Of a stretch of DNA of 64,000 bases, positions 1 through 64,000 are shown in pieces (positions within the stretch are counted from its first letter, which is position 1; the number at the start of each line of letters is the position of its first letter). Location: positions 124,001 through 188,000 of the forward strand of contig NZ_VFRQ01000007.1 in the NCBI RefSeq assembly GCF_006385705.1, in the 5' to 3' direction. The stretch comes from Pontibacter mangrovi (GTDB lineage Bacteria > Bacteroidota > Bacteroidia > Cytophagales > Hymenobacteraceae). The notes below the pieces were generated by a model that was given only the letters and a program-made list of their open reading frames with translations, ran no database searches and was not told the DNA's origin. The position numbers were made by a program, and so were the translations under genes.

Positions 1-2006
1 GCCTCGTAGGCTTTGAGCTGTCGCCGGTGCTCTGGAAGAAGATCAAGACCGGTCTTTCGGCAGGCCGTGTGCAGTCGGTGGCGGTGCGCCTGGTAGTTGA
101 GCGCGAGCGCGACATTGAAAAGTTTAAAGCAGAAGCCAGCTTCCGTATCACTGCCTCATTTGATGTACAGGGCCGCACACTGGAGGCAGAGCTTCCGCAA
201 AAGTTCAAGACCGAGGAAGAGGCACAGGCATTTCTGCAGCAATGTATCGGGGCAGAGTATAAGATAGAGAACCTGGAGCAGAAGCCGCTGAAGCGCAGCC
301 CTGCCCCGCCCTTTACCACCTCTACCCTGCAGCAGGAAGCCAGCCGCAAGCTATACTTCTCGGTGGCCCAAACCATGACCATCGCGCAGCGCCTGTACGA
401 GGCCGGTAAGATTTCCTACATGCGTACTGATTCGGTGAACTTGTCGGAAGAGGCCATCCAAGGAGCCAGCCAGGAGATCCAGCGTTCGTTCGGGGAGAAG
501 TTTGTAAAGAACCGCCGTTTCAAAACAAAATCATCCGGGGCACAGGAGGCACACGAGGCTATTCGCCCTACGGATTTTTCTAAAATGGTAGGCAGCTCAG
601 ACCGTAACGAGCAGCGCCTGTACGAGCTGATCTGGAAACGCGCCATCGCCTCGCAAATGGCTGACGCTGAGATCGAGAAAACAACCGTCACCATCGGCAT
701 CTCCACGCAGCCCGACCAGAAGCTGCAGGCTACCGGTGAGGTGATCAAGTTTGAGGGCTTTTTGAAAGTATACATCGAGTCGAAGGACGATGAAGAAGAG
801 GCTGACGAGGATGTGAAAGGCATGCTGCCGCCGCTGAGCATCGGCCAAAGTATAAATCTGCGCCAAATGCTGGCCACGCAGCGTTACAGCCGTCCACCGG
901 CCCGCTATACAGAGGCCAGCCTGGTGAAGAAACTGGAGGAAATGGGCATCGGTCGTCCGTCTACCTATGCGCCTACTATCTCTACCATACAAAAGCGTGG
1001 GTATGTGGAGAAAGACAGCCGCGAAGGCAAAGAGCGTAACTTCCAGGTGCTTACCTTAAGAGGCGATAACATCACCACCCAAACCAAAACCGAAATTACG
1101 GGAGCAGAGAAAGCCAAGCTCTTCCCGACTGACACGGCCATGGTGGTGAACGACTTTCTGGTCGAGCATTTCCCGAACGTGATCGACTACTCGTTTACAG
1201 CGCGTGTAGAGGCGGAGTTTGATGAGATTGCGCAGGGCCAGAAAGAGTGGGAAGACATGCTGGAGAAGTTTTACGAGAAATTCCACAAGCGCATTGAGTC
1301 GAGCGAGAACATTTCTAGGGCAGAGGTCTCCGGCGCCCGCGAGTTGGGCACTGACCCGGTAACAGGCAAAACCATCGTGGCAAAGCTTGGACGCTTCGGG
1401 CCTTACGTGCAGTTGGGCGAGGAGAACGAGGAAACCGGTGAGAAACCGGTGTATGCCAGCCTGCGCAAAGGCCAGTTCATTGAAAGCCTGGCCTTGGAGG
1501 ATGCACTGGAGCTGTTTAAGTTGCCGCGTATTGTGGGCACTTTTGAAGAAAAGGACATGACGGCGGCCATAGGGCGCTTCGGACCCTACATCCGTCACGA
1601 CGGTAAATTCTACTCGCTACCCAAAACGCTGGACCCGCTGAAGGTGACAGCCGAGGAAGCCATCGAGCTGATACAGGCCAAGCGCAAAGCGGACGCGGAG
1701 AAGCTCATCAAGTCTTTCCCGGAGAACCCCGACATACAGGTGCTCAACGGCCGTTACGGTCCCTACATTGTAGCCGGCAAAAAGAACGTGAAGATCCCGA
1801 AGGACAAGGAGCCGAGCGAACTGACACTGGAGGAATGTATAGCGCTGGCTGAGGCCACTCCGGAGAAGAAAGGCCGTGGCGGCTTCAAAAAGAAAGCTGA
1901 TGCCGATAAGCCGGCAGCCACGAAGAAAACTGCCACTAAAGCCAAGGCGGCATCCTCTAAAAAAGCCACTACCGCCAAGAAAGCTGCGCCGAAGAAAAAG
2001 GCATAG
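1..2006 (+). CDS. topA: DNA topoisomerase I, 3' part (5' end lies before the window)
   Basis: Type IA topoisomerase that relaxes negative supercoils by cutting one strand through a tyrosine. The reading frame is already open at base 3 (LVGFELSPVLWKK), so the true start and the Toprim domain lie upstream. The active-site tyrosine is in the motif SYMRTDS, with its codon at 417-419. Three C-terminal repeats of the type GRFGPY or GRYGPY (near 1390, 1571 and 1750) are the Topoisom_C repeats common in Bacteroidota TopA. A Lys/Ala-rich basic tail covers about the last 45 residues and probably binds DNA. A strong terminator follows at once. Confidence 0.97.
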   Translation, partial: LVGFELSPVLWKKIKTGLSAGRVQSVAVRLVVERERDIEKFKAEASFRITASFDVQGRTLEAELPQKFKTEEEAQAFLQQCIGAEYKIENLEQKPLKRSPAPPFTTSTLQQEASRKLYFSVAQTMTIAQRLYEAGKISYMRTDSVNLSEEAIQGASQEIQRSFGEKFVKNRRFKTKSSGAQEAHEAIRPTDFSKMVGSSDRNEQRLYELIWKRAIASQMADAEIEKTTVTIGISTQPDQKLQATGEVIKFEGFLKVYIESKDDEEEADEDVKGMLPPLSIGQSINLRQMLATQRYSRPPARYTEASLVKKLEEMGIGRPSTYAPTISTIQKRGYVEKDSREGKERNFQVLTLRGDNITTQTKTEITGAEKAKLFPTDTAMVVNDFLVEHFPNVIDYSFTARVEAEFDEIAQGQKEWEDMLEKFYEKFHKRIESSENISRAEVSGARELGTDPVTGKTIVAKLGRFGPYVQLGEENEETGEKPVYASLRKGQFIESLALEDALELFKLPRIVGTFEEKDMTAAIGRFGPYIRHDGKFYSLPKTLDPLKVTAEEAIELIQAKRKADAEKLIKSFPENPDIQVLNGRYGPYIVAGKKNVKIPKDKEPSELTLEECIALAEATPEKKGRGGFKKKADADKPAATKKTATKAKAASSKKATTAKKAAPKKKA

Positions 2007-2020
2007 TATAAAGTATAACT

Positions 2021-2061
2021 TAAACTAAAAGAGCACCTTAGCCAGGTGCTCTTTTAGTTTA
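2021..2061 (+). terminator. Rho-independent terminator after topA
   Basis: Perfect 18-bp inverted repeat (arms 2021-2038 and 2044-2061) with a 5-base loop. The GC core is GAGCACCT/AGGTGCTC, and the right arm runs into CTTTTAGTTT, giving a U-rich end on the plus transcript. Confidence 0.85.
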
Positions 2062-2090
2062 AGTATAATCAGGTCCTGCAAAAGCTATGT

Positions 2091-2130
2091 AAGTATAAAC
2101 CCACCCCTAACCCCTCCTAGGAGGGAATTT
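2091..2130. repeat. Dispersed intergenic repeat, copy 1
   Basis: About 40 bp starting with AAGTATAAACCCACCCCTAA and holding a perfect 14-bp palindrome (2112-2125, CCCTCCTAGGAGGG). A second copy, inverted, lies at 34889-34930 and includes the same flanking TTTATACTT. It is non-coding and sits between the topA terminator and the convergent methyltransferase gene. Confidence 0.6.
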
Positions 2131-2206
2131 GGTACTGTAGAAAAAACATCTCTTGGAACGGACTTGGGTGGCTAATGCGCGGGTTGATTAGGTATCAGCA
2201 CTATAC

Positions 2207-3391
2207 TTACTCCGCAGCCTCTCCCCCACTTTTGCGGGAGCCGCGGTATAATTCATACTTCAACAGGCGGCAATCGATGGAGCCGTTGTAGAGCGGCACG
2301 CGGCGGGAGGTGCGCAGCCCCACGTTTTTGGCCGCTTCCAGGTTGCCCGTAAATACAAAGGCATCGTAGCCCTGGTAGTTGTTCTTGAGCGTGTCCCCGA
2401 TATTTTTGTAAAGCAGGTTAATATCATCTGACTGGATTCGCTCGTTGTACGGCGGGTTCATCACCACCACACCATGGCCCTCCGGCGCATGTGTTTCAAA
2501 AAAGTTAGCCTGCTGCACCTGGATATAGTTCTGAAGCCCCGCGTTCTCGATGTTGTTCAAGGCAGCGTCTATGTAGTCGGCGTCCAGGTCGTAGCCGACG
2601 ATCTGCGCCTGCGGTGTGCGCTTTTCTTTGGCTTCGGCTGTGTTCCATACCATCTCAAACAGCGGCTCGCTATAGTCTTTCCATTTCTCAAAGCCGTACG
2701 GGTCGCGGCGGAACAGGCCGGGTGCGATGTTCTGCGCCATCAGGGCGGCTTCTATCAAAAAGGTACCGGAGCCGCACATCGGGTCAATGAAGGGCGACTT
2801 TTTATCCCAGCCGGACAGGGCAATGATGCCGGCGGCCAACACTTCGTTCAGCGGTGCCACGTTGGTTTGCAGGCGGTACCCGCGGCGGTGCAAGGACTCG
2901 CCGGAGGAGTCTAAGGAGAGCGTAACCAGATTATCGTGCATGTGCAGGTTGATGCGCACATCCGGTCGGATACGGTCCACGGAAGGACGTTCGCCTGTTT
3001 TCTTCCTGAACTGGTCCACGATGGCGTCTTTGGTGAGCTGGGCCACATACAGCGAGTGCTCAAAGGTAGAGTGGCTCACCACAGCATCAATGGCAAAGGT
3101 CATGTCCAGGTCCATCAGCTCTGACCAATCGGTTTTCTGCACCTGCTCGTACAGGTTCTTCTCGTCGCGGGCTTTAAACTGGCGGATGGGCTTCAGTATG
3201 CGGATGGCGGTGCGGCACCACAGGTTGGCCTCGTAAAGCTGGCGTAGGTTACCGGAGCAGGTCACGGCGCGGTTTCCTGCCTTTACAAACTCCATGTCCA
3301 GGTCGCGCAGCTCCTGGGCCAGTACCTCCTCCAAGCCGGCAAGCGTGGTGGCAATAATGTTAAAATTCTCGTTTGGTGCTTTCTTCGCCAT
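2207..3391 (-). CDS. rlmL: THUMP-domain RNA methyltransferase, RlmL (YpsC) type
   Basis: S-adenosylmethionine-dependent N2-guanine methyltransferase expected to act on 23S rRNA. The N-terminal third is a THUMP RNA-binding region. The catalytic half has the SAM site around FIDPMCGSGTFLIEAAL and the N6/N2 amino-methyltransferase motif NPPY. At 394 residues it matches the single-domain RlmL/YpsC form and lacks the RlmK half found in the long E. coli protein. ATG at 3391 is chosen because a TAnnTTTG box sits about 23 bases upstream. It is transcribed toward topA, and the dispersed repeat lies between them. Confidence 0.88.
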   Translation of the reverse strand: MAKKAPNENFNIIATTLAGLEEVLAQELRDLDMEFVKAGNRAVTCSGNLRQLYEANLWCRTAIRILKPIRQFKARDEKNLYEQVQKTDWSELMDLDMTFAIDAVVSHSTFEHSLYVAQLTKDAIVDQFRKKTGERPSVDRIRPDVRINLHMHDNLVTLSLDSSGESLHRRGYRLQTNVAPLNEVLAAGIIALSGWDKKSPFIDPMCGSGTFLIEAALMAQNIAPGLFRRDPYGFEKWKDYSEPLFEMVWNTAEAKEKRTPQAQIVGYDLDADYIDAALNNIENAGLQNYIQVQQANFFETHAPEGHGVVVMNPPYNERIQSDDINLLYKNIGDTLKNNYQGYDAFVFTGNLEAAKNVGLRTSRRVPLYNGSIDCRLLKYELYRGSRKSGGEAAE

Positions 3392-3413
3392 ACTTCATAC
3401 TTTTATCCAGCTG

Positions 3414-3421
3414 CAAAGATA
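3414..3421 (-). promoter_or_regulatory. -7 box for the rlmL-type gene
   Basis: On the minus strand this reads TATCTTTG, a perfect Bacteroidota -7 element (TAnnTTTG), followed by GCAGC. It lies 23 bases before the ATG at 3391. No clear TTTG was seen 19 bases upstream, so the -33 part is weak. Confidence 0.5.
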
Positions 3422-3556
3422 GCGCTAAGATTTAAGAGTTATGAATTTAGAATTATGAGCTCTGGTACTTAAGGTAATCCGGTCAATGAAGATTTAGATC
3501 CTGCGTTACACTATCTACGGCAGCTCTCGCAACATCATCAACTAAGAGCTCATCGT

Positions 3557-3587
3557 TTTTTACTCTTAACTACTAAAGTTATCTTTA
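3557..3587 (+). promoter_or_regulatory. Candidate murB promoter
   Basis: TTTT (3557-3560), exactly 19 bases, then TATCTTTA (3580-3587). This is one mismatch from the Bacteroidota consensus in each box. The murB ATG follows 17 bases later, giving a short leader. Confidence 0.5.
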
Positions 3588-3604
3588 CGGCAAATTACCC
3601 GCTT

Positions 3605-4621
3605 ATGAAACTGCAGACCGATTTCCCTTTAAAACCATACAATACCTTTGGCATAGATGTTAAAGCCAGGCTCTTTGCCCGCTTCGACTCTGTAGAAGAG
3701 CTACAGGAACTACTGCAGTTGCCCGAGCTAAAGCAAGAGCAGAAGCTTATACTTGGCGGCGGCAGCAATTTGCTGTTCACCAAGGATTTTGAGGGTGTGG
3801 TGCTGCAGAATGGCGTTAAAGGCATTGAAAAGGTAGCCGAGGACGAGGAGCATGTCTACTTGAAAGCCGGCGGCGGCGAAGTATGGCATGAGTTTGTACT
3901 TCATACTTTGTCTGAGAATCTAGGAGGCGTGGAGAATCTTTCGCTGATACCGGGTACTGTGGGCGCTGCCCCGCTGCAGAACATCGGAGCCTATGGCGTG
4001 GAGTTAAAAGACGTTTTTCACGAGCTGGAGGCGGTAAACCTGGAAACAGGTGAGGTGCGGGTGTTTGATAACGAAGCCTGCCGGTTTGGCTATCGCGAGA
4101 GCGTGTTCAAAAATGAGCTGAAGGGCCAGTACATCGTCACCCACGTCACGTTCAGGCTGCACAAAAAGCACAAGCTAAACACATCCTACGGGGCTATAAA
4201 ATCTACCTTAGAGGAAATGCAGGTGCAGGCGCCAAGCATACAGCATGTCAGCGCCGCCGTGTGCCACATCCGCCAAAGCAAGCTGCCCGACCCGAAGCAG
4301 ATCGGCAACGCCGGCAGCTTTTTCAAGAACCCGGAGATTCCGCTGGAGCAGTTTGAGGAGCTGCAGAAAAAATATCCTGAAATGCCCTCCTACCCTGTTT
4401 CAGAAACTACCGTGAAGGTGCCGGCCGGCTGGCTGATTGAGCAGTGCGGCTGGAAAGGCAAAGTACTCGGCAACTATGGCGTGCACAAGAACCAGGCGCT
4501 CGTGCTGGTAAACTATGGCGGCGCCAAAGGCCATGACATCCAGCAGCTTGCTCATAACATTATACAAACAGTAGAAGACAAATTCGGGATAAGGCTGAGT
4601 GCAGAGGTAAACATCATGTAA
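3605..4621 (+). CDS. murB: UDP-N-acetylmuramate dehydrogenase
   Basis: Cytoplasmic flavoenzyme that reduces UDP-GlcNAc-enolpyruvate to UDP-N-acetylmuramate with NADPH, the second committed step of peptidoglycan precursor synthesis. The FAD-binding part shows LGGGSNLLF near residue 50 and PGTVGAAPLQNIGAYG near 118. The substrate part has RFGYRESVFK and the catalytic-serine motif GNAGSFFKNP. Near the end are PAGWLIEQCGWKGK and AEVNIM, which carries the late conserved glutamate. Its 338 residues match the E. coli type I enzyme (342). Monocistronic by spacing, with its own candidate promoter. Confidence 0.97.
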   Translation: MKLQTDFPLKPYNTFGIDVKARLFARFDSVEELQELLQLPELKQEQKLILGGGSNLLFTKDFEGVVLQNGVKGIEKVAEDEEHVYLKAGGGEVWHEFVLHTLSENLGGVENLSLIPGTVGAAPLQNIGAYGVELKDVFHELEAVNLETGEVRVFDNEACRFGYRESVFKNELKGQYIVTHVTFRLHKKHKLNTSYGAIKSTLEEMQVQAPSIQHVSAAVCHIRQSKLPDPKQIGNAGSFFKNPEIPLEQFEELQKKYPEMPSYPVSETTVKVPAGWLIEQCGWKGKVLGNYGVHKNQALVLVNYGGAKGHDIQQLAHNIIQTVEDKFGIRLSAEVNIM

Positions 4622-4734
4622 GAATGGATCGGTTGTGGGTAAAAATATAGTGCTCCGGAAGTATAACCATTTGTAGAATCCTGCGCTATATCCTCTATAC
4701 ATAAACTTCTGTATGACCACCTAAACGAATTCTT

Positions 4735-5238
4735 ATGCTTCTTAGAAATTACATACTATACCTGGCCCTGCTATTAACTGCCGGCATGCTTGTTTCCTGT
4801 GACGATGATGACGATGAGCCTGCAGAACCATCCAAAACAGAAACACTGACAGCCAGCCCGTGGCAGGGCGATAAAGTGCTGCTAAACGGCATAGACGTGG
4901 CTGCCATACCGGGCGTGGGCGACAATGCAGACGTTTTCGAAACACTGCGCCTCACCTTCCACGAAGACAACACCTACCTTGCCGAGTTTCAGGCCAACGG
5001 CCAGGAGCAGACCATGGAAGGCGACTGGTCTTTTAACGCAGACGAAACGGCCATAAACGTGGACATGTTTGGCGAGATGCAGCTGGAGAGGCTCACGGAA
5101 AACAACCTGGATGTCAGCATGACGCTCAGCAACCAAAATATGATCCTGATCGGGCAGATTATTGGCATTACGCCGCAGCAGATAGAGGCCTACACGAACG
5201 GCGACCCGGTAGAAACAGAAATGCGTTTTACCAGATAG
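4735..5238 (+). CDS. Small lipocalin-like lipoprotein
   Basis: 167-residue envelope protein of unknown role. A short signal ends in a lipobox (GMLVSC), so the mature lipoprotein begins at about Cys22, followed at once by a run of aspartates and acidic residues. The rest reads as alternating beta strands with the pattern of Bacteroidota lipocalin-like domains: SPWQGDKVLLNG, LRLTFHEDNTYLAEF, GDWSFNADETAI. The family is judged by pattern only. It is followed by a bidirectional terminator shared with the convergent BrkB gene. The secreted protein at 9429-9890 has a similar strand pattern. Confidence 0.75.
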   Translation: MLLRNYILYLALLLTAGMLVSCDDDDDEPAEPSKTETLTASPWQGDKVLLNGIDVAAIPGVGDNADVFETLRLTFHEDNTYLAEFQANGQEQTMEGDWSFNADETAINVDMFGEMQLERLTENNLDVSMTLSNQNMILIGQIIGITPQQIEAYTNGDPVETEMRFTR

Positions 5239-5252
5239 CAAAACACCAATAC

Positions 5253-5297
5253 AAGTATAACCCCTCTGCCGGGCTTTCTGGCAGAGGGGTTATACTT
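5253..5297. terminator. Bidirectional terminator between convergent genes
   Basis: Perfect 18-bp inverted repeat (5253-5270 and 5280-5297) with a 9-base loop. The arms begin with AAGTATAA and end in CCCCTCTGCC. It serves the lipoprotein gene on the left and the BrkB gene on the right. Confidence 0.8.
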
Positions 5298-5310
5298 TAT
5301 ACTGAGCTTG

Positions 5311-6219
5311 TCAAGCGTCCTTCTCTATCTCGTGCGTCTCCACTTTCACGGCGTTATCCTCGGGCCGGATCCCGTTGTCGCGCATTCTGGAGTATACCTG
5401 CGTAAACTCCGCCCCCAGCAGAAAGATAACCGAGGCATAGTATACCCACACCAGTATCAGCACCAATGAGCCTGCCGCGCCATAAGTATCGGCCAGCGGG
5501 TCGTGTTGGAAGTAAATGTTGAGGATAAACTTGCCCAGCACAAAAAGCACCGCCGTTACGGTAGCACCCACCCATACATTAGGCCACCGAATTTTGGCAT
5601 CCGGCAGCACTTTAAAAATAGCAGCAAAGATGATAATACCGACAAGTATGGAGATAACCGCATTACCCGCCGTGATAAGGTAAACGGCGATCCCGGAGAA
5701 CTCCTCCCGCAGAAAATCGCTGATCAGTCCCATCACCACATCCACCGAGAGCGAGACCAGCAGCAGAAAGCCTAAACTTACCACCATGGCCAGCGAGAGA
5801 ACGCGCTCAACCACCAGTTTAACCCAGCCGCGCTCCGGCTTTGCCCGTACTTCCCACATGGCATTCAAAGAGTCCTGGAGCGCCACAAACACAGTGGTTG
5901 CCGAAAAAATCATGGTAGAGACACCGATAATGGTCCCCACCGTAGAACTGGCCGACTGATCTGCGTGCTCGATTATGTTCTGGATCTGCTGGGCGCCGCT
6001 GCGGCCCACGATGCCGCCTATCTGCCGGGCCAACTCACCCTGAACCGCCTCCTCGCCGAATACGATTCCGGCAATGCGCAGCGTGATAATTAGCACTGCA
6101 GGCAGCGAGAAAATAGTATAAAACCCGATAATAGCCGCCCAATCCAGAGGCCGGTCGTTGCCAAACTCTTTAAAGGTGCGCTTGATAAGGGTCCAGCTAA
6201 GTGTTAGTTTTTTGTTCAT
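5311..6219 (-). CDS. YihY/BrkB family inner-membrane protein
   Basis: 302-residue integral membrane protein of the YihY/virulence factor BrkB family, once called ribonuclease BN; its transport or other activity is not settled in the literature. About six hydrophobic helices are visible, starting with DWAAIIGFYTIFSLPAVLII near residue 27. The central family signature ATTVFVALQDSLNAMWEVR and the later FKVLPDAKIRWPNVWVGA are present. The C-terminus is hydrophilic and acidic. It stands alone on the minus strand and ends at the shared terminator. Confidence 0.85.
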   Translation of the reverse strand: MNKKLTLSWTLIKRTFKEFGNDRPLDWAAIIGFYTIFSLPAVLIITLRIAGIVFGEEAVQGELARQIGGIVGRSGAQQIQNIIEHADQSASSTVGTIIGVSTMIFSATTVFVALQDSLNAMWEVRAKPERGWVKLVVERVLSLAMVVSLGFLLLVSLSVDVVMGLISDFLREEFSGIAVYLITAGNAVISILVGIIIFAAIFKVLPDAKIRWPNVWVGATVTAVLFVLGKFILNIYFQHDPLADTYGAAGSLVLILVWVYYASVIFLLGAEFTQVYSRMRDNGIRPEDNAVKVETHEIEKDA

Positions 6220-6307
6220 GTGTTTATACCTTTCCAGAGCATTGATGCAGGTTGGAAACAGGTATACCTACGGCGAACAGTGGCTTGTTGATATAAGTTA
6301 TTCTGTA

Positions 6308-6928
6308 CTAGCCTGCTATTTGCTGCAACTTCATTCTTTTCAAAATACGCTCCCTTTCCTCAACTGAGAGACAGAGGTTCTCCGCTATTTGGGTAGATGT
6401 TATTTTGTTGTTGAGATAGTAATGTAAAAATACATCCTCAACCTCTTTCAACTCACAGGCACATAACTTTTGAAACTTTGTTTTGACTATTCGCCCATCT
6501 AGTAGATTGATGGTTGCTGTATTATCAACACCTTGAGATAGTATGTTTTCGAAATAGTTACTAAAGCTTCTGTGACTTTTTTCTGCACCCAACCAATCGT
6601 TTCCTTCAATCACAATGTGGCTGATATCTTTTAAAAGGTAGGTGTCCTTGTCAACTGCAATAGAGTCTTTATCGAAAACGAGGTCTCCTTCAAGCTTACC
6701 TTTTAAGGGCCTATACTTGTTTACAACCAGTACACTGCAAATGATGCGATAGAAAAATGGAAGCAAAGTAGCATATAGCAAATACTTGTAAATAGGATGG
6801 AAGTCTGGTACATGCAACAAAAACTTTAAGACCAGAATGGACATCACAATACCGGCTATATAAATATAGCTTACAGATGTTGTTGTCCAGGAAAAAGAGT
6901 CAGGCTTGAAAATTGTGAATTTCTTCAT
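6308..6928 (-). CDS. Unrecognised membrane protein with cytoplasmic PH-like region
   Basis: 206 residues. Two membrane segments lie in the first 75 residues (around SYIYIAGIVMSILVLKFLL and LLYATLLPFFYRIICSVLVV). A soluble region follows with a strand-rich part (FDKDSIAVDKDTYLLKDISH) like bacterial PH-type domains, then a helical tail ending in VEERERILKRMK. I do not recognise the family. The stretch is clearly richer in A+T than its neighbours, and the codon use (many TTT, AAA, ATA) differs, which suggests transfer. It lies downstream of the methyltransferase at 6971 in the same direction. Confidence 0.65.
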   Translation of the reverse strand: MKKFTIFKPDSFSWTTTSVSYIYIAGIVMSILVLKFLLHVPDFHPIYKYLLYATLLPFFYRIICSVLVVNKYRPLKGKLEGDLVFDKDSIAVDKDTYLLKDISHIVIEGNDWLGAEKSHRSFSNYFENILSQGVDNTATINLLDGRIVKTKFQKLCACELKEVEDVFLHYYLNNKITSTQIAENLCLSVEERERILKRMKLQQIAG

Positions 6929-6970
6929 GGCACCTCATTCTTTATACTTTCAACCTTAGGCTATACTACC

Positions 6971-7681
6971 CTATCCTTCCACCTCCAGCCGTGCCAGGTA
7001 ATTTCCGGCTTCGCCTTCCAGCAGCAGCTCAAATGTAAAGCCGTGTTTTACAGCATAATCCTCCAGTATGGACGGATCAATGAAGAGCCAGTTAAACCAC
7101 CCGCTCTCCTGATCTTTATACTTCATGTTATACTTTACCTCGCCATAATAGCCAGCATTCAGGTCCAGCAGCACAGAGCCGTCTTCCTCCTCATACATGT
7201 ACAGAATATCAGACGACTCCAGCAGAATTTGCCCGCCAGGCTTCAGGAGCGCTTTTGCGTGCTCCAGGAAACGGTCCAGCCCCTCCAGTGTGCCGGCTAT
7301 CCCGATGCCGTTCATCAGCATCAGCAGCGTATCGAATGAGGCGTCCTTTAAATCGAAGATATCCTTGTGCGACACCTGCCTCACCCCCTGCCGTTGCATG
7401 GCTTCCACGGCGCCAGCAGAAATATCGAGGGCGGTAACCTGCTGCCCCCGCTTCTGCAGCGCCAGTGTATGGCACCCGGACCCGGCTCCTATATCCAACA
7501 CTGCGCCCCTGCAGGCAGCAAGCGCCTCCGTCTCCAGCTCGGGCATCTCCTCTTCGCTCCGGAATAGGTAATACACCGGGATCACGTCATCTTCTGTCAG
7601 GTTGCTTTCAACGGTTATCTCCGCCTCTTCTTCGCCAGCGAGGTAGTCGAGCAGGGCAGTTCCTATCGGGTCGTTTTTCAT
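6971..7681 (-). CDS. Class I SAM-dependent methyltransferase
   Basis: 236-residue soluble methyltransferase with the classic motif I (AVLDIGAGSGCHTLALQKRG, about residues 85-104), then VTALDIS as the acidic strand-2 motif. A post-I helix and IGIAGTLEGLDRFLEHAKALLKPGG mark motifs IV to VI. The substrate cannot be told; the fold is the general Methyltransf_11/25 type. The N-terminal 80 residues are acidic. A TAnnTTTG box lies about 85 bases upstream of the ATG. It may be co-transcribed with the membrane protein at 6308-6928. Confidence 0.85.
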   Translation of the reverse strand: MKNDPIGTALLDYLAGEEEAEITVESNLTEDDVIPVYYLFRSEEEMPELETEALAACRGAVLDIGAGSGCHTLALQKRGQQVTALDISAGAVEAMQRQGVRQVSHKDIFDLKDASFDTLLMLMNGIGIAGTLEGLDRFLEHAKALLKPGGQILLESSDILYMYEEEDGSVLLDLNAGYYGEVKYNMKYKDQESGWFNWLFIDPSILEDYAVKHGFTFELLLEGEAGNYLARLEVEG

Positions 7682-7765
7682 GGGATCGCATATATTGGGG
7701 AGAATTTGGGTCAGGAGGTGGGATGCTCCTGTTGCCTTATCTGCCCAGCAGGTTTATAGATAGTG

Positions 7766-7773
7766 CAAAGGTA
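7766..7773 (-). promoter_or_regulatory. -7 box for the methyltransferase gene
   Basis: Reads TACCTTTG followed by C on the minus strand, a perfect TAnnTTTG match in the space between divergent genes. It implies a leader of about 80 bases. No clear TTTG was found 19 bases upstream. Confidence 0.42.
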
Positions 7774-7895
7774 CGCCATTTTATACTTCGTCCGTTAAAA
7801 TTAACCTTTAGATGAGCGGGCGGTGGCTTTTGAAAAAAGTAAACCTAATGCCGGACCAGGCAAGTATAAATAGCATCAACAACAGCTAAAACCAA

Positions 7896-8492
7896 ATGAC
7901 AGGAAGCCATATAGGCGTTGATTTCAGCGAGAAGCTATCAGGCAACACGGCGGTGGCGATGGAGGAAGACGGGCAGCTACGGGTGTGGCAGTGCGAGCGA
8001 AAGGCCGACGCCGACGCCTGGCTGCTGAAGCTGATCCGGGAGAAAAGGCCGAAAGCCGTGTTTATAGATGCGCCGCTAACGCTGCCCAAAGTATACACCG
8101 ACCAAGCCGCCGCCTCTCCTGAGGCCGACTTTTTCTTCCGGAAAGCCGACCGGGAGGTGCAGGCCATGTCGCCTATGTTTTTAGGAGGGATGACGGCACG
8201 CGCCATGAAACTGCGCACGCAGCTGGCCGCCGAGGGTGTGGCAGTGTTGGAAACCTACCCGAGCCAGGCTTGCCGGTTCCTGCTGCCGCAACTCTCCGGC
8301 TATAAAAAGGGCCTGGAAGGGATAGACGCTTACGCCCATGCGCTACAGGAGGTAAGCCATGTTAAGCTGCAGCAAATGCCCACCAACTGGCACCAGGTGG
8401 ATGCCATACTCTGCTGGCTTTCAGGAAAAAGGCATCTAAACGGAAAATCTGTACTTTACGGCGATGCAACCGAAGGCCGCATCATCGTTTAG
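7896..8492 (+). CDS. DUF429 family protein
   Basis: 198 residues. The N-terminus GVDFSEKLSGNTAVAM and the strand AVFIDAPLTLP carry the paired aspartates of an RNase H-like fold, as in DUF429. Later landmarks are LETYPSQACRFLLPQ and HQVDAILCWLSGKRHL, the helix with the third acidic position. The function is unknown; these proteins are predicted nuclease-fold enzymes. It is convergent with the next gene, and the two stop codons share two bases (8490-8491). The ATG at 7896 follows an AAAACCAA spacer with no strong ribosome site, which is usual here. Confidence 0.8.
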   Translation: MTGSHIGVDFSEKLSGNTAVAMEEDGQLRVWQCERKADADAWLLKLIREKRPKAVFIDAPLTLPKVYTDQAAASPEADFFFRKADREVQAMSPMFLGGMTARAMKLRTQLAAEGVAVLETYPSQACRFLLPQLSGYKKGLEGIDAYAHALQEVSHVKLQQMPTNWHQVDAILCWLSGKRHLNGKSVLYGDATEGRIIV

Positions 8493-9100
8493 TTCTCATC
8501 AGTAGCGTCTGCCGCTGTTTCCAGGGTATGGAACTCCATCTGCAGCGCTTTGATCTTCACCTCCGTATCGGTTGGTATTTTACTGGCGTCGAGTTCGTTT
8601 TTGCGCGTGTTTAGCTTCTCCATCACCTGTTTTGCCATCTCCCAATCCTGGTCATCCCAGGTGCCTCTCTGCTGCCGCACGTTTTCCAGTAGCGTGATGT
8701 ATGCCTCGCGCACGTTCTCTTCGTTAATGCTGTCGTAGTTGGCCCAATTGCCCAGCAGGTTTCCCTCCCACTCGCCCAGCGCCGGGGCTTCGTTTGCGCG
8801 CCGGTATTCCTCGTCAGCATTCTGAAACTCCGCTTTCAGGTTTTTATAATCTTGCTTCAGCTCCTCTGAGAAATTTTCTGACTTCTGGTCCAGCTCCTGC
8901 GTGCGCGTTTTAAAATCGGCTCTGGCGCGCTCCCAGTCTTCCTCGGTACGATCTGCCACGTTAGCGGTAGCGTTGCTAACCCAGTTTCTGAAATCTGCCA
9001 GCTCATCCTCTACCTGTTGCTCCTTGGTGGCGGAACAGCTGGCAAGCACCAACATAAAAGATAAGGTGAAGTAAGGCAGTAATTTAGTTAGTCTGTTCAT
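8489..9100 (-). CDS. Helical lipoprotein, paralogue of 29072-29743
   Basis: About 203 residues with the ATG at 9100 (MNRLTKLLPYF). An upstream in-frame start at 9127 would put extra polar residues before the signal. The signal ends in a lipobox (LVLASC), so it is an envelope lipoprotein. The mature part is highly charged and almost wholly helical, with likely coiled coils (around LDQKSENFSEELKQDYKNLK). The last third (NVREAYITLLENVR, then DWEMAKQVMEKLNTR) aligns by eye with the lipoprotein at 29072-29743. The role is unknown. Confidence 0.75.
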   Translation of the reverse strand: MNRLTKLLPYFTLSFMLVLASCSATKEQQVEDELADFRNWVSNATANVADRTEEDWERARADFKTRTQELDQKSENFSEELKQDYKNLKAEFQNADEEYRRANEAPALGEWEGNLLGNWANYDSINEENVREAYITLLENVRQQRGTWDDQDWEMAKQVMEKLNTRKNELDASKIPTDTEVKIKALQMEFHTLETAADATDEN

Positions 9101-9428
9101 AGTAAGTGTTCGTTTTGATCCATTCATTTTTCCTACACATACGGCTTATCTCCTGATTAAGATATTACAGCTCAAGCACTAACAAAGTAGGATTTAAAGA
9201 AGCGCATGCGGCCAAAACTCGCACATCTTCAAGGCTCAGCTTATCGCTAGTTAAAACATGTTAAGCAAAACACCGTAAGGATAATAAAGCAAAAGTCATA
9301 TTTTAAATAGACATAAGTATATCTTCGCTTATATATTCAGATACAGGCATTGCTCCGGATGGAGCCACAATTGCAATAGCTTATACTTCGAGTATGCATT
9401 TTTAAGGCACAAGTGAAGTATAAGCTAT
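9101..9428. other. Intergenic stretch with a long inverted repeat
   Basis: A+T-rich, no credible gene. The only clear structure is the inverted repeat at 9375-9429, which abuts the stop of the next minus-strand gene. No convincing -33/-7 pair for the lipoprotein gene at 9100 was found. Confidence 0.6.
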
Positions 9429-9429
9429 T
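9375..9429 (-). terminator. Inverted repeat after the 9429-9890 gene, possible terminator
   Basis: Perfect 15-bp arms (9375-9389 and 9415-9429) with a 25-base loop. Each arm contains the TTATACTT/AAGTATAA motif. It touches the stop codon of the minus-strand gene. There is no U-run after it, so termination is only a guess. Confidence 0.45.
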
Positions 9430-9890
9430 TACTTTTCTGCCTCAAACACCAGGTAAGTACTTGCCGGGGCAAACTGACGCAGTACCAGCTTATCCTCGCT
9501 GAGTTCCCACACTTCCCACCGCGGCAGCATCACGCTCATAATCGACCTGCCATCTACCTCCCGCGTTTGCATGCTGATGTAGCCTTTGCCCGTGTCCAGC
9601 TCCCAGCGGCCCTCCTCTACCACCTCTGCCCCATTCACATTATTTGGTGTACTGTTTAGCCGCACCAGTTTATAGTAGCCATTCTTCATAAAGGTCAGGC
9701 GTAAGCTTTCCTGTGGATATGCCGGCTCCTTTTGCCCCTCATGAGCATAGAGCTTTTCCTGCAGCACCCACGTTTTAGAAAGTATGGCGATTGAATCCCG
9801 CTGTTGCATTTCAAAAAACGTATTGTTTCCCCTGAACATTGGGGCAGGATCTGCAGTAAGAGTCAGAAGTATAAACAGCGTGGAAAACAT
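9429..9890 (-). CDS. Secreted lipocalin-like protein
   Basis: 153 residues. The N-terminus MFSTLFILLTLTADPA is a short hydrophobic signal. The body is strand-rich: TWVLQEKLYAHEG, ESLRLTFMKNGYYKLVRL, EEGRWELDTGKGYISM, WEVWELSEDKLVLRQF. This is the up-and-down pattern of lipocalin-like domains in Bacteroidota and resembles the lipoprotein at 4735-5238. No catalytic residues can be named. A terminator-like inverted repeat follows directly. Confidence 0.65.
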   Translation of the reverse strand: MFSTLFILLTLTADPAPMFRGNNTFFEMQQRDSIAILSKTWVLQEKLYAHEGQKEPAYPQESLRLTFMKNGYYKLVRLNSTPNNVNGAEVVEEGRWELDTGKGYISMQTREVDGRSIMSVMLPRWEVWELSEDKLVLRQFAPASTYLVFEAEK

Positions 9891-9967
9891 AAACCTACAC
9901 GTTAAATCCTAATCGATACAACTTACATCCTATCTATATATACTATCAAAACCTGCTAAAAGATTTT

Positions 9968-10453
9968 ATGGAAAGCACCCACACCCTGCAGAAAGGCTTT
10001 ATGCAAGAGGCCGTAAACTTGTCTTACAATAAAATGATGGAAGGCTACGGAGGGCCTTTCGGGGCTGTGATCGTGCGAAACGGCACCGTGATTGCCCGTG
10101 GCTACAATAAAGTGCTGCACACCCACGACCCAACGGCCCACGCCGAGGTAGAGGCTATCCGTGCTGCCTCCCAGGTATTGGGCACCCACGATCTGTCGGA
10201 CTGTGAGATCTACGCCAGTTCCGAGCCCTGCCCCATGTGTTTGGGCGCCATTTACTGGGCCAGGATAAAAAAGATTTACTACGGCAACCCGCACCAGGAG
10301 GCGGCACGCATCGGCTTTGATGACTCTTTTATATATGAGGAACTAAAGAAGCCCGCAGCGCAGCGGCGCATTCCGATGGAGCAACTATTGCCGGAGAAAG
10401 CCATTAAGGCCTTTGAAGCATGGGAAAAGAAATCCGACAAGCAAGCTTATTAG
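9968..10453 (+). CDS. guaD: Guanine deaminase, cytidine-deaminase fold
   Basis: Zinc enzyme that turns guanine into xanthine in purine salvage or breakdown. Zinc ligands and the catalytic acid are clear: His58 and Glu60 in HAEVEAIR, Cys88 and Cys91 in EPCPMCLGAIYWAR. Long stretches (GGPFGAVIVRNG, DPTAHAEVEAIR, GFDDSFIYEEL, KPAAQRRIP) match what I recall of Bacillus subtilis GuaD (about 156 residues) rather than TadA. 161 residues. The stop codon TAG is the first three bases of an eightfold-type tandem repeat (10451-10506). Confidence 0.9.
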   Translation: MESTHTLQKGFMQEAVNLSYNKMMEGYGGPFGAVIVRNGTVIARGYNKVLHTHDPTAHAEVEAIRAASQVLGTHDLSDCEIYASSEPCPMCLGAIYWARIKKIYYGNPHQEAARIGFDDSFIYEELKKPAAQRRIPMEQLLPEKAIKAFEAWEKKSDKQAY

Positions 10454-10506
10454 AGAGGTAGAGAGGTAGAGAGGTAGAGAGGTAGAGAGGTAGAGAGGTA
10501 GAGAGG
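10451..10506. repeat. 8-bp tandem repeat, seven units
   Basis: Seven perfect head-to-tail copies of TAGAGAGG. The first unit supplies the guaD stop codon. Perfect repeats of this kind are prone to slippage, but here length change would alter only the space before the ffh/guaD terminator. Confidence 0.95.
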
Positions 10507-10532
10507 TAAGGTATACTTGATTTGGAAGTATA

Positions 10533-10578
10533 AAAAATCCGCTGGCCATACTTTTAAGGGTATAACCAGCGGATTTTT
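10533..10578. terminator. Bidirectional terminator between guaD and ffh
   Basis: Perfect 13-bp arms AAAAATCCGCTGG and CCAGCGGATTTTT (10533-10545 and 10566-10578) with a 20-base loop. The A and T runs give a U-tail in both directions, serving guaD and the convergent ffh. Confidence 0.85.
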
Positions 10579-10618
10579 ATTTTATGCCTGGCTGTTAAGG
10601 GCCAGGTCTGATCTGAGA

Positions 10619-11956
10619 CTAGCGCTGCTTCATCATGTTGGCCAGGTTGCCCAGGCCGCCGCGTTTGCCGGCCATCTTGTTCATCGAGCGCATCATTTTG
10701 CGCATGTCGTTGAACTGCTTCATCAGGTTGTTTACCTGCGTCACGTCGGTACCGCTGCCTTTGGCAATACGGGCACGGCGGCTGCCGCTGATCATGTCCG
10801 GGTTCTCGCGCTCCTGCTTCGTCATGGATTTAATGATGGCCTCGATTGGCTTGAAGGCGTTCTCGTCGATCTCCACATCCTTCAGGGCCTTGCCTACGCC
10901 CGGTATCATCCCAACCAGGTCTTTAATATCACCCATCTTCTTGATCTGCTCCAGCTGCGTCAGGAAGTCGTCGAAGTTGAACTGGTTCTTGCGGATCTTC
11001 TTGTTGATGCGCTTCGCCTCGTCCTCGTCGAAGGCCTGCTGCGCGCGCTCCACCAGGGAGATCACGTCGCCCATGCCCAGGATACGCTGCGCCATACGAT
11101 CCGGGTAGAACAGGTCCAGCGCCTCCATCTTCTCACCGGTAGAGATAAACTTGATCGGCTTCTCCACCACGGCACGGATAGAAAGGGCCGCACCACCACG
11201 CGAGTCACCGTCGAGCTTCGTCAGCACCACGCCGTCGAAGTTGATGCGCTCGTTAAAGGTCTTGGCTGTGTTCACCGCATCCTGGCCCGTCATGGAGTCT
11301 ACCACGAACAGGGTCTCGGTTGGGTTGATGGCCTTTTTGATCTCGGCTATCTCTTTCATCATCGCCTCATCCACGGCCAAACGACCGGCAGTATCGATGA
11401 TGACTACTTTCTTGTGCGTTTTCTTGGCGTGCTCAATCGCGTTCAAGGCAATCTGCACCGGGTTTTTGTTCTCCGGCTCGGTATAAGCCTCAACGCCCAC
11501 CTGCTCGGCCAGCACCTGCAGCTGGTTTATCGCCGCCGGACGGTACACGTCGCAGGCAGCCACCATTACGCTGCGGCCTTGCTTTTTAATATAATTGGCC
11601 AGCTTGCCCGTAAAGGTTGTTTTACCAGAACCCTGCAGACCAGAAATGAGGATGATCGCCGGCTCGCCTTTCAGGTTGATGTCCTGCTTCTCGCCGCCCA
11701 TCAGCTCGGTCAGCTCCTCGTGCATGATCTTCACCATCAGCTGGCCCGGAGACACAGCGATAAGTACATCACGGCCAAGAGCCTTCTCTTTGATGTTGTC
11801 GGTGACAGTTTTGGCAACTTTATAGTTTACATCGGCATCCACAAGGGCGCGGCGCACCTCTTTAATAGTGGCAGCTACGTTGATCTCGGTAATGCTTCCC
11901 TGGCCTTTCAGCGTTTTAAAGGCACGGTCTAACTTGTTACTTAAATTATCGAACAT
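10619..11956 (-). CDS. ffh: Signal recognition particle protein Ffh (SRP54)
   Basis: GTPase that binds signal peptides and the SRP RNA and delivers ribosomes to FtsY at the membrane. It has an N-terminal four-helix domain, the G domain with G1 motif GLQGSGKTTFTGKLA near residue 105, DTAGRL and TKLDGDSRGGAALS. The C-terminal M domain is rich in methionine (FNDMRKMMRSMNKMAGKRGG and ANMMKQ). 445 residues is the normal length. The SRP RNA gene ffs is in the same window at 31543-31642. A -7-like box lies 22 bases upstream of the ATG. Confidence 0.98.
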   Translation of the reverse strand: MFDNLSNKLDRAFKTLKGQGSITEINVAATIKEVRRALVDADVNYKVAKTVTDNIKEKALGRDVLIAVSPGQLMVKIMHEELTELMGGEKQDINLKGEPAIILISGLQGSGKTTFTGKLANYIKKQGRSVMVAACDVYRPAAINQLQVLAEQVGVEAYTEPENKNPVQIALNAIEHAKKTHKKVVIIDTAGRLAVDEAMMKEIAEIKKAINPTETLFVVDSMTGQDAVNTAKTFNERINFDGVVLTKLDGDSRGGAALSIRAVVEKPIKFISTGEKMEALDLFYPDRMAQRILGMGDVISLVERAQQAFDEDEAKRINKKIRKNQFNFDDFLTQLEQIKKMGDIKDLVGMIPGVGKALKDVEIDENAFKPIEAIIKSMTKQERENPDMISGSRRARIAKGSGTDVTQVNNLMKQFNDMRKMMRSMNKMAGKRGGLGNLANMMKQR

Positions 11957-11977
11957 GTTCTTTTCTGGATTTACCTA

Positions 11978-11985
11978 CAAAAATA
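11978..11985 (-). promoter_or_regulatory. Candidate -7 box for ffh
   Basis: Reads TATTTTTG on the minus strand (TAnnTTTG). TTTG occurs upstream on that strand, but at 11 rather than 19 bases, so the -33 box is doubtful. Confidence 0.35.
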
Positions 11986-12113
11986 CGGAATATCAGCAAA
12001 ACTTACTACTTAAATGTACGGCAGCGGCGCGAGAGGTTATCCTTACTACAAAAGTATAAATACAACAGCAGCCTTCATGGCGCGTAAAGCCAATATCGGA
12101 ATGTTTTATTCCC

Positions 12114-12121
12114 TATATTTG
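12114..12121 (+). promoter_or_regulatory. Candidate -7 box for the GT4 gene
   Basis: TATATTTG, a perfect TAnnTTTG match, 26 bases before the TTG start at 12148. No good -33 box is visible 19 bases upstream. Confidence 0.4.
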
Positions 12122-12147
12122 AGAACAATTGCATAGTACCGAAAGCT

Positions 12148-13473
12148 TTGAAAGAAACTGACCAAACCGATATACTTTACATCTCCTACTACTGGCCACC
12201 ATCGGGCGGACCGGGCGTGCAGCGTGGGCTAAAATTCTGCAAATACCTGCCCCAGTTCGGCGTTTGCCCCACCGTGCTCACCGTAGACGAGAAGCAGGCC
12301 TCCTACCCTCTTCTGGACGAAACCTTTGCCCAGGAAGTTCCCGAGGGGCTGCAGGTATACCGCACCGCCACCTCAGAGCCTTTTGAGTACTACAAGAAAT
12401 TATCAGGCAAAAAAGAGATTCCCTACAGCGGCTTCGCTAACCAGCAGTCCAAGGACACGCTGGTAGACAAGCTGTTTAAGTTCGTGCGCGGCAATCTTTT
12501 TATACCCGATGCCCGCGTGGGCTGGAACAAGCATGCGATACGCAAGGCCAATGAATTGTTGCAGGGCGGCAAGTATAAAGCCATCGTGACCACTAGTCCG
12601 CCGCACTCTACGCAGCTTATCGGCCTGAAGCTGAAGCAAAAGTATAACCTGCCCTGGGTAGCCGACCTGCGCGACCCCTGGACGAACATCCACTACTACG
12701 ACCAATTGCTGCACACGCCCATTGCCAAGCGGCTGGACGAGAAGTATGAGCGGCAGGTGCTGGAGCAGGCCGATGCCGTTATTGTAACGAGCGAGGACAC
12801 CAAGCGCCTTTTCCTGAACAAGCCGGCAAGTATAGACGCACGCAAAATCCACGTAATCCCGAATGGTTACGACGCGCAGGACTTTGTGTACCAGAGCCAT
12901 CCCCCGAAAGACGAGTTCCTGATCACCTACACCGGCACTATCACCGAGCACTATAACATTGATGTGTTCCTGAAGGTGCTGGCACACATGCTTTCGATGC
13001 ACAGCGACATAAATTACAAACTGCGTTTTGTGGGGAAGGTGTCGGAGGGCATGAAAAAGCGGATCGAGAAGGCCGGTGTGCTGGGCATAACAGAGTTTAT
13101 ACCTTACGTGCCGCACCAGGAGGCCATCAAGTACATGATGGAGAGCACCGTGCTCTTCCTGGCCATCGCCGATGTGGAGAACGTGTACGCCAACGTGCCG
13201 GGCAAGCTGTTCGAATACCTGGCTTCCAACAAGCCCATCATCGCGCTCGGTCCGGTGCACTCCGACATGGACCACATCATAGATGAGTGCGGGGCAGGCC
13301 GCCTGTTCCACTACACCGCCTACGATCTGATGGTAGACCACTTAAATCAATGGAGCAAAGCCTGGAAGATCAATCCGAACCTGGACCTGCCTTATATCAA
13401 CCACTCCCGCTTCTCACGAGAGGCGCTGACGGAGGAACTGGCGAAGGTGATCATGAATCTGGTGCGGCAGTAG
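12148..13473 (+). CDS. GT4-like glycosyltransferase
   Basis: 441-residue GT-B glycosyltransferase. The N-terminal domain begins ILYISYYWPPSGGPGVQRGL, the glycine-rich acceptor-side loop of GT4 enzymes. The C-terminal domain has ITYTGTITEHYNIDVFLKVL and later VPGKLFEYLASNKPIIALG, which holds the nucleotide-sugar site with the family glutamate. Cytoplasmic or membrane-bound; donor and acceptor are unknown. The start is a TTG at 12148, since no ATG or GTG fits before the conserved strand. It is 2.5 kb upstream of the pseudaminic acid operon but separated by unrelated genes. Confidence 0.85.
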   Translation: MKETDQTDILYISYYWPPSGGPGVQRGLKFCKYLPQFGVCPTVLTVDEKQASYPLLDETFAQEVPEGLQVYRTATSEPFEYYKKLSGKKEIPYSGFANQQSKDTLVDKLFKFVRGNLFIPDARVGWNKHAIRKANELLQGGKYKAIVTTSPPHSTQLIGLKLKQKYNLPWVADLRDPWTNIHYYDQLLHTPIAKRLDEKYERQVLEQADAVIVTSEDTKRLFLNKPASIDARKIHVIPNGYDAQDFVYQSHPPKDEFLITYTGTITEHYNIDVFLKVLAHMLSMHSDINYKLRFVGKVSEGMKKRIEKAGVLGITEFIPYVPHQEAIKYMMESTVLFLAIADVENVYANVPGKLFEYLASNKPIIALGPVHSDMDHIIDECGAGRLFHYTAYDLMVDHLNQWSKAWKINPNLDLPYINHSRFSREALTEELAKVIMNLVRQ

Positions 13474-13600
13474 CTCGGGTTTTATACTTCCTGAAAGAAA
13501 TAGGTATAGTTTTATACTTGCCCCGCCACGCGCTGGTACATCTTATGCAAAGGCAACTTCATAGATTAAAATGGTCTCACACTTTATACCTGCATGATTA

Positions 13601-13897
13601 ATGAAGAATGAAAAAATGAGTTCTTTCACATTCTTCATTGGGCTGATGTTACCCGCTTTGTTGATGGCGTTAATCATTGCTGTAGGATTTTTCACGTTTA
13701 AAAAGTCAAATCCGGATGACTCGCTCAAGTACATTTATATGCTTGGTGGTATAGAAGTAATCACACCTTTAGCTTTAGTTACTATTTACTTTAAACAAAG
13801 AGAAGTTGAAAATGGAAAAGCAAAAGGCTACTTGTACTCCTCTTATTTTTGGATATTGTCTTTACTGATGATGATTTGGTTTTTCTGGGTTCGATAG
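13601..13897 (+). CDS. Small three-helix membrane protein, unrecognised
   Basis: 98 residues with three hydrophobic segments: FTFFIGLMLPALLMALIIAV, then around YIYMLGGIEVITPLALVTIY, and SSYFWILSLLMMIWFFW at the end. A charged loop (FKQREVENGKAKG) lies before the last helix. The A+T content and codon choice differ from its flanks, as for 6308-6928. The family is unknown. ATG at 13601. The 295 bases after it (13898-14192) hold no gene I can support. Confidence 0.6.
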   Translation: MKNEKMSSFTFFIGLMLPALLMALIIAVGFFTFKKSNPDDSLKYIYMLGGIEVITPLALVTIYFKQREVENGKAKGYLYSSYFWILSLLMMIWFFWVR

Positions 13898-14192
13898 GTT
13901 TATCTCATCTGGACCAACCAAAACTAAAGAAGAAAACCGCTTGCCAACAGATTTCATTCTTTGATATGCTATACTGCGTGCTTTGGCTGCACCAACAAGC
14001 CAAAATGGCACCCTATGTATAAGTTTGAAATCGTAGACCTTTCTGCCTTATTGGTTCTCCTTGATTGTTATTTATACTTTATAAATGCCCCAAACTCCAG
14101 CGTTAGAAATCGTAGCTTAATCTGCGGATTAATATCTCCGGCAGCTTGAATCTTTTGAAATTTGGACTTTAAAATTACCCTTATTTCAGAAC

Positions 14193-15821
14193 ATGAATAC
14201 CCTTTCCTATAGCCATGGCGTCAGCACCACTCCCTTGCGCGGCGAAACCATTGGCCAGAGCCTGAGAAGCACCGTGGAGAAGTATGGCGACCGCGAAGCG
14301 CTGGTGATGGTGTCGCAGCACTACCGGGCTACTTACAGTGAGTTTTGGGAACAGGTGGAGCAGGTGGCCAAGAGTTTGCTGGCATTAAACATAAAGCGCG
14401 GCGACCGCGTGGGCATCTGGTCGCCGAACCGTTACGAGTGGGTGTTGGTGCAGTTCGCCACGGCGCGTGTAGGCGCCATATTGGTGACCATCAACCCCGG
14501 CTACAAAACCAACGACCTGCAGTACGCCCTGCGCCAGAGCCGGATAAATCTACTTATCGCCGCCCCCAATTTCCGGAAAACGAACTATGTGGAGGTGCTG
14601 GAGGAGATCCGCCCCACCTGCGATTTTCCGGAGCAAACGGTAATCTTGGACCGCGACTGGGAAGCTTTCCTAAAAGCCGGTGAAAGTATAACTACCGCAG
14701 AACTGGAGGCACGGGAACAGACGCTGCAGTTCGACGACCCGATCAACATACAGTATACTTCCGGCACCACTGGCTACCCCAAAGGCGCCACGCTCTCGCA
14801 CCACAACATCCTGAACAACGGCTTCTTTATCGGCGAGATCTTAAAATATACCGAGCAGGACCGCGTGTGCATTCCGGTGCCTTTTTACCATTGCTTCGGC
14901 ATGGTAATCGGCAACCTGGCCTGTATTACCCACGGTTCCTGCATGGTGATACCGGGCGAGTTTTTTGAACCGGAGCAGGTGATGCAGACGGTTCAGGCAG
15001 AAAAATGCACCTCCCTTTACGGCGTGCCCACCATGTTCATCGCCGAGCTCGATCACCCGAACTTCCACAAGTATGATTTCTCCTCGCTGCGAACCGGAGT
15101 GATGGCGGGCTCCAACTGTCCAGTGGAAACCATGAAAAAAGTGCAGCAAAAGATGAACATGCAGGAAGTAACGGTATGCTACGGCATGACGGAAACAAGC
15201 CCTGTCTCACTCCAAAGCCGCACCGATGATCCCCTGGAAAAGCGCGTATCCACTGTTGGCACTGTGCATCCGCACCTGGAGGTGAAGATCGTGGATCCGG
15301 AAACAGGTCAGGTGGTGGCGCGCGGTAAGAAAGGCGAGCTCTGCACCCGAGGCTACTCCGTGATGCTGGGTTACTGGGATATGCCCGAGGCCACGGCCAA
15401 GGCCATCCACAACGGCTGGATGCACACTGGAGACCTGGCCGTGATGGACGAGCAAGGCTACGTGCAGATCGTAGGGCGCATCAAAGACCTTATTATCCGG
15501 GGTGGCGAGAACATTGCCCCGCGCGAGGTGGAGGAGTTCCTGATGACGCATGAAGCCATCGTGGATGTGCAGGTGATCGGGGTGCCGGACCAAAAGTATG
15601 GCGAACAGGTAATGGCCTGGGTAAAGCTGAAAGAAGGCGCTACGGCCACACCGGAGCACATCGAGGCCTTCTGCAAAGGCAGGATCGCCACCGTCAAAAT
15701 TCCCAGGTACTGGAAATTCGTGGAGGAGTTCCCAATGACCGTCACCGGAAAGATCCGGAAAGTGGAGATGCGGGAGCTATCCACCAAAGAATTGGGTTTG
15801 GCAGTATCTAAGCAAGTATAA
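14193..15821 (+). CDS. Acyl-CoA ligase (AMP-forming), ACSF2-like
   Basis: 542-residue adenylate-forming enzyme that activates a fatty acid to acyl-AMP and then acyl-CoA. The P-loop motif A3 is [18 protein letters not shown] (about residues 189-206). Motif A5 is [12 protein letters not shown]7 is [12 protein letters not shown]8 is [20 protein letters not shown], and the catalytic lysine motif near the end is [10 protein letters not shown]. The sequence around [19 protein letters not shown] resembles the medium-chain ACSF2 group more than E. coli FadD, so a medium or long chain substrate is inferred. A terminator follows. Confidence 0.9.
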
Positions 15822-15834
15822 AGTTTCACAACCG

Positions 15835-15866
15835 AAGGCGGCCTCTACAAAGGCCGCTTTCTTTTT
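15835..15866 (+). terminator. Terminator after the acyl-CoA ligase gene
   Basis: Stem AAGGCGGCCT with AGGCCGCTTT (one G-T pair), 6-base loop, followed by CTTTTT. Confidence 0.85.
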
Positions 15867-15974
15867 ATAGTATGATCACCTTGGTTCGCCCGTGCAGCCT
15901 TCCGGTAAAAATAAGTATCTTGCAGCAGGATTGGGTGACCATTTTGCACCCATAGTATAAAGCAAAAACGCAGC

Positions 15975-16994
15975 ATGGCATTAGACCTTAACAACAAGGC
16001 TATACTGGTAACGGGCGGTACAGGCTCGTTCGGAAAGAAATTCGTGGAGATGGTGTATGCCCGCTTCCCGAACGTGAGAAGAGTGGTGATTTACTCGCGC
16101 GATGAACTCAAGCAGTTTGAGATGTCGCAGGTTTTCCCGCACAGCAAGTATAACTCCATCCGCTATTTTATTGGGGATGTGCGCGACGGCGACCGCTTCA
16201 AACGTGCCTGCGAGGGAATCGACATCATCGTGCATGCCGCCGCCCTGAAGCAGGTACCTGCCGCTGAGTATAACCCCATGGAGTGCATTAAAACCAACGT
16301 GCTCGGCGCCGAAAACGTGATCAATGCCGCCCTGGATTGTGGCGTAAAGGATGTGGTGGCGCTTTCCACTGATAAGGCCGCTGCGCCGATCAACCTCTAT
16401 GGTGCCACCAAATTATGTTCCGATAAGCTATTTGTGGCGGCCAATAACATGCGCGGCAAGCGCGACATCCGCTTCTCGGTGGTGCGCTACGGCAACGTGA
16501 TCGGCTCCCGGGGCTCTGTGGTGCCCTTCTTCCTGAAAAAGCGTGCCGACGGCGTACTGCCCATCACCCACCCCGACATGACCCGCTTTAACATCTCCCT
16601 GGAAGAGGGTGTGGAGCTGGTTTTCCATGCGCTGGAGCATCACTGGGGCGGCGAGATCTTCGTGCCGAAAATCCCATCCTACCGCATTACAGATGTGGCA
16701 GAGGCCATTGGCCCGAACTGCGAGCAGGAGATCGTGGGTATTCGCCCGGGCGAGAAGCTGCACGAGGAGATGATCACCGAAACAGACTCGCTGAACACGG
16801 TGGAGCTGGATAAATATTATGTGATTCTGCCCTCTACCCCGATATGGAGCACCGAAAAATTTCTGGAAGCGCACAAAGGCAAAATGGTAGAACTGGGCTT
16901 CAAGTACAACTCCGGTACCAACACCGACTGGCTCTCCGTAGAACAACTACGCGAGCAGATACGCCAGCACGTAGACCCAAATTTTAATGTATAA
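15975..16994 (+). CDS. pseB: UDP-N-acetylglucosamine 4,6-dehydratase (inverting)
   Basis: First step of pseudaminic acid synthesis: converts UDP-GlcNAc to the 4-keto-6-deoxy-L-arabino sugar. It is a short-chain dehydrogenase with the nucleotide site TGGTGSFGKKFVEM at residues 13-26. The catalytic stretch is STDKAAAPINLYGATK, and the PseB/Cap5E landmark VRYGNVIGSRGSVVPFF follows. 339 residues, the usual length. It opens a plus-strand locus running to 27754. An imperfect inverted repeat (TGGGTG...CACCCA, 15932-15952) lies in its leader. Confidence 0.95.
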   Translation: MALDLNNKAILVTGGTGSFGKKFVEMVYARFPNVRRVVIYSRDELKQFEMSQVFPHSKYNSIRYFIGDVRDGDRFKRACEGIDIIVHAAALKQVPAAEYNPMECIKTNVLGAENVINAALDCGVKDVVALSTDKAAAPINLYGATKLCSDKLFVAANNMRGKRDIRFSVVRYGNVIGSRGSVVPFFLKKRADGVLPITHPDMTRFNISLEEGVELVFHALEHHWGGEIFVPKIPSYRITDVAEAIGPNCEQEIVGIRPGEKLHEEMITETDSLNTVELDKYYVILPSTPIWSTEKFLEAHKGKMVELGFKYNSGTNTDWLSVEQLREQIRQHVDPNFNV

Positions 16995-16995
16995 T

Positions 16996-17074
16996 TACTA
17001 ATGATGAATGACTAATAAGGTATCAGCCATCCCGAAGAGGAATTGATCGTTAGTCACTATTCATTATTCATTAA
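16996..17074. repeat. AT-rich imperfect inverted repeat between pseB and pseC
   Basis: The arms (about 16996-17018 and 17049-17074) are built from ATGAATGACTAAT-like words and their complement. A CAGAACTCAGAACTCA repeat follows and runs into the pseC coding start. A similar AT-rich inverted repeat lies at 30681-30760. Confidence 0.5.
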
Positions 17075-17079
17075 ACCTC

Positions 17080-18285
17080 ATGACTCAGAACCCAGAACTC
17101 AGAACTCACCAAAAGCCCATTCCTTACGGCCGCCAGTACATCACCGAGGACGACATTCAGGCGGTGGTGGAAACGCTGCAGTCTGATTATCTGACGCAGG
17201 GGCCGAAGGTGGCGCAGTTCGAGGAGGCCTTTGCTAAGTATGTGGGTGCGAAATACGCCGTGGCCTGCGCCAACGGCACGGCCGCCCTGCACCTGTGCAC
17301 GCTGGCTTTGGGCGTGGGCGAGCAGAGCCGGGTGATCACCACCCCCATTACCTTCGTGGCCTCGGCCAACTGCGTGCGCTACTGCGGCGGCACCGTCGAG
17401 TTCTGTGACATCGACCCCGCCACGGCCCTGCTGGACGTGGAGAAGGTACGCCAACTGGTGGAGAGCAAGCCCAAAGGCTACTACAGCGGCATCATCCCCG
17501 TGGACTTCGCCGGCAACCCGGTGAACCTGGAGGCGTTCCGGCAGCTGGCCGACGAGCACGGCCTGTGGCTCATCGAGGATGCGGCCCACTCCCCCGGCGG
17601 CTCTTTTATCGACAGCCAAGGGGAGAAGCAGCGCTGCGGCAACGGCCGCTACGCTGACCTTTCGATCTTCTCCTTCCACCCCGTCAAGCACATTGCCACC
17701 GGCGAGGGCGGCATGGTCACCACCAACGACGAGGCGCTGTACCAAAAGCTTTTGCTCTACCGCACCCACGGCATCACCCGCGACCCTGAATTGCTGGAGG
17801 AGAACCACGGCGGCTGGTACATGGAGATGCAGGAATTGGGCTACAACTACCGCATCCCCGATATGCTCTGCGCCCTGGGCCTCTCCCAACTGCAGCGCGC
17901 CGAGGCCGGCCTGGCCCGCCGCCGCGGCATCGCCAAGGTATACGACCGCGCTTTTTCAAGTGTGGTAGGCATCCAGACGCTGAAGACAACCCCTGCCGCG
18001 ATGCACGAAGAGGAGACGGGCCACGCCTACCACCTCTACGTCATCCGCGTCGAGGACCGCAAGGGGCTGTACGATTACCTCCGGGAGCACAAAATCTTGG
18101 CGCAGGTGCACTACATCCCCGCCCACACCATGCCCTACTACCGCGGCCTGGGCTACAGGGAGGGCGACTTCCCGGCGGCGGAGCACTACTATGAAGAATG
18201 CCTGAGCCTGCCGATGTACCCCTCGCTGACGCAGGAGGAACAGAAGTTTGTGATTGAGAAGGTAATTGAGTTCGTGCAGCGGTGA
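17080..18285 (+). CDS. pseC: PLP aminotransferase of pseudaminic acid synthesis
   Basis: Second step: adds the C4 amino group to the PseB product, giving UDP-4-amino-4,6-dideoxy-L-AltNAc. DegT/DnrJ fold; the PLP lysine is about residue 203 in FHPVKHIATGEGGM. IPVDFAGNP and EDAAHSPGG are typical. The first ten residues (MTQNPELRTH) come from a CAGAACTCA-type intergenic repeat; conservation seems to start at IPYGRQYI, so the true N-terminus may be shorter or the repeat may have been recruited. The stop overlaps the GTG start of pseF by four bases. Confidence 0.94.
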   Translation: MTQNPELRTHQKPIPYGRQYITEDDIQAVVETLQSDYLTQGPKVAQFEEAFAKYVGAKYAVACANGTAALHLCTLALGVGEQSRVITTPITFVASANCVRYCGGTVEFCDIDPATALLDVEKVRQLVESKPKGYYSGIIPVDFAGNPVNLEAFRQLADEHGLWLIEDAAHSPGGSFIDSQGEKQRCGNGRYADLSIFSFHPVKHIATGEGGMVTTNDEALYQKLLLYRTHGITRDPELLEENHGGWYMEMQELGYNYRIPDMLCALGLSQLQRAEAGLARRRGIAKVYDRAFSSVVGIQTLKTTPAAMHEEETGHAYHLYVIRVEDRKGLYDYLREHKILAQVHYIPAHTMPYYRGLGYREGDFPAAEHYYEECLSLPMYPSLTQEEQKFVIEKVIEFVQR

Positions 18286-18974
18286 GAAGCCTGGCCATCA
18301 TACCCGCCCGCGGGGGCAGCAAGCGCATCCCCAGGAAGAACATAAAGGACTTCCTGGGCAAGCCTATTATCACCTACTCCATTGAGGCAGCTGTAAAGTC
18401 GGGGCTTTTTGAGGAGGTGATGGTCTCCACGGATGATGAGGAAATAGCGAAGGTCGCTTTAGAGTGTGGCGCAAAGGTGCCTTTTAGGAGGAGTGTAGAG
18501 GCTTCGGATGACCTGGCCACCACGGCACAGGTGCTGGAGGAGGTGCTGGAGAAGTATGCAGCGCAAGGAAAGCATTTTGACACCGCCTGCTGCCTCTACC
18601 CCACCGCGCCCTTCGTGACTGCGGAGATGCTAATACAAAGCCACAGCAAGCTTTTGGAAGGAAACTATGACACGGTGTTCCCGGTGCTGCGCTTCTCCTA
18701 CCCGATCTGGCGCAGCCTCAAAGTAGAGGACGGCAGGGCCGTGATGAACTGGCCCGAGCACCTTCAGAGCCGCTCGCAGGACCTGCCAGCCGCCTTCCAC
18801 GACGCTGGGCAGTTCTATTGGCTCAGGGTAGATAGGTTTCTGGAGGACAGGAAGCTGTTCACCGCTAACTCCGGCGTGGTGGAGGTCTCCGAGCTGCAGG
18901 CGCAGGACATTGACAGCGAGACGGACTGGAAACTGGCTGAACTGAAGTATAAACTGCTACACAACCTTGCTTAA
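18282..18974 (+). CDS. pseF: Pseudaminic acid cytidylyltransferase
   Basis: Last step of donor synthesis: joins CTP and pseudaminic acid to give CMP-Pse. The N-terminal nucleotide motif is IPARGGSKRIPRKNIKDFLG (about residues 7-26), and the metal/sugar-site landmarks are LYPTAPFV and DAGQFYW. 230 residues, normal for the family. PseF rather than NeuA or LegF is inferred from the neighbours and the DAGQFYW motif. The GTG start at 18282 overlaps the pseC stop (GTGA), so translation is probably coupled. Confidence 0.93.
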   Translation: MRSLAIIPARGGSKRIPRKNIKDFLGKPIITYSIEAAVKSGLFEEVMVSTDDEEIAKVALECGAKVPFRRSVEASDDLATTAQVLEEVLEKYAAQGKHFDTACCLYPTAPFVTAEMLIQSHSKLLEGNYDTVFPVLRFSYPIWRSLKVEDGRAVMNWPEHLQSRSQDLPAAFHDAGQFYWLRVDRFLEDRKLFTANSGVVEVSELQAQDIDSETDWKLAELKYKLLHNLA

Positions 18975-20460
18975 ACCTAACAAAGACATAAACCTAATAA
19001 AACCGAGCATCCTTTTCCGCGCCGACGGCAACAGCCGCATCGGGCTGGGGCACGTGGTGCGCTCGCTGGCGCTGGCGCAGATGCTGCAGGAGGAGTTCCA
19101 CTGCGTCTTCGCCATACAGGAGCCGGAGGAGTCTCTGGAGAGGCAGCTGCGCGAGGTGTGCGACGAGGTGATCTATCTGCCGGAGCGGGAGGTGAGCGGG
19201 CAAGAGACAGAGTACCTGGCAGCGCAGGTGCTGCGGCCAACCGACGTGGTGGTGCTCGACGGCTACCGCTTCGACACGGCCTACCAGCAAAGGATAAAAG
19301 CAAAAGGCTGCGTCCTAGTATGCATCGACGATATCCACGCCTATGCCTTTGTGGCCGATGCCGTGATTAATTTTGCGGGCGGCATAACGAAAGAAACGTA
19401 TAAAACCGCCCCCTACACCAAACTCCTGCTGGGCCCGCAGTACGCGCTGCTGCGTCCGCCATTCCTAAAAGCTGCCAGGCAAGAGCGTACTCTGCCACAA
19501 GGCGAACTGCGCCTGCTGCTGAACCTGGGCGGAGCGGACCCGGAGAACCACACGTTGCGGCTGGCAAAGGAGCTGTCGGAGCTAGAAAGCATACCTGCCG
19601 TTGAGATCGTGGTGGGCGGGGCATACAAGCACCTGCCCGAGCTGCAGGACTGGCTACGGGGAAAGAAGCACCTACGGCTGCACCGCAACCTGGGCGCCGG
19701 GGCAATGTGCCGGCTCATGCACTCATGCGCCCTTTCCCTCACCTCCGCCAGCGGCGTGGCCTACGAGTATGCCGCCGTGGGCGGTTTGCTCTTCGTGCTG
19801 CAGACGGCCGATAACCAGGCAGGGCTTTACAGCTTTCTGACAAGCACTGGCTTGGCCCGAAAGTATGAGGGGCCGCAAAGCATGGTACTGGCAAGTATAG
19901 CTACGGATTTCAGACAGCAGGTACAGGTGCAGCGGCAGAACTTCGACGGCAGTAGCGACGAGCGGCTGCGGGAGGAGTTCCGCAGACTCAGCCTTGCCGC
20001 CAGCCTTACGCTCAGAAATGCCACGGCCGAGGACGTGCTGCTGGTCTACGGCTGGAACAATGACCCCGAGGTGCGGCGGCACTCCTTCAACCCGGAGCCC
20101 ATCCCTCTGGCCAACCACCAGGCCTGGTTTAAGGCTAGGTTAACAGATAAGAACACACCGATCTACATCGTGGAAGCTGCGGGCGAGCCCGCGGCGCAGA
20201 TACGCTTTACCCTCTCGGACGGCAAGGCCACCATCGGCTACCTCATCGCCAGGGAGTTCCGGGGCGTGGGCCTCGGGCACGTGGTGCTGCAGAAAGGCGT
20301 TGAGAGATTTAAAAAGGATTACCCTGGCGAAAGCATGGTGGAGGGGCTGGTACAGCGGGACAATGCCGCCTCTGTCAGGGCCTTCGAAAAAGCCGGCTTT
20401 ACCTACGGTGAGCCGAACCCGGCGCACCCGGAAGCCTTCCGCTTCGTGCTGGGGCTGTAA
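18967..20460 (+). CDS. pseG: Fused PseG hydrolase and PseH N-acetyltransferase
   Basis: 497 residues joining two pathway steps usually on separate genes. Residues of about 14-335 are PseG, the UDP-sugar hydrolase with the GT-B-like motif RIGLGHVVRSLALAQ and LLNLGGADPENHT, which removes UDP from the diacetamido sugar. Residues of about 346-497 are a GNAT domain like PseH (LRNATAEDVLLVYGWNNDPE, then IAREFRGVGLGHVVLQKGV), which acetylates the 4-amino group. The start is a TTG at 18967 that overlaps the end of pseF by eight bases; no ATG is available before the conserved strand. The order of reactions (H before G) would suit substrate channelling. Confidence 0.93.
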   Translation: MLKPNKDINLIKPSILFRADGNSRIGLGHVVRSLALAQMLQEEFHCVFAIQEPEESLERQLREVCDEVIYLPEREVSGQETEYLAAQVLRPTDVVVLDGYRFDTAYQQRIKAKGCVLVCIDDIHAYAFVADAVINFAGGITKETYKTAPYTKLLLGPQYALLRPPFLKAARQERTLPQGELRLLLNLGGADPENHTLRLAKELSELESIPAVEIVVGGAYKHLPELQDWLRGKKHLRLHRNLGAGAMCRLMHSCALSLTSASGVAYEYAAVGGLLFVLQTADNQAGLYSFLTSTGLARKYEGPQSMVLASIATDFRQQVQVQRQNFDGSSDERLREEFRRLSLAASLTLRNATAEDVLLVYGWNNDPEVRRHSFNPEPIPLANHQAWFKARLTDKNTPIYIVEAAGEPAAQIRFTLSDGKATIGYLIAREFRGVGLGHVVLQKGVERFKKDYPGESMVEGLVQRDNAASVRAFEKAGFTYGEPNPAHPEAFRFVLGL

Positions 20461-20486
20461 AAACAAAGTATAAAACTGCAGAGAAC

Positions 20487-21530
20487 ATGATCAACGATAT
20501 CAATATTGCCGGCCGCCTGGTCGGCCCAAACCACAGGCCCTTCATCATTGCTGAGATGTCGGGCAACCACAACCAGTCGCTGGAGCGGGCGCTGCAGATC
20601 GTGGATGCCGCCGCCGACGCGGGCGCGGACGCTATCAAGCTGCAGACCTACACGGCCGACACCATGACCCTGCCGGGAGCGCTCACGATCGAAGACGAGA
20701 ACTCACTGTGGAAGGGCCGGGAGCTGTATGACCTCTACAAGGAGGCCTACACCCCTTGGGAGTGGCACCAGCCGATCTTCAACAGGGCCCGGGAGCGCGG
20801 TATGATCGCCTTCTCCTCTCCTTTCGATGAGACTGCCGTGGATTTCTTGGAGGAGCTGGGGGCACCGGTCTACAAGATCGCCTCCTTTGAGAACACCGAC
20901 CACCCGCTCTTGCGCCGGGTGGCCGCCACGGGCAAGCCCGTGATTATGAGCACCGGCGCGGCCACCGTGCAGGAGGTGGCCGAAGGGGTGCAGGTGCTGC
21001 GTGATGCCGGCTGCCGGGAGCTTATACTTTTAAAGTGCACCTCCACTTACCCGGCCACGCCGGAGAACACCAACCTTGTGACCATCCCGCACATGCGCGA
21101 GCTGTACGGCGTGCAGGTGGGCCTCTCGGACCATACCATGGGCGTGGGCGCCGCGGTGGCCGCCGTGGCCCTGGGCGCTACCGTGATCGAGAAGCACTTC
21201 ACGCTGCGCCGAGCCGACGGCGGCGTGGACTCGGCCTTCTCGCTGGAGCCCGAGGAGCTGCGGATGCTGGTGGTAGAGTCGGAAAGGGCGTGGCTGGCGA
21301 TGGGGCGGGTGCAGTATGGGGTGCAGCGGGCCGAGGAGAAGAGCCGCCTGTTCAAGCGCTCGGTCTACGCGGCCAAAGACATCAAGGCCGGTGAGGCGCT
21401 GACCAAGGAGAACATCCGCGTCATCCGCCCAGGCCTGGGACTGGCGCCCAAGCACTACGACACGCTACTGGGCAAAACGGCCAAACAAGACATCAAGGCA
21501 GGAACACCGCTGAACTGGGACCTGGTGTAG
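20487..21530 (+). CDS. pseI: Pseudaminic acid synthase
   Basis: Condenses the free diacetamido altrose with phosphoenolpyruvate to form pseudaminic acid. The NeuB-type TIM barrel begins IIAEMSGNHNQSLERALQIV (about residues 20-39), with KLQTYTADTMTL and LSDHTMGVGAAVAAVALGA. A C-terminal SAF/antifreeze-like domain (KRSVYAAKDIKAGEALTKEN) covers the last 60 or so residues. 347 residues. The IKLQTYTADTMTL form is characteristic of PseI rather than NeuB or LegI. The next gene starts three bases after the stop. Confidence 0.95.
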   Translation: MINDINIAGRLVGPNHRPFIIAEMSGNHNQSLERALQIVDAAADAGADAIKLQTYTADTMTLPGALTIEDENSLWKGRELYDLYKEAYTPWEWHQPIFNRARERGMIAFSSPFDETAVDFLEELGAPVYKIASFENTDHPLLRRVAATGKPVIMSTGAATVQEVAEGVQVLRDAGCRELILLKCTSTYPATPENTNLVTIPHMRELYGVQVGLSDHTMGVGAAVAAVALGATVIEKHFTLRRADGGVDSAFSLEPEELRMLVVESERAWLAMGRVQYGVQRAEEKSRLFKRSVYAAKDIKAGEALTKENIRVIRPGLGLAPKHYDTLLGKTAKQDIKAGTPLNWDLV

Positions 21531-21533
21531 ACA

Positions 21534-22811
21534 ATGAGAAAATGGTATAAGCTTTACAGCAACATACTTTACCTGCACTTTTCGGAGGCTTTTCTGCAGC
21601 TCCCGGAGAGTGCCAAGAATGCCGTATCCCCCAAAAACCCGCTGCTGCGCCTGGGCAAAGTGGCGGGTTATACTTTCCTGCGCCTGATTGGCAACCTATT
21701 CAAGTCGGTAAAACATGAGGAGAAACTCCAGGCGAAAATATGGCTGTATGTAGTGAGCCAGAATAATTATGACAGCCTAAAGTTTATAGCGGAGGAGCTG
21801 CATGATGCTGTTTTCGTGGCGGGCCAGAGCAAAGAGATCGGCAAGTATAACCGGGTAGTTGAGCGGTTGTCGCTGCGGCGCAAACTGCTCTACTACTATA
21901 AGTTTCTCCCGCTGCTGCTGCAGTTCCTGAAGTATAAAACAGCCAGCACCATCCGTTTTTTTGATGTGCTGTTCGATGCTGTTGGGTTCTATGAAGTGTA
22001 CCTGCGCAAGCTGCAGAAGTATAAACCGAAGGCCATTGTCTTCGCAAACGACCATAACGCCGATGCCCGGGCCATGCTACTGGCAGCTAAAAGTATGGGC
22101 ATCAAAACGATTTACATACAGCATGCTAGCGTGAGCCCCATGTTTCCGCCGCTGGCGTACGACCTGAACCTGCTGGAGGGCCAGGATGCGCTGGATAAGT
22201 ATAAACTTTGCGGTCCGGTAACAGGGCAGGTAGAATTAATTGGCATGCCCAAAGCGGATGCATTTGTGCCGTTCCGAAATCAAAATAAAACGATTCAAAC
22301 CATAGGTATTGGCTGCAATCTGATGGATGATGTGGCGGAAATCGAGAAGCTGTTGACACAGCTGACGACAGCTTTACCCTCGCTAAGCCTCATCCTCCGC
22401 CCCCACCCCCGCGATACCCGCAACTTCAGCAAGCTGCAAAGTATAAGTCCGCAGATCAGCCTCTCCGACAGCCGAACGGTAGCTACGTTTGATTACCTCC
22501 GCCAGATCGATGTGCAGGTCAGCGGAAACTCCGGCATTCACCTGGAGGCGGTGCTGCTCAACGTCTGGTCTATGTTTTATGACTTCAACCCGAAGCACAA
22601 GCTGGAGGATTATTACGGTTTTGTGAAGCACGGCCTTGTTGAAGCTGTGTCAGGTCCGGAAGAACTGATTGGTTTGTTGCAGACCCATCTCTCGAATAAG
22701 CCTGATGTAACTGGCAGAGCAAAGTATTACAATGCCACTGTAGGCACAGCGTATGATGGCAAAAGCGGCACATTGGCACTAAAGCAGATTGCTGAATTTC
22801 TTAAACATTGA
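21534..22811 (+). CDS. Putative GT-B glycosyltransferase, candidate pseudaminic acid transferase
   Basis: 425 residues, not confidently assignable. The middle (KPKAIVFANDHNADARAML, KTIYIQHASVSPMFPPLAYD) and the C-terminal half (LILRPHPRD, then VSGNSGIHLEAVLLNVWSM) look like the GT-B capsule and sialyltransferase-type proteins, with an HP pair and a serine-rich loop in the donor domain. No signal peptide, so cytoplasmic or peripheral. It sits three bases after pseI, before the flippase, which is where a CMP-Pse transferase would be expected. That role is inference. Codon use is less GC-rich than in pseC to pseI. Confidence 0.6.
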   Translation: MRKWYKLYSNILYLHFSEAFLQLPESAKNAVSPKNPLLRLGKVAGYTFLRLIGNLFKSVKHEEKLQAKIWLYVVSQNNYDSLKFIAEELHDAVFVAGQSKEIGKYNRVVERLSLRRKLLYYYKFLPLLLQFLKYKTASTIRFFDVLFDAVGFYEVYLRKLQKYKPKAIVFANDHNADARAMLLAAKSMGIKTIYIQHASVSPMFPPLAYDLNLLEGQDALDKYKLCGPVTGQVELIGMPKADAFVPFRNQNKTIQTIGIGCNLMDDVAEIEKLLTQLTTALPSLSLILRPHPRDTRNFSKLQSISPQISLSDSRTVATFDYLRQIDVQVSGNSGIHLEAVLLNVWSMFYDFNPKHKLEDYYGFVKHGLVEAVSGPEELIGLLQTHLSNKPDVTGRAKYYNATVGTAYDGKSGTLALKQIAEFLKH

Positions 22812-22853
22812 TATATTGCTATCTCTAAGTTTACGACTGCAGCACAACCGCCT

Positions 22854-24851
22854 ATGAACATACTATTACTCCCACTCAGTTTTCTATTTCTTCTTCTTTT
22901 TATTGATCATAATTCACAAGCGCAAGGTCCTGGAAATGCGCTGCAACTTGATGGTATGAATGATGTTGTCGGGTTCAGCACTGATAACAGAGGCATTACA
23001 AATCAGCTTACTGTAGAGGCCTGGATTAAAACAAACTCCATGGGCCATAATCATATCATCTCTAAGTATGACCGTGATGCAGAGAACGGTTTTCAGCTGT
23101 TGATACAAAATGGCAAAGCATGCTTAGCGGGCAGAGACGGATCTGGAAACTATAGAACATCAGGGTACTCCAACACCATTGTAGCGGATGATAACTGGCA
23201 TCACCTTGCAGGTGTGGTGCAAAATGGCACCTGGACCCTGTATGTAGATGGCGTTCTGGAGCAACAAAATAAAACGGGGTATACAAATACTGTCCTAAAC
23301 AGTAATGAAAACCTACTGATAGGAAACTACTACTATGTGTTTCTAGGGAATCATTTTTACAGAGGCCAGGTAGATGAAGTAAAGCTGTGGAAAAGAGCCT
23401 TATCTGCTGCCGAAATCAGGCAAAATATGTGCAAAACAGTTCCTGCAAGCATCCCTGATTTAGTAGGGTACTTTAAGCTGGACAGTTTTGGAGATGGCAT
23501 CATCAAAGACTACAGCAACTCGAGAATCGATGGTGTACTGCAAAATACCTCGCCATAGACTGCGGCTGTCAAATCGGGTGCCCCTATAGGCGACAGAAGC
23601 GTGTACAGGTATACCTCTAACTGGGATACTTCGCTGGAGATGATAACCGAAAAAGTAAATTTCTCGGTTGTGAATGTTGATCCTGCTATACAAGGTTTCC
23701 ATCTTTATACTATCGCCTCCCCGCCCAAACAAACCAATGGAATAAACAAGCCTCAGGAGGTAAAAGAATATTTTGGTCTTTTCAAGGTTGGAGACCCGGA
23801 TAAAAAGTATAAGGTGCACTACAAAGACTATGCTTTGCAGTGTGGAGGTAACCTATATCGCAGGCAAGATAATACGGATTCCAATTGGGAACAGGTAGCG
23901 GACACTGTCTCTTCGCCTCTTATGTTTTATACATCCTCAGCCAACTATGGAGAGTTTGCAGCTACTTCCCAGTCTCCGGAGCCTATTACTGTTGCAGGCC
24001 CTGCTGAAATTTGTGCCGGATCAACCGCAACGTTAAGTGTATCCAACAGTGGTAACGGGCAAATTCTGTGGAGTACTGGTGAGACCTCGGCAAGTATAAC
24101 TGTTAGTGAAGGAGGCAGCTATGAAGTAACTGTCACAGAAGGCAACTGCGTGCGAAGCGGCTTTATTAACGTACAGGAGTCTTCTCCCATAACATTTAGT
24201 TTAGGAGAAGATCTTAAGCTTTGTAGTGGCCAAACCGCAACACTCTCCGCTCCCTCAGGTATGGCTTCCTACAAATGGAGCACAGGTGCAACCTCACAGC
24301 AGTTAACTGTTTCTGAAGAAGGCACTTATTGGGTGGAAGTGAGCACCACTGCCGGCTGCACGTCCCGGGATGAGGTTAACGTGTCGGTTACGCAGGAGCC
24401 AGTTCTAGATCTTCCAACGGAGGTTGCAACCTGCTATGGTGAAGAGGTGCTGCTAGATGCTACCACAGAAGGGGCAACCTACAGTTGGAGCAACGGTAAA
24501 ACAACCCCCAGCGTCACCGTCACAACCCCGGGGGTATACACTGTCAATATAGCCCTGAACAACTGTACTTTCACCAGAGAAGTGCTGGTTTCCAGCGACG
24601 AATGCCCGCTCATTCCCAACATCATCACCCCGAACAGCGACGGCAAAAACGATACGTTTGTGGTGCAGGGAGTTGAGAAAAATACGCTGGAGCTGAAAAT
24701 TTTTAACCGCTGGGGAAAATCTATCTACCAGTCCGACCGTTATGACAACGGCTGGTCGGCTGCTGAGGTACCGACTGGCGTGTATTATTATCAGTTAACC
24801 AGCAGCCGCACCCAAAAAGTGTACAAAGGCTGGCTCGAAGTCATAAAATAA
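22854..24851 (+). pseudogene. LamG/Ig-like T9SS adhesin gene split by an in-frame TAG
   Basis: Two open halves (22854-23555 and 23559-24851) lie in the same frame, with a single TAG at 23556-23558 between them. The first half has a signal peptide (MNILLLPLSFLFLLLF) and a concanavalin/LamG domain (LTVEAWIKT, WHHLAGVVQNGTWTLYVDG, VDEVKLWKRALSAAEI). Directly after the TAG the frame gives KSGAPIGDRSVYRY, a stretch that usually continues such proteins. Then come three Ig-like repeats with W-S-T/N-G motifs and a T9SS type B sorting domain (IITPNSDGKNDTF, LKIFNRWGKSIYQS, ending WLEVIK). Without readthrough the secreted fragment lacks its sorting signal. It lies inside the polysaccharide locus, with 5 bases to the next gene. 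Confidence 0.8.
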
Positions 24852-24856
24852 GCATT

Positions 24857-26227
24857 TTGTACATTTACGATTACACCTTACAGCACTTCCTCCTCCTCTA
24901 CCCCAAGGCAAAAAATCTTAGGTTTAACTATGGCACCGGCGGAGATGCCAAAGTCACCGTAAAAAAGTATAGCGGCAGCTTTTTTGAGAAGAAGCGCCCG
25001 CGCCCGCAGCAGGTGTTCTGGAAAGAGTGGCGCGGCGAGAAACTGCCTTTCTTTTTTGAGGAGGATGACCAGCAAGAGCTCATTACCTATCATCCGGACG
25101 GCACGGCAAGTATAAACTACGACATCATCGCCTCCGCCTTTTACCTGCTAAGCGGCTGGCAGGAGTACTATGGCCCCGAGCGCGACCGCTTCCACCGCTA
25201 TACCTACAAAGCCAGCGTGCAGGCCAGATACAGCTTCGTCACGAAACCGGTGGTGAACTATTATTTTGAGATGCTGCGCGAGGTGGTGGAGCGGGTGTAT
25301 GGCGAGAACCTGCAGCACGACCACTGGGGCAACAACTCGATGGCCACCTGCCTCACCTGTGATGTGGACCGCCTGCACAGTGCCTGGCGCGTGGCGGGCA
25401 AGCAGCTGCTCTTCCATGCCAAAGCGTGGGACCTGACAAAAGTGCTGCTGCAGAAAGCCGTTGGGAACGACGCCTGGAACAACCTGCCAGAGGTAATGGC
25501 CACCGCCGAGAAGTATGGCGCCAAGGCTACTTTTTTCTTCCTGCCGAGCAACCAGCGCTACAACGGCCACCTAAACGCCGACCACGACCTGACGAAGCTG
25601 AAGTACCAGAACCTGATGCAGAAAATCTCGGAGCGGGGGCATGAGGTAGCGCTGCACGGCAGCTTCGGCACGGCCAACGATTTGGTGCAGCTCAAGTCGG
25701 ACCGGGGCAAGCTGGCGCAGCAGGCGCAGGGCAACCGCTTCCATTACCTTTGCTACCAGCCCGAAACCACGCCGCAGGTACTGCAGCAAAGCAACCTTAG
25801 CTACGACAGCACCCTGGGCTTTTCAGAACATATCGGTTTCCGTAACTCCTACTGCCACCCCTTTTTCCCTTTCGACTTCCAGAACCGGCGAGCGCACAGC
25901 TACATTGAATTGCCGCTGATGCTGATGGACGCCTCGCTTTATGATGTGAATTTCATGCACCTGAAGCCGCAGGAGGCGCTGGAGAAAGTGCTGCCGATGC
26001 TGCAGGAGGTGCAAAAGTTTAACGGCCTCTTCACGCTGCTATGGCACAACGAAAACTACTCCAAGTATAACGAGTACCCGGTGCCCAAAGGTGAACCCGG
26101 CTGGCGCGAGGTGCTGGAGAAAATACTGCAGCAACTAAAGTCTGCTGGATCCGTGTTTCATACTTGTGCCGAGGCAGCGGCTATAGCAAAAGGCGCCCCC
26201 CCCGGAATAATAACCAACGACAAGTAA
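24857..26227 (+). CDS. Polysaccharide deacetylase-like protein
   Basis: 456 residues. The C-terminal two thirds have the NodB/CE4 pattern: CLTCDVDRLHS for the metal aspartates, KATFFFLPSNQ, and RGHEVALHGSFGTAND for the metal histidine motif, then TLLWHNENYS near the end. The N-terminal part (residues 1-150) is a separate domain often seen before such deacetylases in Bacteroidota. It probably removes acetyl groups from a surface glycan. The start is a TTG five bases after the adhesin stop. A run of eight C (26196-26203) near the 3' end could slip and change the last residues. Confidence 0.82.
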   Translation: MYIYDYTLQHFLLLYPKAKNLRFNYGTGGDAKVTVKKYSGSFFEKKRPRPQQVFWKEWRGEKLPFFFEEDDQQELITYHPDGTASINYDIIASAFYLLSGWQEYYGPERDRFHRYTYKASVQARYSFVTKPVVNYYFEMLREVVERVYGENLQHDHWGNNSMATCLTCDVDRLHSAWRVAGKQLLFHAKAWDLTKVLLQKAVGNDAWNNLPEVMATAEKYGAKATFFFLPSNQRYNGHLNADHDLTKLKYQNLMQKISERGHEVALHGSFGTANDLVQLKSDRGKLAQQAQGNRFHYLCYQPETTPQVLQQSNLSYDSTLGFSEHIGFRNSYCHPFFPFDFQNRRAHSYIELPLMLMDASLYDVNFMHLKPQEALEKVLPMLQEVQKFNGLFTLLWHNENYSKYNEYPVPKGEPGWREVLEKILQQLKSAGSVFHTCAEAAAIAKGAPPGIITNDK

Positions 26228-26266
26228 GCCAGATTTGCTATTTTTGCTGTTCACCCGCTAAGCAAC

Positions 26267-27754
26267 ATGAGCAGAACCTTACAGCGCGAAGGCATCTGGA
26301 ACACCACCATATCGTATGCCGGCATCCTGATCGGCTACGTCAACACGGTGCTGCTCTTCCCTAACTTCCTGGACGAGACAGAGGTGGGCCTCACGCGCCT
26401 GCTGCTCTCTATCTCGGTGATGTATGCGCAGTTCTCGGCCCTGGGCTTTGTGAACATGAGCGTGCGCTATTTCCCCTACTTCCGGGACAAAGACAAGCAG
26501 CACAACGGGTTCCTGTTCCTGCTGCTGTCGGTGCCGCTGCTCGGGTTTGCACTTTCTACGGCGCTTTTTCTGCTCTTTAAGCCTACTGTGGTAGATTATT
26601 ACATCGAGAACTCGCCGCTCATCATCGACTACTATTACTACCTGATTCCGCTGTCGCTGTTTACGCTGCTGTTCAATATGTTCACGGCGTACCTGCGCTC
26701 GCTCTATAAAACCATTGTTTCCTCTTTTGTGCAGGATTTTCTGCTGCGCATCCTTACCACCCTGCTCATCAGCGTGTATGCTTTAGGGGTGATGGAGTTC
26801 CATACATTTGTGCTGCTGTACATTATCATGAACTCGGTGGGGGCGCTGGTGCTGGCGGGCTATACTTTCTGGCTGAAGCAGTTACACCTGAGGCCCTCCC
26901 TGGCTGTGCTGCGCATTATCCCGATCCGGGAGCTTTTCTACTATGGCTTCTTTACCCTGCTAGGCAATATTTCCACCACCATCATCACCACCGTAGACCA
27001 GGTGATGATCTCTTCCTACAGCCTCTCCGACAACGGCATTTACACCACCGCCTTCTTTATGACGAGCGCCATACTAGTGCCAGGGCGGTCTATTCTGAAG
27101 ATTGCGCACCCGCAGGTGGCCGAATACTGGAAAGAGCGGGACATGCAGGGGATGGGAAATTTGTACCAGCACGTGACCATGATCAACCTGATCGTGGGGC
27201 TGCTGCTCTTTATCGGCATCTGGGCCAACATCGATAACCTGTATGACTTTATGCCCGAAAGTTACCGCGCCGGTAAGTATGTGGTGCTGTTTCTGGCCCT
27301 GGCACGTTTGGTAGACCTTGCCACCAGCCTGAACGGCGCTATTCTGGCCACCTCCGAAAAGTATAAATGGGACCTGGGTTTTAACGTGGTGCTGGCCGGC
27401 CTCACCATCTGGACGAACTGGTATTTTATTCCGCGCTATGGCATTGAGGGGGCCGCCCTGGCATCTATGATCTCACTTGTAAGTATGAATTTGGCGCGCC
27501 TGCTCTTCGTCAAGCTCATTTACCACATCCAGCCTTTTACCTGGCATGCGCTGGGCATAACAGCCATCGCCGCCGCCACACTGGGAGCTTCTTACCTCCT
27601 GCCCTTCCTCGGCAACGTCTTCCTCGACATTATCGGGCGCTCCCTCCTTATCACTTCTATTTATATGGCGCTGGCCCTAAACCTGAACATCTACCCCGAT
27701 ATGAACGCTTGGCTACGCAAAGTAATCTTTGGCATCACCGGCTGGAAAATTTAA
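26267..27754 (+). CDS. Polysaccharide flippase (MOP/Wzx-like)
   Basis: 495-residue integral membrane protein with about 12 to 14 hydrophobic segments, beginning REGIWNTTISYAGILIGYVN. This N-terminus and the central FTLLGNISTTIITTVDQVMI are typical of the polysaccharide-transport half of the MOP superfamily, which flips lipid-linked oligosaccharides across the inner membrane. No polymerase (Wzy) is seen in the window. It is the last gene of the plus-strand pse locus. The product flipped is inferred to carry pseudaminic acid. Confidence 0.88.
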   Translation: MSRTLQREGIWNTTISYAGILIGYVNTVLLFPNFLDETEVGLTRLLLSISVMYAQFSALGFVNMSVRYFPYFRDKDKQHNGFLFLLLSVPLLGFALSTALFLLFKPTVVDYYIENSPLIIDYYYYLIPLSLFTLLFNMFTAYLRSLYKTIVSSFVQDFLLRILTTLLISVYALGVMEFHTFVLLYIIMNSVGALVLAGYTFWLKQLHLRPSLAVLRIIPIRELFYYGFFTLLGNISTTIITTVDQVMISSYSLSDNGIYTTAFFMTSAILVPGRSILKIAHPQVAEYWKERDMQGMGNLYQHVTMINLIVGLLLFIGIWANIDNLYDFMPESYRAGKYVVLFLALARLVDLATSLNGAILATSEKYKWDLGFNVVLAGLTIWTNWYFIPRYGIEGAALASMISLVSMNLARLLFVKLIYHIQPFTWHALGITAIAAATLGASYLLPFLGNVFLDIIGRSLLITSIYMALALNLNIYPDMNAWLRKVIFGITGWKI

Positions 27755-27817
27755 TTTTTAATTGTTTGGTAGTTGATTGTCTAATAATCCTTTTTACTTT
27801 TCTACCTCTCTACCTTT

Positions 27818-28927
27818 TTACTTTTTTACCTCCCCTTCCTGCTTAACATAAGTTAGCACATGCTGACAAATATAAACCAGTTGCTCTTCTTTTAGCTCTG
27901 AGTGCATGGGCAGCGCCAGCAGGCTTTGGCTCAGCATTTCCGCTACCGGTAAATCACCTATCTGGTAAAGGCCGGAAGTATACTTTTCCTGCAGGTGCAG
28001 CGGCTCGGTATAGTAGATCGCACTAGGTATATAGTTGTCATACAGGTACTGCTTTAGCCCGTTGCGCATAGCCGGGGGTACTTTTATAGCATACTGCTGA
28101 TAGGTATGGGAGCTATAGCCGGTGGTGTGCGGGGCCTGCACCAGCTCGGTTTCAGCAAAGGTGTTGTTGTAAAACCGGGCAATTTCCTGCCGCGGCGCAT
28201 GATACGCATCTGCATGGCTGACTTTTACGCGCAGCATGGCGGCCTCAAGCGCATCCAATTGATGGACTCGGCCCGCAAATTGCCGCAACCGATCGGCCGC
28301 CTCCTGCTGGTTTGCCAAAGCCGCTGCCCCCTCTCCCGAGTCCAGCAAAGGCTTGCCAGGGAAAAAGGAAGTATACGCGGTGTGCCCCAGGCTGCCCGCC
28401 CGCTGCTCTTTGCCATCATCCCACACATAGATCGCCCCCAGCGCCTGCGAAGCGTCCTCAATAACAGATAGATTATACTTGGCGGCCAAAGCTGTCAGCT
28501 CCTTCATCTGCGCACACTGCCCGAACAGGTGCACCGGCAAGATCGCAGCGGTTTTAGCTGAAACCATACGTTCTGCCGACGCTGGGCAAAGGGTAAATGT
28601 ATCCTTGTTCACATCAGCGAAAACAGGCTGTAGTCCCGCTTTCAAAATACCGTCTGCCACCTCCCCTGAAGCAAAAGCGGGCAAGATAACCTCTGCGCCG
28701 GGCGGCAGTTGCAGCGCCTGAAACGCCAACTGCAAGGCGTCAGGACCTGTGGCGCAGGGGGCGGCTTGGGCTACCTGCAAATAATTCTCTACCTCGCTGG
28801 CCAACTCCCGCACCGTTTTGCCGTCACGGTTGCCCATTTGTTCCATCACAGCCAGAAAGGCTGCGTCCAGCTCTGCTTTCAACTTGGCGTATTGGGCTTT
28901 GGTGGCCGTCATTTTGATGTCTTCCAT
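27818..28927 (-). CDS. DegT/DnrJ/EryC1/StrS family protein
   Basis: About 369 residues. PLP-type I fold with SGT-like motif ATGPDALQLAFQAL, the strand VILPAFASGEVADGILKAGL, EDASQALGA, and the internal aldimine lysine in SFFPGKPLLDSGEG. The usual NLGAYGDGG after the lysine is changed to PLLDSGEGA, so substrate range may differ. It is likely a sugar aminotransferase or its non-catalytic relative; the neighbouring glycan locus fits. The ATG at 28927 is preferred over a TTG at 28957 because a perfect -7 box overlaps that TTG. Confidence 0.82.
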   Translation of the reverse strand: MEDIKMTATKAQYAKLKAELDAAFLAVMEQMGNRDGKTVRELASEVENYLQVAQAAPCATGPDALQLAFQALQLPPGAEVILPAFASGEVADGILKAGLQPVFADVNKDTFTLCPASAERMVSAKTAAILPVHLFGQCAQMKELTALAAKYNLSVIEDASQALGAIYVWDDGKEQRAGSLGHTAYTSFFPGKPLLDSGEGAAALANQQEAADRLRQFAGRVHQLDALEAAMLRVKVSHADAYHAPRQEIARFYNNTFAETELVQAPHTTGYSSHTYQQYAIKVPPAMRNGLKQYLYDNYIPSAIYYTEPLHLQEKYTSGLYQIGDLPVAEMLSQSLLALPMHSELKEEQLVYICQHVLTYVKQEGEVKK

Positions 28928-28954
28928 AGATTCTGGGGTGGCTGATGAAACAGA

Positions 28955-28962
28955 CAAATATA
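28955..28962 (-). promoter_or_regulatory. -7 box deciding the start of the DegT gene
   Basis: Reads TATATTTG on the minus strand, a perfect TAnnTTTG. Transcription would start near 28950, which excludes the TTG at 28957 and leaves the ATG at 28927 with a leader of about 20 bases. The -33 region lacks a clear TTTG. Confidence 0.48.
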
Positions 28963-29071
28963 CGCACAGCTACGCGTTTTACCAGACAAGTATAAACAGG
29001 CTGCCGCGCCGCACCGTAACCCCTTCTGAGGGTGTAGCGTTTAGTAAAACCCTAACCATCAGAAACTAAAG

Positions 29072-29743
29072 ATGCAGACTTATAAAAGCCTTTATTTCAT
29101 AGGAGCGATTGTCCTGCCCTTGCTCCTGCTTTCCTGCAACGGGCAGAGCAATGAAACAGAACAGGCCCTGACAGAATACCGCGACTATATATCCGAATTT
29201 GAGCAGGACAGCCTGAGCGAGACAGAACTTCGAGCCTTGCAGCAGTCTGAGAACGATTCTACAGCCTGGGCCACAGAAAAGAAAAACTTGCAGGAAGTGT
29301 ATGACAGGAGACGCGACAGACTCGAGAAAAGCATGGATAACCTGAGCCCCGAGCAGCGGGACGAGGCAGACCAGCTGGAGCAGCGCTACAACAATGCGCT
29401 GGAGAAAAGAGAGCAAACCTATAAAGACGCCAGCCACCGCTATAAACTGCGCCATCAGCTGTTGGGGATGGAAATACAGGAAGATGACATGAGCGATGTG
29501 ACGGTTGAAAACATTGGGGAAACCTATCAGCGGTTTGTGTCTGAGTTGGGCAAAGACGCCGAGAAGTATGAAGAACGCGATTGGAACCTTGTAGAGGGTT
29601 GGTGGAACGCCCTAAACAGCCGTTACCGCGCCGTGGAGGGCGAGCTGCAAACTGCCACGAAGAAAACGGTGCAAGAGGCGCAGCAAAAGTATAGGGAAAT
29701 ACACGCTAAGACTGGCGTACCGCAGCCTGAGGACGAAGCATAA
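29072..29743 (+). CDS. Helical lipoprotein, paralogue of 8489-9100
   Basis: 223 residues. Signal peptide with lipobox LLLLSC, mature start about Cys22. The mature part is charged and helical with coiled-coil character (LEKSMDNLSPEQRDEADQLE, then EKREQTYKDASHRYKL). The section VENIGETYQRFVSELGKDAE followed by DWNLVEGWWNALNSRY matches the spacing of the other lipoprotein's ENVREAYITLLENVR and DWEMAKQVMEKLNTR. Function unknown; envelope location is expected. It converges on ftsE with only six bases between stops. Confidence 0.75.
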   Translation: MQTYKSLYFIGAIVLPLLLLSCNGQSNETEQALTEYRDYISEFEQDSLSETELRALQQSENDSTAWATEKKNLQEVYDRRRDRLEKSMDNLSPEQRDEADQLEQRYNNALEKREQTYKDASHRYKLRHQLLGMEIQEDDMSDVTVENIGETYQRFVSELGKDAEKYEERDWNLVEGWWNALNSRYRAVEGELQTATKKTVQEAQQKYREIHAKTGVPQPEDEA

Positions 29744-29749
29744 GCTGCG

Positions 29750-30460
29750 TTAATAGCCGTTCACCAGGTTAAATTCCTCTACCTTAGAGTCCAGCACACG
29801 GGCATTTTCACACTTTAGCACCCGCCCCGGATAGCGCTGGATGATCTCGTAGTTGTGGGTAGCCATCAGTACTGCCGTGCCGTGTTTGTTAATCTCCCGG
29901 AAGAGCTGCATGATGCCATCGGCCACCATAGGATCCAGGTTGCCAGTGGGTTCGTCGGCAAAAAGTATAACCGGCTCGTTTAGCAGGGCCCGGGCTACCA
30001 CCACGCGCTGCTGCTCACCCCCGGAGAGTTGGTGGGGCATTTTATTTGCAGACGCATCCAGGCCTACCCGCATCAGCACTTCTGAGATGCGCTGCTTGCG
30101 TTTCGACTTATCGCTCCAGCCAGTGGCGCGCAGCACAAAGGCCAGGTTCTCGGCCACAGTACGATCAGAGAGCAGCTGAAAATCCTGAAAAATGATGCCC
30201 ACTTTGCGGCGCAGGTAGGGCACCTGCTTGCGCCGCAGCCTGCTCAGCTGAAACTCAGCCACTGCGGCAGAGCCTGTTTGCAGGGGCAAGTCGGCGTACA
30301 GCGTTTTGAGCAGAGAGCTTTTACCGCTTCCTGTGCGGCCCACCAGGTATACAAACTCCCCTTTCTCCACGTCAAAATTTACGTTACTGAGAATGGTGTT
30401 CACATCCTGATAAATCGTAACATCGCGCAGCGACACCACTGGTGAAGAGGAAAAGCTCAT
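29750..30460 (-). CDS. ftsE: Cell division ATP-binding protein FtsE
   Basis: ATPase partner of FtsX, which at the divisome controls peptidoglycan hydrolases. Walker A GRTGSGKS at residues 41-48, signature [16 protein letters not shown], Walker [15 protein letters not shown], and the switch histidine in ATHNYEI. 236 residues. The form [20 protein letters not shown] is typical of Bacteroidota FtsE. ftsX is not adjacent here. A conserved 67-residue gene lies nine bases upstream in the same direction, so the two are probably co-transcribed. Confidence 0.92.
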
Positions 30461-30469
30461 AGGTACTCT

Positions 30470-30673
30470 TTAAATTTCTAATTTCTGAAGTTTGCCGAAC
30501 TCTAGCGAGTCGATCAGCGCGGCAAGCGCCTCTTCTTTGCCTTCCAGCCCATAGCGGTCCAGGTTCTTCAGCGGGCGGTCAGCTCTAAAATAGGCAATCA
30601 GCACAAAGTTCTCATCCCGAAGCTGGATGTAATCCGGAATTTTGGCTTTGCCTTTTACTTTGATGATGTACAT
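30470..30673 (-). CDS. Small conserved protein upstream of ftsE
   Basis: 67 residues, soluble, beginning MYIIKVKGKAKIPDYIQLRD and ending in a helix (KEEALAALIDSLEFGKLQKL). Strand-rich N-terminal half, no cysteines of note. The family is unknown to me, but the compact fold pattern, good codon use and nine-base spacing to ftsE support a real gene. No function is suggested. Confidence 0.7.
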   Translation of the reverse strand: MYIIKVKGKAKIPDYIQLRDENFVLIAYFRADRPLKNLDRYGLEGKEEALAALIDSLEFGKLQKLEI

Positions 30674-30680
30674 CGGGTAG

Positions 30681-30760
30681 AATTATGAATTAAAAATTAG
30701 AAATTAAAAATGGCAGTGTTAAACCCCATTTCTAATTTCTAATTCATAATATCTAATTAT
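30681..30760. repeat. AT-rich inverted repeat between fsa and the ftsE operon
   Basis: Imperfect arms of about 32-36 bases (30681-30712 and 30725-30760) made of ATTAGAAATTA and TTATGAATTA words, with a short centre. Its place just after the fsa stop suggests a terminator or RNA-stability hairpin. It has the same style as 16996-17074. Confidence 0.6.
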
Positions 30761-30763
30761 AAA

Positions 30764-31420
30764 CTACTTGTTTCCCTTGGCGTGGTCGGACAGGAACTTC
30801 TCCAGGCCGATGTCTGTCAGCGGGTGCTTCAGCAGGCCGGTGATCACGTTCAGCGGGCAGGTAACCACATCGGCCCCTACCTCGGCGCACTGCACCAGGT
30901 GCATCACGTGGCGCACAGAGGCAGCCAGTACCTGCGTTTGATAACCATAGTTGCCGTAGATCTGCACGATCTGGTCGATCAGCTGCATACCGTCCGTAGA
31001 AACATCGTCCAAACGGCCAACGAAAGGAGAAACATACGTGGCACCGGCCTTGGCAGCCAGGATAGCCTGCCCGGCGGAGAACACCAGCGTGCAGTTCGTT
31101 TTGATGCCCTTCTCGCTGAAGTAACGGATGGCTTTCACGCCATCACGGATCATCGGCACCTTCACCACAATGTTCGGGTGCAGTTCTGCCAGGAATTCTC
31201 CCTCGCGCACAATGCCTTCGAAGTCTGTGGCTATCACCTCTGCACTAATATCGCCGTCCACAATGTCGCAGATCTTCTTGTAATGGGCAATCACGTTGTC
31301 GTGGCCGAAGATCCCCTCTTTCGCCATCAGCGACGGGTTGGTAGTTACGCCATCCAGAACGCCCAGGTCATGCGCTTCCTGTATTTCCTGCAGGTTGGCC
31401 GTATCGATAAAGAATTTCAT
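30764..31420 (-). CDS. fsa: Fructose-6-phosphate aldolase / transaldolase-like protein
   Basis: 218-residue TIM-barrel aldolase of the FSA/TalC (MipB) group. The N-terminus [20 protein letters not shown], then [12 protein letters not shown], is the family signature. The Schiff-base lysine is Lys87 in VVKVPM, followed by [20 protein letters not shown] and [11 protein letters not shown]. Short transaldolases and FSA cannot be told apart by eye, so the reaction is either fructose-6-phosphate cleavage or transaldolase activity in the pentose phosphate pathway. A TAnnTTTG box is 28 bases upstream of the ATG. Confidence 0.93.
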
Positions 31421-31447
31421 AGGTACAGATGCTTATAGTTATGCATA

Positions 31448-31455
31448 CAAAGCTA
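31448..31455 (-). promoter_or_regulatory. Candidate -7 box for fsa
   Basis: Reads TAGCTTTG followed by TATG on the minus strand, a perfect TAnnTTTG match 28 bases before the ATG. A TTTG 19 bases upstream was not found. Confidence 0.42.
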
Positions 31456-31509
31456 AAGCATTAATCCAGAATCCGGAAAGAAATGTAAGAAAATTGCGGC
31501 CTGAGACAG

Positions 31510-31545
31510 CCTTGGGGTAGGTATAAACCTTGGGGTAGGTATAAA
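31510..31545. repeat. 18-bp tandem direct repeat downstream of ffs
   Basis: Two perfect adjacent copies of CCTTGGGGTAGGTATAAA. The second copy ends in the A-run that forms the ffs U-tail on the minus strand. Confidence 0.9.
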
Positions 31546-31642
31546 AAAGTAGCAAGCCGAACATCGCGCCGCTTCAACCGCCTACCCTTGCTACCTTCCG
31601 GTCCTGGGGGAGTTCAGCGGGAGCTGGCCGTGCCGGCTTGCC
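31543..31642 (-). ncRNA. ffs: Signal recognition particle RNA (4.5S type)
   Basis: On the minus strand this about 100-base segment has the universal SRP core CAGGACCGGAAGGTAGCAAG, in which the GGAA tetraloop and the asymmetric loop that bind the Ffh M domain are visible. The 5' end (GGCAAGCCGG) pairs with the 3' end (TTCGGCTTGCT), closing one long hairpin, and a run of six U follows. Length and shape fit the small bacterial SRP RNA. A perfect promoter lies just upstream. The ends are estimated to within a few bases. Its protein partner ffh is at 10619-11956. Confidence 0.93.
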
Positions 31643-31646
31643 GATA

Positions 31647-31677
31647 CAAAAGTACGGCAAAAGTTGATCATTGCAAA
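31647..31677 (-). promoter_or_regulatory. Perfect Bacteroidota promoter of ffs
   Basis: On the minus strand: TTTG (31674-31677), exactly 19 bases, TACTTTTG (31647-31654). This is a full match to TTTG-N19-TAnnTTTG. Transcription is predicted to begin near 31642, which agrees with the start of the RNA's terminal stem. Confidence 0.85.
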
Positions 31678-31808
31678 CCGGGGCGGCAAAAATCTACGCT
31701 AAAGCCCCGATCTCACTGAATAGCACGCCGTTAATTTTTCATAATGGTTATGCCATACTTCTAAACCATCAAATCCACCGAGATCGTAAGATGCCAACCC
31801 TGCCCCTC

Positions 31809-32636
31809 CTACCACTGCTTGCGGTAAGTGCGCACCGGGTACAGGCGCAGCTCCTCCAGGTGCAGTGCGTAGGGAGCGCCGTGCCAGTGAATCACGGGCA
31901 CCATCTCGGCGGGCTGCGGTTTGCCTTGCGGGGGGGCATACACCATGGCGTTGCCTACATACGTTATGTCGCTCAGGCCGATGCTGGCTGCCACATAGCT
32001 TTCAAATGCTGCCTTCTCTTCGGGCGGCGACGTAAAGCCGATCTCGCAGGTCGTCAGCCCGTCCGACACGTCCTCGCGCAGGTATACTATTTTGGCATAG
32101 GTGTTAATGGCTATTTCAGGCATGCTAAGGCGAGGCACCTCTGTCTTGGTTTCAGCAATGTCGGAATAGGCGCGCTGGCTCGTGGCGCGGTTCGTGTTCT
32201 GCACAGCCTTAACCTCTTTGCGCTCGCTCCTGAAGGGCCCGAAAACCACGGTTCGGCCCCGAACCCCTGGCTTTGAAATCGGCTTCTCCTGCTGCTGTGG
32301 CAGCTCCTGTGGCTCCTGCTGGGCCTCCAGTATGGCGGTAAAAGTGCTCAGGAAATGGTCGGTGTGCTGCACATGAAAAAGCTCCAGCTCATGCCCGCGG
32401 CCACGACCGGCCAGGTAAGTATGTATGCGCCTGGTCCTTTCAAGGGCAGCCTTAAAATGCGCAGCATAGGGCGTGCCATCATACTTGGCGCACAGCTCCT
32501 GCAGCGCCTTCAGCCGCTGCTCCGACTCCCGCAGGTAAGGTGTCTTTTCTTCATCAGCCCCTGCCGTACTGTCTACAACTTTTCTATTGCCGGTTTGGCC
32601 GTTCAGGCCGAACATGGTGCGCAGGAACTCTCTCAT
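31809..32636 (-). CDS. Unrecognised 275-residue protein, last gene of the TelA operon
   Basis: No family recognised. Residues 25-95 are helical and charged (LRESEQRLKALQELCAKYDG), then a proline/glutamine-rich linker (about 105-125, PQELPQQQEKPISKPG), and a C-terminal strand-rich domain (AKIVYLREDVSDGLTTCEIG, VPVIHWHGAPYALHLEEL). No signal peptide or membrane segment. Its ATG overlaps the stop of the 58-residue gene (ATGA), so it is translated with the TelA operon. A run of seven G lies within the gene near 31925. The role is inferred only from its neighbours. Confidence 0.7.
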   Translation of the reverse strand: MREFLRTMFGLNGQTGNRKVVDSTAGADEEKTPYLRESEQRLKALQELCAKYDGTPYAAHFKAALERTRRIHTYLAGRGRGHELELFHVQHTDHFLSTFTAILEAQQEPQELPQQQEKPISKPGVRGRTVVFGPFRSERKEVKAVQNTNRATSQRAYSDIAETKTEVPRLSMPEIAINTYAKIVYLREDVSDGLTTCEIGFTSPPEEKAAFESYVAASIGLSDITYVGNAMVYAPPQGKPQPAEMVPVIHWHGAPYALHLEELRLYPVRTYRKQW

Positions 32637-32809
32637 TGATCCAGTATCTTTCTAAGGTGCCGTGTTTCTATCTCTACCTGCACGGCGACTGCGGCTTTCA
32701 GCTCCTCCAGGTGCGCCTCCAGCCGCTGCACGTATAACACCAGCAGTTCATGCTGGTCCTGCGTTAGTTTTGGGGGGCTTTTGCGATGGTTCTCCGGTTT
32801 GCCTGCCAT
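32633..32809 (-). CDS. 58-residue coupled protein in the TelA operon
   Basis: Short gene that fits tightly between two others. Its ATG (32809) shares one base with the TAA of telA (TAATG), and its TGA shares bases with the ATG of the next gene (ATGA). The protein begins MAGKPENHRKSPPKLT and continues as one amphipathic helix (QRLEAHLEELKAAVAVQVEI), ending RKILDQ. It has no membrane segment. The double overlap is strong evidence that it is translated. It may be a small helical adaptor for TelA or the downstream protein; this is inference. Confidence 0.75.
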   Translation of the reverse strand: MAGKPENHRKSPPKLTQDQHELLVLYVQRLEAHLEELKAAVAVQVEIETRHLRKILDQ

Positions 32810-33894
32810 TACTCTGCCTCAATCTTTTTCGACTTGCCAAAAGTGCCGATGATCTTGGTGTTCAGCTCTTCCTGCACCGCCGCCAGCTCTTTCACGGCCT
32901 CGGCGCGTTTGCGGCTCCCTTCTTCCGATATTTTCACCACGGCGTCCAGCGTTTCTACCATGTCGCGGTTCACCTTTTTCAGCGTGTCTACATCCACAAT
33001 GCCCCGCTCGTTTTCTTTGGCAGCGTTCACGACGTTGTTCTTCAGCAGTTGCGAGTTTTTCAGCAGCATTTCGTTCGTGGTATCGGTTACCTTTTTCTGG
33101 ATCTCCAGGGCCTTGCGCTGTTTCTCCAGCCCCAGGGCAATGGCCACCTGCTGGCGCCACACCGGAATCACCGTCACAATAGAATTCTGTATCTTCTGGG
33201 CCAGCACCTCGTTGGTAGTCTGGATCATGCGTATCTGCGGCATCGACTGCGTAGCGATGGTATGCGACAGCGTGAGGTCGTGCACCTTTTTCTCCAGCCT
33301 GTCCTTAAACGCCACCATGTCGCTCAGGCGCTGCACCACGAGCTCGTCCTGGTTGCTGGCCTCCACCTCCTCCTGCAGTTTTGGGATGAGCACGTTATCG
33401 ATCTCCTCTATTTTCAGCTTTCCGGCGGCAATTACCGTGCGCACCTCATGTATATAATCTACTGCCTGCTTAAACATAACCTCCAGGCTAGTAGAGTCTT
33501 TCAGGATACTTTGGCGGGTTTTCTCCAGCTTGATCACCACGTCATCCACGTTCTCCGAGATGTTGTTGTACTGGATGGCCAGGCGCTTGGAACGGTCCTG
33601 CAGCTTTTTACCAAAGGGCAGCCGCGACAGGAATCCCCGCTTCTCCTCTTCGTCAATCTTGATCATGTTGATCTGGGTGAGCAGCTCATTAATGGCAGTT
33701 CCGGCATCGCCTGAGTCCTTTGCCTTTACCTTGGCCAGCAGCTCGTTGGAGTAATGCCCGAGCTTGCGCTGCGTGTCTACGCCAAAGTTGGTGAGGGTAT
33801 CAGGCTTTTCAGGATCAATGGTTTTTGAGAGGTCCTGCGCTCTTTGCTGTACCAGCTCTTTGTCTTCGGTTAGGGATAGGTTGGTGTTCTCCAT
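32809..33894 (-). CDS. telA: Toxic anion resistance protein, TelA family
   Basis: 361 residues, long and mostly helical, cytoplasmic. Landmarks of the TelA/YceH family are LSRLPFGKKLQDRSKRLAIQ near residue 90, IWVR-like VTVIPVWRQQVAIALGLEKQ near 242, and TTNEMLLKNSQLLK. Family members are linked to tellurite resistance, envelope stress and phage or colicin tolerance, but the biochemical role is not known. Here it is not next to terD-type genes; instead it lies between a single-pass membrane protein and two unrecognised small genes in a four-gene minus-strand operon. The ATG is three bases after the upstream stop. Confidence 0.88.
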   Translation of the reverse strand: MENTNLSLTEDKELVQQRAQDLSKTIDPEKPDTLTNFGVDTQRKLGHYSNELLAKVKAKDSGDAGTAINELLTQINMIKIDEEEKRGFLSRLPFGKKLQDRSKRLAIQYNNISENVDDVVIKLEKTRQSILKDSTSLEVMFKQAVDYIHEVRTVIAAGKLKIEEIDNVLIPKLQEEVEASNQDELVVQRLSDMVAFKDRLEKKVHDLTLSHTIATQSMPQIRMIQTTNEVLAQKIQNSIVTVIPVWRQQVAIALGLEKQRKALEIQKKVTDTTNEMLLKNSQLLKNNVVNAAKENERGIVDVDTLKKVNRDMVETLDAVVKISEEGSRKRAEAVKELAAVQEELNTKIIGTFGKSKKIEAE

Positions 33895-33897
33895 TGG

Positions 33898-34338
33898 TTA
33901 AGCTCCTAATTGGTGTTTCTGAAGGTTGTCTAATGTGCTAAGGTTTTCACGGGCTTTCGTATGACGGTCCGTGGTTTCATACCATGAAATATCGGATAAA
34001 GGCAGATAATCTCCTAATAATTCGCGCACTTCCCGCAATAAAGCCTCCCCTTTTCGAGTCCGGAACTCCGGGTTCTTGTATTGGGCGCTTATGTACTCCA
34101 CCTTCACCTGCCCGCCCTGGGTCACGGCCAGCTCCTTTACTTCCACCACCAGCTCCGACTGTTGGTTATGGTCTGTAACCACAGTGCGGTATACGCCTTT
34201 GTTGCCTTCTTCCAGCACGGCCATACTTGCCCTGCGGGCCTCCTGCAAAGCTTTTTGCAAGCGCCGGTTTGGCTTTAGGTAGTGCCCATACAGATACCCC
34301 AGCACTGCCCCTATAACGAAGATCCAGAAAATCAACAT
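33898..34338 (-). CDS. Single-pass membrane protein, first gene of the TelA operon
   Basis: 146 residues. One N-terminal membrane segment (LIFWIFVIGAVLGYLYGHYL, residues 2-21), then a basic helical stretch and a strand-rich cytoplasmic part (YRTVVTDHNQQSELVVEVKE, VKVEYISAQYKNPEF). The last 40 residues are helical and end HQLGA. The family is not recognised. The spacing of three bases to telA points to one transcript. It could anchor TelA to the membrane; this is inference from order and topology. Confidence 0.7.
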   Translation of the reverse strand: MLIFWIFVIGAVLGYLYGHYLKPNRRLQKALQEARRASMAVLEEGNKGVYRTVVTDHNQQSELVVEVKELAVTQGGQVKVEYISAQYKNPEFRTRKGEALLREVRELLGDYLPLSDISWYETTDRHTKARENLSTLDNLQKHQLGA

Positions 34339-34670
34339 ATACGATTGGACTGTTTTCCTGACAAAAAAGAATTTATACTTTCCTATACGCGGATTGTGGC
34401 TGGGTAGATGAAGTGCTTTTGCCCTGCTTCGGCTCTCCTTTTTTCAGTGCCTCTCTCGGGACGACATCCTGGCATTAGCGCCCGCTTTTATATTTATAAT
34501 TTAGCCGCTGCTAATTGCTACTATTGCTGTTTCGGACAACATGGGCCATATATTATACTTGTAAAGCCGCTGTTTTCTGTAACTGGAAACCAACTATCTT
34601 TTATAGCTGCTGCTGATCCGCAGTCTTACAAACCTACCTTTGCATCTCATACTTTGGCTCCCTCAAGGCC

Positions 34671-34697
34671 GGGAGGCCTCCCCGAAATGCTTCGGGG
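34671..34697. repeat. Adjacent palindrome and hairpin
   Basis: GGGAGGCCTCCC (34671-34682) is a perfect 12-bp palindrome. It overlaps CCCCGAA-ATGC-TTCGGGG (34680-34697), a 7-bp stem with a 4-base loop. Confidence 0.8.
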
Positions 34698-34852
34698 TAA
34701 ACTCTTTCCCGCATCGCGCTGTCTACATTTCCTTTGCTCCTGACGTCGCAATGCCTTCGGCACCGGAAATCTAGAAGGCGCTCTTGTCGAGGGCCCCTAC
34801 CCCCACCCAAAGGCTGGGATCAAGTTCGATAGCCACGGCTCTCCGAACAGTT

Positions 34853-34930
34853 CCCCTTTGAAGGGGGCAGGGGGATTACACCTGCGGAAAATTCCCCTCT
34901 TGGGAGGGGCCAGGGTTGGGTTTATACTTG
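34853..34930. repeat. Two C/G-run hairpins; second is dispersed repeat copy 2
   Basis: CCCCTTTGAAGGGG (34853-34866) and CCCCTCTTGGGAGGGG (34894-34909). The latter lies in 34889-34930, an inverted copy of the repeat at 2091-2130, sharing AATTCCC, the GGAGGGG arm, AGGG-TGGG and the trailing TTTATACTT. Confidence 0.65.
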
Positions 34931-34933
34931 TAG

Positions 34934-34953
34934 GGACAGGTCGCGACCTGTCC
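34934..34953. repeat. Perfect 20-bp palindrome
   Basis: Arms GGACAGGTCG and CGACCTGTCC with no loop. It lies immediately after dispersed repeat copy 2. Confidence 0.9.
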
Positions 34954-35087
34954 GCGCTATACCAGCTGCTATGAAACTTATACTTGAGTAACAGCAGTTA
35001 CAGACTCTCCACCTTAGCCAAGTCGCAGATCCCTGACTTGTTTCGGGAGAGGGGCAGGGGTGGTTGGGCCCGGTATTGTTTATATAC

Positions 35088-35139
35088 GCGGACAAGGATG
35101 TCCGCAGCAGGGAGAGCTCCGGAATAAGAAGTCCGGAGC
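35088..35139. repeat. Two CGGAC/GTCCG-type hairpins
   Basis: GCGGACA-AGGA-TGTCCGC (35088-35105) and GCTCCGGA-ATAAGAAG-TCCGGAGC (35116-35139). A weaker relative, CGGAC-TTCCAC-GTCCG, occurs near 36354. Confidence 0.75.
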
Positions 35140-35213
35140 AGCGGAAGTGGTTGGTACTGGTATTGCGGAAAATCCAGTCTATCCTCACAACCCGTAAATC
35201 CTGATTCAGCCAT

Positions 35214-35246
35214 AAAAAACCAGCCCTGCCCAAAGGACAAGGCTGG
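35214..35246 (-). terminator. Terminator of the outer-membrane barrel gene
   Basis: On the minus strand: a 12-bp stem (CCAGCCTTGTCC with GGGCAGGGCTGG, two G-T pairs), a 3-base loop, then TTTTTT. It lies 36 bases after the stop at 35282. Confidence 0.85.
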
Positions 35247-35281
35247 CTGCTGCTGGTTGTTTGTGTGTTTATACTTTATAC

Positions 35282-35950
35282 TTAGTTATCCGAAGGCAAG
35301 CGCAGGCCCAGCGTTAGCATGAACACCGAGTGGCGGGCGTTGGTCAGGTCTCCCTCAAAGTTGAGATCCTCTTTCACAAAATCGGAGAAGGCGCCGTTGT
35401 AGCGAACACCCAGGCTGATGCCGTTGCTGGCGTTAAAGCCAAATCCGGCAGCATAGCCCAACTCGAACTCCGACAGACCATCCTTGCTCTTGGCATCCTT
35501 ATCACTGGCGATACGGGTGCCGTCGCCGTCGTACAGCTCGGTTTTGTTGTTCACGCTCAACAGGTAGCCTAGCTGCGGCCCGGCCTCAAAGTATAACGGT
35601 CCGGCATTTATGTGCCCCAGAACGGGAAGGTCCAGGTAGTTATAGTCCACGCTGCCTTCGCGTCTTCTTTTCTGCAGCAGCAGGTTAGTATACTCCTCGC
35701 TGTTGCTCTTAAAGCCTTTTCTGGAATAAAGCAGCTCCGGCTGGATAGAAAAGAACTCCTCCACTACCGGGAAGTTCAAGGTAACACCTCCATGAAAAGC
35801 TACTTTGTTCTCAAACTGGTCCTCGTTCTGCAGATCGCCCGACAGGTTCGCCAGGTTAGCACCTCCTCTTACACCAAATGTTGCCTGCGCCTGCGCAGCT
35901 GTAAATGTGCCTAAGGCCAGGGCAACGGCAAAGAAAAACTTCATCATCAT
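35282..35950 (-). CDS. Outer-membrane beta-barrel protein, PorT-like
   Basis: 222 residues. Signal peptide (MMMKFFFAVALALGTFTAAQ) cut after AQA, then GVRGGANLANLSGD, the usual start of the Bacteroidota outer-membrane beta-barrel (PF13568, PorT-like) family. Alternating strands continue to the final LRLPSDN. Ligand and role are unknown. It stands alone with its own terminator, and no clear promoter box was seen in the 900 bases upstream. Confidence 0.85.
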   Translation of the reverse strand: MMMKFFFAVALALGTFTAAQAQATFGVRGGANLANLSGDLQNEDQFENKVAFHGGVTLNFPVVEEFFSIQPELLYSRKGFKSNSEEYTNLLLQKRRREGSVDYNYLDLPVLGHINAGPLYFEAGPQLGYLLSVNNKTELYDGDGTRIASDKDAKSKDGLSEFELGYAAGFGFNASNGISLGVRYNGAFSDFVKEDLNFEGDLTNARHSVFMLTLGLRLPSDN

Positions 35951-36876
35951 AAATGGTAAGTATGTTAGTTTGGATTATTAACGGCGAATATACGTGCCAT
36001 CTTATATAGAGGTTTTAAAATTGCACTGCTTCAGATAACAACCAGGCTTAATTTGGCCCTACAACCTGATTTCATGGTTATATTTTGCATTGCTTTTTTT
36101 ACCAGAATCACAGCAGTTGGCATCATTAGCTAAAAGCACCTGCCAACAAATATGGTATGTTATCCTGATAAGGCTATTGGCGGTCTTCTTGGGTTTAGAG
36201 GGGAAGTTTACAAAGCAAGCACCCGCTTTGCCGGTTCAGACACTCGCGGGTCTGAAAGACACCGCGAGGTCTTTTGCCCTGCTCTTTGTCTGAATCTTAT
36301 TCAAAGAACCTCAACCCCAAAACAGGAGAGGGAAACCGTAGAAATTTTGCTGCGTCGGACTTCCACGTCCGGGGCTCACGCAGCTGAGTCTTTGCAACAC
36401 CGAGTTCCTTCATCACTGCCCCCCTGCTCACCATTAAAAGATAATAAGGTTACTTTACTGGCACATTATAACAAGTGATAAGCATGTATAAATCTCCCGC
36501 TTATAAAGCAACCCTAGTATAGCAGGACGCCACTATTGCTTACAGCTCAACCCAAGTATAAATTTTTTAATCCTCAATAACTACAAGCTTGCCTATAGTT
36601 AACCTTTATAAGTAAGAGCACTTTTATGATAGTCCAGCCTTTCCTAATCCCCTTTCCCCTGCTTTTACTGTCACTTACTCCCAATTCCGCTGTAGCAACT
36701 AAATACAAGCTTTCAGAAACAAACTTTTTATAGTTATTATACAATTAAATACGTATTAATTACTAGATATTAACTGCCTCACCCACATACCGATCTAACA
36801 AACCTGCCGCGTCTACCATTTTGGCAGACTTTCCCATTGATGTGCAAGTATTTTCCTTTCTCTGTAAAGTAAAGCT
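35951..36876. other. Long A+T-rich intergenic stretch
   Basis: About 0.93 kb between divergent genes. Short open frames near 36090-36478 look random in composition. It contains a pair of CGCG-centred repeats (36238-36272) and scattered AGTATA words. It should carry the promoters of the barrel gene and the SBBP gene, but no full -33/-7 pair could be identified. Confidence 0.55.
36238..36272. repeat. Pair of AGAC-CGCG-GTCT palindromic units
   Basis: AGACACTCGCGGGTCT (36238-36253) and AGACACCGCGAGGTCT (36257-36272) are near-palindromes and near-copies of each other, three bases apart. They resemble short REP-type units. Confidence 0.65.
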
Positions 36877-39800
36877 ATGAAAAAACTTATACTCTGTGCG
36901 CTTGTGTTTTTATGCGGCACCTGTAGCATAGCCACTTATGCGCAACAACCCACTGTAGAATGGGCACAGCGCTATAATTCCATCGACACCGTTAGCACAA
37001 ACGATAAAGCTGTAGCGATTGCTACAGATGCACAGGGCAATGTCTATATTACCGGTAACAGTCAAGGTGTGAGCCCTGTCAACATGATCACACTAAAATA
37101 CTCCCCGAGTGGGCAGCTGCTATGGAAATATGCTTATGATGCAGACGATATAGTGCAGGCCAATGATATAGCCATAGACAACCAGGGAGGAGTTTATTTG
37201 CTGGGAACGTACAGCGCCATGAACAGCGATTTTATCACCATCCGATTAGATGCCCAGACAGGGCAGCAAAGTTGGGTGCAGCAATTTAATGGGCCATCCA
37301 ACAGAAACGACCAACCGGCGGCTATCACAACAGATAACAGCGGAGGTGTTTACGTAACAGGTACCAGTGAAAGCAATCAAACCGAATTCAATATCGTCAC
37401 TATCCGCTACGAAGCCCTTACAGGAAACAAAACGTGGGACATGGAATACAGCGGGCCTGGTTTTGGCAGTTCAGGTGCGGACTTAGCCACAGACAACAAT
37501 GGGAGTGTCTATGTGATTGGCACCTCCATTAATCCGGATGCTTTTTCCAGAGACATGGTCACGATTCGGTATGAGGCTGCCACGGGTGCTGAACTATGGG
37601 CGATCCGGTATAGCAACAAGGAGTTGGAGAACGGGGATCTTGCCTACGGCAGGAGCATTGCGATAGACAGCAATGGCATGGTTTACGTGGCTGGCTCCAG
37701 TTACGGCACCGATGCAGGCGTAAACTACGTGGCGATAAGCTATGATGCGGCCGGCACGCAGCGCTGGTTAAGCCGTTACAATTACCAACCAGGAGTATAC
37801 AGCACTGACGAGGCGGCAATTATTGCAGTAGATAACCAAGGTGGTGTGTTCGTGACCGGATCAAGCGGATCTGCGATGGCAACTGTGGGTTTCAATGCGC
37901 AAACCGGTGCGCAGGTGTGGGACAGCCGCTACGAGAACTTCAGATTCATTCCTGTATATCCAAAGGGATTGGCTGCAGACAACACCGGCGGAGTATATGT
38001 TACAGGTGTCAGTATGGATGACTTCGTTACCATTAGGTACAATGCCCTTGACGGCAGACAGGAATGGGAAAAGGTTTTTGACAGCTCACAACAACCGAAC
38101 AGTGATGAACCTGCTGGCTTGGCACTTGATAACCAGGGAAGACTTTACGTAACCGGCAACTCAGTTGAACTCGGAGTCGACGAAAAGTCGGATATTGTGA
38201 CCATTGCCTATGAGTCAGGTACAGGAGATTCGTTGTGGACGCAAACCTACGATGGGTCGGGTAGTTTCCCCACAACCGACAGGCCGGTGGCAGTTGCCGT
38301 CGACGCGGACGGAAACAGCTATGTGACCGGCACCAGCGAGAGCGAAAATAGAAGCACGTTGACTACTGTAAAATACTCGCCTGCGGGAGACTCGTTATGG
38401 GCAGTTCATTACGGCGAGACAGGCTTCAAAATAGCCGTGGCCAATGCCATCGACAACCAGGGCAATCTATATGTGACTGGCACCAGTAACGACAAGAGCA
38501 TTAATGGCGATATAGACATTATAACTATCCGATACGACGCTGCCACAGGCCAAGTGATTTGGGCTAGCCTATATGATGTGGTGGTAGATGAGTATACTGA
38601 GGAAAGAGCAGCCGGGCTGGCAGTTGACAAGAATGGGAATATCTATGTGGCGGGTACCAGCAGAAACTATCTCAGCAATACAATGGAGGACATTGTCGTC
38701 ATTCGCTACGATACGGCTACCGGAGATACTCTTTGGGTAAGCCGCTACGACGCCGGTCTGGCAGGCGCCAACGAGGATAGGGCGGTCGCCATCACCACTG
38801 ATCCGGGTGGAGCGGTTTATGTGGCTGGAAACACCTCGAACTATGACAACGAAAGCAGTTCTGACTTTATCACCATCCGCTTTGAAGCGGAGAATGGCAC
38901 GAAGAAATGGGAAAAACGGTTTGACTCGGGCGAGGGCTCCAGGCATGATGTTGTAGCGGCTATAGCAGCTGATGCGCAAGGCGGGCTTTACGTTACAGGG
39001 GCTGGTGACGAAGGTTATACAACTATCCGATACCAGACAGCCACAGGCCAGGAGGTTTGGAGAAGCAAACCTATTGATACAGCCGTTAACTTTAATACAC
39101 CCACAGCCATGGCAGTAGATGGACGGGGTGGTGTATACGTTACAGGGCTTGCGTATAACAGCAGCACGTTTACCGACTTTGGCACGGTGCGGTACGATGC
39201 AGCCACCGGTGACCTAGATTGGGCTAAAACCTACAATTACACAGGCGGCAACGGCGACTGGGCCACAGCTCTTACGGTTGACTCAGTTGGAGGCGTCTAT
39301 GTAACAGGATACAGCCAAACAGACCAGATGGGTTCTATCTATAGCACCGTGAAATACAATGGCGATAATGGCGATCAGGTATGGGCTGAACAGACAGCAG
39401 GTCCCTCCGATTTCCCAACTGTTATAGCCACCGACCCACAGGGAAATATTGTAGTGACGGGCTATAGCATGAACACAAGTATAGACTTCCTCACCATCAA
39501 ATACAACCAGCCAAGTGTATGCCTTGAACTGCCTGAGGTTCCGATTGCGGGACCTGGCGTTGCCCGGGCTGGAACCAATGGTGTGAGCTATACCCTGGGC
39601 GGTAGCGGAGCGACCAACTTTTTATGGCAGATAACAGATAATGAAGGCAGAGACTACACTTCATTCAGCGGGCAAGGTACCGATACGATCCGGGTTAATT
39701 GGGCAAGTAAACCAGCAGTTTATAAGATCACTGCAACTTATGGAACCACCCCTGACTGTCCCACTCATACGGCAGTCCTCTATGTACATGTATCCGATCC

Positions 39801-40635
39801 TGCGGCCGGATATGTTACCGGTGGCGGCTGGAGCGATGCACCGGCCAACCCCGCCTACGAGCTTATGCAAAGCGACAGCAGAGCCTATTGGGGTTTTGTA
39901 GCCAGATACAGTAATGGAGGCAAGCTGCAAGGGCAGGTCAACTTGGTGCTAGAAAATAGCCTTATTAACTTCCGTAGCACCTCCCTCGAAGAGGGCTCTC
40001 TGGTCGTAACAGGCAATCAGGCCTTCTTCAGGGGTTATGGCAGACTTACCCGCCTTAGCGCCACGGGCAATATAGAAAGCGACCCGCGCCGCTTTGGCTT
40101 TCTAATTGCTGCTACAGACGTGCAATACGACAGCAAACAGAAAGACAAGCTTGTTAACTGGAACAGCAACGAGAAGGACCAGCTACGCATCCTGATCTGG
40201 GAGATTGACGAGGACGGAACACGCGGAGCCGTGGTATTTGATAACCAAGCTGCCTGCGCAGCTAACCTCGATGAGAATTCACCAGCCTGCCAGACAATTT
40301 CCGGTGGGAACATCACCATCCATGGGGCACAGTTTAAAAGTAAACAAGATAATTCTTTGCTGGCGGCAGAGTTAGAGCAACAGCTTATTGCCTATCCGAC
40401 AGCTTTCCAGGAGCATACTACCGTCGCCTTCACGCTAAAGCAGCAGTCAGGCTATACCTTAGATCTGTATGACCTAAAGGGGGCGCTGATTAAACGCATT
40501 GCGGCAGGCGACGCAGAAAGCGGCAGGCTATATGAGCACAGCGTGCAGGCCGCAGGGCTCGCCAAGGGCTTCTACTTCGTTCGGCTGATGACCGATCAGG
40601 GTGTGCAAACGGTTAAAATCCTGGTGCAACGATGA
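36877..40635 (+). CDS. Giant SBBP-repeat surface protein with T9SS sorting domain
   Basis: 1252 residues. Signal peptide (residues 1-22, ends ATYAQ). Residues of about 25-870 are a long series of SBBP beta-propeller repeats of the type DNQGGVYVTGTS followed by FITIRYDAATG and W-Y. A PKD-like domain follows (VSYTLGGSGATNFLWQITDN, near 900), then a domain starting YVTGGGWSDAP (about 978) that resembles the post-COAP-1 type. Residues of about 1163-1252 form a T9SS type A sorting domain (AYPTAF, YTLDLYDLKGALIKRI, GFYFVRLMTDQGVQTVKILV). It is exported and anchored at or released from the cell surface; ligand unknown. A likely operon with the next two genes. Confidence 0.9.
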   Translation: MKKLILCALVFLCGTCSIATYAQQPTVEWAQRYNSIDTVSTNDKAVAIATDAQGNVYITGNSQGVSPVNMITLKYSPSGQLLWKYAYDADDIVQANDIAIDNQGGVYLLGTYSAMNSDFITIRLDAQTGQQSWVQQFNGPSNRNDQPAAITTDNSGGVYVTGTSESNQTEFNIVTIRYEALTGNKTWDMEYSGPGFGSSGADLATDNNGSVYVIGTSINPDAFSRDMVTIRYEAATGAELWAIRYSNKELENGDLAYGRSIAIDSNGMVYVAGSSYGTDAGVNYVAISYDAAGTQRWLSRYNYQPGVYSTDEAAIIAVDNQGGVFVTGSSGSAMATVGFNAQTGAQVWDSRYENFRFIPVYPKGLAADNTGGVYVTGVSMDDFVTIRYNALDGRQEWEKVFDSSQQPNSDEPAGLALDNQGRLYVTGNSVELGVDEKSDIVTIAYESGTGDSLWTQTYDGSGSFPTTDRPVAVAVDADGNSYVTGTSESENRSTLTTVKYSPAGDSLWAVHYGETGFKIAVANAIDNQGNLYVTGTSNDKSINGDIDIITIRYDAATGQVIWASLYDVVVDEYTEERAAGLAVDKNGNIYVAGTSRNYLSNTMEDIVVIRYDTATGDTLWVSRYDAGLAGANEDRAVAITTDPGGAVYVAGNTSNYDNESSSDFITIRFEAENGTKKWEKRFDSGEGSRHDVVAAIAADAQGGLYVTGAGDEGYTTIRYQTATGQEVWRSKPIDTAVNFNTPTAMAVDGRGGVYVTGLAYNSSTFTDFGTVRYDAATGDLDWAKTYNYTGGNGDWATALTVDSVGGVYVTGYSQTDQMGSIYSTVKYNGDNGDQVWAEQTAGPSDFPTVIATDPQGNIVVTGYSMNTSIDFLTIKYNQPSVCLELPEVPIAGPGVARAGTNGVSYTLGGSGATNFLWQITDNEGRDYTSFSGQGTDTIRVNWASKPAVYKITATYGTTPDCPTHTAVLYVHVSDPAAGYVTGGGWSDAPANPAYELMQSDSRAYWGFVARYSNGGKLQGQVNLVLENSLINFRSTSLEEGSLVVTGNQAFFRGYGRLTRLSATGNIESDPRRFGFLIAATDVQYDSKQKDKLVNWNSNEKDQLRILIWEIDEDGTRGAVVFDNQAACAANLDENSPACQTISGGNITIHGAQFKSKQDNSLLAAELEQQLIAYPTAFQEHTTVAFTLKQQSGYTLDLYDLKGALIKRIAAGDAESGRLYEHSVQAAGLAKGFYFVRLMTDQGVQTVKILVQR

Positions 40636-40645
40636 CCAGCAGTTT

Positions 40646-41311
40646 ATGAAAAACAGCCGACTTCTGATGCTCGCCATCGCCATCTGGGCTCTGCTGGCAC
40701 GCCTGCCGGCAGAAGCGCAGTTGCGCAACAACTACTACTTCGCTCCTGACAGCAAAGTACAGGTTAATAAGCTGAACTGCATCGCGATAGTGCCTGCATG
40801 GGTTTCGTTGGACCCTATGCGTTATGAGGGGAATCTCCGCGAACTGAATAAAAGAGAAAAGGATACGTCCGCCTTTATGCAAAACCTCCTGTTTTCGGCT
40901 CTGATTCGAACTGATACGCTTAGCCCCAAAAAGCTGCAGGACATGTATACCACCAATGAGAAGCTGGCGAGGGCAAACATAAACATTCCGAAGGTGGCAC
41001 TGGAACTAACTCCAACTGAAATATGCAAAATAGTGGAGGCGGATGCGGCTCTACTCACCTTCGTCTCATACGATAATAGTTTTGTGATAACCGACACTGC
41101 GGTTGCCCGCATTGTGCAATCCGTGCAGTGGAACAAGCCTTTCACTCAAAAAGACATTATCGTATTACTCTATCATAAATCGGGACACCCAATTTGGGCA
41201 GCTAGCTTTCGGAGTAGAGCTACAAAGACCTCAATTCGCGAAGAAAACCAAGTCATCATAGGCGATTTTTTATCGATTTACGGCTATACCGGTAAAAAGG
41301 CAAACCCATGA
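40646..41311 (+). CDS. Secreted protein of unknown family, pair member 1
   Basis: 221 residues from ATG 40646 (MKNSRLLMLAIAIWALLARL), a signal peptide ending near PAEAQ. An upstream in-frame start at 40601 would overlap the SBBP gene and spoil the signal. The mature part begins LRNNYYFAPDSKVQ and contains LNCIAIVPAWVSLDP and IVEADAALLTFVSYDNSF. The same spacing (a first strand IAxxP, later DALL or DAALL) is seen in the next gene's product, so the two look like distant paralogues. It starts 10 bases after the SBBP gene and overlaps the next gene by four bases. Confidence 0.7.
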   Translation: MKNSRLLMLAIAIWALLARLPAEAQLRNNYYFAPDSKVQVNKLNCIAIVPAWVSLDPMRYEGNLRELNKREKDTSAFMQNLLFSALIRTDTLSPKKLQDMYTTNEKLARANINIPKVALELTPTEICKIVEADAALLTFVSYDNSFVITDTAVARIVQSVQWNKPFTQKDIIVLLYHKSGHPIWAASFRSRATKTSIREENQVIIGDFLSIYGYTGKKANP

Positions 41312-42081
41312 ACAGGTTGCAAAGAAATACAGGCATTCTGAAATTAGGTGCCTTGGCCCTTCTGGTGGGCTCATGCTCTGCTCCAAAGGAAAGGTTTTAC
41401 AGCCGTTACTTTATTAAAAACCCTTTGTATGCCGATACTGAACAAATCCAGCAGGCTAATGCTAATTTTAAAACCATAGCGGTGCTGCCTGCCACTTTCA
41501 TCGTAAACACCCGTTACCCATCCGACGAAAAAGTTGGTCTACAAACAGATTTAGTAAAAGGACACCCGGAAAAATGGATGCATCTTTACTATAACCTTTT
41601 CAGCAAACATGCCGATGAGCTCTATGTGACCGTGCAACCACCAGACACCACATTGGCTCTCCTGAGCAGGGCTGGAGTTGCGCGCGACAGCCTGAACTAC
41701 ATCAGCCGCCAAAGACTGTTGAACATGCTCACAGTTGATGCCCTCCTGGTGCAGGATTTTGAGATAAATATTTATACCACCAAAGGCCAGGATGTTGCCT
41801 CCACTGCCGGCGCCCTGCTCCTATTCATCGCAGGTTCTGCAGGGGGCGGAGCAGGAGATGGTGACACCACGCCTTCACACAAATACTGTGTGCAGTTCAT
41901 AAAAGTGTATGGCAAGGGCATTGAAACCCCTATCTGGAGCCTCTATGGCCCCACCGTCTACGACGTAAAGTACGCCCCTGGACTACCGGAAAAGACATCC
42001 TTGGACTATTACCGCCATATGAAATTCCCATTTCTGAAAGAGTATAGGTTGAGGAAGGTGCGTCCGAAAAAATCAAGATAG
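41308..42081 (+). CDS. Lipoprotein of unknown family, pair member 2
   Basis: 257 residues. Signal with lipobox LLVGSC, mature start near Cys23. Landmarks are FKTIAVLPATFIVNTRYPSD, LLNMLTVDALLVQDFEINIY and a hydrophobic Gly/Ala-rich loop (STAGALLLFIAGSAGGGAG) that might touch a membrane. The end is basic (RLRKVRPKKSR). The layout IAVLP ... VDALLVQ echoes GNA1162-like or DUF799-type lipoproteins that help export or assembly, but I cannot assign it. The ATG overlaps the previous stop (ATGA), so the pair is co-translated. Confidence 0.7.
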   Translation: MNRLQRNTGILKLGALALLVGSCSAPKERFYSRYFIKNPLYADTEQIQQANANFKTIAVLPATFIVNTRYPSDEKVGLQTDLVKGHPEKWMHLYYNLFSKHADELYVTVQPPDTTLALLSRAGVARDSLNYISRQRLLNMLTVDALLVQDFEINIYTTKGQDVASTAGALLLFIAGSAGGGAGDGDTTPSHKYCVQFIKVYGKGIETPIWSLYGPTVYDVKYAPGLPEKTSLDYYRHMKFPFLKEYRLRKVRPKKSR

Positions 42082-42268
42082 AGTAAGTGTTATTATGTTC
42101 CTCTGGCTCCCACTCCCAGCGTGTGGCAATAGTACCTGGTCCACCCTCAATGGCTTCAAATAAAGAAAACAAAAGGCTTGTGTTTCAGATAGCTCTTGCC
42201 CTTGCTGTGACTTTTGACCAGCAAGTAGTCTGGCGAAGGCATTTATGGCAAATAAGCGAAATTCGTAG

Positions 42269-42703
42269 CTACAGTTCCCTATACTTCTCCGCAACCCAGC
42301 GCTCTGCTTCGGAGATGGTTTCGCAGAGGATGGTAGGCACTTTTATGTTCTTTTTCTGCCACAGGGCCTGGGAGGAGTATTTGGAGAAAAGGTCCGGGGA
42401 GAGGATGCTGATGTTATACCGAAGGCCCGCCTCAAAGCTCTGCGGAAAAAGCTCGTTGTTGATCCAGTCCACCAGTCCGGCCCAGGCGCCCTCTATCTCT
42501 TTAGTATCGTGCACATGGAATTTGCAGTGCTTCCGCCTGCCCTCCTGCTGCTGCCACCGGAGCATGCGCAGCGAAGCGGCCTTCACCTCCTCTTCGGTGC
42601 AGTGGCCATACCACTTCATCAGCAGGTAATTCTTCTGCGGCTCATAGCTCAGCACAGCGTATACTTTGCCGGCTGCGTTCTTGATTCTGTCCACTACGAT
42701 CAC
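42269..42703 (-). CDS. STAS/SEC14-like small protein
   Basis: 144 residues, cytoplasmic. The pattern YLLMKWYGHCTEEEVKAASL, then FHVHDTKEIEGAWAGLVDWI, LRYNISILSPDLFSKYSSQ and ISEAERWVAEKY fits SpoIIAA/STAS-like single-domain proteins common in Hymenobacteraceae. A second member lies at 46462-46914. Function unknown; members may sense stress or carry a phosphate. It stands alone. A perfect 14-bp inverted repeat lies 34 bases upstream of the ATG. Confidence 0.72.
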   Translation of the reverse strand: MIVVDRIKNAAGKVYAVLSYEPQKNYLLMKWYGHCTEEEVKAASLRMLRWQQQEGRRKHCKFHVHDTKEIEGAWAGLVDWINNELFPQSFEAGLRYNISILSPDLFSKYSSQALWQKKNIKVPTILCETISEAERWVAEKYREL

Positions 42704-42736
42704 GGCACGAGGTTTGGTAGCCCCACCTAAATAAAG

Positions 42737-42768
42737 CAGGAGTATACCTGTTGTCAGGTATACTCCTG
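42737..42768. terminator. Perfect 14-bp inverted repeat, possible terminator
   Basis: CAGGAGTATACCTG and its complement around a TTGT loop, between the serine hydrolase and the STAS-like gene, both on the minus strand. No U-run follows, so it may instead be an operator or RNA element. Confidence 0.5.
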
Positions 42769-42861
42769 TAAAGTATGCAATAAGTTTAAGAAAATCAGAC
42801 AGGTACGAAATAAATTAACATAGTTTTATTTTGCCTCTTATTGCAACTTTTGCCTGCGCCA

Positions 42862-43941
42862 CTAGCGGTACAGTTGTTTGTTCTCCAGGTATAGGTCCAG
42901 CACCCGCATCGTCAGGAAGGGCCGCAGTTCCAGCTGGTTGGTCAGTACGATGGCCGTGATCTTGCGTTCGGGCAGGCGCACGATGTCAGCCAGGGCGGGA
43001 CCTCCGCTGTGGCCGGTGGCCTTCTCTCCGTTATGCTTGTCCACAATCCAGCCTACCCCAAAAGGGGCATTCTTTCCGTCGCGCAGCTTGGCCGCGGTCC
43101 ACATCTGCGCCGCTACCTCCGGCTTTAGCAGGGTGTTCTTGTCCAGCGCGACGGCCCATTTGGCCAGGTCGTCTATGGAGGAAAATAACCCGCCGGCAGG
43201 GTAGGTCCAGGAAGGGAACACCATCGAAAAGACCCGCTGCTGCGGCGGCTTCTCCCCCACCCACTTGTACACGGTGGCCGCGTACGGGATGGTGTCGTAG
43301 GTGCGGTAAATGAAGTCCTGCTCCATGTTATTGTACACGGTGTGGCGCATGCCCAGCTTCCGGAGCAGGCGCTCGTCCAGGAACTGCTGGTACGGCATGC
43401 CTGCCACTTTATCTATCAGCTTCATCACCACGGCATAGTCGCCGCCTGCATACACGGTTTTGGTGCCGGGGGCAAAGTCCAGCGGACGGGCCATGGCCGT
43501 ATCCAGGGCAGCATCCGCCGACTTAAAGTTGTGCTGCAGGGCCAGCAAATCCACGATGCCGGACTGGTGCGCCACCAGGTCCATTACCCGCATATCATCC
43601 CATGCCTTGGGCAGTTGGGGCAGGTAGGTTCTCACCTTCTGCTGCAGGTCCAGCTTGCCCTCCTGCACCAGCGTCATGAGGGCGGTTGCCGCGAGCAGCT
43701 TGGTAGCGGAGGCCAGTTGGAAGGCCGTGCCCGTGGTGTTGGGTATGTTGTACTCCAGGTTGGCCGTGCCGTAGGCCTTGCTCAGCACCACTTCCCCGTT
43801 TTCGATGATGGCCACCGACACGGCCGGAATGTGAAACTTCTGCATCTGGTTCAGCAGAAAGGTATCGACCGGAGACTCCTGGGCCCTGGCTGCCACGCTG
43901 CCCATGGCAAACAGGAGCAAAGCTATATACTTCAGCATCAT
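42862..43941 (-). CDS. Serine hydrolase, beta-lactamase/class C PBP fold
   Basis: 359 residues, secreted (signal MMLKYIALLLFAMGSVAARA, cut before QES). Active-site SxxK is SATK (about residue 77), the YxN-like tyrosine lies in YAGGDYAVV, and the third motif HSGGPA near the end replaces KTG, as in many beta-lactamase-related (PF00144) peptidases or esterases. Periplasmic; substrate unknown. GC-rich compared with its neighbours. ATGATG at the start leaves a one-codon ambiguity. Confidence 0.88.
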   Translation of the reverse strand: MMLKYIALLLFAMGSVAARAQESPVDTFLLNQMQKFHIPAVSVAIIENGEVVLSKAYGTANLEYNIPNTTGTAFQLASATKLLAATALMTLVQEGKLDLQQKVRTYLPQLPKAWDDMRVMDLVAHQSGIVDLLALQHNFKSADAALDTAMARPLDFAPGTKTVYAGGDYAVVMKLIDKVAGMPYQQFLDERLLRKLGMRHTVYNNMEQDFIYRTYDTIPYAATVYKWVGEKPPQQRVFSMVFPSWTYPAGGLFSSIDDLAKWAVALDKNTLLKPEVAAQMWTAAKLRDGKNAPFGVGWIVDKHNGEKATGHSGGPALADIVRLPERKITAIVLTNQLELRPFLTMRVLDLYLENKQLYR

Positions 43942-44060
43942 GACAATATATTTAGAGGAAAGTGCAGCTCCAGGACGGTGTAAGTTGTAACATTCCCGGA
44001 GCTACAAGGATTTATACAACAACAGATTGAAATAGTTACCTGCCCGTCGCGTTTATGGTT

Positions 44061-44555
44061 TTACGCCACTACATCCGGTAGATGAAACCGGATCTCATAC
44101 CTGGGTGCGAGCCCGAACGCTTTCTCAGGGTTGATCTTGCTGAAGTCTGGCGGCACGGTCAGGTCCGGGCGGTCTGCCTCGTTTGTGATGGGCTCGCCTA
44201 TCTCGCGGAAATAATTGACCAGGTTGCCCGGTGTGACGATGGTCAGGAGTTTGCCGGCTGAGTCGCCAACGTTTTTGAAGGTATGCAGCGCGTTGGAAGG
44301 CACGTGCACCACGCTTCCGGCCGTGGCGCGGAAAGGGTTGGCCAGGTCGTTCAGCACAAATTCAAAATCGCCGGACAGCACGTAAAACACCTCTTCGGCG
44401 GGGTGCGTGTGCGGGGGCGGCCCGCCCAGCGGCGGTACATTATCCTCAAACACGGCGTACTGCCCGCCGGTCTGCTCCTGTGTCAACACCAGCTTTACCA
44501 GGTTGGTGAAGATCCGCAGCTCTTCGTGCTGCTGCGGTTCAACTTGCTTTTTCAT
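44061..44555 (-). CDS. Cupin-domain protein
   Basis: 164 residues, one cupin barrel. Motif 1 is PPHTHPAEEVFYVLSGDFEF (about residues 47-66), with metal-binding His, His and Glu. Motif 2 is around VVHVPSNALHTFKNVGDS. No signal peptide. It may be a small dioxygenase, isomerase or sensor; no substrate can be named. An FNR-type box lies 54 bases upstream, just after the Crp/Fnr gene, so it is probably that regulator's target. Confidence 0.83.
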   Translation of the reverse strand: MKKQVEPQQHEELRIFTNLVKLVLTQEQTGGQYAVFEDNVPPLGGPPPHTHPAEEVFYVLSGDFEFVLNDLANPFRATAGSVVHVPSNALHTFKNVGDSAGKLLTIVTPGNLVNYFREIGEPITNEADRPDLTVPPDFSKINPEKAFGLAPRYEIRFHLPDVVA

Positions 44556-44579
44556 AGTAGTAGATATTTATATGCACTA

Positions 44580-44587
44580 CAAAGAAA
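44580..44587 (-). promoter_or_regulatory. Weak -7 box of the cupin gene
   Basis: Reads TTTCTTTG on the minus strand, one base from TAnnTTTG. If used, the start site is near 44577 and the FNR-type box is centred at about -40, the usual place for an activator that replaces the -33 box. Confidence 0.35.
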
Positions 44588-44608
44588 AGGCATGCTGCAC
44601 CGTTTTCA

Positions 44609-44624
44609 CTTGATTCAAATCAAG
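44609..44624. promoter_or_regulatory. FNR/CRP-type operator before the cupin gene
   Basis: CTTGATTCAAATCAAG: 7-bp arms around CA, containing TTGAT-N4-ATCAA, a perfect match to the classical FNR half-sites. It lies between the Crp/Fnr gene (stop at 44631) and the cupin gene. Confidence 0.65.
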
Positions 44625-44630
44625 AAGTAA

Positions 44631-45200
44631 TCAGCGCTTTACACGGCTGCGGTAGCGGCTCAGGGTTTCGGGGGTAATGCCCAGGTAGCTGGCGATGTAC
44701 TGCAGCGGCACCCGCTTAAACAGCTTCGGGTGCTCTTCTATCAGGTTGCGGAAGCGCACTTCGGGCGGGTCTTTCAGTAGGGAGGCCTCCCGCCGTTCCG
44801 CGCGCACGAACTGGTCCTGGGCAATGATGCGTCCCAGCTTCTGCCACGAGGGGTAGTGCTCGTAGAGGTGCATCACGTCCTCGTAGCTCAGCTCCAGCAG
44901 CTGCGTCTCCTCCATGGCCGCCACGTTCAGGGCAGAGGGCATCTGGGAGAAAAAGCTGGCGAAAGAACCGGCCACGGCATTTTCGAAAAGAAAGTCCTTG
45001 CAGATCTCTTTGCCGTCCACCTCATAATACACCCGCACGCTGCCCTGTTCAATAAAGGCAATCTTGCGGCACACCTCCCCCTCCCGTAGAAAGAGCTCGT
45101 TTTTATGCAGCGTACGCGGCCGCAACACACGCTCCAGCGCAGCCCTCTCCTCCGGCTCCGGACGGATGATCTGGTCGATATTGTAAAGTATGCGGGACAA
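44631..45200 (-). CDS. Crp/Fnr family transcription regulator
   Basis: 189 residues. An N-terminal cyclic-nucleotide-binding barrel (NELFLREGEVCRKIAFIEQG, then SVRVYYEVDGKEI) is followed by a short dimer helix and a C-terminal segment (LQYIASYLGITPETLSRYRS) that serves as the HTH recognition helix in the Bacteroidota type of Crp/Fnr proteins. No N-terminal cysteine cluster is present, so an iron-sulfur sensor like E. coli FNR is unlikely. The palindrome at 44609 just downstream is a likely binding site. Its own promoter was not identified. Confidence 0.87.
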   Translation of the reverse strand: MSRILYNIDQIIRPEPEERAALERVLRPRTLHKNELFLREGEVCRKIAFIEQGSVRVYYEVDGKEICKDFLFENAVAGSFASFFSQMPSALNVAAMEETQLLELSYEDVMHLYEHYPSWQKLGRIIAQDQFVRAERREASLLKDPPEVRFRNLIEEHPKLFKRVPLQYIASYLGITPETLSRYRSRVKR

Positions 45201-45465
45201 AGAATGGGGTTTAGATGATGCGGAAGTTAGGGGTATTTGGGCAGGGGTGCAAGGTGGGGGAATGGTTAAAATTAATATTTAAGTTTCTGTATATTATCAG
45301 TTTTTAGTATCTTGTTTTGCTTTACTTAGTAAACCATCTCCCGGGACAGTCAATAGCTATATGCTTCTGTCAATTGTAGGAATCCTGCTGGTTGTTTGAG
45401 ATAACAACAATGTTGAAGAATAAAACTACACCGCAAATTAATAAGTGTGAACGAATTTATAGCCT

Positions 45466-46362
45466 TTGACACACCCTGACCTCCTCTCACAGTTCCAGAA
45501 CATCAACACCTGGAAGAGCAAAGGCACACGCGCACCGCACAAGCCTCTGCTTATACTTTTGACTTTAGGCGAGATTCAGCGAGGAAACACCGGTTTTATA
45601 CCTTACACAAGTATAGAGCCGAAGCTAAAAGACCTGCTGATCGACTTTGGACCTTACAGAAAGAGTTACTACCCCAACTTTCCCTTTACCAAGCTGGCAA
45701 ACGATGGGCTGTGGCAGTTAAATGAACCTGATCTGATCAACACAAAGCAGGATTATACTTCAAAGTTTCTGCGCGAACACCAGTTGGCGGGTAAATTCCC
45801 GGAGCATGTAACACAACCGCTAAGACAGGATCCGGAGCTAATCAAAAGTATAGCTGAAGTTATACTGGAGCAGAACTTCCCGGATACGCTGCACCAGGAC
45901 ATACTGGATGCTGTTGGTCTGGATCTGGCGCTCACGCCATCTACAGCTAACCGCCTTATCAAGCCAATTCGCAAACGCGACCCGCTTTTCCGGGAAAGTA
46001 TACTGAAGGCTTACGAGTACCAATGTGCTGTGTGTGGTTTTAGCGTACGGCTGCGGCACCAGCTGCTGGCTCTGGAGGCAGCACACATTATGTGGCACCA
46101 GGCTGGCGGACCGGATGTTGAGGTGAATGGTTTAGCCCTCTGTGCAACGCACCACAAGCTGTTTGATATGGGAGCCTTTACCGTGACAGAAGAGCTTAGA
46201 ATGCTGGTATCTAACGAGGTAAACGGCATTGGTGCGCAGGATTGGCTTATCAGGCACGATGGGAAGTCCATTAAGCCACCACAAAAGAAAGCTTTCTACC
46301 CCAACCCCGAGTTCACTGCCTGGCACGTAAACGAAGTATTCAAAGGCGGCTTTAGAAGTTAA
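45466..46362 (+). CDS. HNH endonuclease, phosphorothioate-DNA-binding type
   Basis: 298 residues. The N-terminal half begins LLSQFQNINTWKSKGTRAPH and continues HKPLLILLTLGEIQRG and FGPYRKSYYPNFPF, the pattern of the sulfur-binding domain found in Type IV enzymes that cut phosphorothioate-modified DNA (ScoMcrA group). The C-terminal half is an HNH nuclease: CAVCGF, LEAAHIMWHQAGG, NGLALCATHHKLFDMGAF (about residues 185-235). It would restrict incoming DND-modified DNA; no dnd genes are in this window. Starts with TTG at 45466. A decayed relative of its 3' end lies at 48085-48306. Confidence 0.75.
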   Translation: MTHPDLLSQFQNINTWKSKGTRAPHKPLLILLTLGEIQRGNTGFIPYTSIEPKLKDLLIDFGPYRKSYYPNFPFTKLANDGLWQLNEPDLINTKQDYTSKFLREHQLAGKFPEHVTQPLRQDPELIKSIAEVILEQNFPDTLHQDILDAVGLDLALTPSTANRLIKPIRKRDPLFRESILKAYEYQCAVCGFSVRLRHQLLALEAAHIMWHQAGGPDVEVNGLALCATHHKLFDMGAFTVTEELRMLVSNEVNGIGAQDWLIRHDGKSIKPPQKKAFYPNPEFTAWHVNEVFKGGFRS

Positions 46363-46461
46363 CCTCACCTCTGCCGCGAACTTGCGGCTCGTGCTTCGCA
46401 AGGGCAAATACCCGGCACCCGCAGCTAAGGCTGGTAAAAGGACACAGAACAGAATGCTTTC

Positions 46462-46914
46462 TTAGCAGGGGATGGAAGAGTTCTGAGTTTGATCACCCTG
46501 CGTCGTCTTAACTGATAACCATGCAAAGGCTTGCTCTTTGGTACTGAAATTCTGAATCTTGTATACTGGCCCCTGGCTTTCCAGCACTTCGCCCTGTACC
46601 AGCACAGCGTTTACCTCAAGCTCTGGAAGGTTACTTACCACCCGTGCCACTCGCTGCAGCGAAGTTGATTTTAGTTGCATTGACACTTCGTAAATTAAGG
46701 CATGGTATAAGGTATCCTCTACTTCAACTACTGCCTTGCTCGAATCCAGAAGGATGTTCCGGATGTGGTAATTCATCACATAGTCTAGCATAATACTGAA
46801 ACAAAGCTTTGCCTCACTCAGTCCGGCCGTACGCATATCCGGCAAATCCACAAACAACACATCCGTAGTTGGATCATAATCAAGTTTAAAGTATGAATTC
46901 CGGAAGAGTTGCAT
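46462..46914 (-). CDS. STAS/SEC14-like small protein
   Basis: 150 residues, cytoplasmic. Starts FRNSYFKLDYDPTTDVLFVD, then LDYVMNYHIRNILLDSSKAV, and ends in NFSTKEQAFAWLSVK plus a polar tail. Same layout as 42269-42703 (strand, helix with conserved aspartate, C-terminal helix with W), so both appear to belong to the Hymenobacteraceae STAS-like group. The polar last ten residues differ. Function unknown. Expressed alone on the minus strand. Confidence 0.7.
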   Translation of the reverse strand: MQLFRNSYFKLDYDPTTDVLFVDLPDMRTAGLSEAKLCFSIMLDYVMNYHIRNILLDSSKAVVEVEDTLYHALIYEVSMQLKSTSLQRVARVVSNLPELEVNAVLVQGEVLESQGPVYKIQNFSTKEQAFAWLSVKTTQGDQTQNSSIPC

Positions 46915-47075
46915 AAAGATAGATTTAGAAGGCAGGAAGCAAGAGGGTAGTGCTAAAGGTAGAAAAAACTTTCAACTTAAATGTTTAAAAGTGCTCTACT
47001 GACAGTATGCACACCATATTAAGCCGAGCTTACTAACTTCACGATAAGGCAAGCCTGCACTAGCAGGGTATATAA

Positions 47076-47103
47076 AAAGCCTCTCCAGCGCTGAAGAGGC
47101 TTT
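47076..47103 (-). terminator. Terminator of the zinc metallopeptidase gene
   Basis: AAAGCCTCT/AGAGGCTTT stem, 10-base loop, with TTTTTATATA following on the minus strand. It lies 34 bases after the stop at 47137. Confidence 0.82.
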
Positions 47104-47136
47104 CTGTTGTATAGCTGCCGGTAAACTGCTTCTGCG

Positions 47137-48024
47137 TTATAACTCGACAGCATTAAACGTATCGCCCTGGTTCACATCGCCTGTCTCAAAGCCTTTTCTG
47201 AACCAGCGCACCCGCTGGGCGGAGGTGCCGTGGGTGAAGGAGTCTGGCATTACCCTGCCGGTGGCTTGCCTTTGCAGGCGGTCGTCGCCGATGGCGCTGG
47301 CTGCGTTCAGGGCTTCTTCCAGGTCACCGGGCTCCAGAAACCCGGTTTCCCGTTGGGTATGGTTGGCCCACACGCCGGCATAGAAATCAGCCTGCAGCTC
47401 TAGCCTTACCATCAGTTTGTTAAACTCCACCTCGGACAGCTGGCCGCGCATAGCGTTTACCTGCTCCATGGTGCCTGTGAGTTTCTGCACGTGGTGCCCC
47501 ACCTCATGACCCACCACATAGGCCTGTGCAAAGTCCCCTTCCGCACCCAGCTTGTTTTCCATTTCGCCAAAAAAGCTCAGGTCGATGTACAGCTTTTCAT
47601 CGCCGGGGCAGTAAAAAGGCCCCGTGGCTGCGGAGGCAAGCCCGCAGGCCGAGTTTACCTGATCCGAAAACAACACCAGGGTGGGCTCTCTGTACCCTTG
47701 TATCAGTTTGTTCCAGACGTCCTCGGTATCTGCCAGCACTACAGCCGTCTGGTCGGCTAGCTTCTGCTCTTCCGGGCTTGGCTGGTATTCGGTTGTCTGG
47801 GCATACTGCGGTTCGCCGCCCACAAACTGCTGCAGGAGTGCGAGGGGGTTGGTCCCGGTCAAGAACATCACCGCCAAGAGCACCGCCACAATAATCAGCC
47901 CCACTTTCGAGAAAAGGAGCCGGAACAAAGGGATAAGCAGCATGGGGCTCATGCCCCCGCCACCTGCTGACTGCCCTCTACGGTCTTCTATGTTGCTGCT
48001 TTTTCTTCTGCCTTGCCATTTCAT
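47137..48024 (-). CDS. Neutral zinc metallopeptidase, YpfJ family
   Basis: 295 residues. The cytoplasmic N-terminus (MKWQGRRKSSNIEDRRGQSA) is the family signature. One membrane segment follows (LLFSKVGLIIVAVLLAVMFL), then a periplasmic zinc-peptidase domain with HEVGHHVQ (HExxH) at about residue 173 and ELQADFYAGVWANH, where the third ligand lies. Members are of unknown substrate. The C-terminal DSFTHGTSAQRVRWFRKGFE is typical. Monocistronic with a good terminator. Confidence 0.9.
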   Translation of the reverse strand: MKWQGRRKSSNIEDRRGQSAGGGGMSPMLLIPLFRLLFSKVGLIIVAVLLAVMFLTGTNPLALLQQFVGGEPQYAQTTEYQPSPEEQKLADQTAVVLADTEDVWNKLIQGYREPTLVLFSDQVNSACGLASAATGPFYCPGDEKLYIDLSFFGEMENKLGAEGDFAQAYVVGHEVGHHVQKLTGTMEQVNAMRGQLSEVEFNKLMVRLELQADFYAGVWANHTQRETGFLEPGDLEEALNAASAIGDDRLQRQATGRVMPDSFTHGTSAQRVRWFRKGFETGDVNQGDTFNAVEL

Positions 48025-48084
48025 AAAATCTTATTGTATTGAAGTGAATTATAGTCGGGGTATGGAGTTTCTAATTTGCGCTAA

Positions 48085-48306
48085 CGTCTGTACCCATATC
48101 CGACAATTTAACGGCAGGCAGCTATACTTGGATGCACGCCATTTAAAAGGAATGCTTCTACCGGTGCTGGTGCCCGATAAAGAGAACGCATAGGGGCTCC
48201 TGCAGCACGATGGAATAATCACCGAAATACTGAAAAAAAAGGCTTCTGTCCCAGTCCCGACTTCACCGCCAGGCAAGTAAAACAGGTGTTAAAGCGGCAA
48301 CCCTAA
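48085..48306 (+). pseudogene. Decayed 3' end of an HNH-endonuclease-like gene
   Basis: Read in the last frame (stop at 48304-48306), this gives GFCPSPDFTARQVKQVLKRQ, which aligns residue by residue with the C-terminus of the intact HNH protein at 45466-46362 (AFYPNPEFTAWHVNEVFKGG). The bases just before it (CAGCACGATGGAATAA) also match the parent's CAGGCACGATGGGAAG. Upstream the frame shifts and a TAG lies near 48190, so the gene is broken. The earlier part (GRQLYLDARHLKGM) is more divergent, so it may come from a relative rather than a copy. The left end is uncertain. Confidence 0.6.
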
Positions 48307-48368
48307 TTTATAGTTTCGATGCTACGGGCTTTTGCCCTATCTTGCGCTTCATTCGTTATCAGCATACC

Positions 48369-48701
48369 ATGACCGAGCAAACCCACTACATACCTATGGC
48401 CAAGGCAGCCTTTAATGCCTACCTCGACAACCAGATAGACCTGGACACGCTTTTGGAGCGGCTGCGGGAGATGGAACTGCAGATTATGGCTGATGAGGAG
48501 GAGGAGGAAGAAGAGGATAGCGGCAAAGCCCTGTGGTTGCGCTTTTTTAAAGGCGACCCGCTGAAAACCACCATCAGCGATATTGAGCAAGACCTGCGCG
48601 ACCCCGGCCACCCAAACTACCGCATCCTGCTGCAGGGCATCACCCTGGGCCTGGAAGCCGACGAGTTGGAGGTGCATTACTCCAAAGTGCGCTTGCTGTA
48701 A
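48369..48701 (+). CDS. Small acidic protein of unknown function
   Basis: 110 residues from the ATG at 48369 (MTEQTHYIPMAKAAFNAYLD). A TTG at 48342 would add nine unsupported residues. Helical N-terminal half, then a run of nine or so acidic residues (MADEEEEEEEDSG) and a C-terminal part (FFKGDPLKTTISDIEQDLRD, then ILLQGITLGLEADEL). No signal or membrane segment. Family not recognised. It converges on the 69-residue gene. Confidence 0.6.
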   Translation: MTEQTHYIPMAKAAFNAYLDNQIDLDTLLERLREMELQIMADEEEEEEEDSGKALWLRFFKGDPLKTTISDIEQDLRDPGHPNYRILLQGITLGLEADELEVHYSKVRLL

Positions 48702-48716
48702 GGGCTTTTCCCCTAC

Positions 48717-48926
48717 TTATTTTATCCGCTCTACTATCTGGTTGCCGGAGCCCACGTCGTACTGCTCCCCTACTTCCAGCATGTCGATGGCGTTGATGTC
48801 TTCCTCGTCGTACCCGTTTTGGTCGGTAAAATAATCCTGGGTTACTTCTTTTTCCCGGTCGTCGTAGGTGTTCAGGGCCCGCTCGTCCCAGTCGCCCCAC
48901 CGGCAGATATACTTCTTCTTTTCCAT
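48717..48926 (-). CDS. Small conserved-looking acidic protein
   Basis: 69 residues, soluble: MEKKKYICRWGDWDERALNT, then YFTDQNGYDEEDINAIDMLE and a strand-like end (VGEQYDVGSGNQIVERIK). The two tryptophans and the acidic middle are unlike random translation, and codon use is normal. No family or function can be given. It is convergent with the 110-residue gene, with 15 bases between the stops. Confidence 0.6.
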   Translation of the reverse strand: MEKKKYICRWGDWDERALNTYDDREKEVTQDYFTDQNGYDEEDINAIDMLEVGEQYDVGSGNQIVERIK

Positions 48927-49099
48927 AGCTGTTTATACGTTCCTGTACGTGCTTCACCTGGTCATCTCCTTCGACTACGCAGGCTACCGCACAGGCATGC
49001 TTTCATTCGTTAACTTGCTAACTATCACAACCTTGCCACCGGTGTTTCGATAGCGTTACCTATTTCAGAAATACGAGCAAAGTATAAAGAGGTACAGCT

Positions 49100-49996
49100 T
49101 TAACGGTGGGCTTCATACTTATTTGCCTTCAAAGCTGTCTGCAGCGCCTCTACCTCCTCCGCCTTCAGAGCCGGGGCTTGCGCAACTTCTATAAGCTGGT
49201 CCAGCTGCGCTCCTGTGCGGATGCCCAGCACGGCAGAAGTAACGGCAGCGTGATGCAGGACATACTGCACGGCGGTTTCAGCCATGGTACGGGAAGCACC
49301 TGCCACTGCTTGTACTGCATCTGCGGCCTGCTGCACTTCTTCTAACGTATAACTTAGGTAGGATTTAGCTGATTTTCCGGCCAATAGCCCCTGCGCCAGG
49401 CTACCCCGCGCCAGCACACCGATTTGGTGCTCCTGCAACAGCTGCAGCACCTCCTCTTCAGGGCGCCGGTCCAGCAGGCTGTACTGCAACATTACGCTAC
49501 TCATGCTCGAGCGCTGCACATACTCCCGTATCACGTTGGGACGAATGGAGGAAATGCCGTAACACCGTATTTTGCCCTGCTGCTTCAGCAGCTCAAAGGC
49601 TTCTATGGTCTCGTCTATCGGGTCGTCTATGGTGCCGCCGTGCAGTTGGTAGAGGTCCAGGTAATCGGTTTGCAGGCGCTTCAGGCTGGTCTCTACGGCC
49701 TGTAGGATGTAGGCTTTGCGGGGGTTCCAGTCCCAGCCGCTGCCGTCGGGGCGCCACTGGTTGCCGACTTTGGTGCCGATGATCACTTTGTCGCGCATGC
49801 CCTGAAAAGCCTTTCCTACAGTTTCCTCGTTGCGGCCTTTGTCGTAGAGGTCGGCTGTGTCGAAATAAGTTATGCCGTGGTCCAGCGCCCGGTGCAACAT
49901 CTGTGTGCTCTCCTGTTGGCTCCCCTGCAGCGACATGCAGCCGAAGCTCACCTCACTTACCTTTATTTCTGATTTTCCGAGTAGTTTATACTTCAT
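49100..49996 (-). CDS. Aldo/keto reductase
   Basis: 298 residues from the ATG at 49996 (MKYKLLGKSEIKVSEVSFGC). The longer frame to 50092 adds 32 residues unlike the family. TIM-barrel NADPH oxidoreductase; the tetrad is seen as Asp in FDTADLYDKG (Tyr in the same motif), Lys in VIIGTKVGNQW and His in LYQLHGGTID. The end VLGIRTGAQLDQLIEVA forms the cofactor loop. Substrate unknown. Monocistronic by spacing. Confidence 0.9.
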   Translation of the reverse strand: MKYKLLGKSEIKVSEVSFGCMSLQGSQQESTQMLHRALDHGITYFDTADLYDKGRNEETVGKAFQGMRDKVIIGTKVGNQWRPDGSGWDWNPRKAYILQAVETSLKRLQTDYLDLYQLHGGTIDDPIDETIEAFELLKQQGKIRCYGISSIRPNVIREYVQRSSMSSVMLQYSLLDRRPEEEVLQLLQEHQIGVLARGSLAQGLLAGKSAKSYLSYTLEEVQQAADAVQAVAGASRTMAETAVQYVLHHAAVTSAVLGIRTGAQLDQLIEVAQAPALKAEEVEALQTALKANKYEAHR

Positions 49997-50172
49997 GGCG
50001 GTATGGTATGACGTGCTATGAAAGTATAAAACTCTGAAACGCAGCGCAGGGTTTTTCCGCATTTTACAGAAGCCCCGGCTTCTCTCCGACACGCAAAGCT
50101 ATTTCTTGCGTATCTTCGCTTTTTAGGAGGAGCTCCTTTTGAAGCTCTCGCAAGTATACAAGCACAAAGACA

Positions 50173-52101
50173 ATGCAGAGAATATACGAGCACGTGAAGG
50201 CAGTGCTGGAAAGCGACCCGCACTTTGCCGCAGACGGGAAACTATTGAAGAACACAGTGATGGAGGCGGCCTTGCAGCTAAAGCCAGAACTGCTGCGCCT
50301 GCTTACCGCAGACACCATCACCCGCCAGCATTTTTTTGAGGAAGTGGACGGCGTGCTCGTATTCGACAAGGTCAGCTTCCAGAGGTTTATCAGCAACAAG
50401 CAGTTCCTGCCCGACAGCTATACTTCCTTTAAGAACAAGATCGGCCTTACCGCCAACCACAGCTACCTCACCGAGGCCAAAGAGGTGGTGCTTTCCTTCC
50501 CTTACAAAGACTGCGTGCTGGAAGGCGGGCAGGCCAGAAACGAGCAGCGGCGGCAGGAGGTATTCTGGAACGAAACCCTGGCCCCCGACGAAATAGACCG
50601 GCTGCTGGAGCCCAAGGTGCTCACCAACTGGAAGAAAGTAACCGCAGCGGGCGAGCAGGAAGTGACAGCGCTTTCTAAACATGACAACTACCTCATCAAA
50701 GGCAACAACCTAGTGACGCTGCATACTCTACGCCAGGTATACCGCAGCAGTATCAAGCTGATTTACATCGACCCGCCCTACAACACCGGCAAAGACAGCT
50801 TCTGCTACAACGATAGCTTTAACCACTCGGCCTGGCTTACCTTTATGAAGAACCGGCTGGAAATAGCCCGGGAGCTGCTCACCCGCGATGGCGTGATCTT
50901 TATCTCGATCGACGTGAACGAGCAGGCCTACCTGAAAGTGCTCTGCGACGAGATTTTTGGCCGCGATAACTTTGTGGGGGAAATCATCTGGGAAACGGCC
51001 ACCGACAACAACGCCACCCAAATTTCAGTGGAGCATGAGTATGTGCTGTGCTATGCCCGCGACAAGGGCAGCCTCCCAAAATGGCAAATACAGTCTGAAA
51101 AGGCACGGCTGATTATGGAGAAGTATGAACAGCTGAAAGCAAAGCATGGGGAAGACACCAACCTGATAGAGAAGCACCTGCGCAACTGGATCAACAGCGT
51201 AAAGAAAACCAACGAGTATGACCTCTCGGGCGTGGCGCATTATACGTATGTGGATGAACAGGGTGTTTTTTACCCCGGCAACTCGGCCAACACCAAGCCT
51301 GGCGGCTACGATTTCGACATCGCCCACCCTGTAACGGGCAAAGTATGTAGCAAGCCCGCCAACGGCTACCGCTGGCCCGCCGACACGTTCTGGAAAGCTG
51401 ACCAGGCGGGCAATGTGCTGTGGGGCGAGGACGAAACCACCATCCCGAAAATAAAGAAGCGCATCGAAACGGCCACCGAGCTGCTGAAGGGCTACTTCTA
51501 CGAAGACAACCGGAAATCCACCAGCGCCCTATCCCGGCTGATGGGCGAGAAGGTGTTTGATAACCCCAAATCCATTAACCTGCTCAAGAAGATCATCAAG
51601 TTCTCTACCTCCGAAAACGACATCGTGCTGGACTTTTTTGCCGGCAGCGGTTCTACGGCGCAGGCAGTGCTGGAGGTAAACCAGGAACAGGGCACAAGCC
51701 GCACGTTTATACTTTGCGAGCAGATGGATTACATTGAGGAGGTAACGCGCAGGCGCATCCAGAAAGTGCTCGGGGAAGACAGCCTAACCTACTGCGAGCT
51801 GGCCGGTTGCAACCAAAACCTGATCGAAAAAGTACAATCCTGCTACACGCCCGAAGCGCTGCGGCAACTGGCGGCGGAAGTGCTGGCGAGCCCGTTTGTA
51901 ACCTATTCGTTGGCACAACCCCTGCGGCAGGTGTTGGCCGCGGTGCAGGCAGAGGACTCCGTAGAGAACCTTAGGCGGGCGTTGATAGCGGTTTTAGACA
52001 AGAACTGGCTCTACGTGCCGTATGCAGAGATGGACGATGCCGATTTCGGCTTCTCGGAGGTTACCAAACGTCTCACGCATCAGTTCTACAAGATGACATG
52101 A
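50173..52101 (+). CDS. Type III restriction-modification DNA methyltransferase (Mod)
   Basis: 642-residue N6-adenine methyltransferase of the beta class: the catalytic motif DPPY comes first (residues 200-203, IYIDPPYNTGKDSFCYNDSF), the SAM motif FAGSG later (about 489). Between them lies a target-recognition region of about 200 residues with WETATDNNATQISVEHEYVL and NRKSTSALSRLMGEKVF. The N-terminal 170 residues are typical of Mod of this type. It would methylate one strand of a short site. The next gene starts three bases after the stop. The leader holds AGGAGCTCCT (50128-50137), a 10-bp palindrome of unknown role. Confidence 0.93.
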   Translation: MQRIYEHVKAVLESDPHFAADGKLLKNTVMEAALQLKPELLRLLTADTITRQHFFEEVDGVLVFDKVSFQRFISNKQFLPDSYTSFKNKIGLTANHSYLTEAKEVVLSFPYKDCVLEGGQARNEQRRQEVFWNETLAPDEIDRLLEPKVLTNWKKVTAAGEQEVTALSKHDNYLIKGNNLVTLHTLRQVYRSSIKLIYIDPPYNTGKDSFCYNDSFNHSAWLTFMKNRLEIARELLTRDGVIFISIDVNEQAYLKVLCDEIFGRDNFVGEIIWETATDNNATQISVEHEYVLCYARDKGSLPKWQIQSEKARLIMEKYEQLKAKHGEDTNLIEKHLRNWINSVKKTNEYDLSGVAHYTYVDEQGVFYPGNSANTKPGGYDFDIAHPVTGKVCSKPANGYRWPADTFWKADQAGNVLWGEDETTIPKIKKRIETATELLKGYFYEDNRKSTSALSRLMGEKVFDNPKSINLLKKIIKFSTSENDIVLDFFAGSGSTAQAVLEVNQEQGTSRTFILCEQMDYIEEVTRRRIQKVLGEDSLTYCELAGCNQNLIEKVQSCYTPEALRQLAAEVLASPFVTYSLAQPLRQVLAAVQAEDSVENLRRALIAVLDKNWLYVPYAEMDDADFGFSEVTKRLTHQFYKMT

Positions 52102-52104
52102 CAC

Positions 52105-53202
52105 ATGGCGCTTTCTAACTTCAGGAAAGAAACATCGGAACGCAGCGACCCGCACAACTGGGCAAAGGCCATGCTGGCACGCCTCACCGATTTCTTTTTT
52201 GAAGCGATAGAAGGCTGCAGCCAGAGCAACGCCAATGTGGTGACGCACCTGATGGAGCGGGCCCGCGTAACGGTGGACGACAGGCCCAAGTCGGCCCCGC
52301 AGGAAGTGCTGCAGGCGCTGGTGGAGTTGGAAGCCCCCGACGCCCTGGACCGGAAGATCCGGTTTGCCCGCCACTTTAACCTGCCCCTGAGCTACGTGTT
52401 GTACAGCAATGAGCGGGAGAAAGTATACCTCCTGGAGATTCCCTCCCTGATTGACATTAAGCACGTCCGCACGTTCAACTCCTTTAAAGCGTTTGCCGAC
52501 TGGCTGGCCAGTATCAAAGGGTGGGTATCTACCAAACCCTACCGCGAATCAGCCGACCTGCCCTACTTTGACCAGGAGCTAAGAAAGTATGGCACCGCCT
52601 GGCCCACCAACATCGACTGCTTTTTTACAGATGAGCAGCACAAGCCGCTAGGTATGATTGAGTTTCAGAACGCCCGGGACACCGGCGTAATGCAGCACTG
52701 CAACAACGACCACTTCCTGTGCAAAAACGTCCGGCAGGTGCAGGGGGCATCGGGGGTACAGCTAAAGTATAGCGATGACATCAGAAGGTGGACCTCCCAG
52801 GAAATTCTGCGGGTGCAGTCGGGCTTGCGGCTCTTCATCGTTACGTGGGCGCAGCACGAGCCGGGCTTTGTGCTGAAAGAGCTGGAAAAAGTAACCATGC
52901 CATACTTCCCTGAGCAGAAGGGCAAACCCAAGTGGCAGGAGGCCGATGCTTACAAAGCCAGGCTGCACAGCTATGTTAAACAAAACAAACCAGTAAGTAT
53001 AGAACAGGATATATGCGTAAATTACAGCACCGTCAGCTTTTCCTTTTGCGATGGCAAAATGAACAAAACCATACATCAGCCGCCACTAAACCCCTTGAAC
53101 AAGACTTTCCCATCGCTGTATTATTATTTTAAAAAGAAAGTGACAAACGACCGCCAGCAGCTTCCGGCGCTCCTGTCCGCTTTATGCAGCAACCAGGCCT
53201 AA
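52105..53202 (+). CDS. Unrecognised protein between mod and res, nuclease-like pattern
   Basis: 365 residues, not a usual member of Type III loci. Helical N-terminal part (residues 1-95), strands to 140, then a core YFDQELRKYG (Glu158), NIDCFF (Asp171) and GMIEFQNA (Glu186, Gln188). This spacing resembles a PD-(D/E)xK nuclease with a Q in place of the final K. The C-terminal half has RLFIVTWAQHEPGFVLKELE and later strands. No signal peptide. Its place, three bases after mod and meeting res, suggests a third subunit; a nuclease role is inference. Confidence 0.65.
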   Translation: MALSNFRKETSERSDPHNWAKAMLARLTDFFFEAIEGCSQSNANVVTHLMERARVTVDDRPKSAPQEVLQALVELEAPDALDRKIRFARHFNLPLSYVLYSNEREKVYLLEIPSLIDIKHVRTFNSFKAFADWLASIKGWVSTKPYRESADLPYFDQELRKYGTAWPTNIDCFFTDEQHKPLGMIEFQNARDTGVMQHCNNDHFLCKNVRQVQGASGVQLKYSDDIRRWTSQEILRVQSGLRLFIVTWAQHEPGFVLKELEKVTMPYFPEQKGKPKWQEADAYKARLHSYVKQNKPVSIEQDICVNYSTVSFSFCDGKMNKTIHQPPLNPLNKTFPSLYYYFKKKVTNDRQQLPALLSALCSNQA

Positions 53203-53204
53203 CC

Positions 53205-55223
53205 ATGCAGACCCTCAACCAACAGAATCCAGCAACTATTAGTATGGACGTGCAGGCCACGGCGCTGCCTCAGGAGATAACGCATAACCTGAACCCGCAC
53301 TTTCAGGTGCGCCCTTACCAACGGGAGGCTTTTCTGCGCTTTATAACTTACCTGAACCAGCACCCTACCCGGCCGCGGCCCACGCAGCTGCTCTTCCACA
53401 TGGCTACCGGCAGCGGCAAAACGCTGGTAATGGCTGGCTGCCTGCTGCACCTCTACCGGCTGGGCTACCGCCACTTCATCTTTTTCGTGAACAGCTCCAG
53501 CATCATCGAAAAGACCCGCGATAACTTCCTGAACCCCCTTTCTTCCAAGTACCTCTTCGCCCCTGCCCTTTTTATGGATGGGGCGCAAGTGGCGCTAAAG
53601 GAGGTGCAGCATTTTGAGGCGGCCAACGGGCGCGATCTACACATCGTGTTTACCACCATCCAGGGCCTGCACTCCCGGCTGAACACGCCCCGCGAGAACA
53701 GCCTGACCTACGAGGACTTTGAGGACCGGAAGATCGTGCTGCTCTCGGACGAGGCGCACCACATTAATGCAGAGACCAAAAAAGGAAAGTTGAGCAAAGA
53801 GGAAGCCGAGGCTGTGACAAGCTGGGAAAGCACCGTCACAAAGCTGTTCCACGCCAACCCCGACAATATTCTGCTGGAGTTTACGGCCACCGCCGATTTT
53901 ACCAACCCTGAGGTAAAAGCCAAGTATGAGGACAAGCTCCTGTTTGATTACCCGCTGCGGCAGTTCCGGAAAGACGGCTACTCGAAGGAGGTAAAAGTGC
54001 TACAGGCCGAGCTGCCGCCTTTTGAGCGGGCTGTGCAGGCCATCATCCTTAGCCAATACCGCCGCAAGGTGTTCGAAGGCAAGGGCAAGCACGTAAAGCC
54101 GGTGCTGCTGTTTAAGTCCAGGAGCATTGCAGAAAGCCAGGCCTTCTTTGCTGCCTTTGTGCAGGGCATGAAAACACTGGACGCTACCTTCCTCAACCAC
54201 CTAAAACACTTGCACACGGACACCGTGTTGCACCGGTCTTTCGCTTATTTTGCTGCCAAAGGAATAACACTTGAAAACCTGGTAGCCGAGCTGCAGGAGG
54301 ATTTTGCGGAGGAAAAGTGCTTGGTAGTTGACAGCCGGAACGACAGCGACGAAAAGCAGCTCCTGCTTAACAGCCTGGAGGAGGAGAAAAATCAGTACCG
54401 CGCCGTGTTTGCCGTGGACAAGCTAAACGAAGGCTGGGATGTGCTCAACCTCTTCGATATTGTGCGCCTGTACGATACCCGCGATACTGAAAAGAATACC
54501 GGGAAAATAGGCCGAACCACGATGTCGGAGGCGCAGCTGATCGGGCGCGGGGCCCGCTACTATCCGTTTCAGCTCCACGAAAACCAGCCCAAATACCAGC
54601 GCAAGTATGATGATGACCTGGAAAACGAGCTGCGCATCTGCGAAGAGCTCTACTACCATGCTTCCTACAATCCGCGCTACATTTCGGAGCTAAACAAGGC
54701 TTTGGTGGAGATAGGCATTAAAGCTGCAAACCCGGTGCCGCGAAAGGCTGTTGCCAACACGCCTCGCCAGGTCAGCCCGGAGAAAGAAAAGAGTCAGTTC
54801 AGGGGTTTAGAATTGCCTGCGACCCTGCGCAACCGCCGCTACCAGTTTACCCTTGCCTCCGGCTATACCAGTGAGTCGGCCATACTTGGCGAGGTGGCCC
54901 CGGAACTGCCGCCGCAGGAAAGCCATACTATAAAATTGCTCTCCTTAGGCCATCCAGTGCTCCGCAAAGCCATGGACCGGCTGCCCTTTTACCATTTCGA
55001 CCGGCTAAAAACGCTTTTCCCGCAGTTGCCGTCCGTTTCTGAGTTTATCACCTCGCCACTTTTTTTAGGGGAAGTACAGGTGAGTGTTAATGGCAATAGG
55101 GAGCAGCCCGAGCGCCTGCCCCCGCCGGAAAAGCTGCAGATAGCCTACCAAGTGCTGTGCGAAATCTCCGTAGAGCTATCGCGTGTTGCACCTGCCGCCG
55201 CGCCGCCTATCGCTGCCAAGTAG
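53205..55223 (+). CDS. Type III restriction helicase (Res) without the C-terminal nuclease
   Basis: 672 residues from the ATG at 53205, two bases after the preceding stop; an ATG at 53184 overlaps that gene by 19 bases and is also possible. SF2 helicase: Walker A HMATGSGKT (from about residue 66 of the 53205 form), DEAH box LLSDEAHHI, motif III EFTATADF, then FAVDKLNEGWDVLNLFDIV and EAQLIGRGARYYPF for motifs V and VI. After the helicase core the protein continues YYHASYNPRYISELNKAL but ends with PAAAPPIAAK. The usual PD-(D/E)xK endonuclease domain (normally reaching 900 to 1000 residues) is missing, and no remnant of it follows in any frame I read. Confidence 0.9.
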   Translation: MQTLNQQNPATISMDVQATALPQEITHNLNPHFQVRPYQREAFLRFITYLNQHPTRPRPTQLLFHMATGSGKTLVMAGCLLHLYRLGYRHFIFFVNSSSIIEKTRDNFLNPLSSKYLFAPALFMDGAQVALKEVQHFEAANGRDLHIVFTTIQGLHSRLNTPRENSLTYEDFEDRKIVLLSDEAHHINAETKKGKLSKEEAEAVTSWESTVTKLFHANPDNILLEFTATADFTNPEVKAKYEDKLLFDYPLRQFRKDGYSKEVKVLQAELPPFERAVQAIILSQYRRKVFEGKGKHVKPVLLFKSRSIAESQAFFAAFVQGMKTLDATFLNHLKHLHTDTVLHRSFAYFAAKGITLENLVAELQEDFAEEKCLVVDSRNDSDEKQLLLNSLEEEKNQYRAVFAVDKLNEGWDVLNLFDIVRLYDTRDTEKNTGKIGRTTMSEAQLIGRGARYYPFQLHENQPKYQRKYDDDLENELRICEELYYHASYNPRYISELNKALVEIGIKAANPVPRKAVANTPRQVSPEKEKSQFRGLELPATLRNRRYQFTLASGYTSESAILGEVAPELPPQESHTIKLLSLGHPVLRKAMDRLPFYHFDRLKTLFPQLPSVSEFITSPLFLGEVQVSVNGNREQPERLPPPEKLQIAYQVLCEISVELSRVAPAAAPPIAAK

Positions 55224-55351
55224 ACCGGAGGCGCAAAAAAACTAGCCGCACAAGTATAAAAACAGGAGGCGCTCAGGCAAATCTCTCATAAAAACATAGT
55301 ATATTAGCTTTATTATACGCACGTAAACACAAGTCCTAAACCTACAACTAT

Positions 55352-55822
55352 ATGAGTCAGTTAGTTATCAGCAACCTGGAAGAGCTTTCGCAGTATGAAG
55401 GCAAAGAGATGGGCGTGTCGGAGTACCATACCATCTCGCAGGAGCAGATAAACAAATTTGCCGATGCCACCCTCGACCACCAGTGGATACACCTGGACGC
55501 GGAGCGCGCCAAAACTGAAACACCTTTCGGAGCCACTATTGCCCATGGCTACCTTACTGTGTCGCTGCTGCCATACCTGTGGTCGCAGATAGCCACCATC
55601 CAGAACCTCAAAATGCAGGTTAACTACGAGATCGAGAGCCTGCGCTTTAACCAGGCGGTAACGGTAAACAGCCGGGTGCGCCTGCGGGCCAAGCTGCTGT
55701 CGGTAAAGAACCTGCGCGGCATTGCCAAAGCACGACTGGAAGTGGCGCTGGAGATTGAGAACAGCAAAAAGCCCGCTTATACCGGTATCATCACCTTCCT
55801 GTATCACTTTAATGATGAATAA
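55352..55822 (+). CDS. MaoC family dehydratase
   Basis: 156 residues, hot-dog fold. The hydratase motif is FADATLDHQWIHLDAERAKT and PFGATIAHGYLTVSLLPYL, with catalytic Asp and His. It resembles the R-hydratase/NodN subgroup that adds water to enoyl-CoA. The substrate is not known. The start ATG follows ACAACTAT with no ribosome site. It precedes the MFS transporter by 26 bases, and the two may be co-transcribed. Confidence 0.88.
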   Translation: MSQLVISNLEELSQYEGKEMGVSEYHTISQEQINKFADATLDHQWIHLDAERAKTETPFGATIAHGYLTVSLLPYLWSQIATIQNLKMQVNYEIESLRFNQAVTVNSRVRLRAKLLSVKNLRGIAKARLEVALEIENSKKPAYTGIITFLYHFNDE

Positions 55823-55848
55823 ATTGCCTCTGCGGGCGTAGTATAAGT

Positions 55849-57033
55849 ATGAATTCACCGCAACCGCAGCTTACCCGCACCACCCTCTGGCTCATGACAG
55901 TAGCCTCAGGCATGGTGATCGCCAACAATTATTACAACCAGCCGCTGCTGGTAAAAATCGCAGACACGTTTCAGGTATCCGAGTCGAGTGCGGGCATGGT
56001 GGCCATGCTGGCGCAGGTGGGCTATGCCATCGGCCTGCTGCTTATCCTGCCGCTCGGAGACATGCTGCGGCGCAAGCGCCTTATACTTACCGACTTTGTG
56101 CTCATCATCCTGTCGCTGTTGTTGGCTGCCTTCTCACCGAATATTTATACTTTGATGGCCGCCAGCCTGCTAATTGGCGCCAGTTGTGTGGTGCCGCAGC
56201 TGTTTGTGCCCCTGGCGGCCCATCTGGCCAAACCCGAGGAGCGTGGCAAGGCCGTGGGCACCGTAATGAGCGGTCTGCTAGTGGGCATTCTTTTCTCCCG
56301 CACCCTCAGCGGCTTTATTGGGGAGTATCTGGGATGGCGCGCTGTGTACCTGATGGCAGCGGGCCTGATGGTGCTGCTCTGGGTGGCCATTTATTTTCTG
56401 CTGCCCGAGGTGCACCCCTCGTTCAGTGGCAGCTACAAACGCCTGATGAAATCGCTGGTGGACCTTTTCCGGCAGGAGCCTAAGCTACGGCTGGCGGCGG
56501 CACGCGGCGCCTTCTCCTTTGCCTGCTTCGGCGGCTTCTGGACCACCCTGGTTTTTCTGCTGGAAGGCCCGCCTTTCTTTAAAGGAAGCGATGTGGCAGG
56601 CGCCTTCGGCCTGGTGGGTGCTGGCGGCGCTATCATGGCCTCGGTGATGGGCAGGCTGAGCGACAGATACGACACCCACTACATACAGTTGGCCACGCTG
56701 GCTATGATCCTGCTATCGTATGTGGTGTTTGGCTTCTTTGGCTATAGCATGGTGGGCCTGGTGGTAGGCGTGGTGTTGCTGGACCTGGGGCTGCAGGGCT
56801 CGCACATTTCTAATCAGGCTATTATCTTCTCGTTGTATCCCGAGGCGCGGAACCGGCTGAACACCGTGTACATGTTCACGTACTTTCTGGGCGGCGCTAC
56901 CGGCACCCTGCTGGCCACGCATGCCTGGCAGTTATGGGGCTGGAACGGCGTGGTGCTCGTGGGGCTGGTGTTTTCGGCGCTTGCCCTGGGGGTGCACCTG
57001 CTGTTTTCGCGCAAAAAACGACAGGCTGCCTAA
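55849..57033 (+). CDS. MFS transporter
   Basis: 394 residues with about 12 membrane helices. The MFS motif between helices 2 and 3 is PLGDMLRRKRLIL, a good match to the G-D-x4-R/K-R pattern. The start LTRTTLWLMTVASGMVIANN, followed by YYNQPLL, is typical of the YgaY/YybF-like drug or sugar exporter branch. Two halves of six helices are joined near residue 200. Substrate unknown. Inner-membrane; likely driven by proton exchange. Confidence 0.9.
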   Translation: MNSPQPQLTRTTLWLMTVASGMVIANNYYNQPLLVKIADTFQVSESSAGMVAMLAQVGYAIGLLLILPLGDMLRRKRLILTDFVLIILSLLLAAFSPNIYTLMAASLLIGASCVVPQLFVPLAAHLAKPEERGKAVGTVMSGLLVGILFSRTLSGFIGEYLGWRAVYLMAAGLMVLLWVAIYFLLPEVHPSFSGSYKRLMKSLVDLFRQEPKLRLAAARGAFSFACFGGFWTTLVFLLEGPPFFKGSDVAGAFGLVGAGGAIMASVMGRLSDRYDTHYIQLATLAMILLSYVVFGFFGYSMVGLVVGVVLLDLGLQGSHISNQAIIFSLYPEARNRLNTVYMFTYFLGGATGTLLATHAWQLWGWNGVVLVGLVFSALALGVHLLFSRKKRQAA

Positions 57034-57090
57034 CCATACCCCTGATTCAGGGTATACTTATACTACCCCCCTCACCTAAATTGCACTTAA

Positions 57091-57399
57091 ATGGAAAACC
57101 CGAACCTGGAGCACTGGAACGAAGAACGCTACAAGGAGCTGAACACCTACTTCCGGATTAAGATTGAGCTGCTGCTACGCACCAACCCGCACCTGGTGGC
57201 CCAGCAGCAGGAAAGCACGCTGCACCTGCAGGAGTTGGTGGCTGAGTTTAGCCAGGAGGATAAAGAGCGTTGGGAAGAGTTTATGCGCCTGGACAAGCTC
57301 AAGATGGAAATAGACATGTGGGACCACCTGCACGGCAAAGGCACCCGCTACCGCCCCGGGCTTGGCTTTACAAACTCCGAAGACGACACGACCTGGTAA
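57091..57399 (+). CDS. Small helical protein of unknown function
   Basis: 102 residues, charged and helical (ERYKELNTYFRIKIELLLRT, QELVAEFSQEDKERWEEFMR) and a polar end (GKGTRYRPGLGF). No signal or membrane segment. Not recognised. It follows the MFS gene by 57 bases and converges on the DUF4268 gene, five bases between stops. Confidence 0.62.
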   Translation: MENPNLEHWNEERYKELNTYFRIKIELLLRTNPHLVAQQQESTLHLQELVAEFSQEDKERWEEFMRLDKLKMEIDMWDHLHGKGTRYRPGLGFTNSEDDTTW

Positions 57400-57404
57400 G
57401 CCCG

Positions 57405-57860
57405 CTAGTCGTCAAAACTATACTTGGCATCGCTCCAGAAGGCATCCAGCGCTATCAAGCGGGGCTTCAGAAAGGAAATCAGCGCTGGCCAATCCTCCTT
57501 GTTGAAGACGCTGACAGGGGCAATCTCTTTGTAAATGCGGCTCACGGTGCGTCCGGATTCGTCGGTGGTGTGCAGCACCCAGTCCCACTCCTCGCCTAGC
57601 GCCTCGTGCAGCATGGTCTTGTGCTCCAGAAACTGCTCATACACCAGCTCCTGCAACTCGGTGTCCGGGTGCGCCAGCTCTATGGCAATGTAGGCGCGCT
57701 TCTTGTCGGCATCCATGCGGAAAAACACGTCCTTCACGCCGGTTTTATAGTTTAGCCAGTTCACCTTCCACCCTTCCGCCGACAGTTGCGGCGAGAGGTA
57801 TTGCCCAAAGGTTGTCCAGAACTGTTGGCGTAGCTGGGATGCTTGTTCTCGGGTATACAT
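57405..57860 (-). CDS. DUF4268 family protein
   Basis: 151 residues from the ATG at 57860 (MYTREQASQLRQQFWTTFGQ). An in-frame start 99 bases upstream has no support. The WLNYKTGVKDVFFRMDADKK segment and LEHKTMLHEALGEEWDW are the DUF4268 landmarks. Such domains occur alone and in larger proteins with nuclease links; alone the function is unknown. A -7-like box lies five bases upstream, so the message would be nearly leaderless. Confidence 0.85.
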   Translation of the reverse strand: MYTREQASQLRQQFWTTFGQYLSPQLSAEGWKVNWLNYKTGVKDVFFRMDADKKRAYIAIELAHPDTELQELVYEQFLEHKTMLHEALGEEWDWVLHTTDESGRTVSRIYKEIAPVSVFNKEDWPALISFLKPRLIALDAFWSDAKYSFDD

Positions 57861-57864
57861 GCGG

Positions 57865-57897
57865 CAAAAATACTCATTTAACTGCTTCTGTGGCAAA
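57865..57897 (-). promoter_or_regulatory. Candidate promoter of the DUF4268 gene
   Basis: On the minus strand TTTG (57894-57897), 21 bases, TATTTTTG (57865-57872). The spacing is two bases longer than usual. Confidence 0.38.
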
Positions 57898-58069
57898 ACA
57901 TGCTCTTTAGCCACCTGGTTGATACTTCTTTTAGTTGATGAAATCTGCCCCCTCGGCAAAACTTTATCGCACTTTAACGTTTATCATAAAGGCTGCCGCA
58001 ATGCTGTGTTTCATAACATTGCCAAATACAGATATTATGGCGCCGCAGCGTTTCATTTTAGAACAATTT

Positions 58070-58097
58070 TGTCTAATTTCGCTTTCATTATTAGACA
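58070..58097. promoter_or_regulatory. Inverted repeat upstream of gltA, possible operator
   Basis: TGTCTAAT (58070-58077) and ATTAGACA (58090-58097), perfect 8-bp arms with a 12-base gap, starting 55 bases before the gltA ATG. A weak -7-like word (TAATTTCG) overlaps the left arm. Confidence 0.4.
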
Positions 58098-58124
58098 CAA
58101 CAACGGACATAAAAACTAATACAC

Positions 58125-59411
58125 ATGTCAGAATTTGCTGAAATAATTTTAGACGGTAAATCTTACCAAATGCCTGTAGTAGAGGGCACCGAGAATGAAA
58201 AAGCTATTGACATTTCTTCTCTGCGCGCACAGTCGGGCTATATTACCCTGGACTCAGGCTATAAAAATACGGGTGCCACTACGAGCGCCATTACCTTCCT
58301 AGACGGCGAAAAGGGCATCCTGCGCTACAGAGGGTATCCAATTGAGCAACTGGCGGAGAAATCCAACTTTATTGAGGTGGCTTACCTGCTGATCTACGGA
58401 TCGCTGCCGACTGCTGACGAACTGAACGACTTCAGCAACAAAATCAGGCTGCACACGCTGGTAAACGAGGACATGCGCAAAATCCTGGACGGTTTTCCGT
58501 CTGCGGCGCACCCAATGGGCATCCTTTCTGCGCTGATCAGCTCTCTGACCGCTTTCTACCCGGAGTCGCTTAACCCGAACCAATCCAAAGAGGAGCTGGA
58601 CCTGTCCATCATCCGTTTGATGGCCAAGATCTCTACCATTGCGGCCTGGTCTTACAAAAACTCTATCGGGCATCCGGTTAACTACCCAAAGAACAAGCTG
58701 GACTACTGCTCTAACTTCCTGCACATGATGTTTGCTTACCCAACGGAAGATTACGAGATCAACCCGGTGGTAGTAGATGCCCTGAACAAGCTGCTGATCC
58801 TGCACGCGGACCACGAGCAGAACTGCTCTACCTCTACCGTGCGCCTGGTAGGCTCTGCCAACGCTAGCCTGTACTCTTCTGTTTCTGCTGGTATCAGCGC
58901 CCTGTGGGGCCCGCTGCACGGCGGTGCTAACCAGGCGGTAATCGAGATGCTGGAGCAAATCAAAGCCGACGGTGGCGACTCTAAGAAGTTTATCGCCAAA
59001 GCCAAAGACAAAGACGATCCGTTCCGCCTGATGGGCTTCGGACACCGCGTTTACAAGAACTTCGACCCACGCGCGAAGATCATCAAGAAAGCCGCTGACG
59101 AAGTACTGACAGCACTGGGCATCAACGATCCGATCCTGGACATTGCCAAGGAACTGGAAGAGGCTGCCCTGAACGATCCATACTTCGTGGACCGCAAGCT
59201 GTACCCGAACGTGGACTTCTACTCCGGCATCATCTACCGCGCCATCGGTATCCCAACCGACATGTTCACGGTGATGTTCGCCCTGGGCCGTCTGCCGGGC
59301 TGGATTGCACAGTGGAAAGAGATGCGCGAGAACAAAGAGCCAATCGGCCGTCCGCGCCAGGTGTACACCGGCGAGACAGAGCGCGACTACATTCCGGTGG
59401 AAAAGCGCTAG
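58125..59411 (+). CDS. gltA: Citrate synthase
   Basis: Joins acetyl-CoA and oxaloacetate in the first step of the citric acid cycle. 428 residues, type II (E. coli-like hexameric) form with the N-terminal strand domain (ISSLRAQSGYITLDSGYKNT). The catalytic set is in LHADHEQNCSTSTVR, LWGPLHGGANQAV and GFGHRVYKNFDPRAKI. Codon use is strongly biased, as expected for a highly expressed gene (CTG, ATC, AAC). An inverted repeat lies just upstream. A terminator follows. Confidence 0.98.
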   Translation: MSEFAEIILDGKSYQMPVVEGTENEKAIDISSLRAQSGYITLDSGYKNTGATTSAITFLDGEKGILRYRGYPIEQLAEKSNFIEVAYLLIYGSLPTADELNDFSNKIRLHTLVNEDMRKILDGFPSAAHPMGILSALISSLTAFYPESLNPNQSKEELDLSIIRLMAKISTIAAWSYKNSIGHPVNYPKNKLDYCSNFLHMMFAYPTEDYEINPVVVDALNKLLILHADHEQNCSTSTVRLVGSANASLYSSVSAGISALWGPLHGGANQAVIEMLEQIKADGGDSKKFIAKAKDKDDPFRLMGFGHRVYKNFDPRAKIIKKAADEVLTALGINDPILDIAKELEEAALNDPYFVDRKLYPNVDFYSGIIYRAIGIPTDMFTVMFALGRLPGWIAQWKEMRENKEPIGRPRQVYTGETERDYIPVEKR

Positions 59412-59434
59412 TACCGCAGCTACATAAATTAAAT

Positions 59435-59463
59435 AAAAGGCTGGCCCCACGGGTCAGCCTTTT
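59435..59463 (+). terminator. Terminator after gltA
   Basis: AAAAGGCTGGCCC and GGGTCAGCCTTTT (one G-T pair) with a 3-base loop, followed by GCTTTTT. Confidence 0.85.
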
Positions 59464-59558
59464 GCTTTTTACGCCTGCCTTGCAATGACCGGCGTCATTT
59501 TATACTTGCTACCGCCGGCCTACCTTGCACGTATACTTTTATTTAGGATCTATACTTG

Positions 59559-60008
59559 ATGGCAAAGATCAGGCTTACCAGACTTTTCACCTTCGAGACG
59601 GCGCACACCCTCTTACACTACGACGGCCCCTGCCGCCGCATCCATGGCCACTCCTATAAGCTGGAAGTTACCATTATCGGGACGCCACTGGTGGAGGAAG
59701 AGCACCCGAAAAACGGCATGGTGATGGACTTCGGGGATTTAAAGGCGATCGTGCAGGAGCACATCATTCAGCAGTTCGACCATGCGCTGGTACTGCCGCA
59801 AGGCTCCCCTGATGACCTGCTGGAGCTGCTGCGCAAGTATGAGCACAGGCTGGTGCTCACGCCTTACCAGCCCACCTGCGAGAACATGCTCATCGATTTT
59901 CAGCACCGCCTTAAGCAATTCCTTCCAGACTATGTGAAACTGCACCACCTCAAGCTCTGGGAAACGCAGAACTCCTTTGCAGAGTGGTACGCGGAGGATA
60001 ACCGGTAA
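59559..60008 (+). CDS. queD: 6-carboxytetrahydropterin synthase, QueD/PTPS fold
   Basis: 149 residues from the ATG at 59559, in preference to the TTG three bases before. It converts dihydroneopterin triphosphate to 6-carboxy-tetrahydropterin in the queuosine/preQ0 path, or acts as a pyruvoyl-tetrahydropterin synthase. Zinc histidines are seen in FETAHTLLHY and IHGHSYKLEV, and the catalytic cysteine in GPCRRIHGH. MVMDFGDLK, FDHALVLP and PTCENMLIDF complete the pattern. No other queuosine genes and no recognisable preQ1 riboswitch are in the window. Confidence 0.9.
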   Translation: MAKIRLTRLFTFETAHTLLHYDGPCRRIHGHSYKLEVTIIGTPLVEEEHPKNGMVMDFGDLKAIVQEHIIQQFDHALVLPQGSPDDLLELLRKYEHRLVLTPYQPTCENMLIDFQHRLKQFLPDYVKLHHLKLWETQNSFAEWYAEDNR

Positions 60009-60029
60009 CCTATCAGATGTATATTTGGC

Positions 60030-60067
60030 AGCGGGCTTTATACTTGTGAGAGAGTATAAAGCCCGCT
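60030..60067. terminator. Terminator after queD
   Basis: Perfect 15-bp arms AGCGGGCTTTATACT and AGTATAAAGCCCGCT with an 8-base loop, followed by GTTCTTGTTTT. The arms again carry the TATACT/AGTATA word. Confidence 0.75.
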
Positions 60068-60224
60068 GTTCTTGTTTTACCGCCGCCGTTTTACTCTCTG
60101 GCAGCTATAGTTTAGCAGCAGGTGCAGCTTTCAAAAAAGCTATATATTTAGATTAAAATGTATACCTTTAAGTTCTGTATATGAACAACCTATACTTTAT
60201 TTTACAACCTTTCACTTTTAGCCT

Positions 60225-63200
60225 ATGAGAACAGCTTTACTCCTCTTTGCTTTTTTGTTTGCGTTTTATCAAAGTGGCTTCTGTCAAGCGCTATTGAAAA
60301 CAAAGCACATTATTGGCAGCACCTTGTCTACACCCGTGGGCGCTGCGATAGACGAAACCGGTATGATTTATATTGCCGACAGCTACCAGGTCAGGGTGCT
60401 GAAGCCGGACGGTACTTTTAACCGGGATATACTCACAGACGACGTACCCTTTAGGGGGCGCGCCCGCGCAGTAGCGACAGATGCTGTCGGTAATGTATAT
60501 GTATGGGACTCTTATAGCTTGATTCTGTACAAGTATGACCGTGAAGGCAACTTGTTACACAAGTTTAAAAACCTCTTAGCCAATGCCTATACCTCCTCTT
60601 ATGTTGAAGGAATAGCCGTTGCACCGGACGGAAGCATCTACATCACAGACGTTTACAAGCATGTGGTGCGGAAATTTACGAATGAGGGAGAGTTTCTGCT
60701 GGATATGAGCTCCCTGAGCACTCCAACCGACGTGGCCGTTGCACAGGACGGAACAGTATATGTGGCAGATACGGGCAACAAACGCATTGCAAAATTTAAT
60801 GCTGCGGGGCAGCTGCTTGCATCCTTTACAACACCGGGCAATGGAGCCCCTACCTTTGGTCGACCTACGGGCGTTGAGGTTAGCAGCGCTGGAATCATAC
60901 ACGTGGCGGATGCCTCCAATGCAACCGTTTATACTTTCACAGAAGATGGGGCACGCGGTTTAAATGTTACCTTGCCCGGTGTACGCACCGGCGATAACCT
61001 GGGCCTGGGACTCGGCAAGGAAGGAAACATATACGTTACAGCAAGCGGTAGCCTGACGGGCGGACTGCAACATGGTAAGGTGTTTAAGTTGTCACCTACC
61101 GGTGAGCGGGAGGTGATTTTCGGAGAACTTGCCCCTACAGAAGCCGGCCTAGGTGTGGCCGCTCTAGCAGCCGATAGTGCAGGCCACTACTTGTACGTTG
61201 CCAACAGACACACGGGAAAAATTAACCAATACAACAGACAAGGCATCAAGTTAGGAGAGATAGGAAACGGAAACCCGCAGGCTAATTTTGGAATTATTCA
61301 GGATATTGTCATTGGCAGTGAAGGCTCTCTGTACGTTTTAGACAGCTCAATCGTGAAGCGGTTAAACCCGTACGGAGGCTTTATCTCCAATTTTGCCCCC
61401 ATTCCCGGTGCCGTATCTTCTAAAAGGCATAAGCTAACAGGTGGGTTAGACCATTTACTGTATGTGCTGACAGACGGGAAGGTGGCCAAGTACGACCGGA
61501 AGGGCAGGCTACTTTCAGTGGTTTCTTTAGCCGGAATCGATACATCATACCCTAAACCTGTTTTTCAGGATATAGCGGTAGATGCCACCGGTAGTCTATA
61601 CGTTATTATCCACCTCCAAAACCAAAGCTTCCCTACAGAGGCGGTGTATGAGGTAAACAAATACGACTCTAATGGCCAGCTGCTACTACAGTACACTACC
61701 CGTGGAAGAAAAATGCTGGAAATTAATATTCCGAAAAGTATAGAAGTAGATAAAACAGGGAATGTGTACGTTGCCGGAAACTCAGTGGAAGTATTTGACA
61801 CGGAGGGGCACCTGAAAGGGTATTTGCCAGTTTATGCAAACCTGTTATCAGTTAACCCCGAAGGCAACACCGTGCTGACCGCAATGCTTAACGACAGCCA
61901 GGCACTTATACTTAAAAACGAAACAGATATTGCAGAGAGTTACATATCGGGCACCATCTTCGTAGACACAAACTTAAATGAGGTACAGGATACCGGAGAA
62001 GCTGGCATAAAAGGGATTCCTGTAAGAGTGGAGCCAGGTTCTATTTTCGGCTTCACTGATGCAAACGGGAAGTACAGCGTAGCTGTAGAGCAAGCAGGCA
62101 CCTACGAGTTAGCACAGGTACTGTCTTCCAGAAAGACACACTCTTACATCGAACAGCTTTCGCCAGAAGGAGCGCTACCACATACAGTAACCATACCAGC
62201 AGGAGGCAGTACCGCCGCTGGCGTCAACTTCGCCAACCGCGTCACCCTCACCCCCTACCTCTCCGTCAGCGTCTCCTCCACCCGCCGCCGGCGCTGCTTC
62301 GAGAGCACTACAATCGTACACTACGAAAACTCCGGCTTTGCTACGGCAACGGATGCCAAAGTATACCTAAAGCTACCGGCGGAAGTAGCGCTGCTCTCCG
62401 CAGACAAGGCTTACACCCGCCTGCCCGACGGCACCTATGAATTTGCCATTGGCGACATGGAGGCCGGCCAAAAAGGCACCATCACTATTACAGATATTGT
62501 TACGTGCGGCGATGAGCGCGTGCGCGGCCGCACCGTCTGCACCCGCGCCTGGATCACGCCATCCAACAACCCTCCGGCCAAACCTACTCCTACTGTTAGC
62601 ATCACGGGCCGCTGCGACGCTGAAACGGGCAGGATCCGCTTCGTGATCCGCAACTCTGGCACAGCCGATATGGAGCAGCACGAGCTGTTCCGTAAGTATG
62701 TGGATGGCCAGCTAGCTTCCAAAGAGCAGTTTAAACTGGCCGCCGGCGACAGCATGGTGCTGTGGGTACCTTCCATGGGCTATACCTGGCGGCTGGAGGC
62801 GGATCAGCCGGAAGGCAACGGCGACAACACAATGGCCAGTGTAACAGTGGAGGCCTGCACGGATGCCAACGCAGGCACTACCTTCAGTTCCGGCCTTGTA
62901 AACCTGATGCCAACAGACGACGAGGAGGCAGAGGTGTCGGAGGAGTGCGTGATGATCACAGACTCGTATGACCCGAACGACAAACTGGTGACGCCGGTAG
63001 GCAGAACCTCTGAACATTATACCTCTACCACCGCTGAGCTCAAGTATAAAATCCGCTTCCAGAACACGGGTACAGATGTGGCCTACCGCGTGGTGGTGGT
63101 AGACACGCTCTCCGAGCACCTAGACCTAAGCACGCTGCAGGTTGGGGCTGCCTCGCATGCGCACCGCCTGGAGGTGAGCGGCAAAGGCCGGCCCGTGCTT

Positions 63201-64000
63201 ACCTGGACCTTCGATAACATCATGCTGCCCGACAGTAATGCCAACGAGCCGGGCAGCCATGGCTACATCCAGTTCAGCATTAAGCCCAAGGCAGACCTGC
63301 CGGAGAAGACCGCCGTGGAGAACTTTGCCGATATTTTCTTCGACTATAATTCCCCTGTGCGCACTAACATTACCGTTAACCGCATCTACGACATGCCACC
63401 GGTAGTGGACGAGGCGGTGCGGGTAAACCTGGAAGATGTGCTGGCGAACCCGGTCGTCACGGCTTTTGAGCCTGCTGCGGGCAAGTTCGGCGCAGAGGTC
63501 ACGATCACGGGCAAGCGCTTTGCCGCCACAGCCTCCGACAACCAAGTATACCTGAACGGAACAGCCGCCACTGTTGTCAGCGCTACGGGTTCTGAGCTGC
63601 GCGTGCTGGTGCCGGAAGGCGCATCCACGGGTGCCCTGAAAGTTATCACCCCAGACGCGGGCGTAACGACAACGGAGATGTTTGAAGTATACCAGCCGCC
63701 GGTACTCAGTTCATTCAGCCCGGCAGAAGGCATAGCTGGCAGTACAGTAGCGCTGCAGGGACAGTATTTGAATACAAACCAGCTGCCACAAGTATACCTG
63801 GGTGACCAGCTTTGCCAGGTGAGCAGCGCTGCATCCGGAGGTCTACAAATTACCGTGCCGGCCGGGGCTACGACAGGCAAGTTTATAGTATACACCGAGG
63901 GTGGTAAGGCCGTAAATGAACAAGCCTTTAGAGTATGGCAACAGCCGGAAATCAGTGCCCTGAGCAAACGCACCGATAAAGCAGGCGCTGAGTTAAAAAT
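60225..64000 (+). CDS. Giant surface protein (NHL, SdrD-like, DUF11-like, IPT), 3' end beyond window
   Basis: Open from ATG 60225 to the window end; about 1258 codons are seen. Signal peptide MRTALLLFAFLFAFYQSGFC. Residues of about 25-560 are NHL-type six-bladed propeller repeats (GAAIDETGMIYIADS, DVAVAQDGTVYVADT). An SdrD_B-like domain follows (SGTIFVDTNLNEVQDTGEAG, near 575), then DUF11/DUF7619-like stretches (ITDSYDPNDKLVTPVG near 914). IPT/TIG domains begin at about 1075, 1158 and 1240 (VTAFEPAAGKFGAEVTITG and repeats). A T9SS sorting domain is expected further on. Probably a cell-surface adhesin or glycan-binding protein. The second half is more GC-rich than the propeller part. Confidence 0.88.
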   Translation, partial: MRTALLLFAFLFAFYQSGFCQALLKTKHIIGSTLSTPVGAAIDETGMIYIADSYQVRVLKPDGTFNRDILTDDVPFRGRARAVATDAVGNVYVWDSYSLILYKYDREGNLLHKFKNLLANAYTSSYVEGIAVAPDGSIYITDVYKHVVRKFTNEGEFLLDMSSLSTPTDVAVAQDGTVYVADTGNKRIAKFNAAGQLLASFTTPGNGAPTFGRPTGVEVSSAGIIHVADASNATVYTFTEDGARGLNVTLPGVRTGDNLGLGLGKEGNIYVTASGSLTGGLQHGKVFKLSPTGEREVIFGELAPTEAGLGVAALAADSAGHYLYVANRHTGKINQYNRQGIKLGEIGNGNPQANFGIIQDIVIGSEGSLYVLDSSIVKRLNPYGGFISNFAPIPGAVSSKRHKLTGGLDHLLYVLTDGKVAKYDRKGRLLSVVSLAGIDTSYPKPVFQDIAVDATGSLYVIIHLQNQSFPTEAVYEVNKYDSNGQLLLQYTTRGRKMLEINIPKSIEVDKTGNVYVAGNSVEVFDTEGHLKGYLPVYANLLSVNPEGNTVLTAMLNDSQALILKNETDIAESYISGTIFVDTNLNEVQDTGEAGIKGIPVRVEPGSIFGFTDANGKYSVAVEQAGTYELAQVLSSRKTHSYIEQLSPEGALPHTVTIPAGGSTAAGVNFANRVTLTPYLSVSVSSTRRRRCFESTTIVHYENSGFATATDAKVYLKLPAEVALLSADKAYTRLPDGTYEFAIGDMEAGQKGTITITDIVTCGDERVRGRTVCTRAWITPSNNPPAKPTPTVSITGRCDAETGRIRFVIRNSGTADMEQHELFRKYVDGQLASKEQFKLAAGDSMVLWVPSMGYTWRLEADQPEGNGDNTMASVTVEACTDANAGTTFSSGLVNLMPTDDEEAEVSEECVMITDSYDPNDKLVTPVGRTSEHYTSTTAELKYKIRFQNTGTDVAYRVVVVDTLSEHLDLSTLQVGAASHAHRLEVSGKGRPVLTWTFDNIMLPDSNANEPGSHGYIQFSIKPKADLPEKTAVENFADIFFDYNSPVRTNITVNRIYDMPPVVDEAVRVNLEDVLANPVVTAFEPAAGKFGAEVTITGKRFAATASDNQVYLNGTAATVVSATGSELRVLVPEGASTGALKVITPDAGVTTTEMFEVYQPPVLSSFSPAEGIAGSTVALQGQYLNTNQLPQVYLGDQLCQVSSAASGGLQITVPAGATTGKFIVYTEGGKAVNEQAFRVWQQPEISALSKRTDKAGAELK

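Follow-up and report, generated by a model that had tools for sequence, protein, structure and literature searches.

A predicted PD-(D/E)XK nuclease of the EXQ type encoded between the mod and res genes of a Type III-like operon in Pontibacter mangrovi

Restriction systems that pair a separate nuclease with an ATP-dependent partner are exemplified by CglI and NgoAVII, in which the nuclease needs a helicase-like ATPase (PMC4267653, PMC5737866). In these systems, the nuclease is of the PLD family and carries a B3-like DNA-binding domain, the methylase forms 5-methylcytosine, and the DEAD helicase bears a Z1 domain (PMC4267653). For the Type III enzyme EcoP15I, the N-terminal domain of Mod is described as contributing to the interface of the Mod dimer, and the C-terminal domain of one Mod as contacting Res (PMC4490356). 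A further point of comparison is the EXQ active-site variant, documented in BglII and CoiA (PMC1189080). The origin of restriction-modification types from one another is an unsettled question; a hypothesized link among Types I, II, and III has been tested by altering a Type I system (PMC6158711). Judged by title and abstract opening among the matches listed, we found no publication describing a Type III operon in which the nuclease has a gene of its own.

Here, we describe a candidate operon of this kind in a window comprising 64,000 nucleotides of Pontibacter mangrovi (contig NZ_VFRQ01000007.1, positions 124,001 to 188,000). Its genes are ordered mod-X-res, with a gap of 3 bases between mod and X and an overlap of 19 bases between X and res. 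The features discussed below, in window coordinates, are:

50173..52101, forward strand: mod, Type III beta-class N6/N4 DNA methyltransferase, 642 aa, with a TypeIII_RM_meth N-domain (Pfam, PADLOC)
51058..51537, forward strand: target-recognition region of Mod, about residues 296-455, common to six X-linked Mods (identity comparison)
52105..53202, forward strand: X, predicted PD-(D/E)XK nuclease of the EXQ variant, 365 aa (ORF, family conservation, AlphaFold models)
52615..52617, forward strand: codon of D171, predicted metal ligand (identical in 10/10 members)
52660..52668, forward strand: codons of E186-x-Q188, predicted catalytic pair (identical in 10/10 members)
53184..55223, forward strand: res, Type III SF2 helicase/ATPase subunit, 679 aa, without the C-terminal nuclease domain (Pfam, PADLOC, motifs)

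The operon and the distribution of the X family

The mod product contains the Type III N-domain as well as the catalytic domain, with PF12564 (E 1.9e-22) and PF01555 (E 1e-40) both above cut-off, and also matches PADLOC's MTase_III (E 9.4e-138). The res product matches PF04851 (E 1.8e-28); against PADLOC's REase_III, its best stretch (residues 18-513) corresponds to positions 16-509 of the 873-position profile. X is a single ORF in the window, running from the ATG at 52105 to the stop at 53202. Querying Pfam, NCBIfam, PADLOC, and PHROGs with its translation (E up to 1) returned zero matches, as did a search of PDB sequences (E up to 10). X represents a protein family named by none of the libraries searched, for which the loci described here suggest a predicted function. 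Elsewhere in the window, ~4 kb upstream of mod, lies a gene for a 298-aa HNH_2 protein (PF13391, E 1.4e-11; 45466-46362, forward strand), a possible second restriction-type nuclease, and downstream of the operon a gene for a 184-aa DUF4268 protein (PF14088, E 1.8e-36; 57405-57959, reverse strand).

Ten members of the X family were counted in total, the window protein included, all of them bearing the putative core described below (P0001, L007, L008, L009, L010, L063, L011, L012, P0002, P0004). Full-length relatives at 48-54% identity occur in three Calditrichia MAGs (L007, L008, L009) and a Saprospirales MAG (L010); a further relative, at 46% identity, comes from a genome of the same order as the latter (L063). 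More distant relatives (23-30% identity) are found on a Halobaculum plasmid, on two halovirus contigs, and in a Fusobacterium phage. The initial annotation had raised the possibility of a three-gene variant of Type III restriction, and in keeping with that proposal the mod-X-res order recurs in the three Calditrichia MAGs.

By these sequence searches, the family is rare. The only match among 99 close-relative genomes was the window's own, and the same was true when 395 genomes across the phylum were queried with the X family profile. In the phylum of L008, the profile recovered 3 of 40 genomes, all three previously found; in the order of L010, it recovered 2 of 139, one of them new (L063). Genome contigs scanned with a single X sequence gave no match, and the alignment-based scan led to four loci. 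Viral scans using single X relatives, an alignment of close X relatives, or the Mod recognition region returned no match, and one further viral scan for X found only two contigs already known. Some candidates were rejected along the way: the 359-aa ORF of viral contig L006, which we read as a portal protein, has little in common with X beyond the string IDCFFTDEQ, and L002 and L003 (E 0.003-0.008, with internal stops) were discarded as noise.

The halovirus relatives of X adjoin a ribonucleotide reductase gene, and no methylase was seen near the halovirus or Halobaculum relatives in the stretches read. Because these relatives have no visible methylase there, the family does not seem to be only a restriction partner, and the haloviral context suggests that it also has other uses. 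The neighboring ribonucleotide reductase is 1356 aa long in L012 (3814-7884), as compared with 996 aa in L011 (4885-7875); in our reading, the extra stretch in L012 looks like an intein.

Active site and predicted fold of X

By both its conserved residues and its structural models, X resembles an EXQ-variant nuclease of the PD-(D/E)XK type. The defining signature, an aspartate followed by (D/E)-x-K or by an accepted substitute for the lysine such as Q, is matched by D171, E186, and Q188. The initial annotation had placed the active site at E158, D171, and E186-x-Q188. When checked across homologs, the last three of these residues hold, being identical in 10/10 members from Bacteroidota, Calditrichia MAGs, halovirus, Halobaculum plasmid, and Fusobacterium phage. 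E158 was rejected as a catalytic residue: column 158 reads E, A, A, T, A, A, A, N, V in nine aligned members, whereas D156, D171, E186, and Q188 are identical in 9/9, and the tenth member, L008, also carries these four. Invariant columns number 24 in an eight-row alignment and 22 after addition of a ninth member, and three of the four residues proposed at first (D171, E186, Q188) fall among them. Conservation extends, besides D156, to N169, H198, N200, N201, D225, R228, and W229; near the N-terminus, E9 and E12 are identical in all eight alignment rows extending that far.

Pattern searches were also made. The loose pattern D-x(8-20)-[DE]-x-[KQ] is present in 28 of 37 crude window genes and in 1877 of 2000 shuffles of X, and because it is so frequent in both it was rejected as worthless. 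A stricter pattern with hydrophobic context, devised after seeing X, occurs in 1 of the 37 genes and 6 of the 2000 shuffles. At the level of sequence, residue conservation is better evidence for the putative active site than pattern matching.

AlphaFold models of two members, the window X and a halovirus member, reached best pLDDT values of 79.0 and 80.5, with a pTM of 0.81 each; each was built from only 7 sequences, and the five models of the first protein ranged in pLDDT from 79.0 to 58.1. The X model places a helix at 154-161, a strand containing D171 at 168-175, a strand containing E186 and Q188 at 181-189, a helix at 226-239, and a strand at 242-248; the halovirus model has the same element order. 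This predicted order fits the second half of the PD-(D/E)XK core: within the alpha-beta-beta-beta-alpha-beta arrangement, only the D strand, the EXQ strand, the helix, and the final strand were recognized, and the first helix and strand were not identified.

Structural comparison of the models using VIA-align gave as best rows the archaeal Holliday-junction resolvase Hjc, both for the window X (2eo0; Z 7.9, 3.4 A over 115 of 130 residues) and for the halovirus member (4tkd; Z 7.3, 3.3 A over 110 of 117), with SPARDA chains at Z 7.0-7.2 in the comparison of the latter; every match of either model lies below Z 8, a range in which a match may reflect only a common arrangement. Hjc and the SPARDA domain are PD-(D/E)XK nucleases. 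The range of X aligned with 2eo0 is 18-365, nearly the entire protein. Inorganic pyrophosphatases and YTH domains, which are not such nucleases, appear at lower Z, and Foldseek returned no PDB match below E 0.001 for either model. On these models, a PD-(D/E)XK fold is likely. We consider it highly probable that X has nuclease activity. Among viral structures, the best match to the X model is A0A2U8UWC8, an uncharacterized 307-aa protein of Streptomyces phage Salete (Foldseek BFVD E 3e-5, probability 1.00), with a TM of only 0.30/0.35 despite this E value.

Res and Mod in systems with and without X

The window Res retains the motifs GSGKT (76), DEAH (189), TATAD (234), and GRGAR (454), and what is observed of its motor is these intact ATPase motifs only. 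Reading its 679 residues to the end, we found no nuclease motif; the next ORF begins 128 bases past the stop. Full-length relatives have a C-terminal domain with PDF..(I/L/V)EPKG, present in two of them as FEPDF..FIEPKG near residue 790. Where Type III systems have an SF2 helicase fused to a C-terminal PD-EXK nuclease, the window Res is helicase only, and the nuclease loss that the initial annotation had supposed is confirmed by the absence of this motif.

The Res nuclease motif was compared between systems with and without X. The motif is intact in all 16 relatives read from systems lacking X (L022 to L031, L034 to L039). Seven of these are all the other genomes (7/7) of the phylum sample in which Res was matched, and nine come from the 224 plasmid records; none of these genomes and plasmids yielded a match to X. 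In L022 (Res at 1495-4118), a frame change parts the intact nuclease motif from the helicase, and in L030, L035, and L037 translation with the code used places the motif on a second open piece; L037 comes from Mycoplasmopsis, where Res is annotated as one gene. Among the four mod-X-res systems, Res could be read in three, that of L009 being cut by the contig end, and none of the three (0/3) keeps the nuclease site. In the Calditrichia the motif is altered, to PDF..FIADRR in L008 and to PDF..FIANRK in L015, another contig of the L007 genome that is taken as the remainder of the L007 Res. The Res rows from systems with X form one clade (97/96), adjoining the X-less L029; since they are monophyletic, they constitute one evolutionary contrast and not three, and the sequences are consistent with loss of the Res nuclease and gain of X having been a single event, as they may have been. 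L029 (Chryseobacterium plasmid pA2BH1), the closest X-less relative by Res, encodes a different 145-aa ORF between mod and its full-length res (5564-6001).

In Calditrichia, the helicase part of Res is constrained and the former nuclease part relaxed. Between L015 and L008, the one pair of MAGs from which this split derives, dN/dS is 0.197 for the helicase part (first 530 codons compared; bootstrap interval 0.13-0.28) and 0.446 for the ex-nuclease part (last 154; 0.25-0.83), the latter being higher in 99.25% of 2000 bootstraps; 0 of 376 sliding windows across the helicase reach 0.446. Values for X are 0.16-0.25 (three pairs) and for Mod 0.15-0.17 (two pairs). Because the helicase dN/dS is low though the nuclease site is gone, the Calditrichia Res motor appears to be still in use.

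X also occurs in systems of other composition. In L010 and L063, a Mod (450 and 458 aa, respectively) is followed by an alpha/beta hydrolase gene and then by X, with no Res adjoining. No match to the window Res was found in the L010 genome, in a search in which the three Calditrichia genomes matched, or in the L063 genome, in a search without a positive control; completeness is unstated for both genomes. These Mods contain the catalytic Pfam domain, give no match to the Type III N-domain, and align with the C-domain of the window Mod over only 38-39 of 112 positions. The two X proteins are 75.8% and the two Mods 78.0% identical, with synonymous sites near saturation (pS 0.82 and 0.74); as identity is high where synonymous sites are near-saturated, X and Mod look to have been kept by selection. 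The intervening hydrolase (L010, 7059-7997; L063, 8000-8941) is 77.6% identical, likewise with near-saturated synonymous sites. The Fusobacterium phage carries its X relative after an unrelated Eco57I-type methylase (PF07669); this relative is interrupted by an in-frame stop, with both pieces in one frame. The Type II layout of separate methylase and endonuclease genes fits L010, L063, and the phage, but not the window, where Res is present.

The six Mods linked to X resemble one another in the target-recognition region, with 63-98% identity among their 15 pairs and 66-97% in the cores. Their recognition regions are 8-23% identical to those of nine X-less Mods found by Res similarity and 28-44% identical to those of two X-less Mods found by this region; the nine X-less Mods, compared pairwise, show 10-38% in the recognition region and 40-58% in the cores. 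Because the X-linked Mods are closer in the core too, this contrast is not a clean control, and the common region, as expected if X itself reads the site, weakly supports that idea. The proposition that the region occurs only with X was rejected, as 16 genomes besides the window's match it at E 1e-8; when a comparable sample of equal size was queried with the X profile, the sole match was the genome of the window itself. Of the 16, three were fetched (L058, L059, L060) and two read, both of them without X. The recognition region of L058 is identical to that of the window at 70 of 151 positions (46%), alongside its own intact Res with PDF..ESK, and that of L059 at 47 of 153. In both, recognition-region identity divided by C-domain identity reaches the level seen in pairs of X-linked Mods, contrary to our reading of the region as tied to X. 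In the Mod core tree, the X-linked rows are grouped (100/99); in the N-domain tree they are unresolved (41/82), with the X-less L029 nearest the window.

Proposed role of X and comparison with known systems

We consider it reasonably probable that X is a site-specific PD-(D/E)XK endonuclease that makes the operon's cut with its own recognition. Mod would methylate host copies of the site; X would probably recognize the same site alone, as a Type II enzyme does, and be blocked by Mod methylation; and unmarked sites would be cut through the predicted PD-EXQ center (D171/E186/Q188). Res, its nuclease lost, would be kept as an ATP-driven motor, most likely one that loads, moves, or licenses X, by analogy with the CglI/NgoAVII helicase; this coupling of the Res motor to X is put forward tentatively, as a possibility not far from evenly balanced. 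In the Saprospirales relatives, the motor would have been dropped, leaving Mod and X in a Type II layout assembled from Type III components. The case for Type II-like recognition by X is indirect, and X-less systems with a related recognition region exist (the 46% match in L058, with its intact Res).

The initial annotation had suggested that X supplies the cut as a separate subunit. Its nuclease-like character and the loss of the Res nuclease are in line with that suggestion, but its retention without a detected Res is not. In the fullest form of this idea, X would stand in for the lost nuclease as a subunit of a Type III complex: it would bind Mod and Res, have no site recognition of its own, and cut where the complex directs it. 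Such a role would suit the loss of the Res nuclease where X is present, the tight operon with its X/res overlap, the purifying selection on the Calditrichia Res helicase, and the one recognition region that six X-linked Mods have in common. We nevertheless judge it unlikely: X is maintained where no Res was detected and where Mod lacks the domains that in EcoP15I make the dimer and Res contacts, and relatives of X occur with an unrelated methylase in a phage and with none visible in haloviruses. Because it is kept without a detected Res and beside an unrelated phage methylase, X seems more like a Type II restriction enzyme taken up by a Type III operon.

An explanation that dispenses with the motor altogether would have X as a plain Type II restriction enzyme and Res as a decaying leftover with no role. 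X relatives without a detected Res exist, and the nuclease domain, deleted in the window and relaxed in Calditrichia, has the appearance of decay; the ATPase motifs kept in the window and the constraint on the Calditrichia helicase (dN/dS 0.197) do not, and we regard this explanation as rather doubtful. A further reading, that X has a nuclease-like fold yet is no nuclease and instead partners Mod in a DNA-binding, regulatory, or inhibitory capacity, is quite improbable. The absence of any family or PDB sequence match, the middling structural Z, and the N, H, and W residues as invariant as the D, E, and Q would all accord with such a partner, but the acidic pair and glutamine are identical in 10/10 members on two successive strands, and the operons of the window, L010, and L063 are otherwise without a recognized nuclease. 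These alternatives overlap with parts of the main explanation, and their probabilities are not meant to sum to one.

Returning to a site-specific X served by the Res motor, the loci could be read as surviving stages of an evolutionary passage from Type III to Type II restriction. A Type III operon would have taken up a site-specific PD-EXQ nuclease, after which the Res nuclease decayed; the Res motor would have come to serve the new enzyme, and Mod would have been fixed on a single recognition sequence. The Saprospirales relatives would have shed the motor along with the Mod domains that held it. We regard this series as somewhat less likely than not. If this reading is true, these loci would be natural intermediates bridging Type III and Type II restriction, and they offer a testable example of a Type III motor that lacks a nuclease of its own.

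Compared with known systems, the window operon resembles Type III of the EcoP15I/EcoP1I type (Mod2Res1) in its TypeIII_RM_meth and N6_N4_Mtase Mod, its ResIII helicase, and its mod-then-res order, but it has the extra gene X and a Res without the C-terminal PD-EXK nuclease; as this defining nuclease is absent from Res, the operon is not standard Type III. X shares with Hjc and the SPARDA nuclease chains the top VIA-align rows of both models, but identity is 8-14% with Z below 8, and Hjc, at 117-130 residues, is far smaller. The D...EXQ active-site variant predicted for X is that described for BglII and CoiA (PMC1189080), although PDB sequence searches detected no sequence relation of X to either. 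With CglI and NgoAVII, the operon has in common three genes for a methyltransferase, a separate nuclease (predicted for X), and a helicase-like ATPase without a nuclease. Here, however, the nuclease appears to be of the PD-EXQ type, and Mod and Res descend from Type III subunits. No PLD-family HXK nuclease was found in X, which has no Pfam match and whose sole invariant histidine, H198, is followed by x-N200, and the methylase is an N6_N4_Mtase rather than a 5-methylcytosine methyltransferase. Because its nuclease and methylase come from other families, the operon is not a member of the CglI/NgoAVII class; by analogy of gene arrangement, that class is the nearest known counterpart of mod-X-res.
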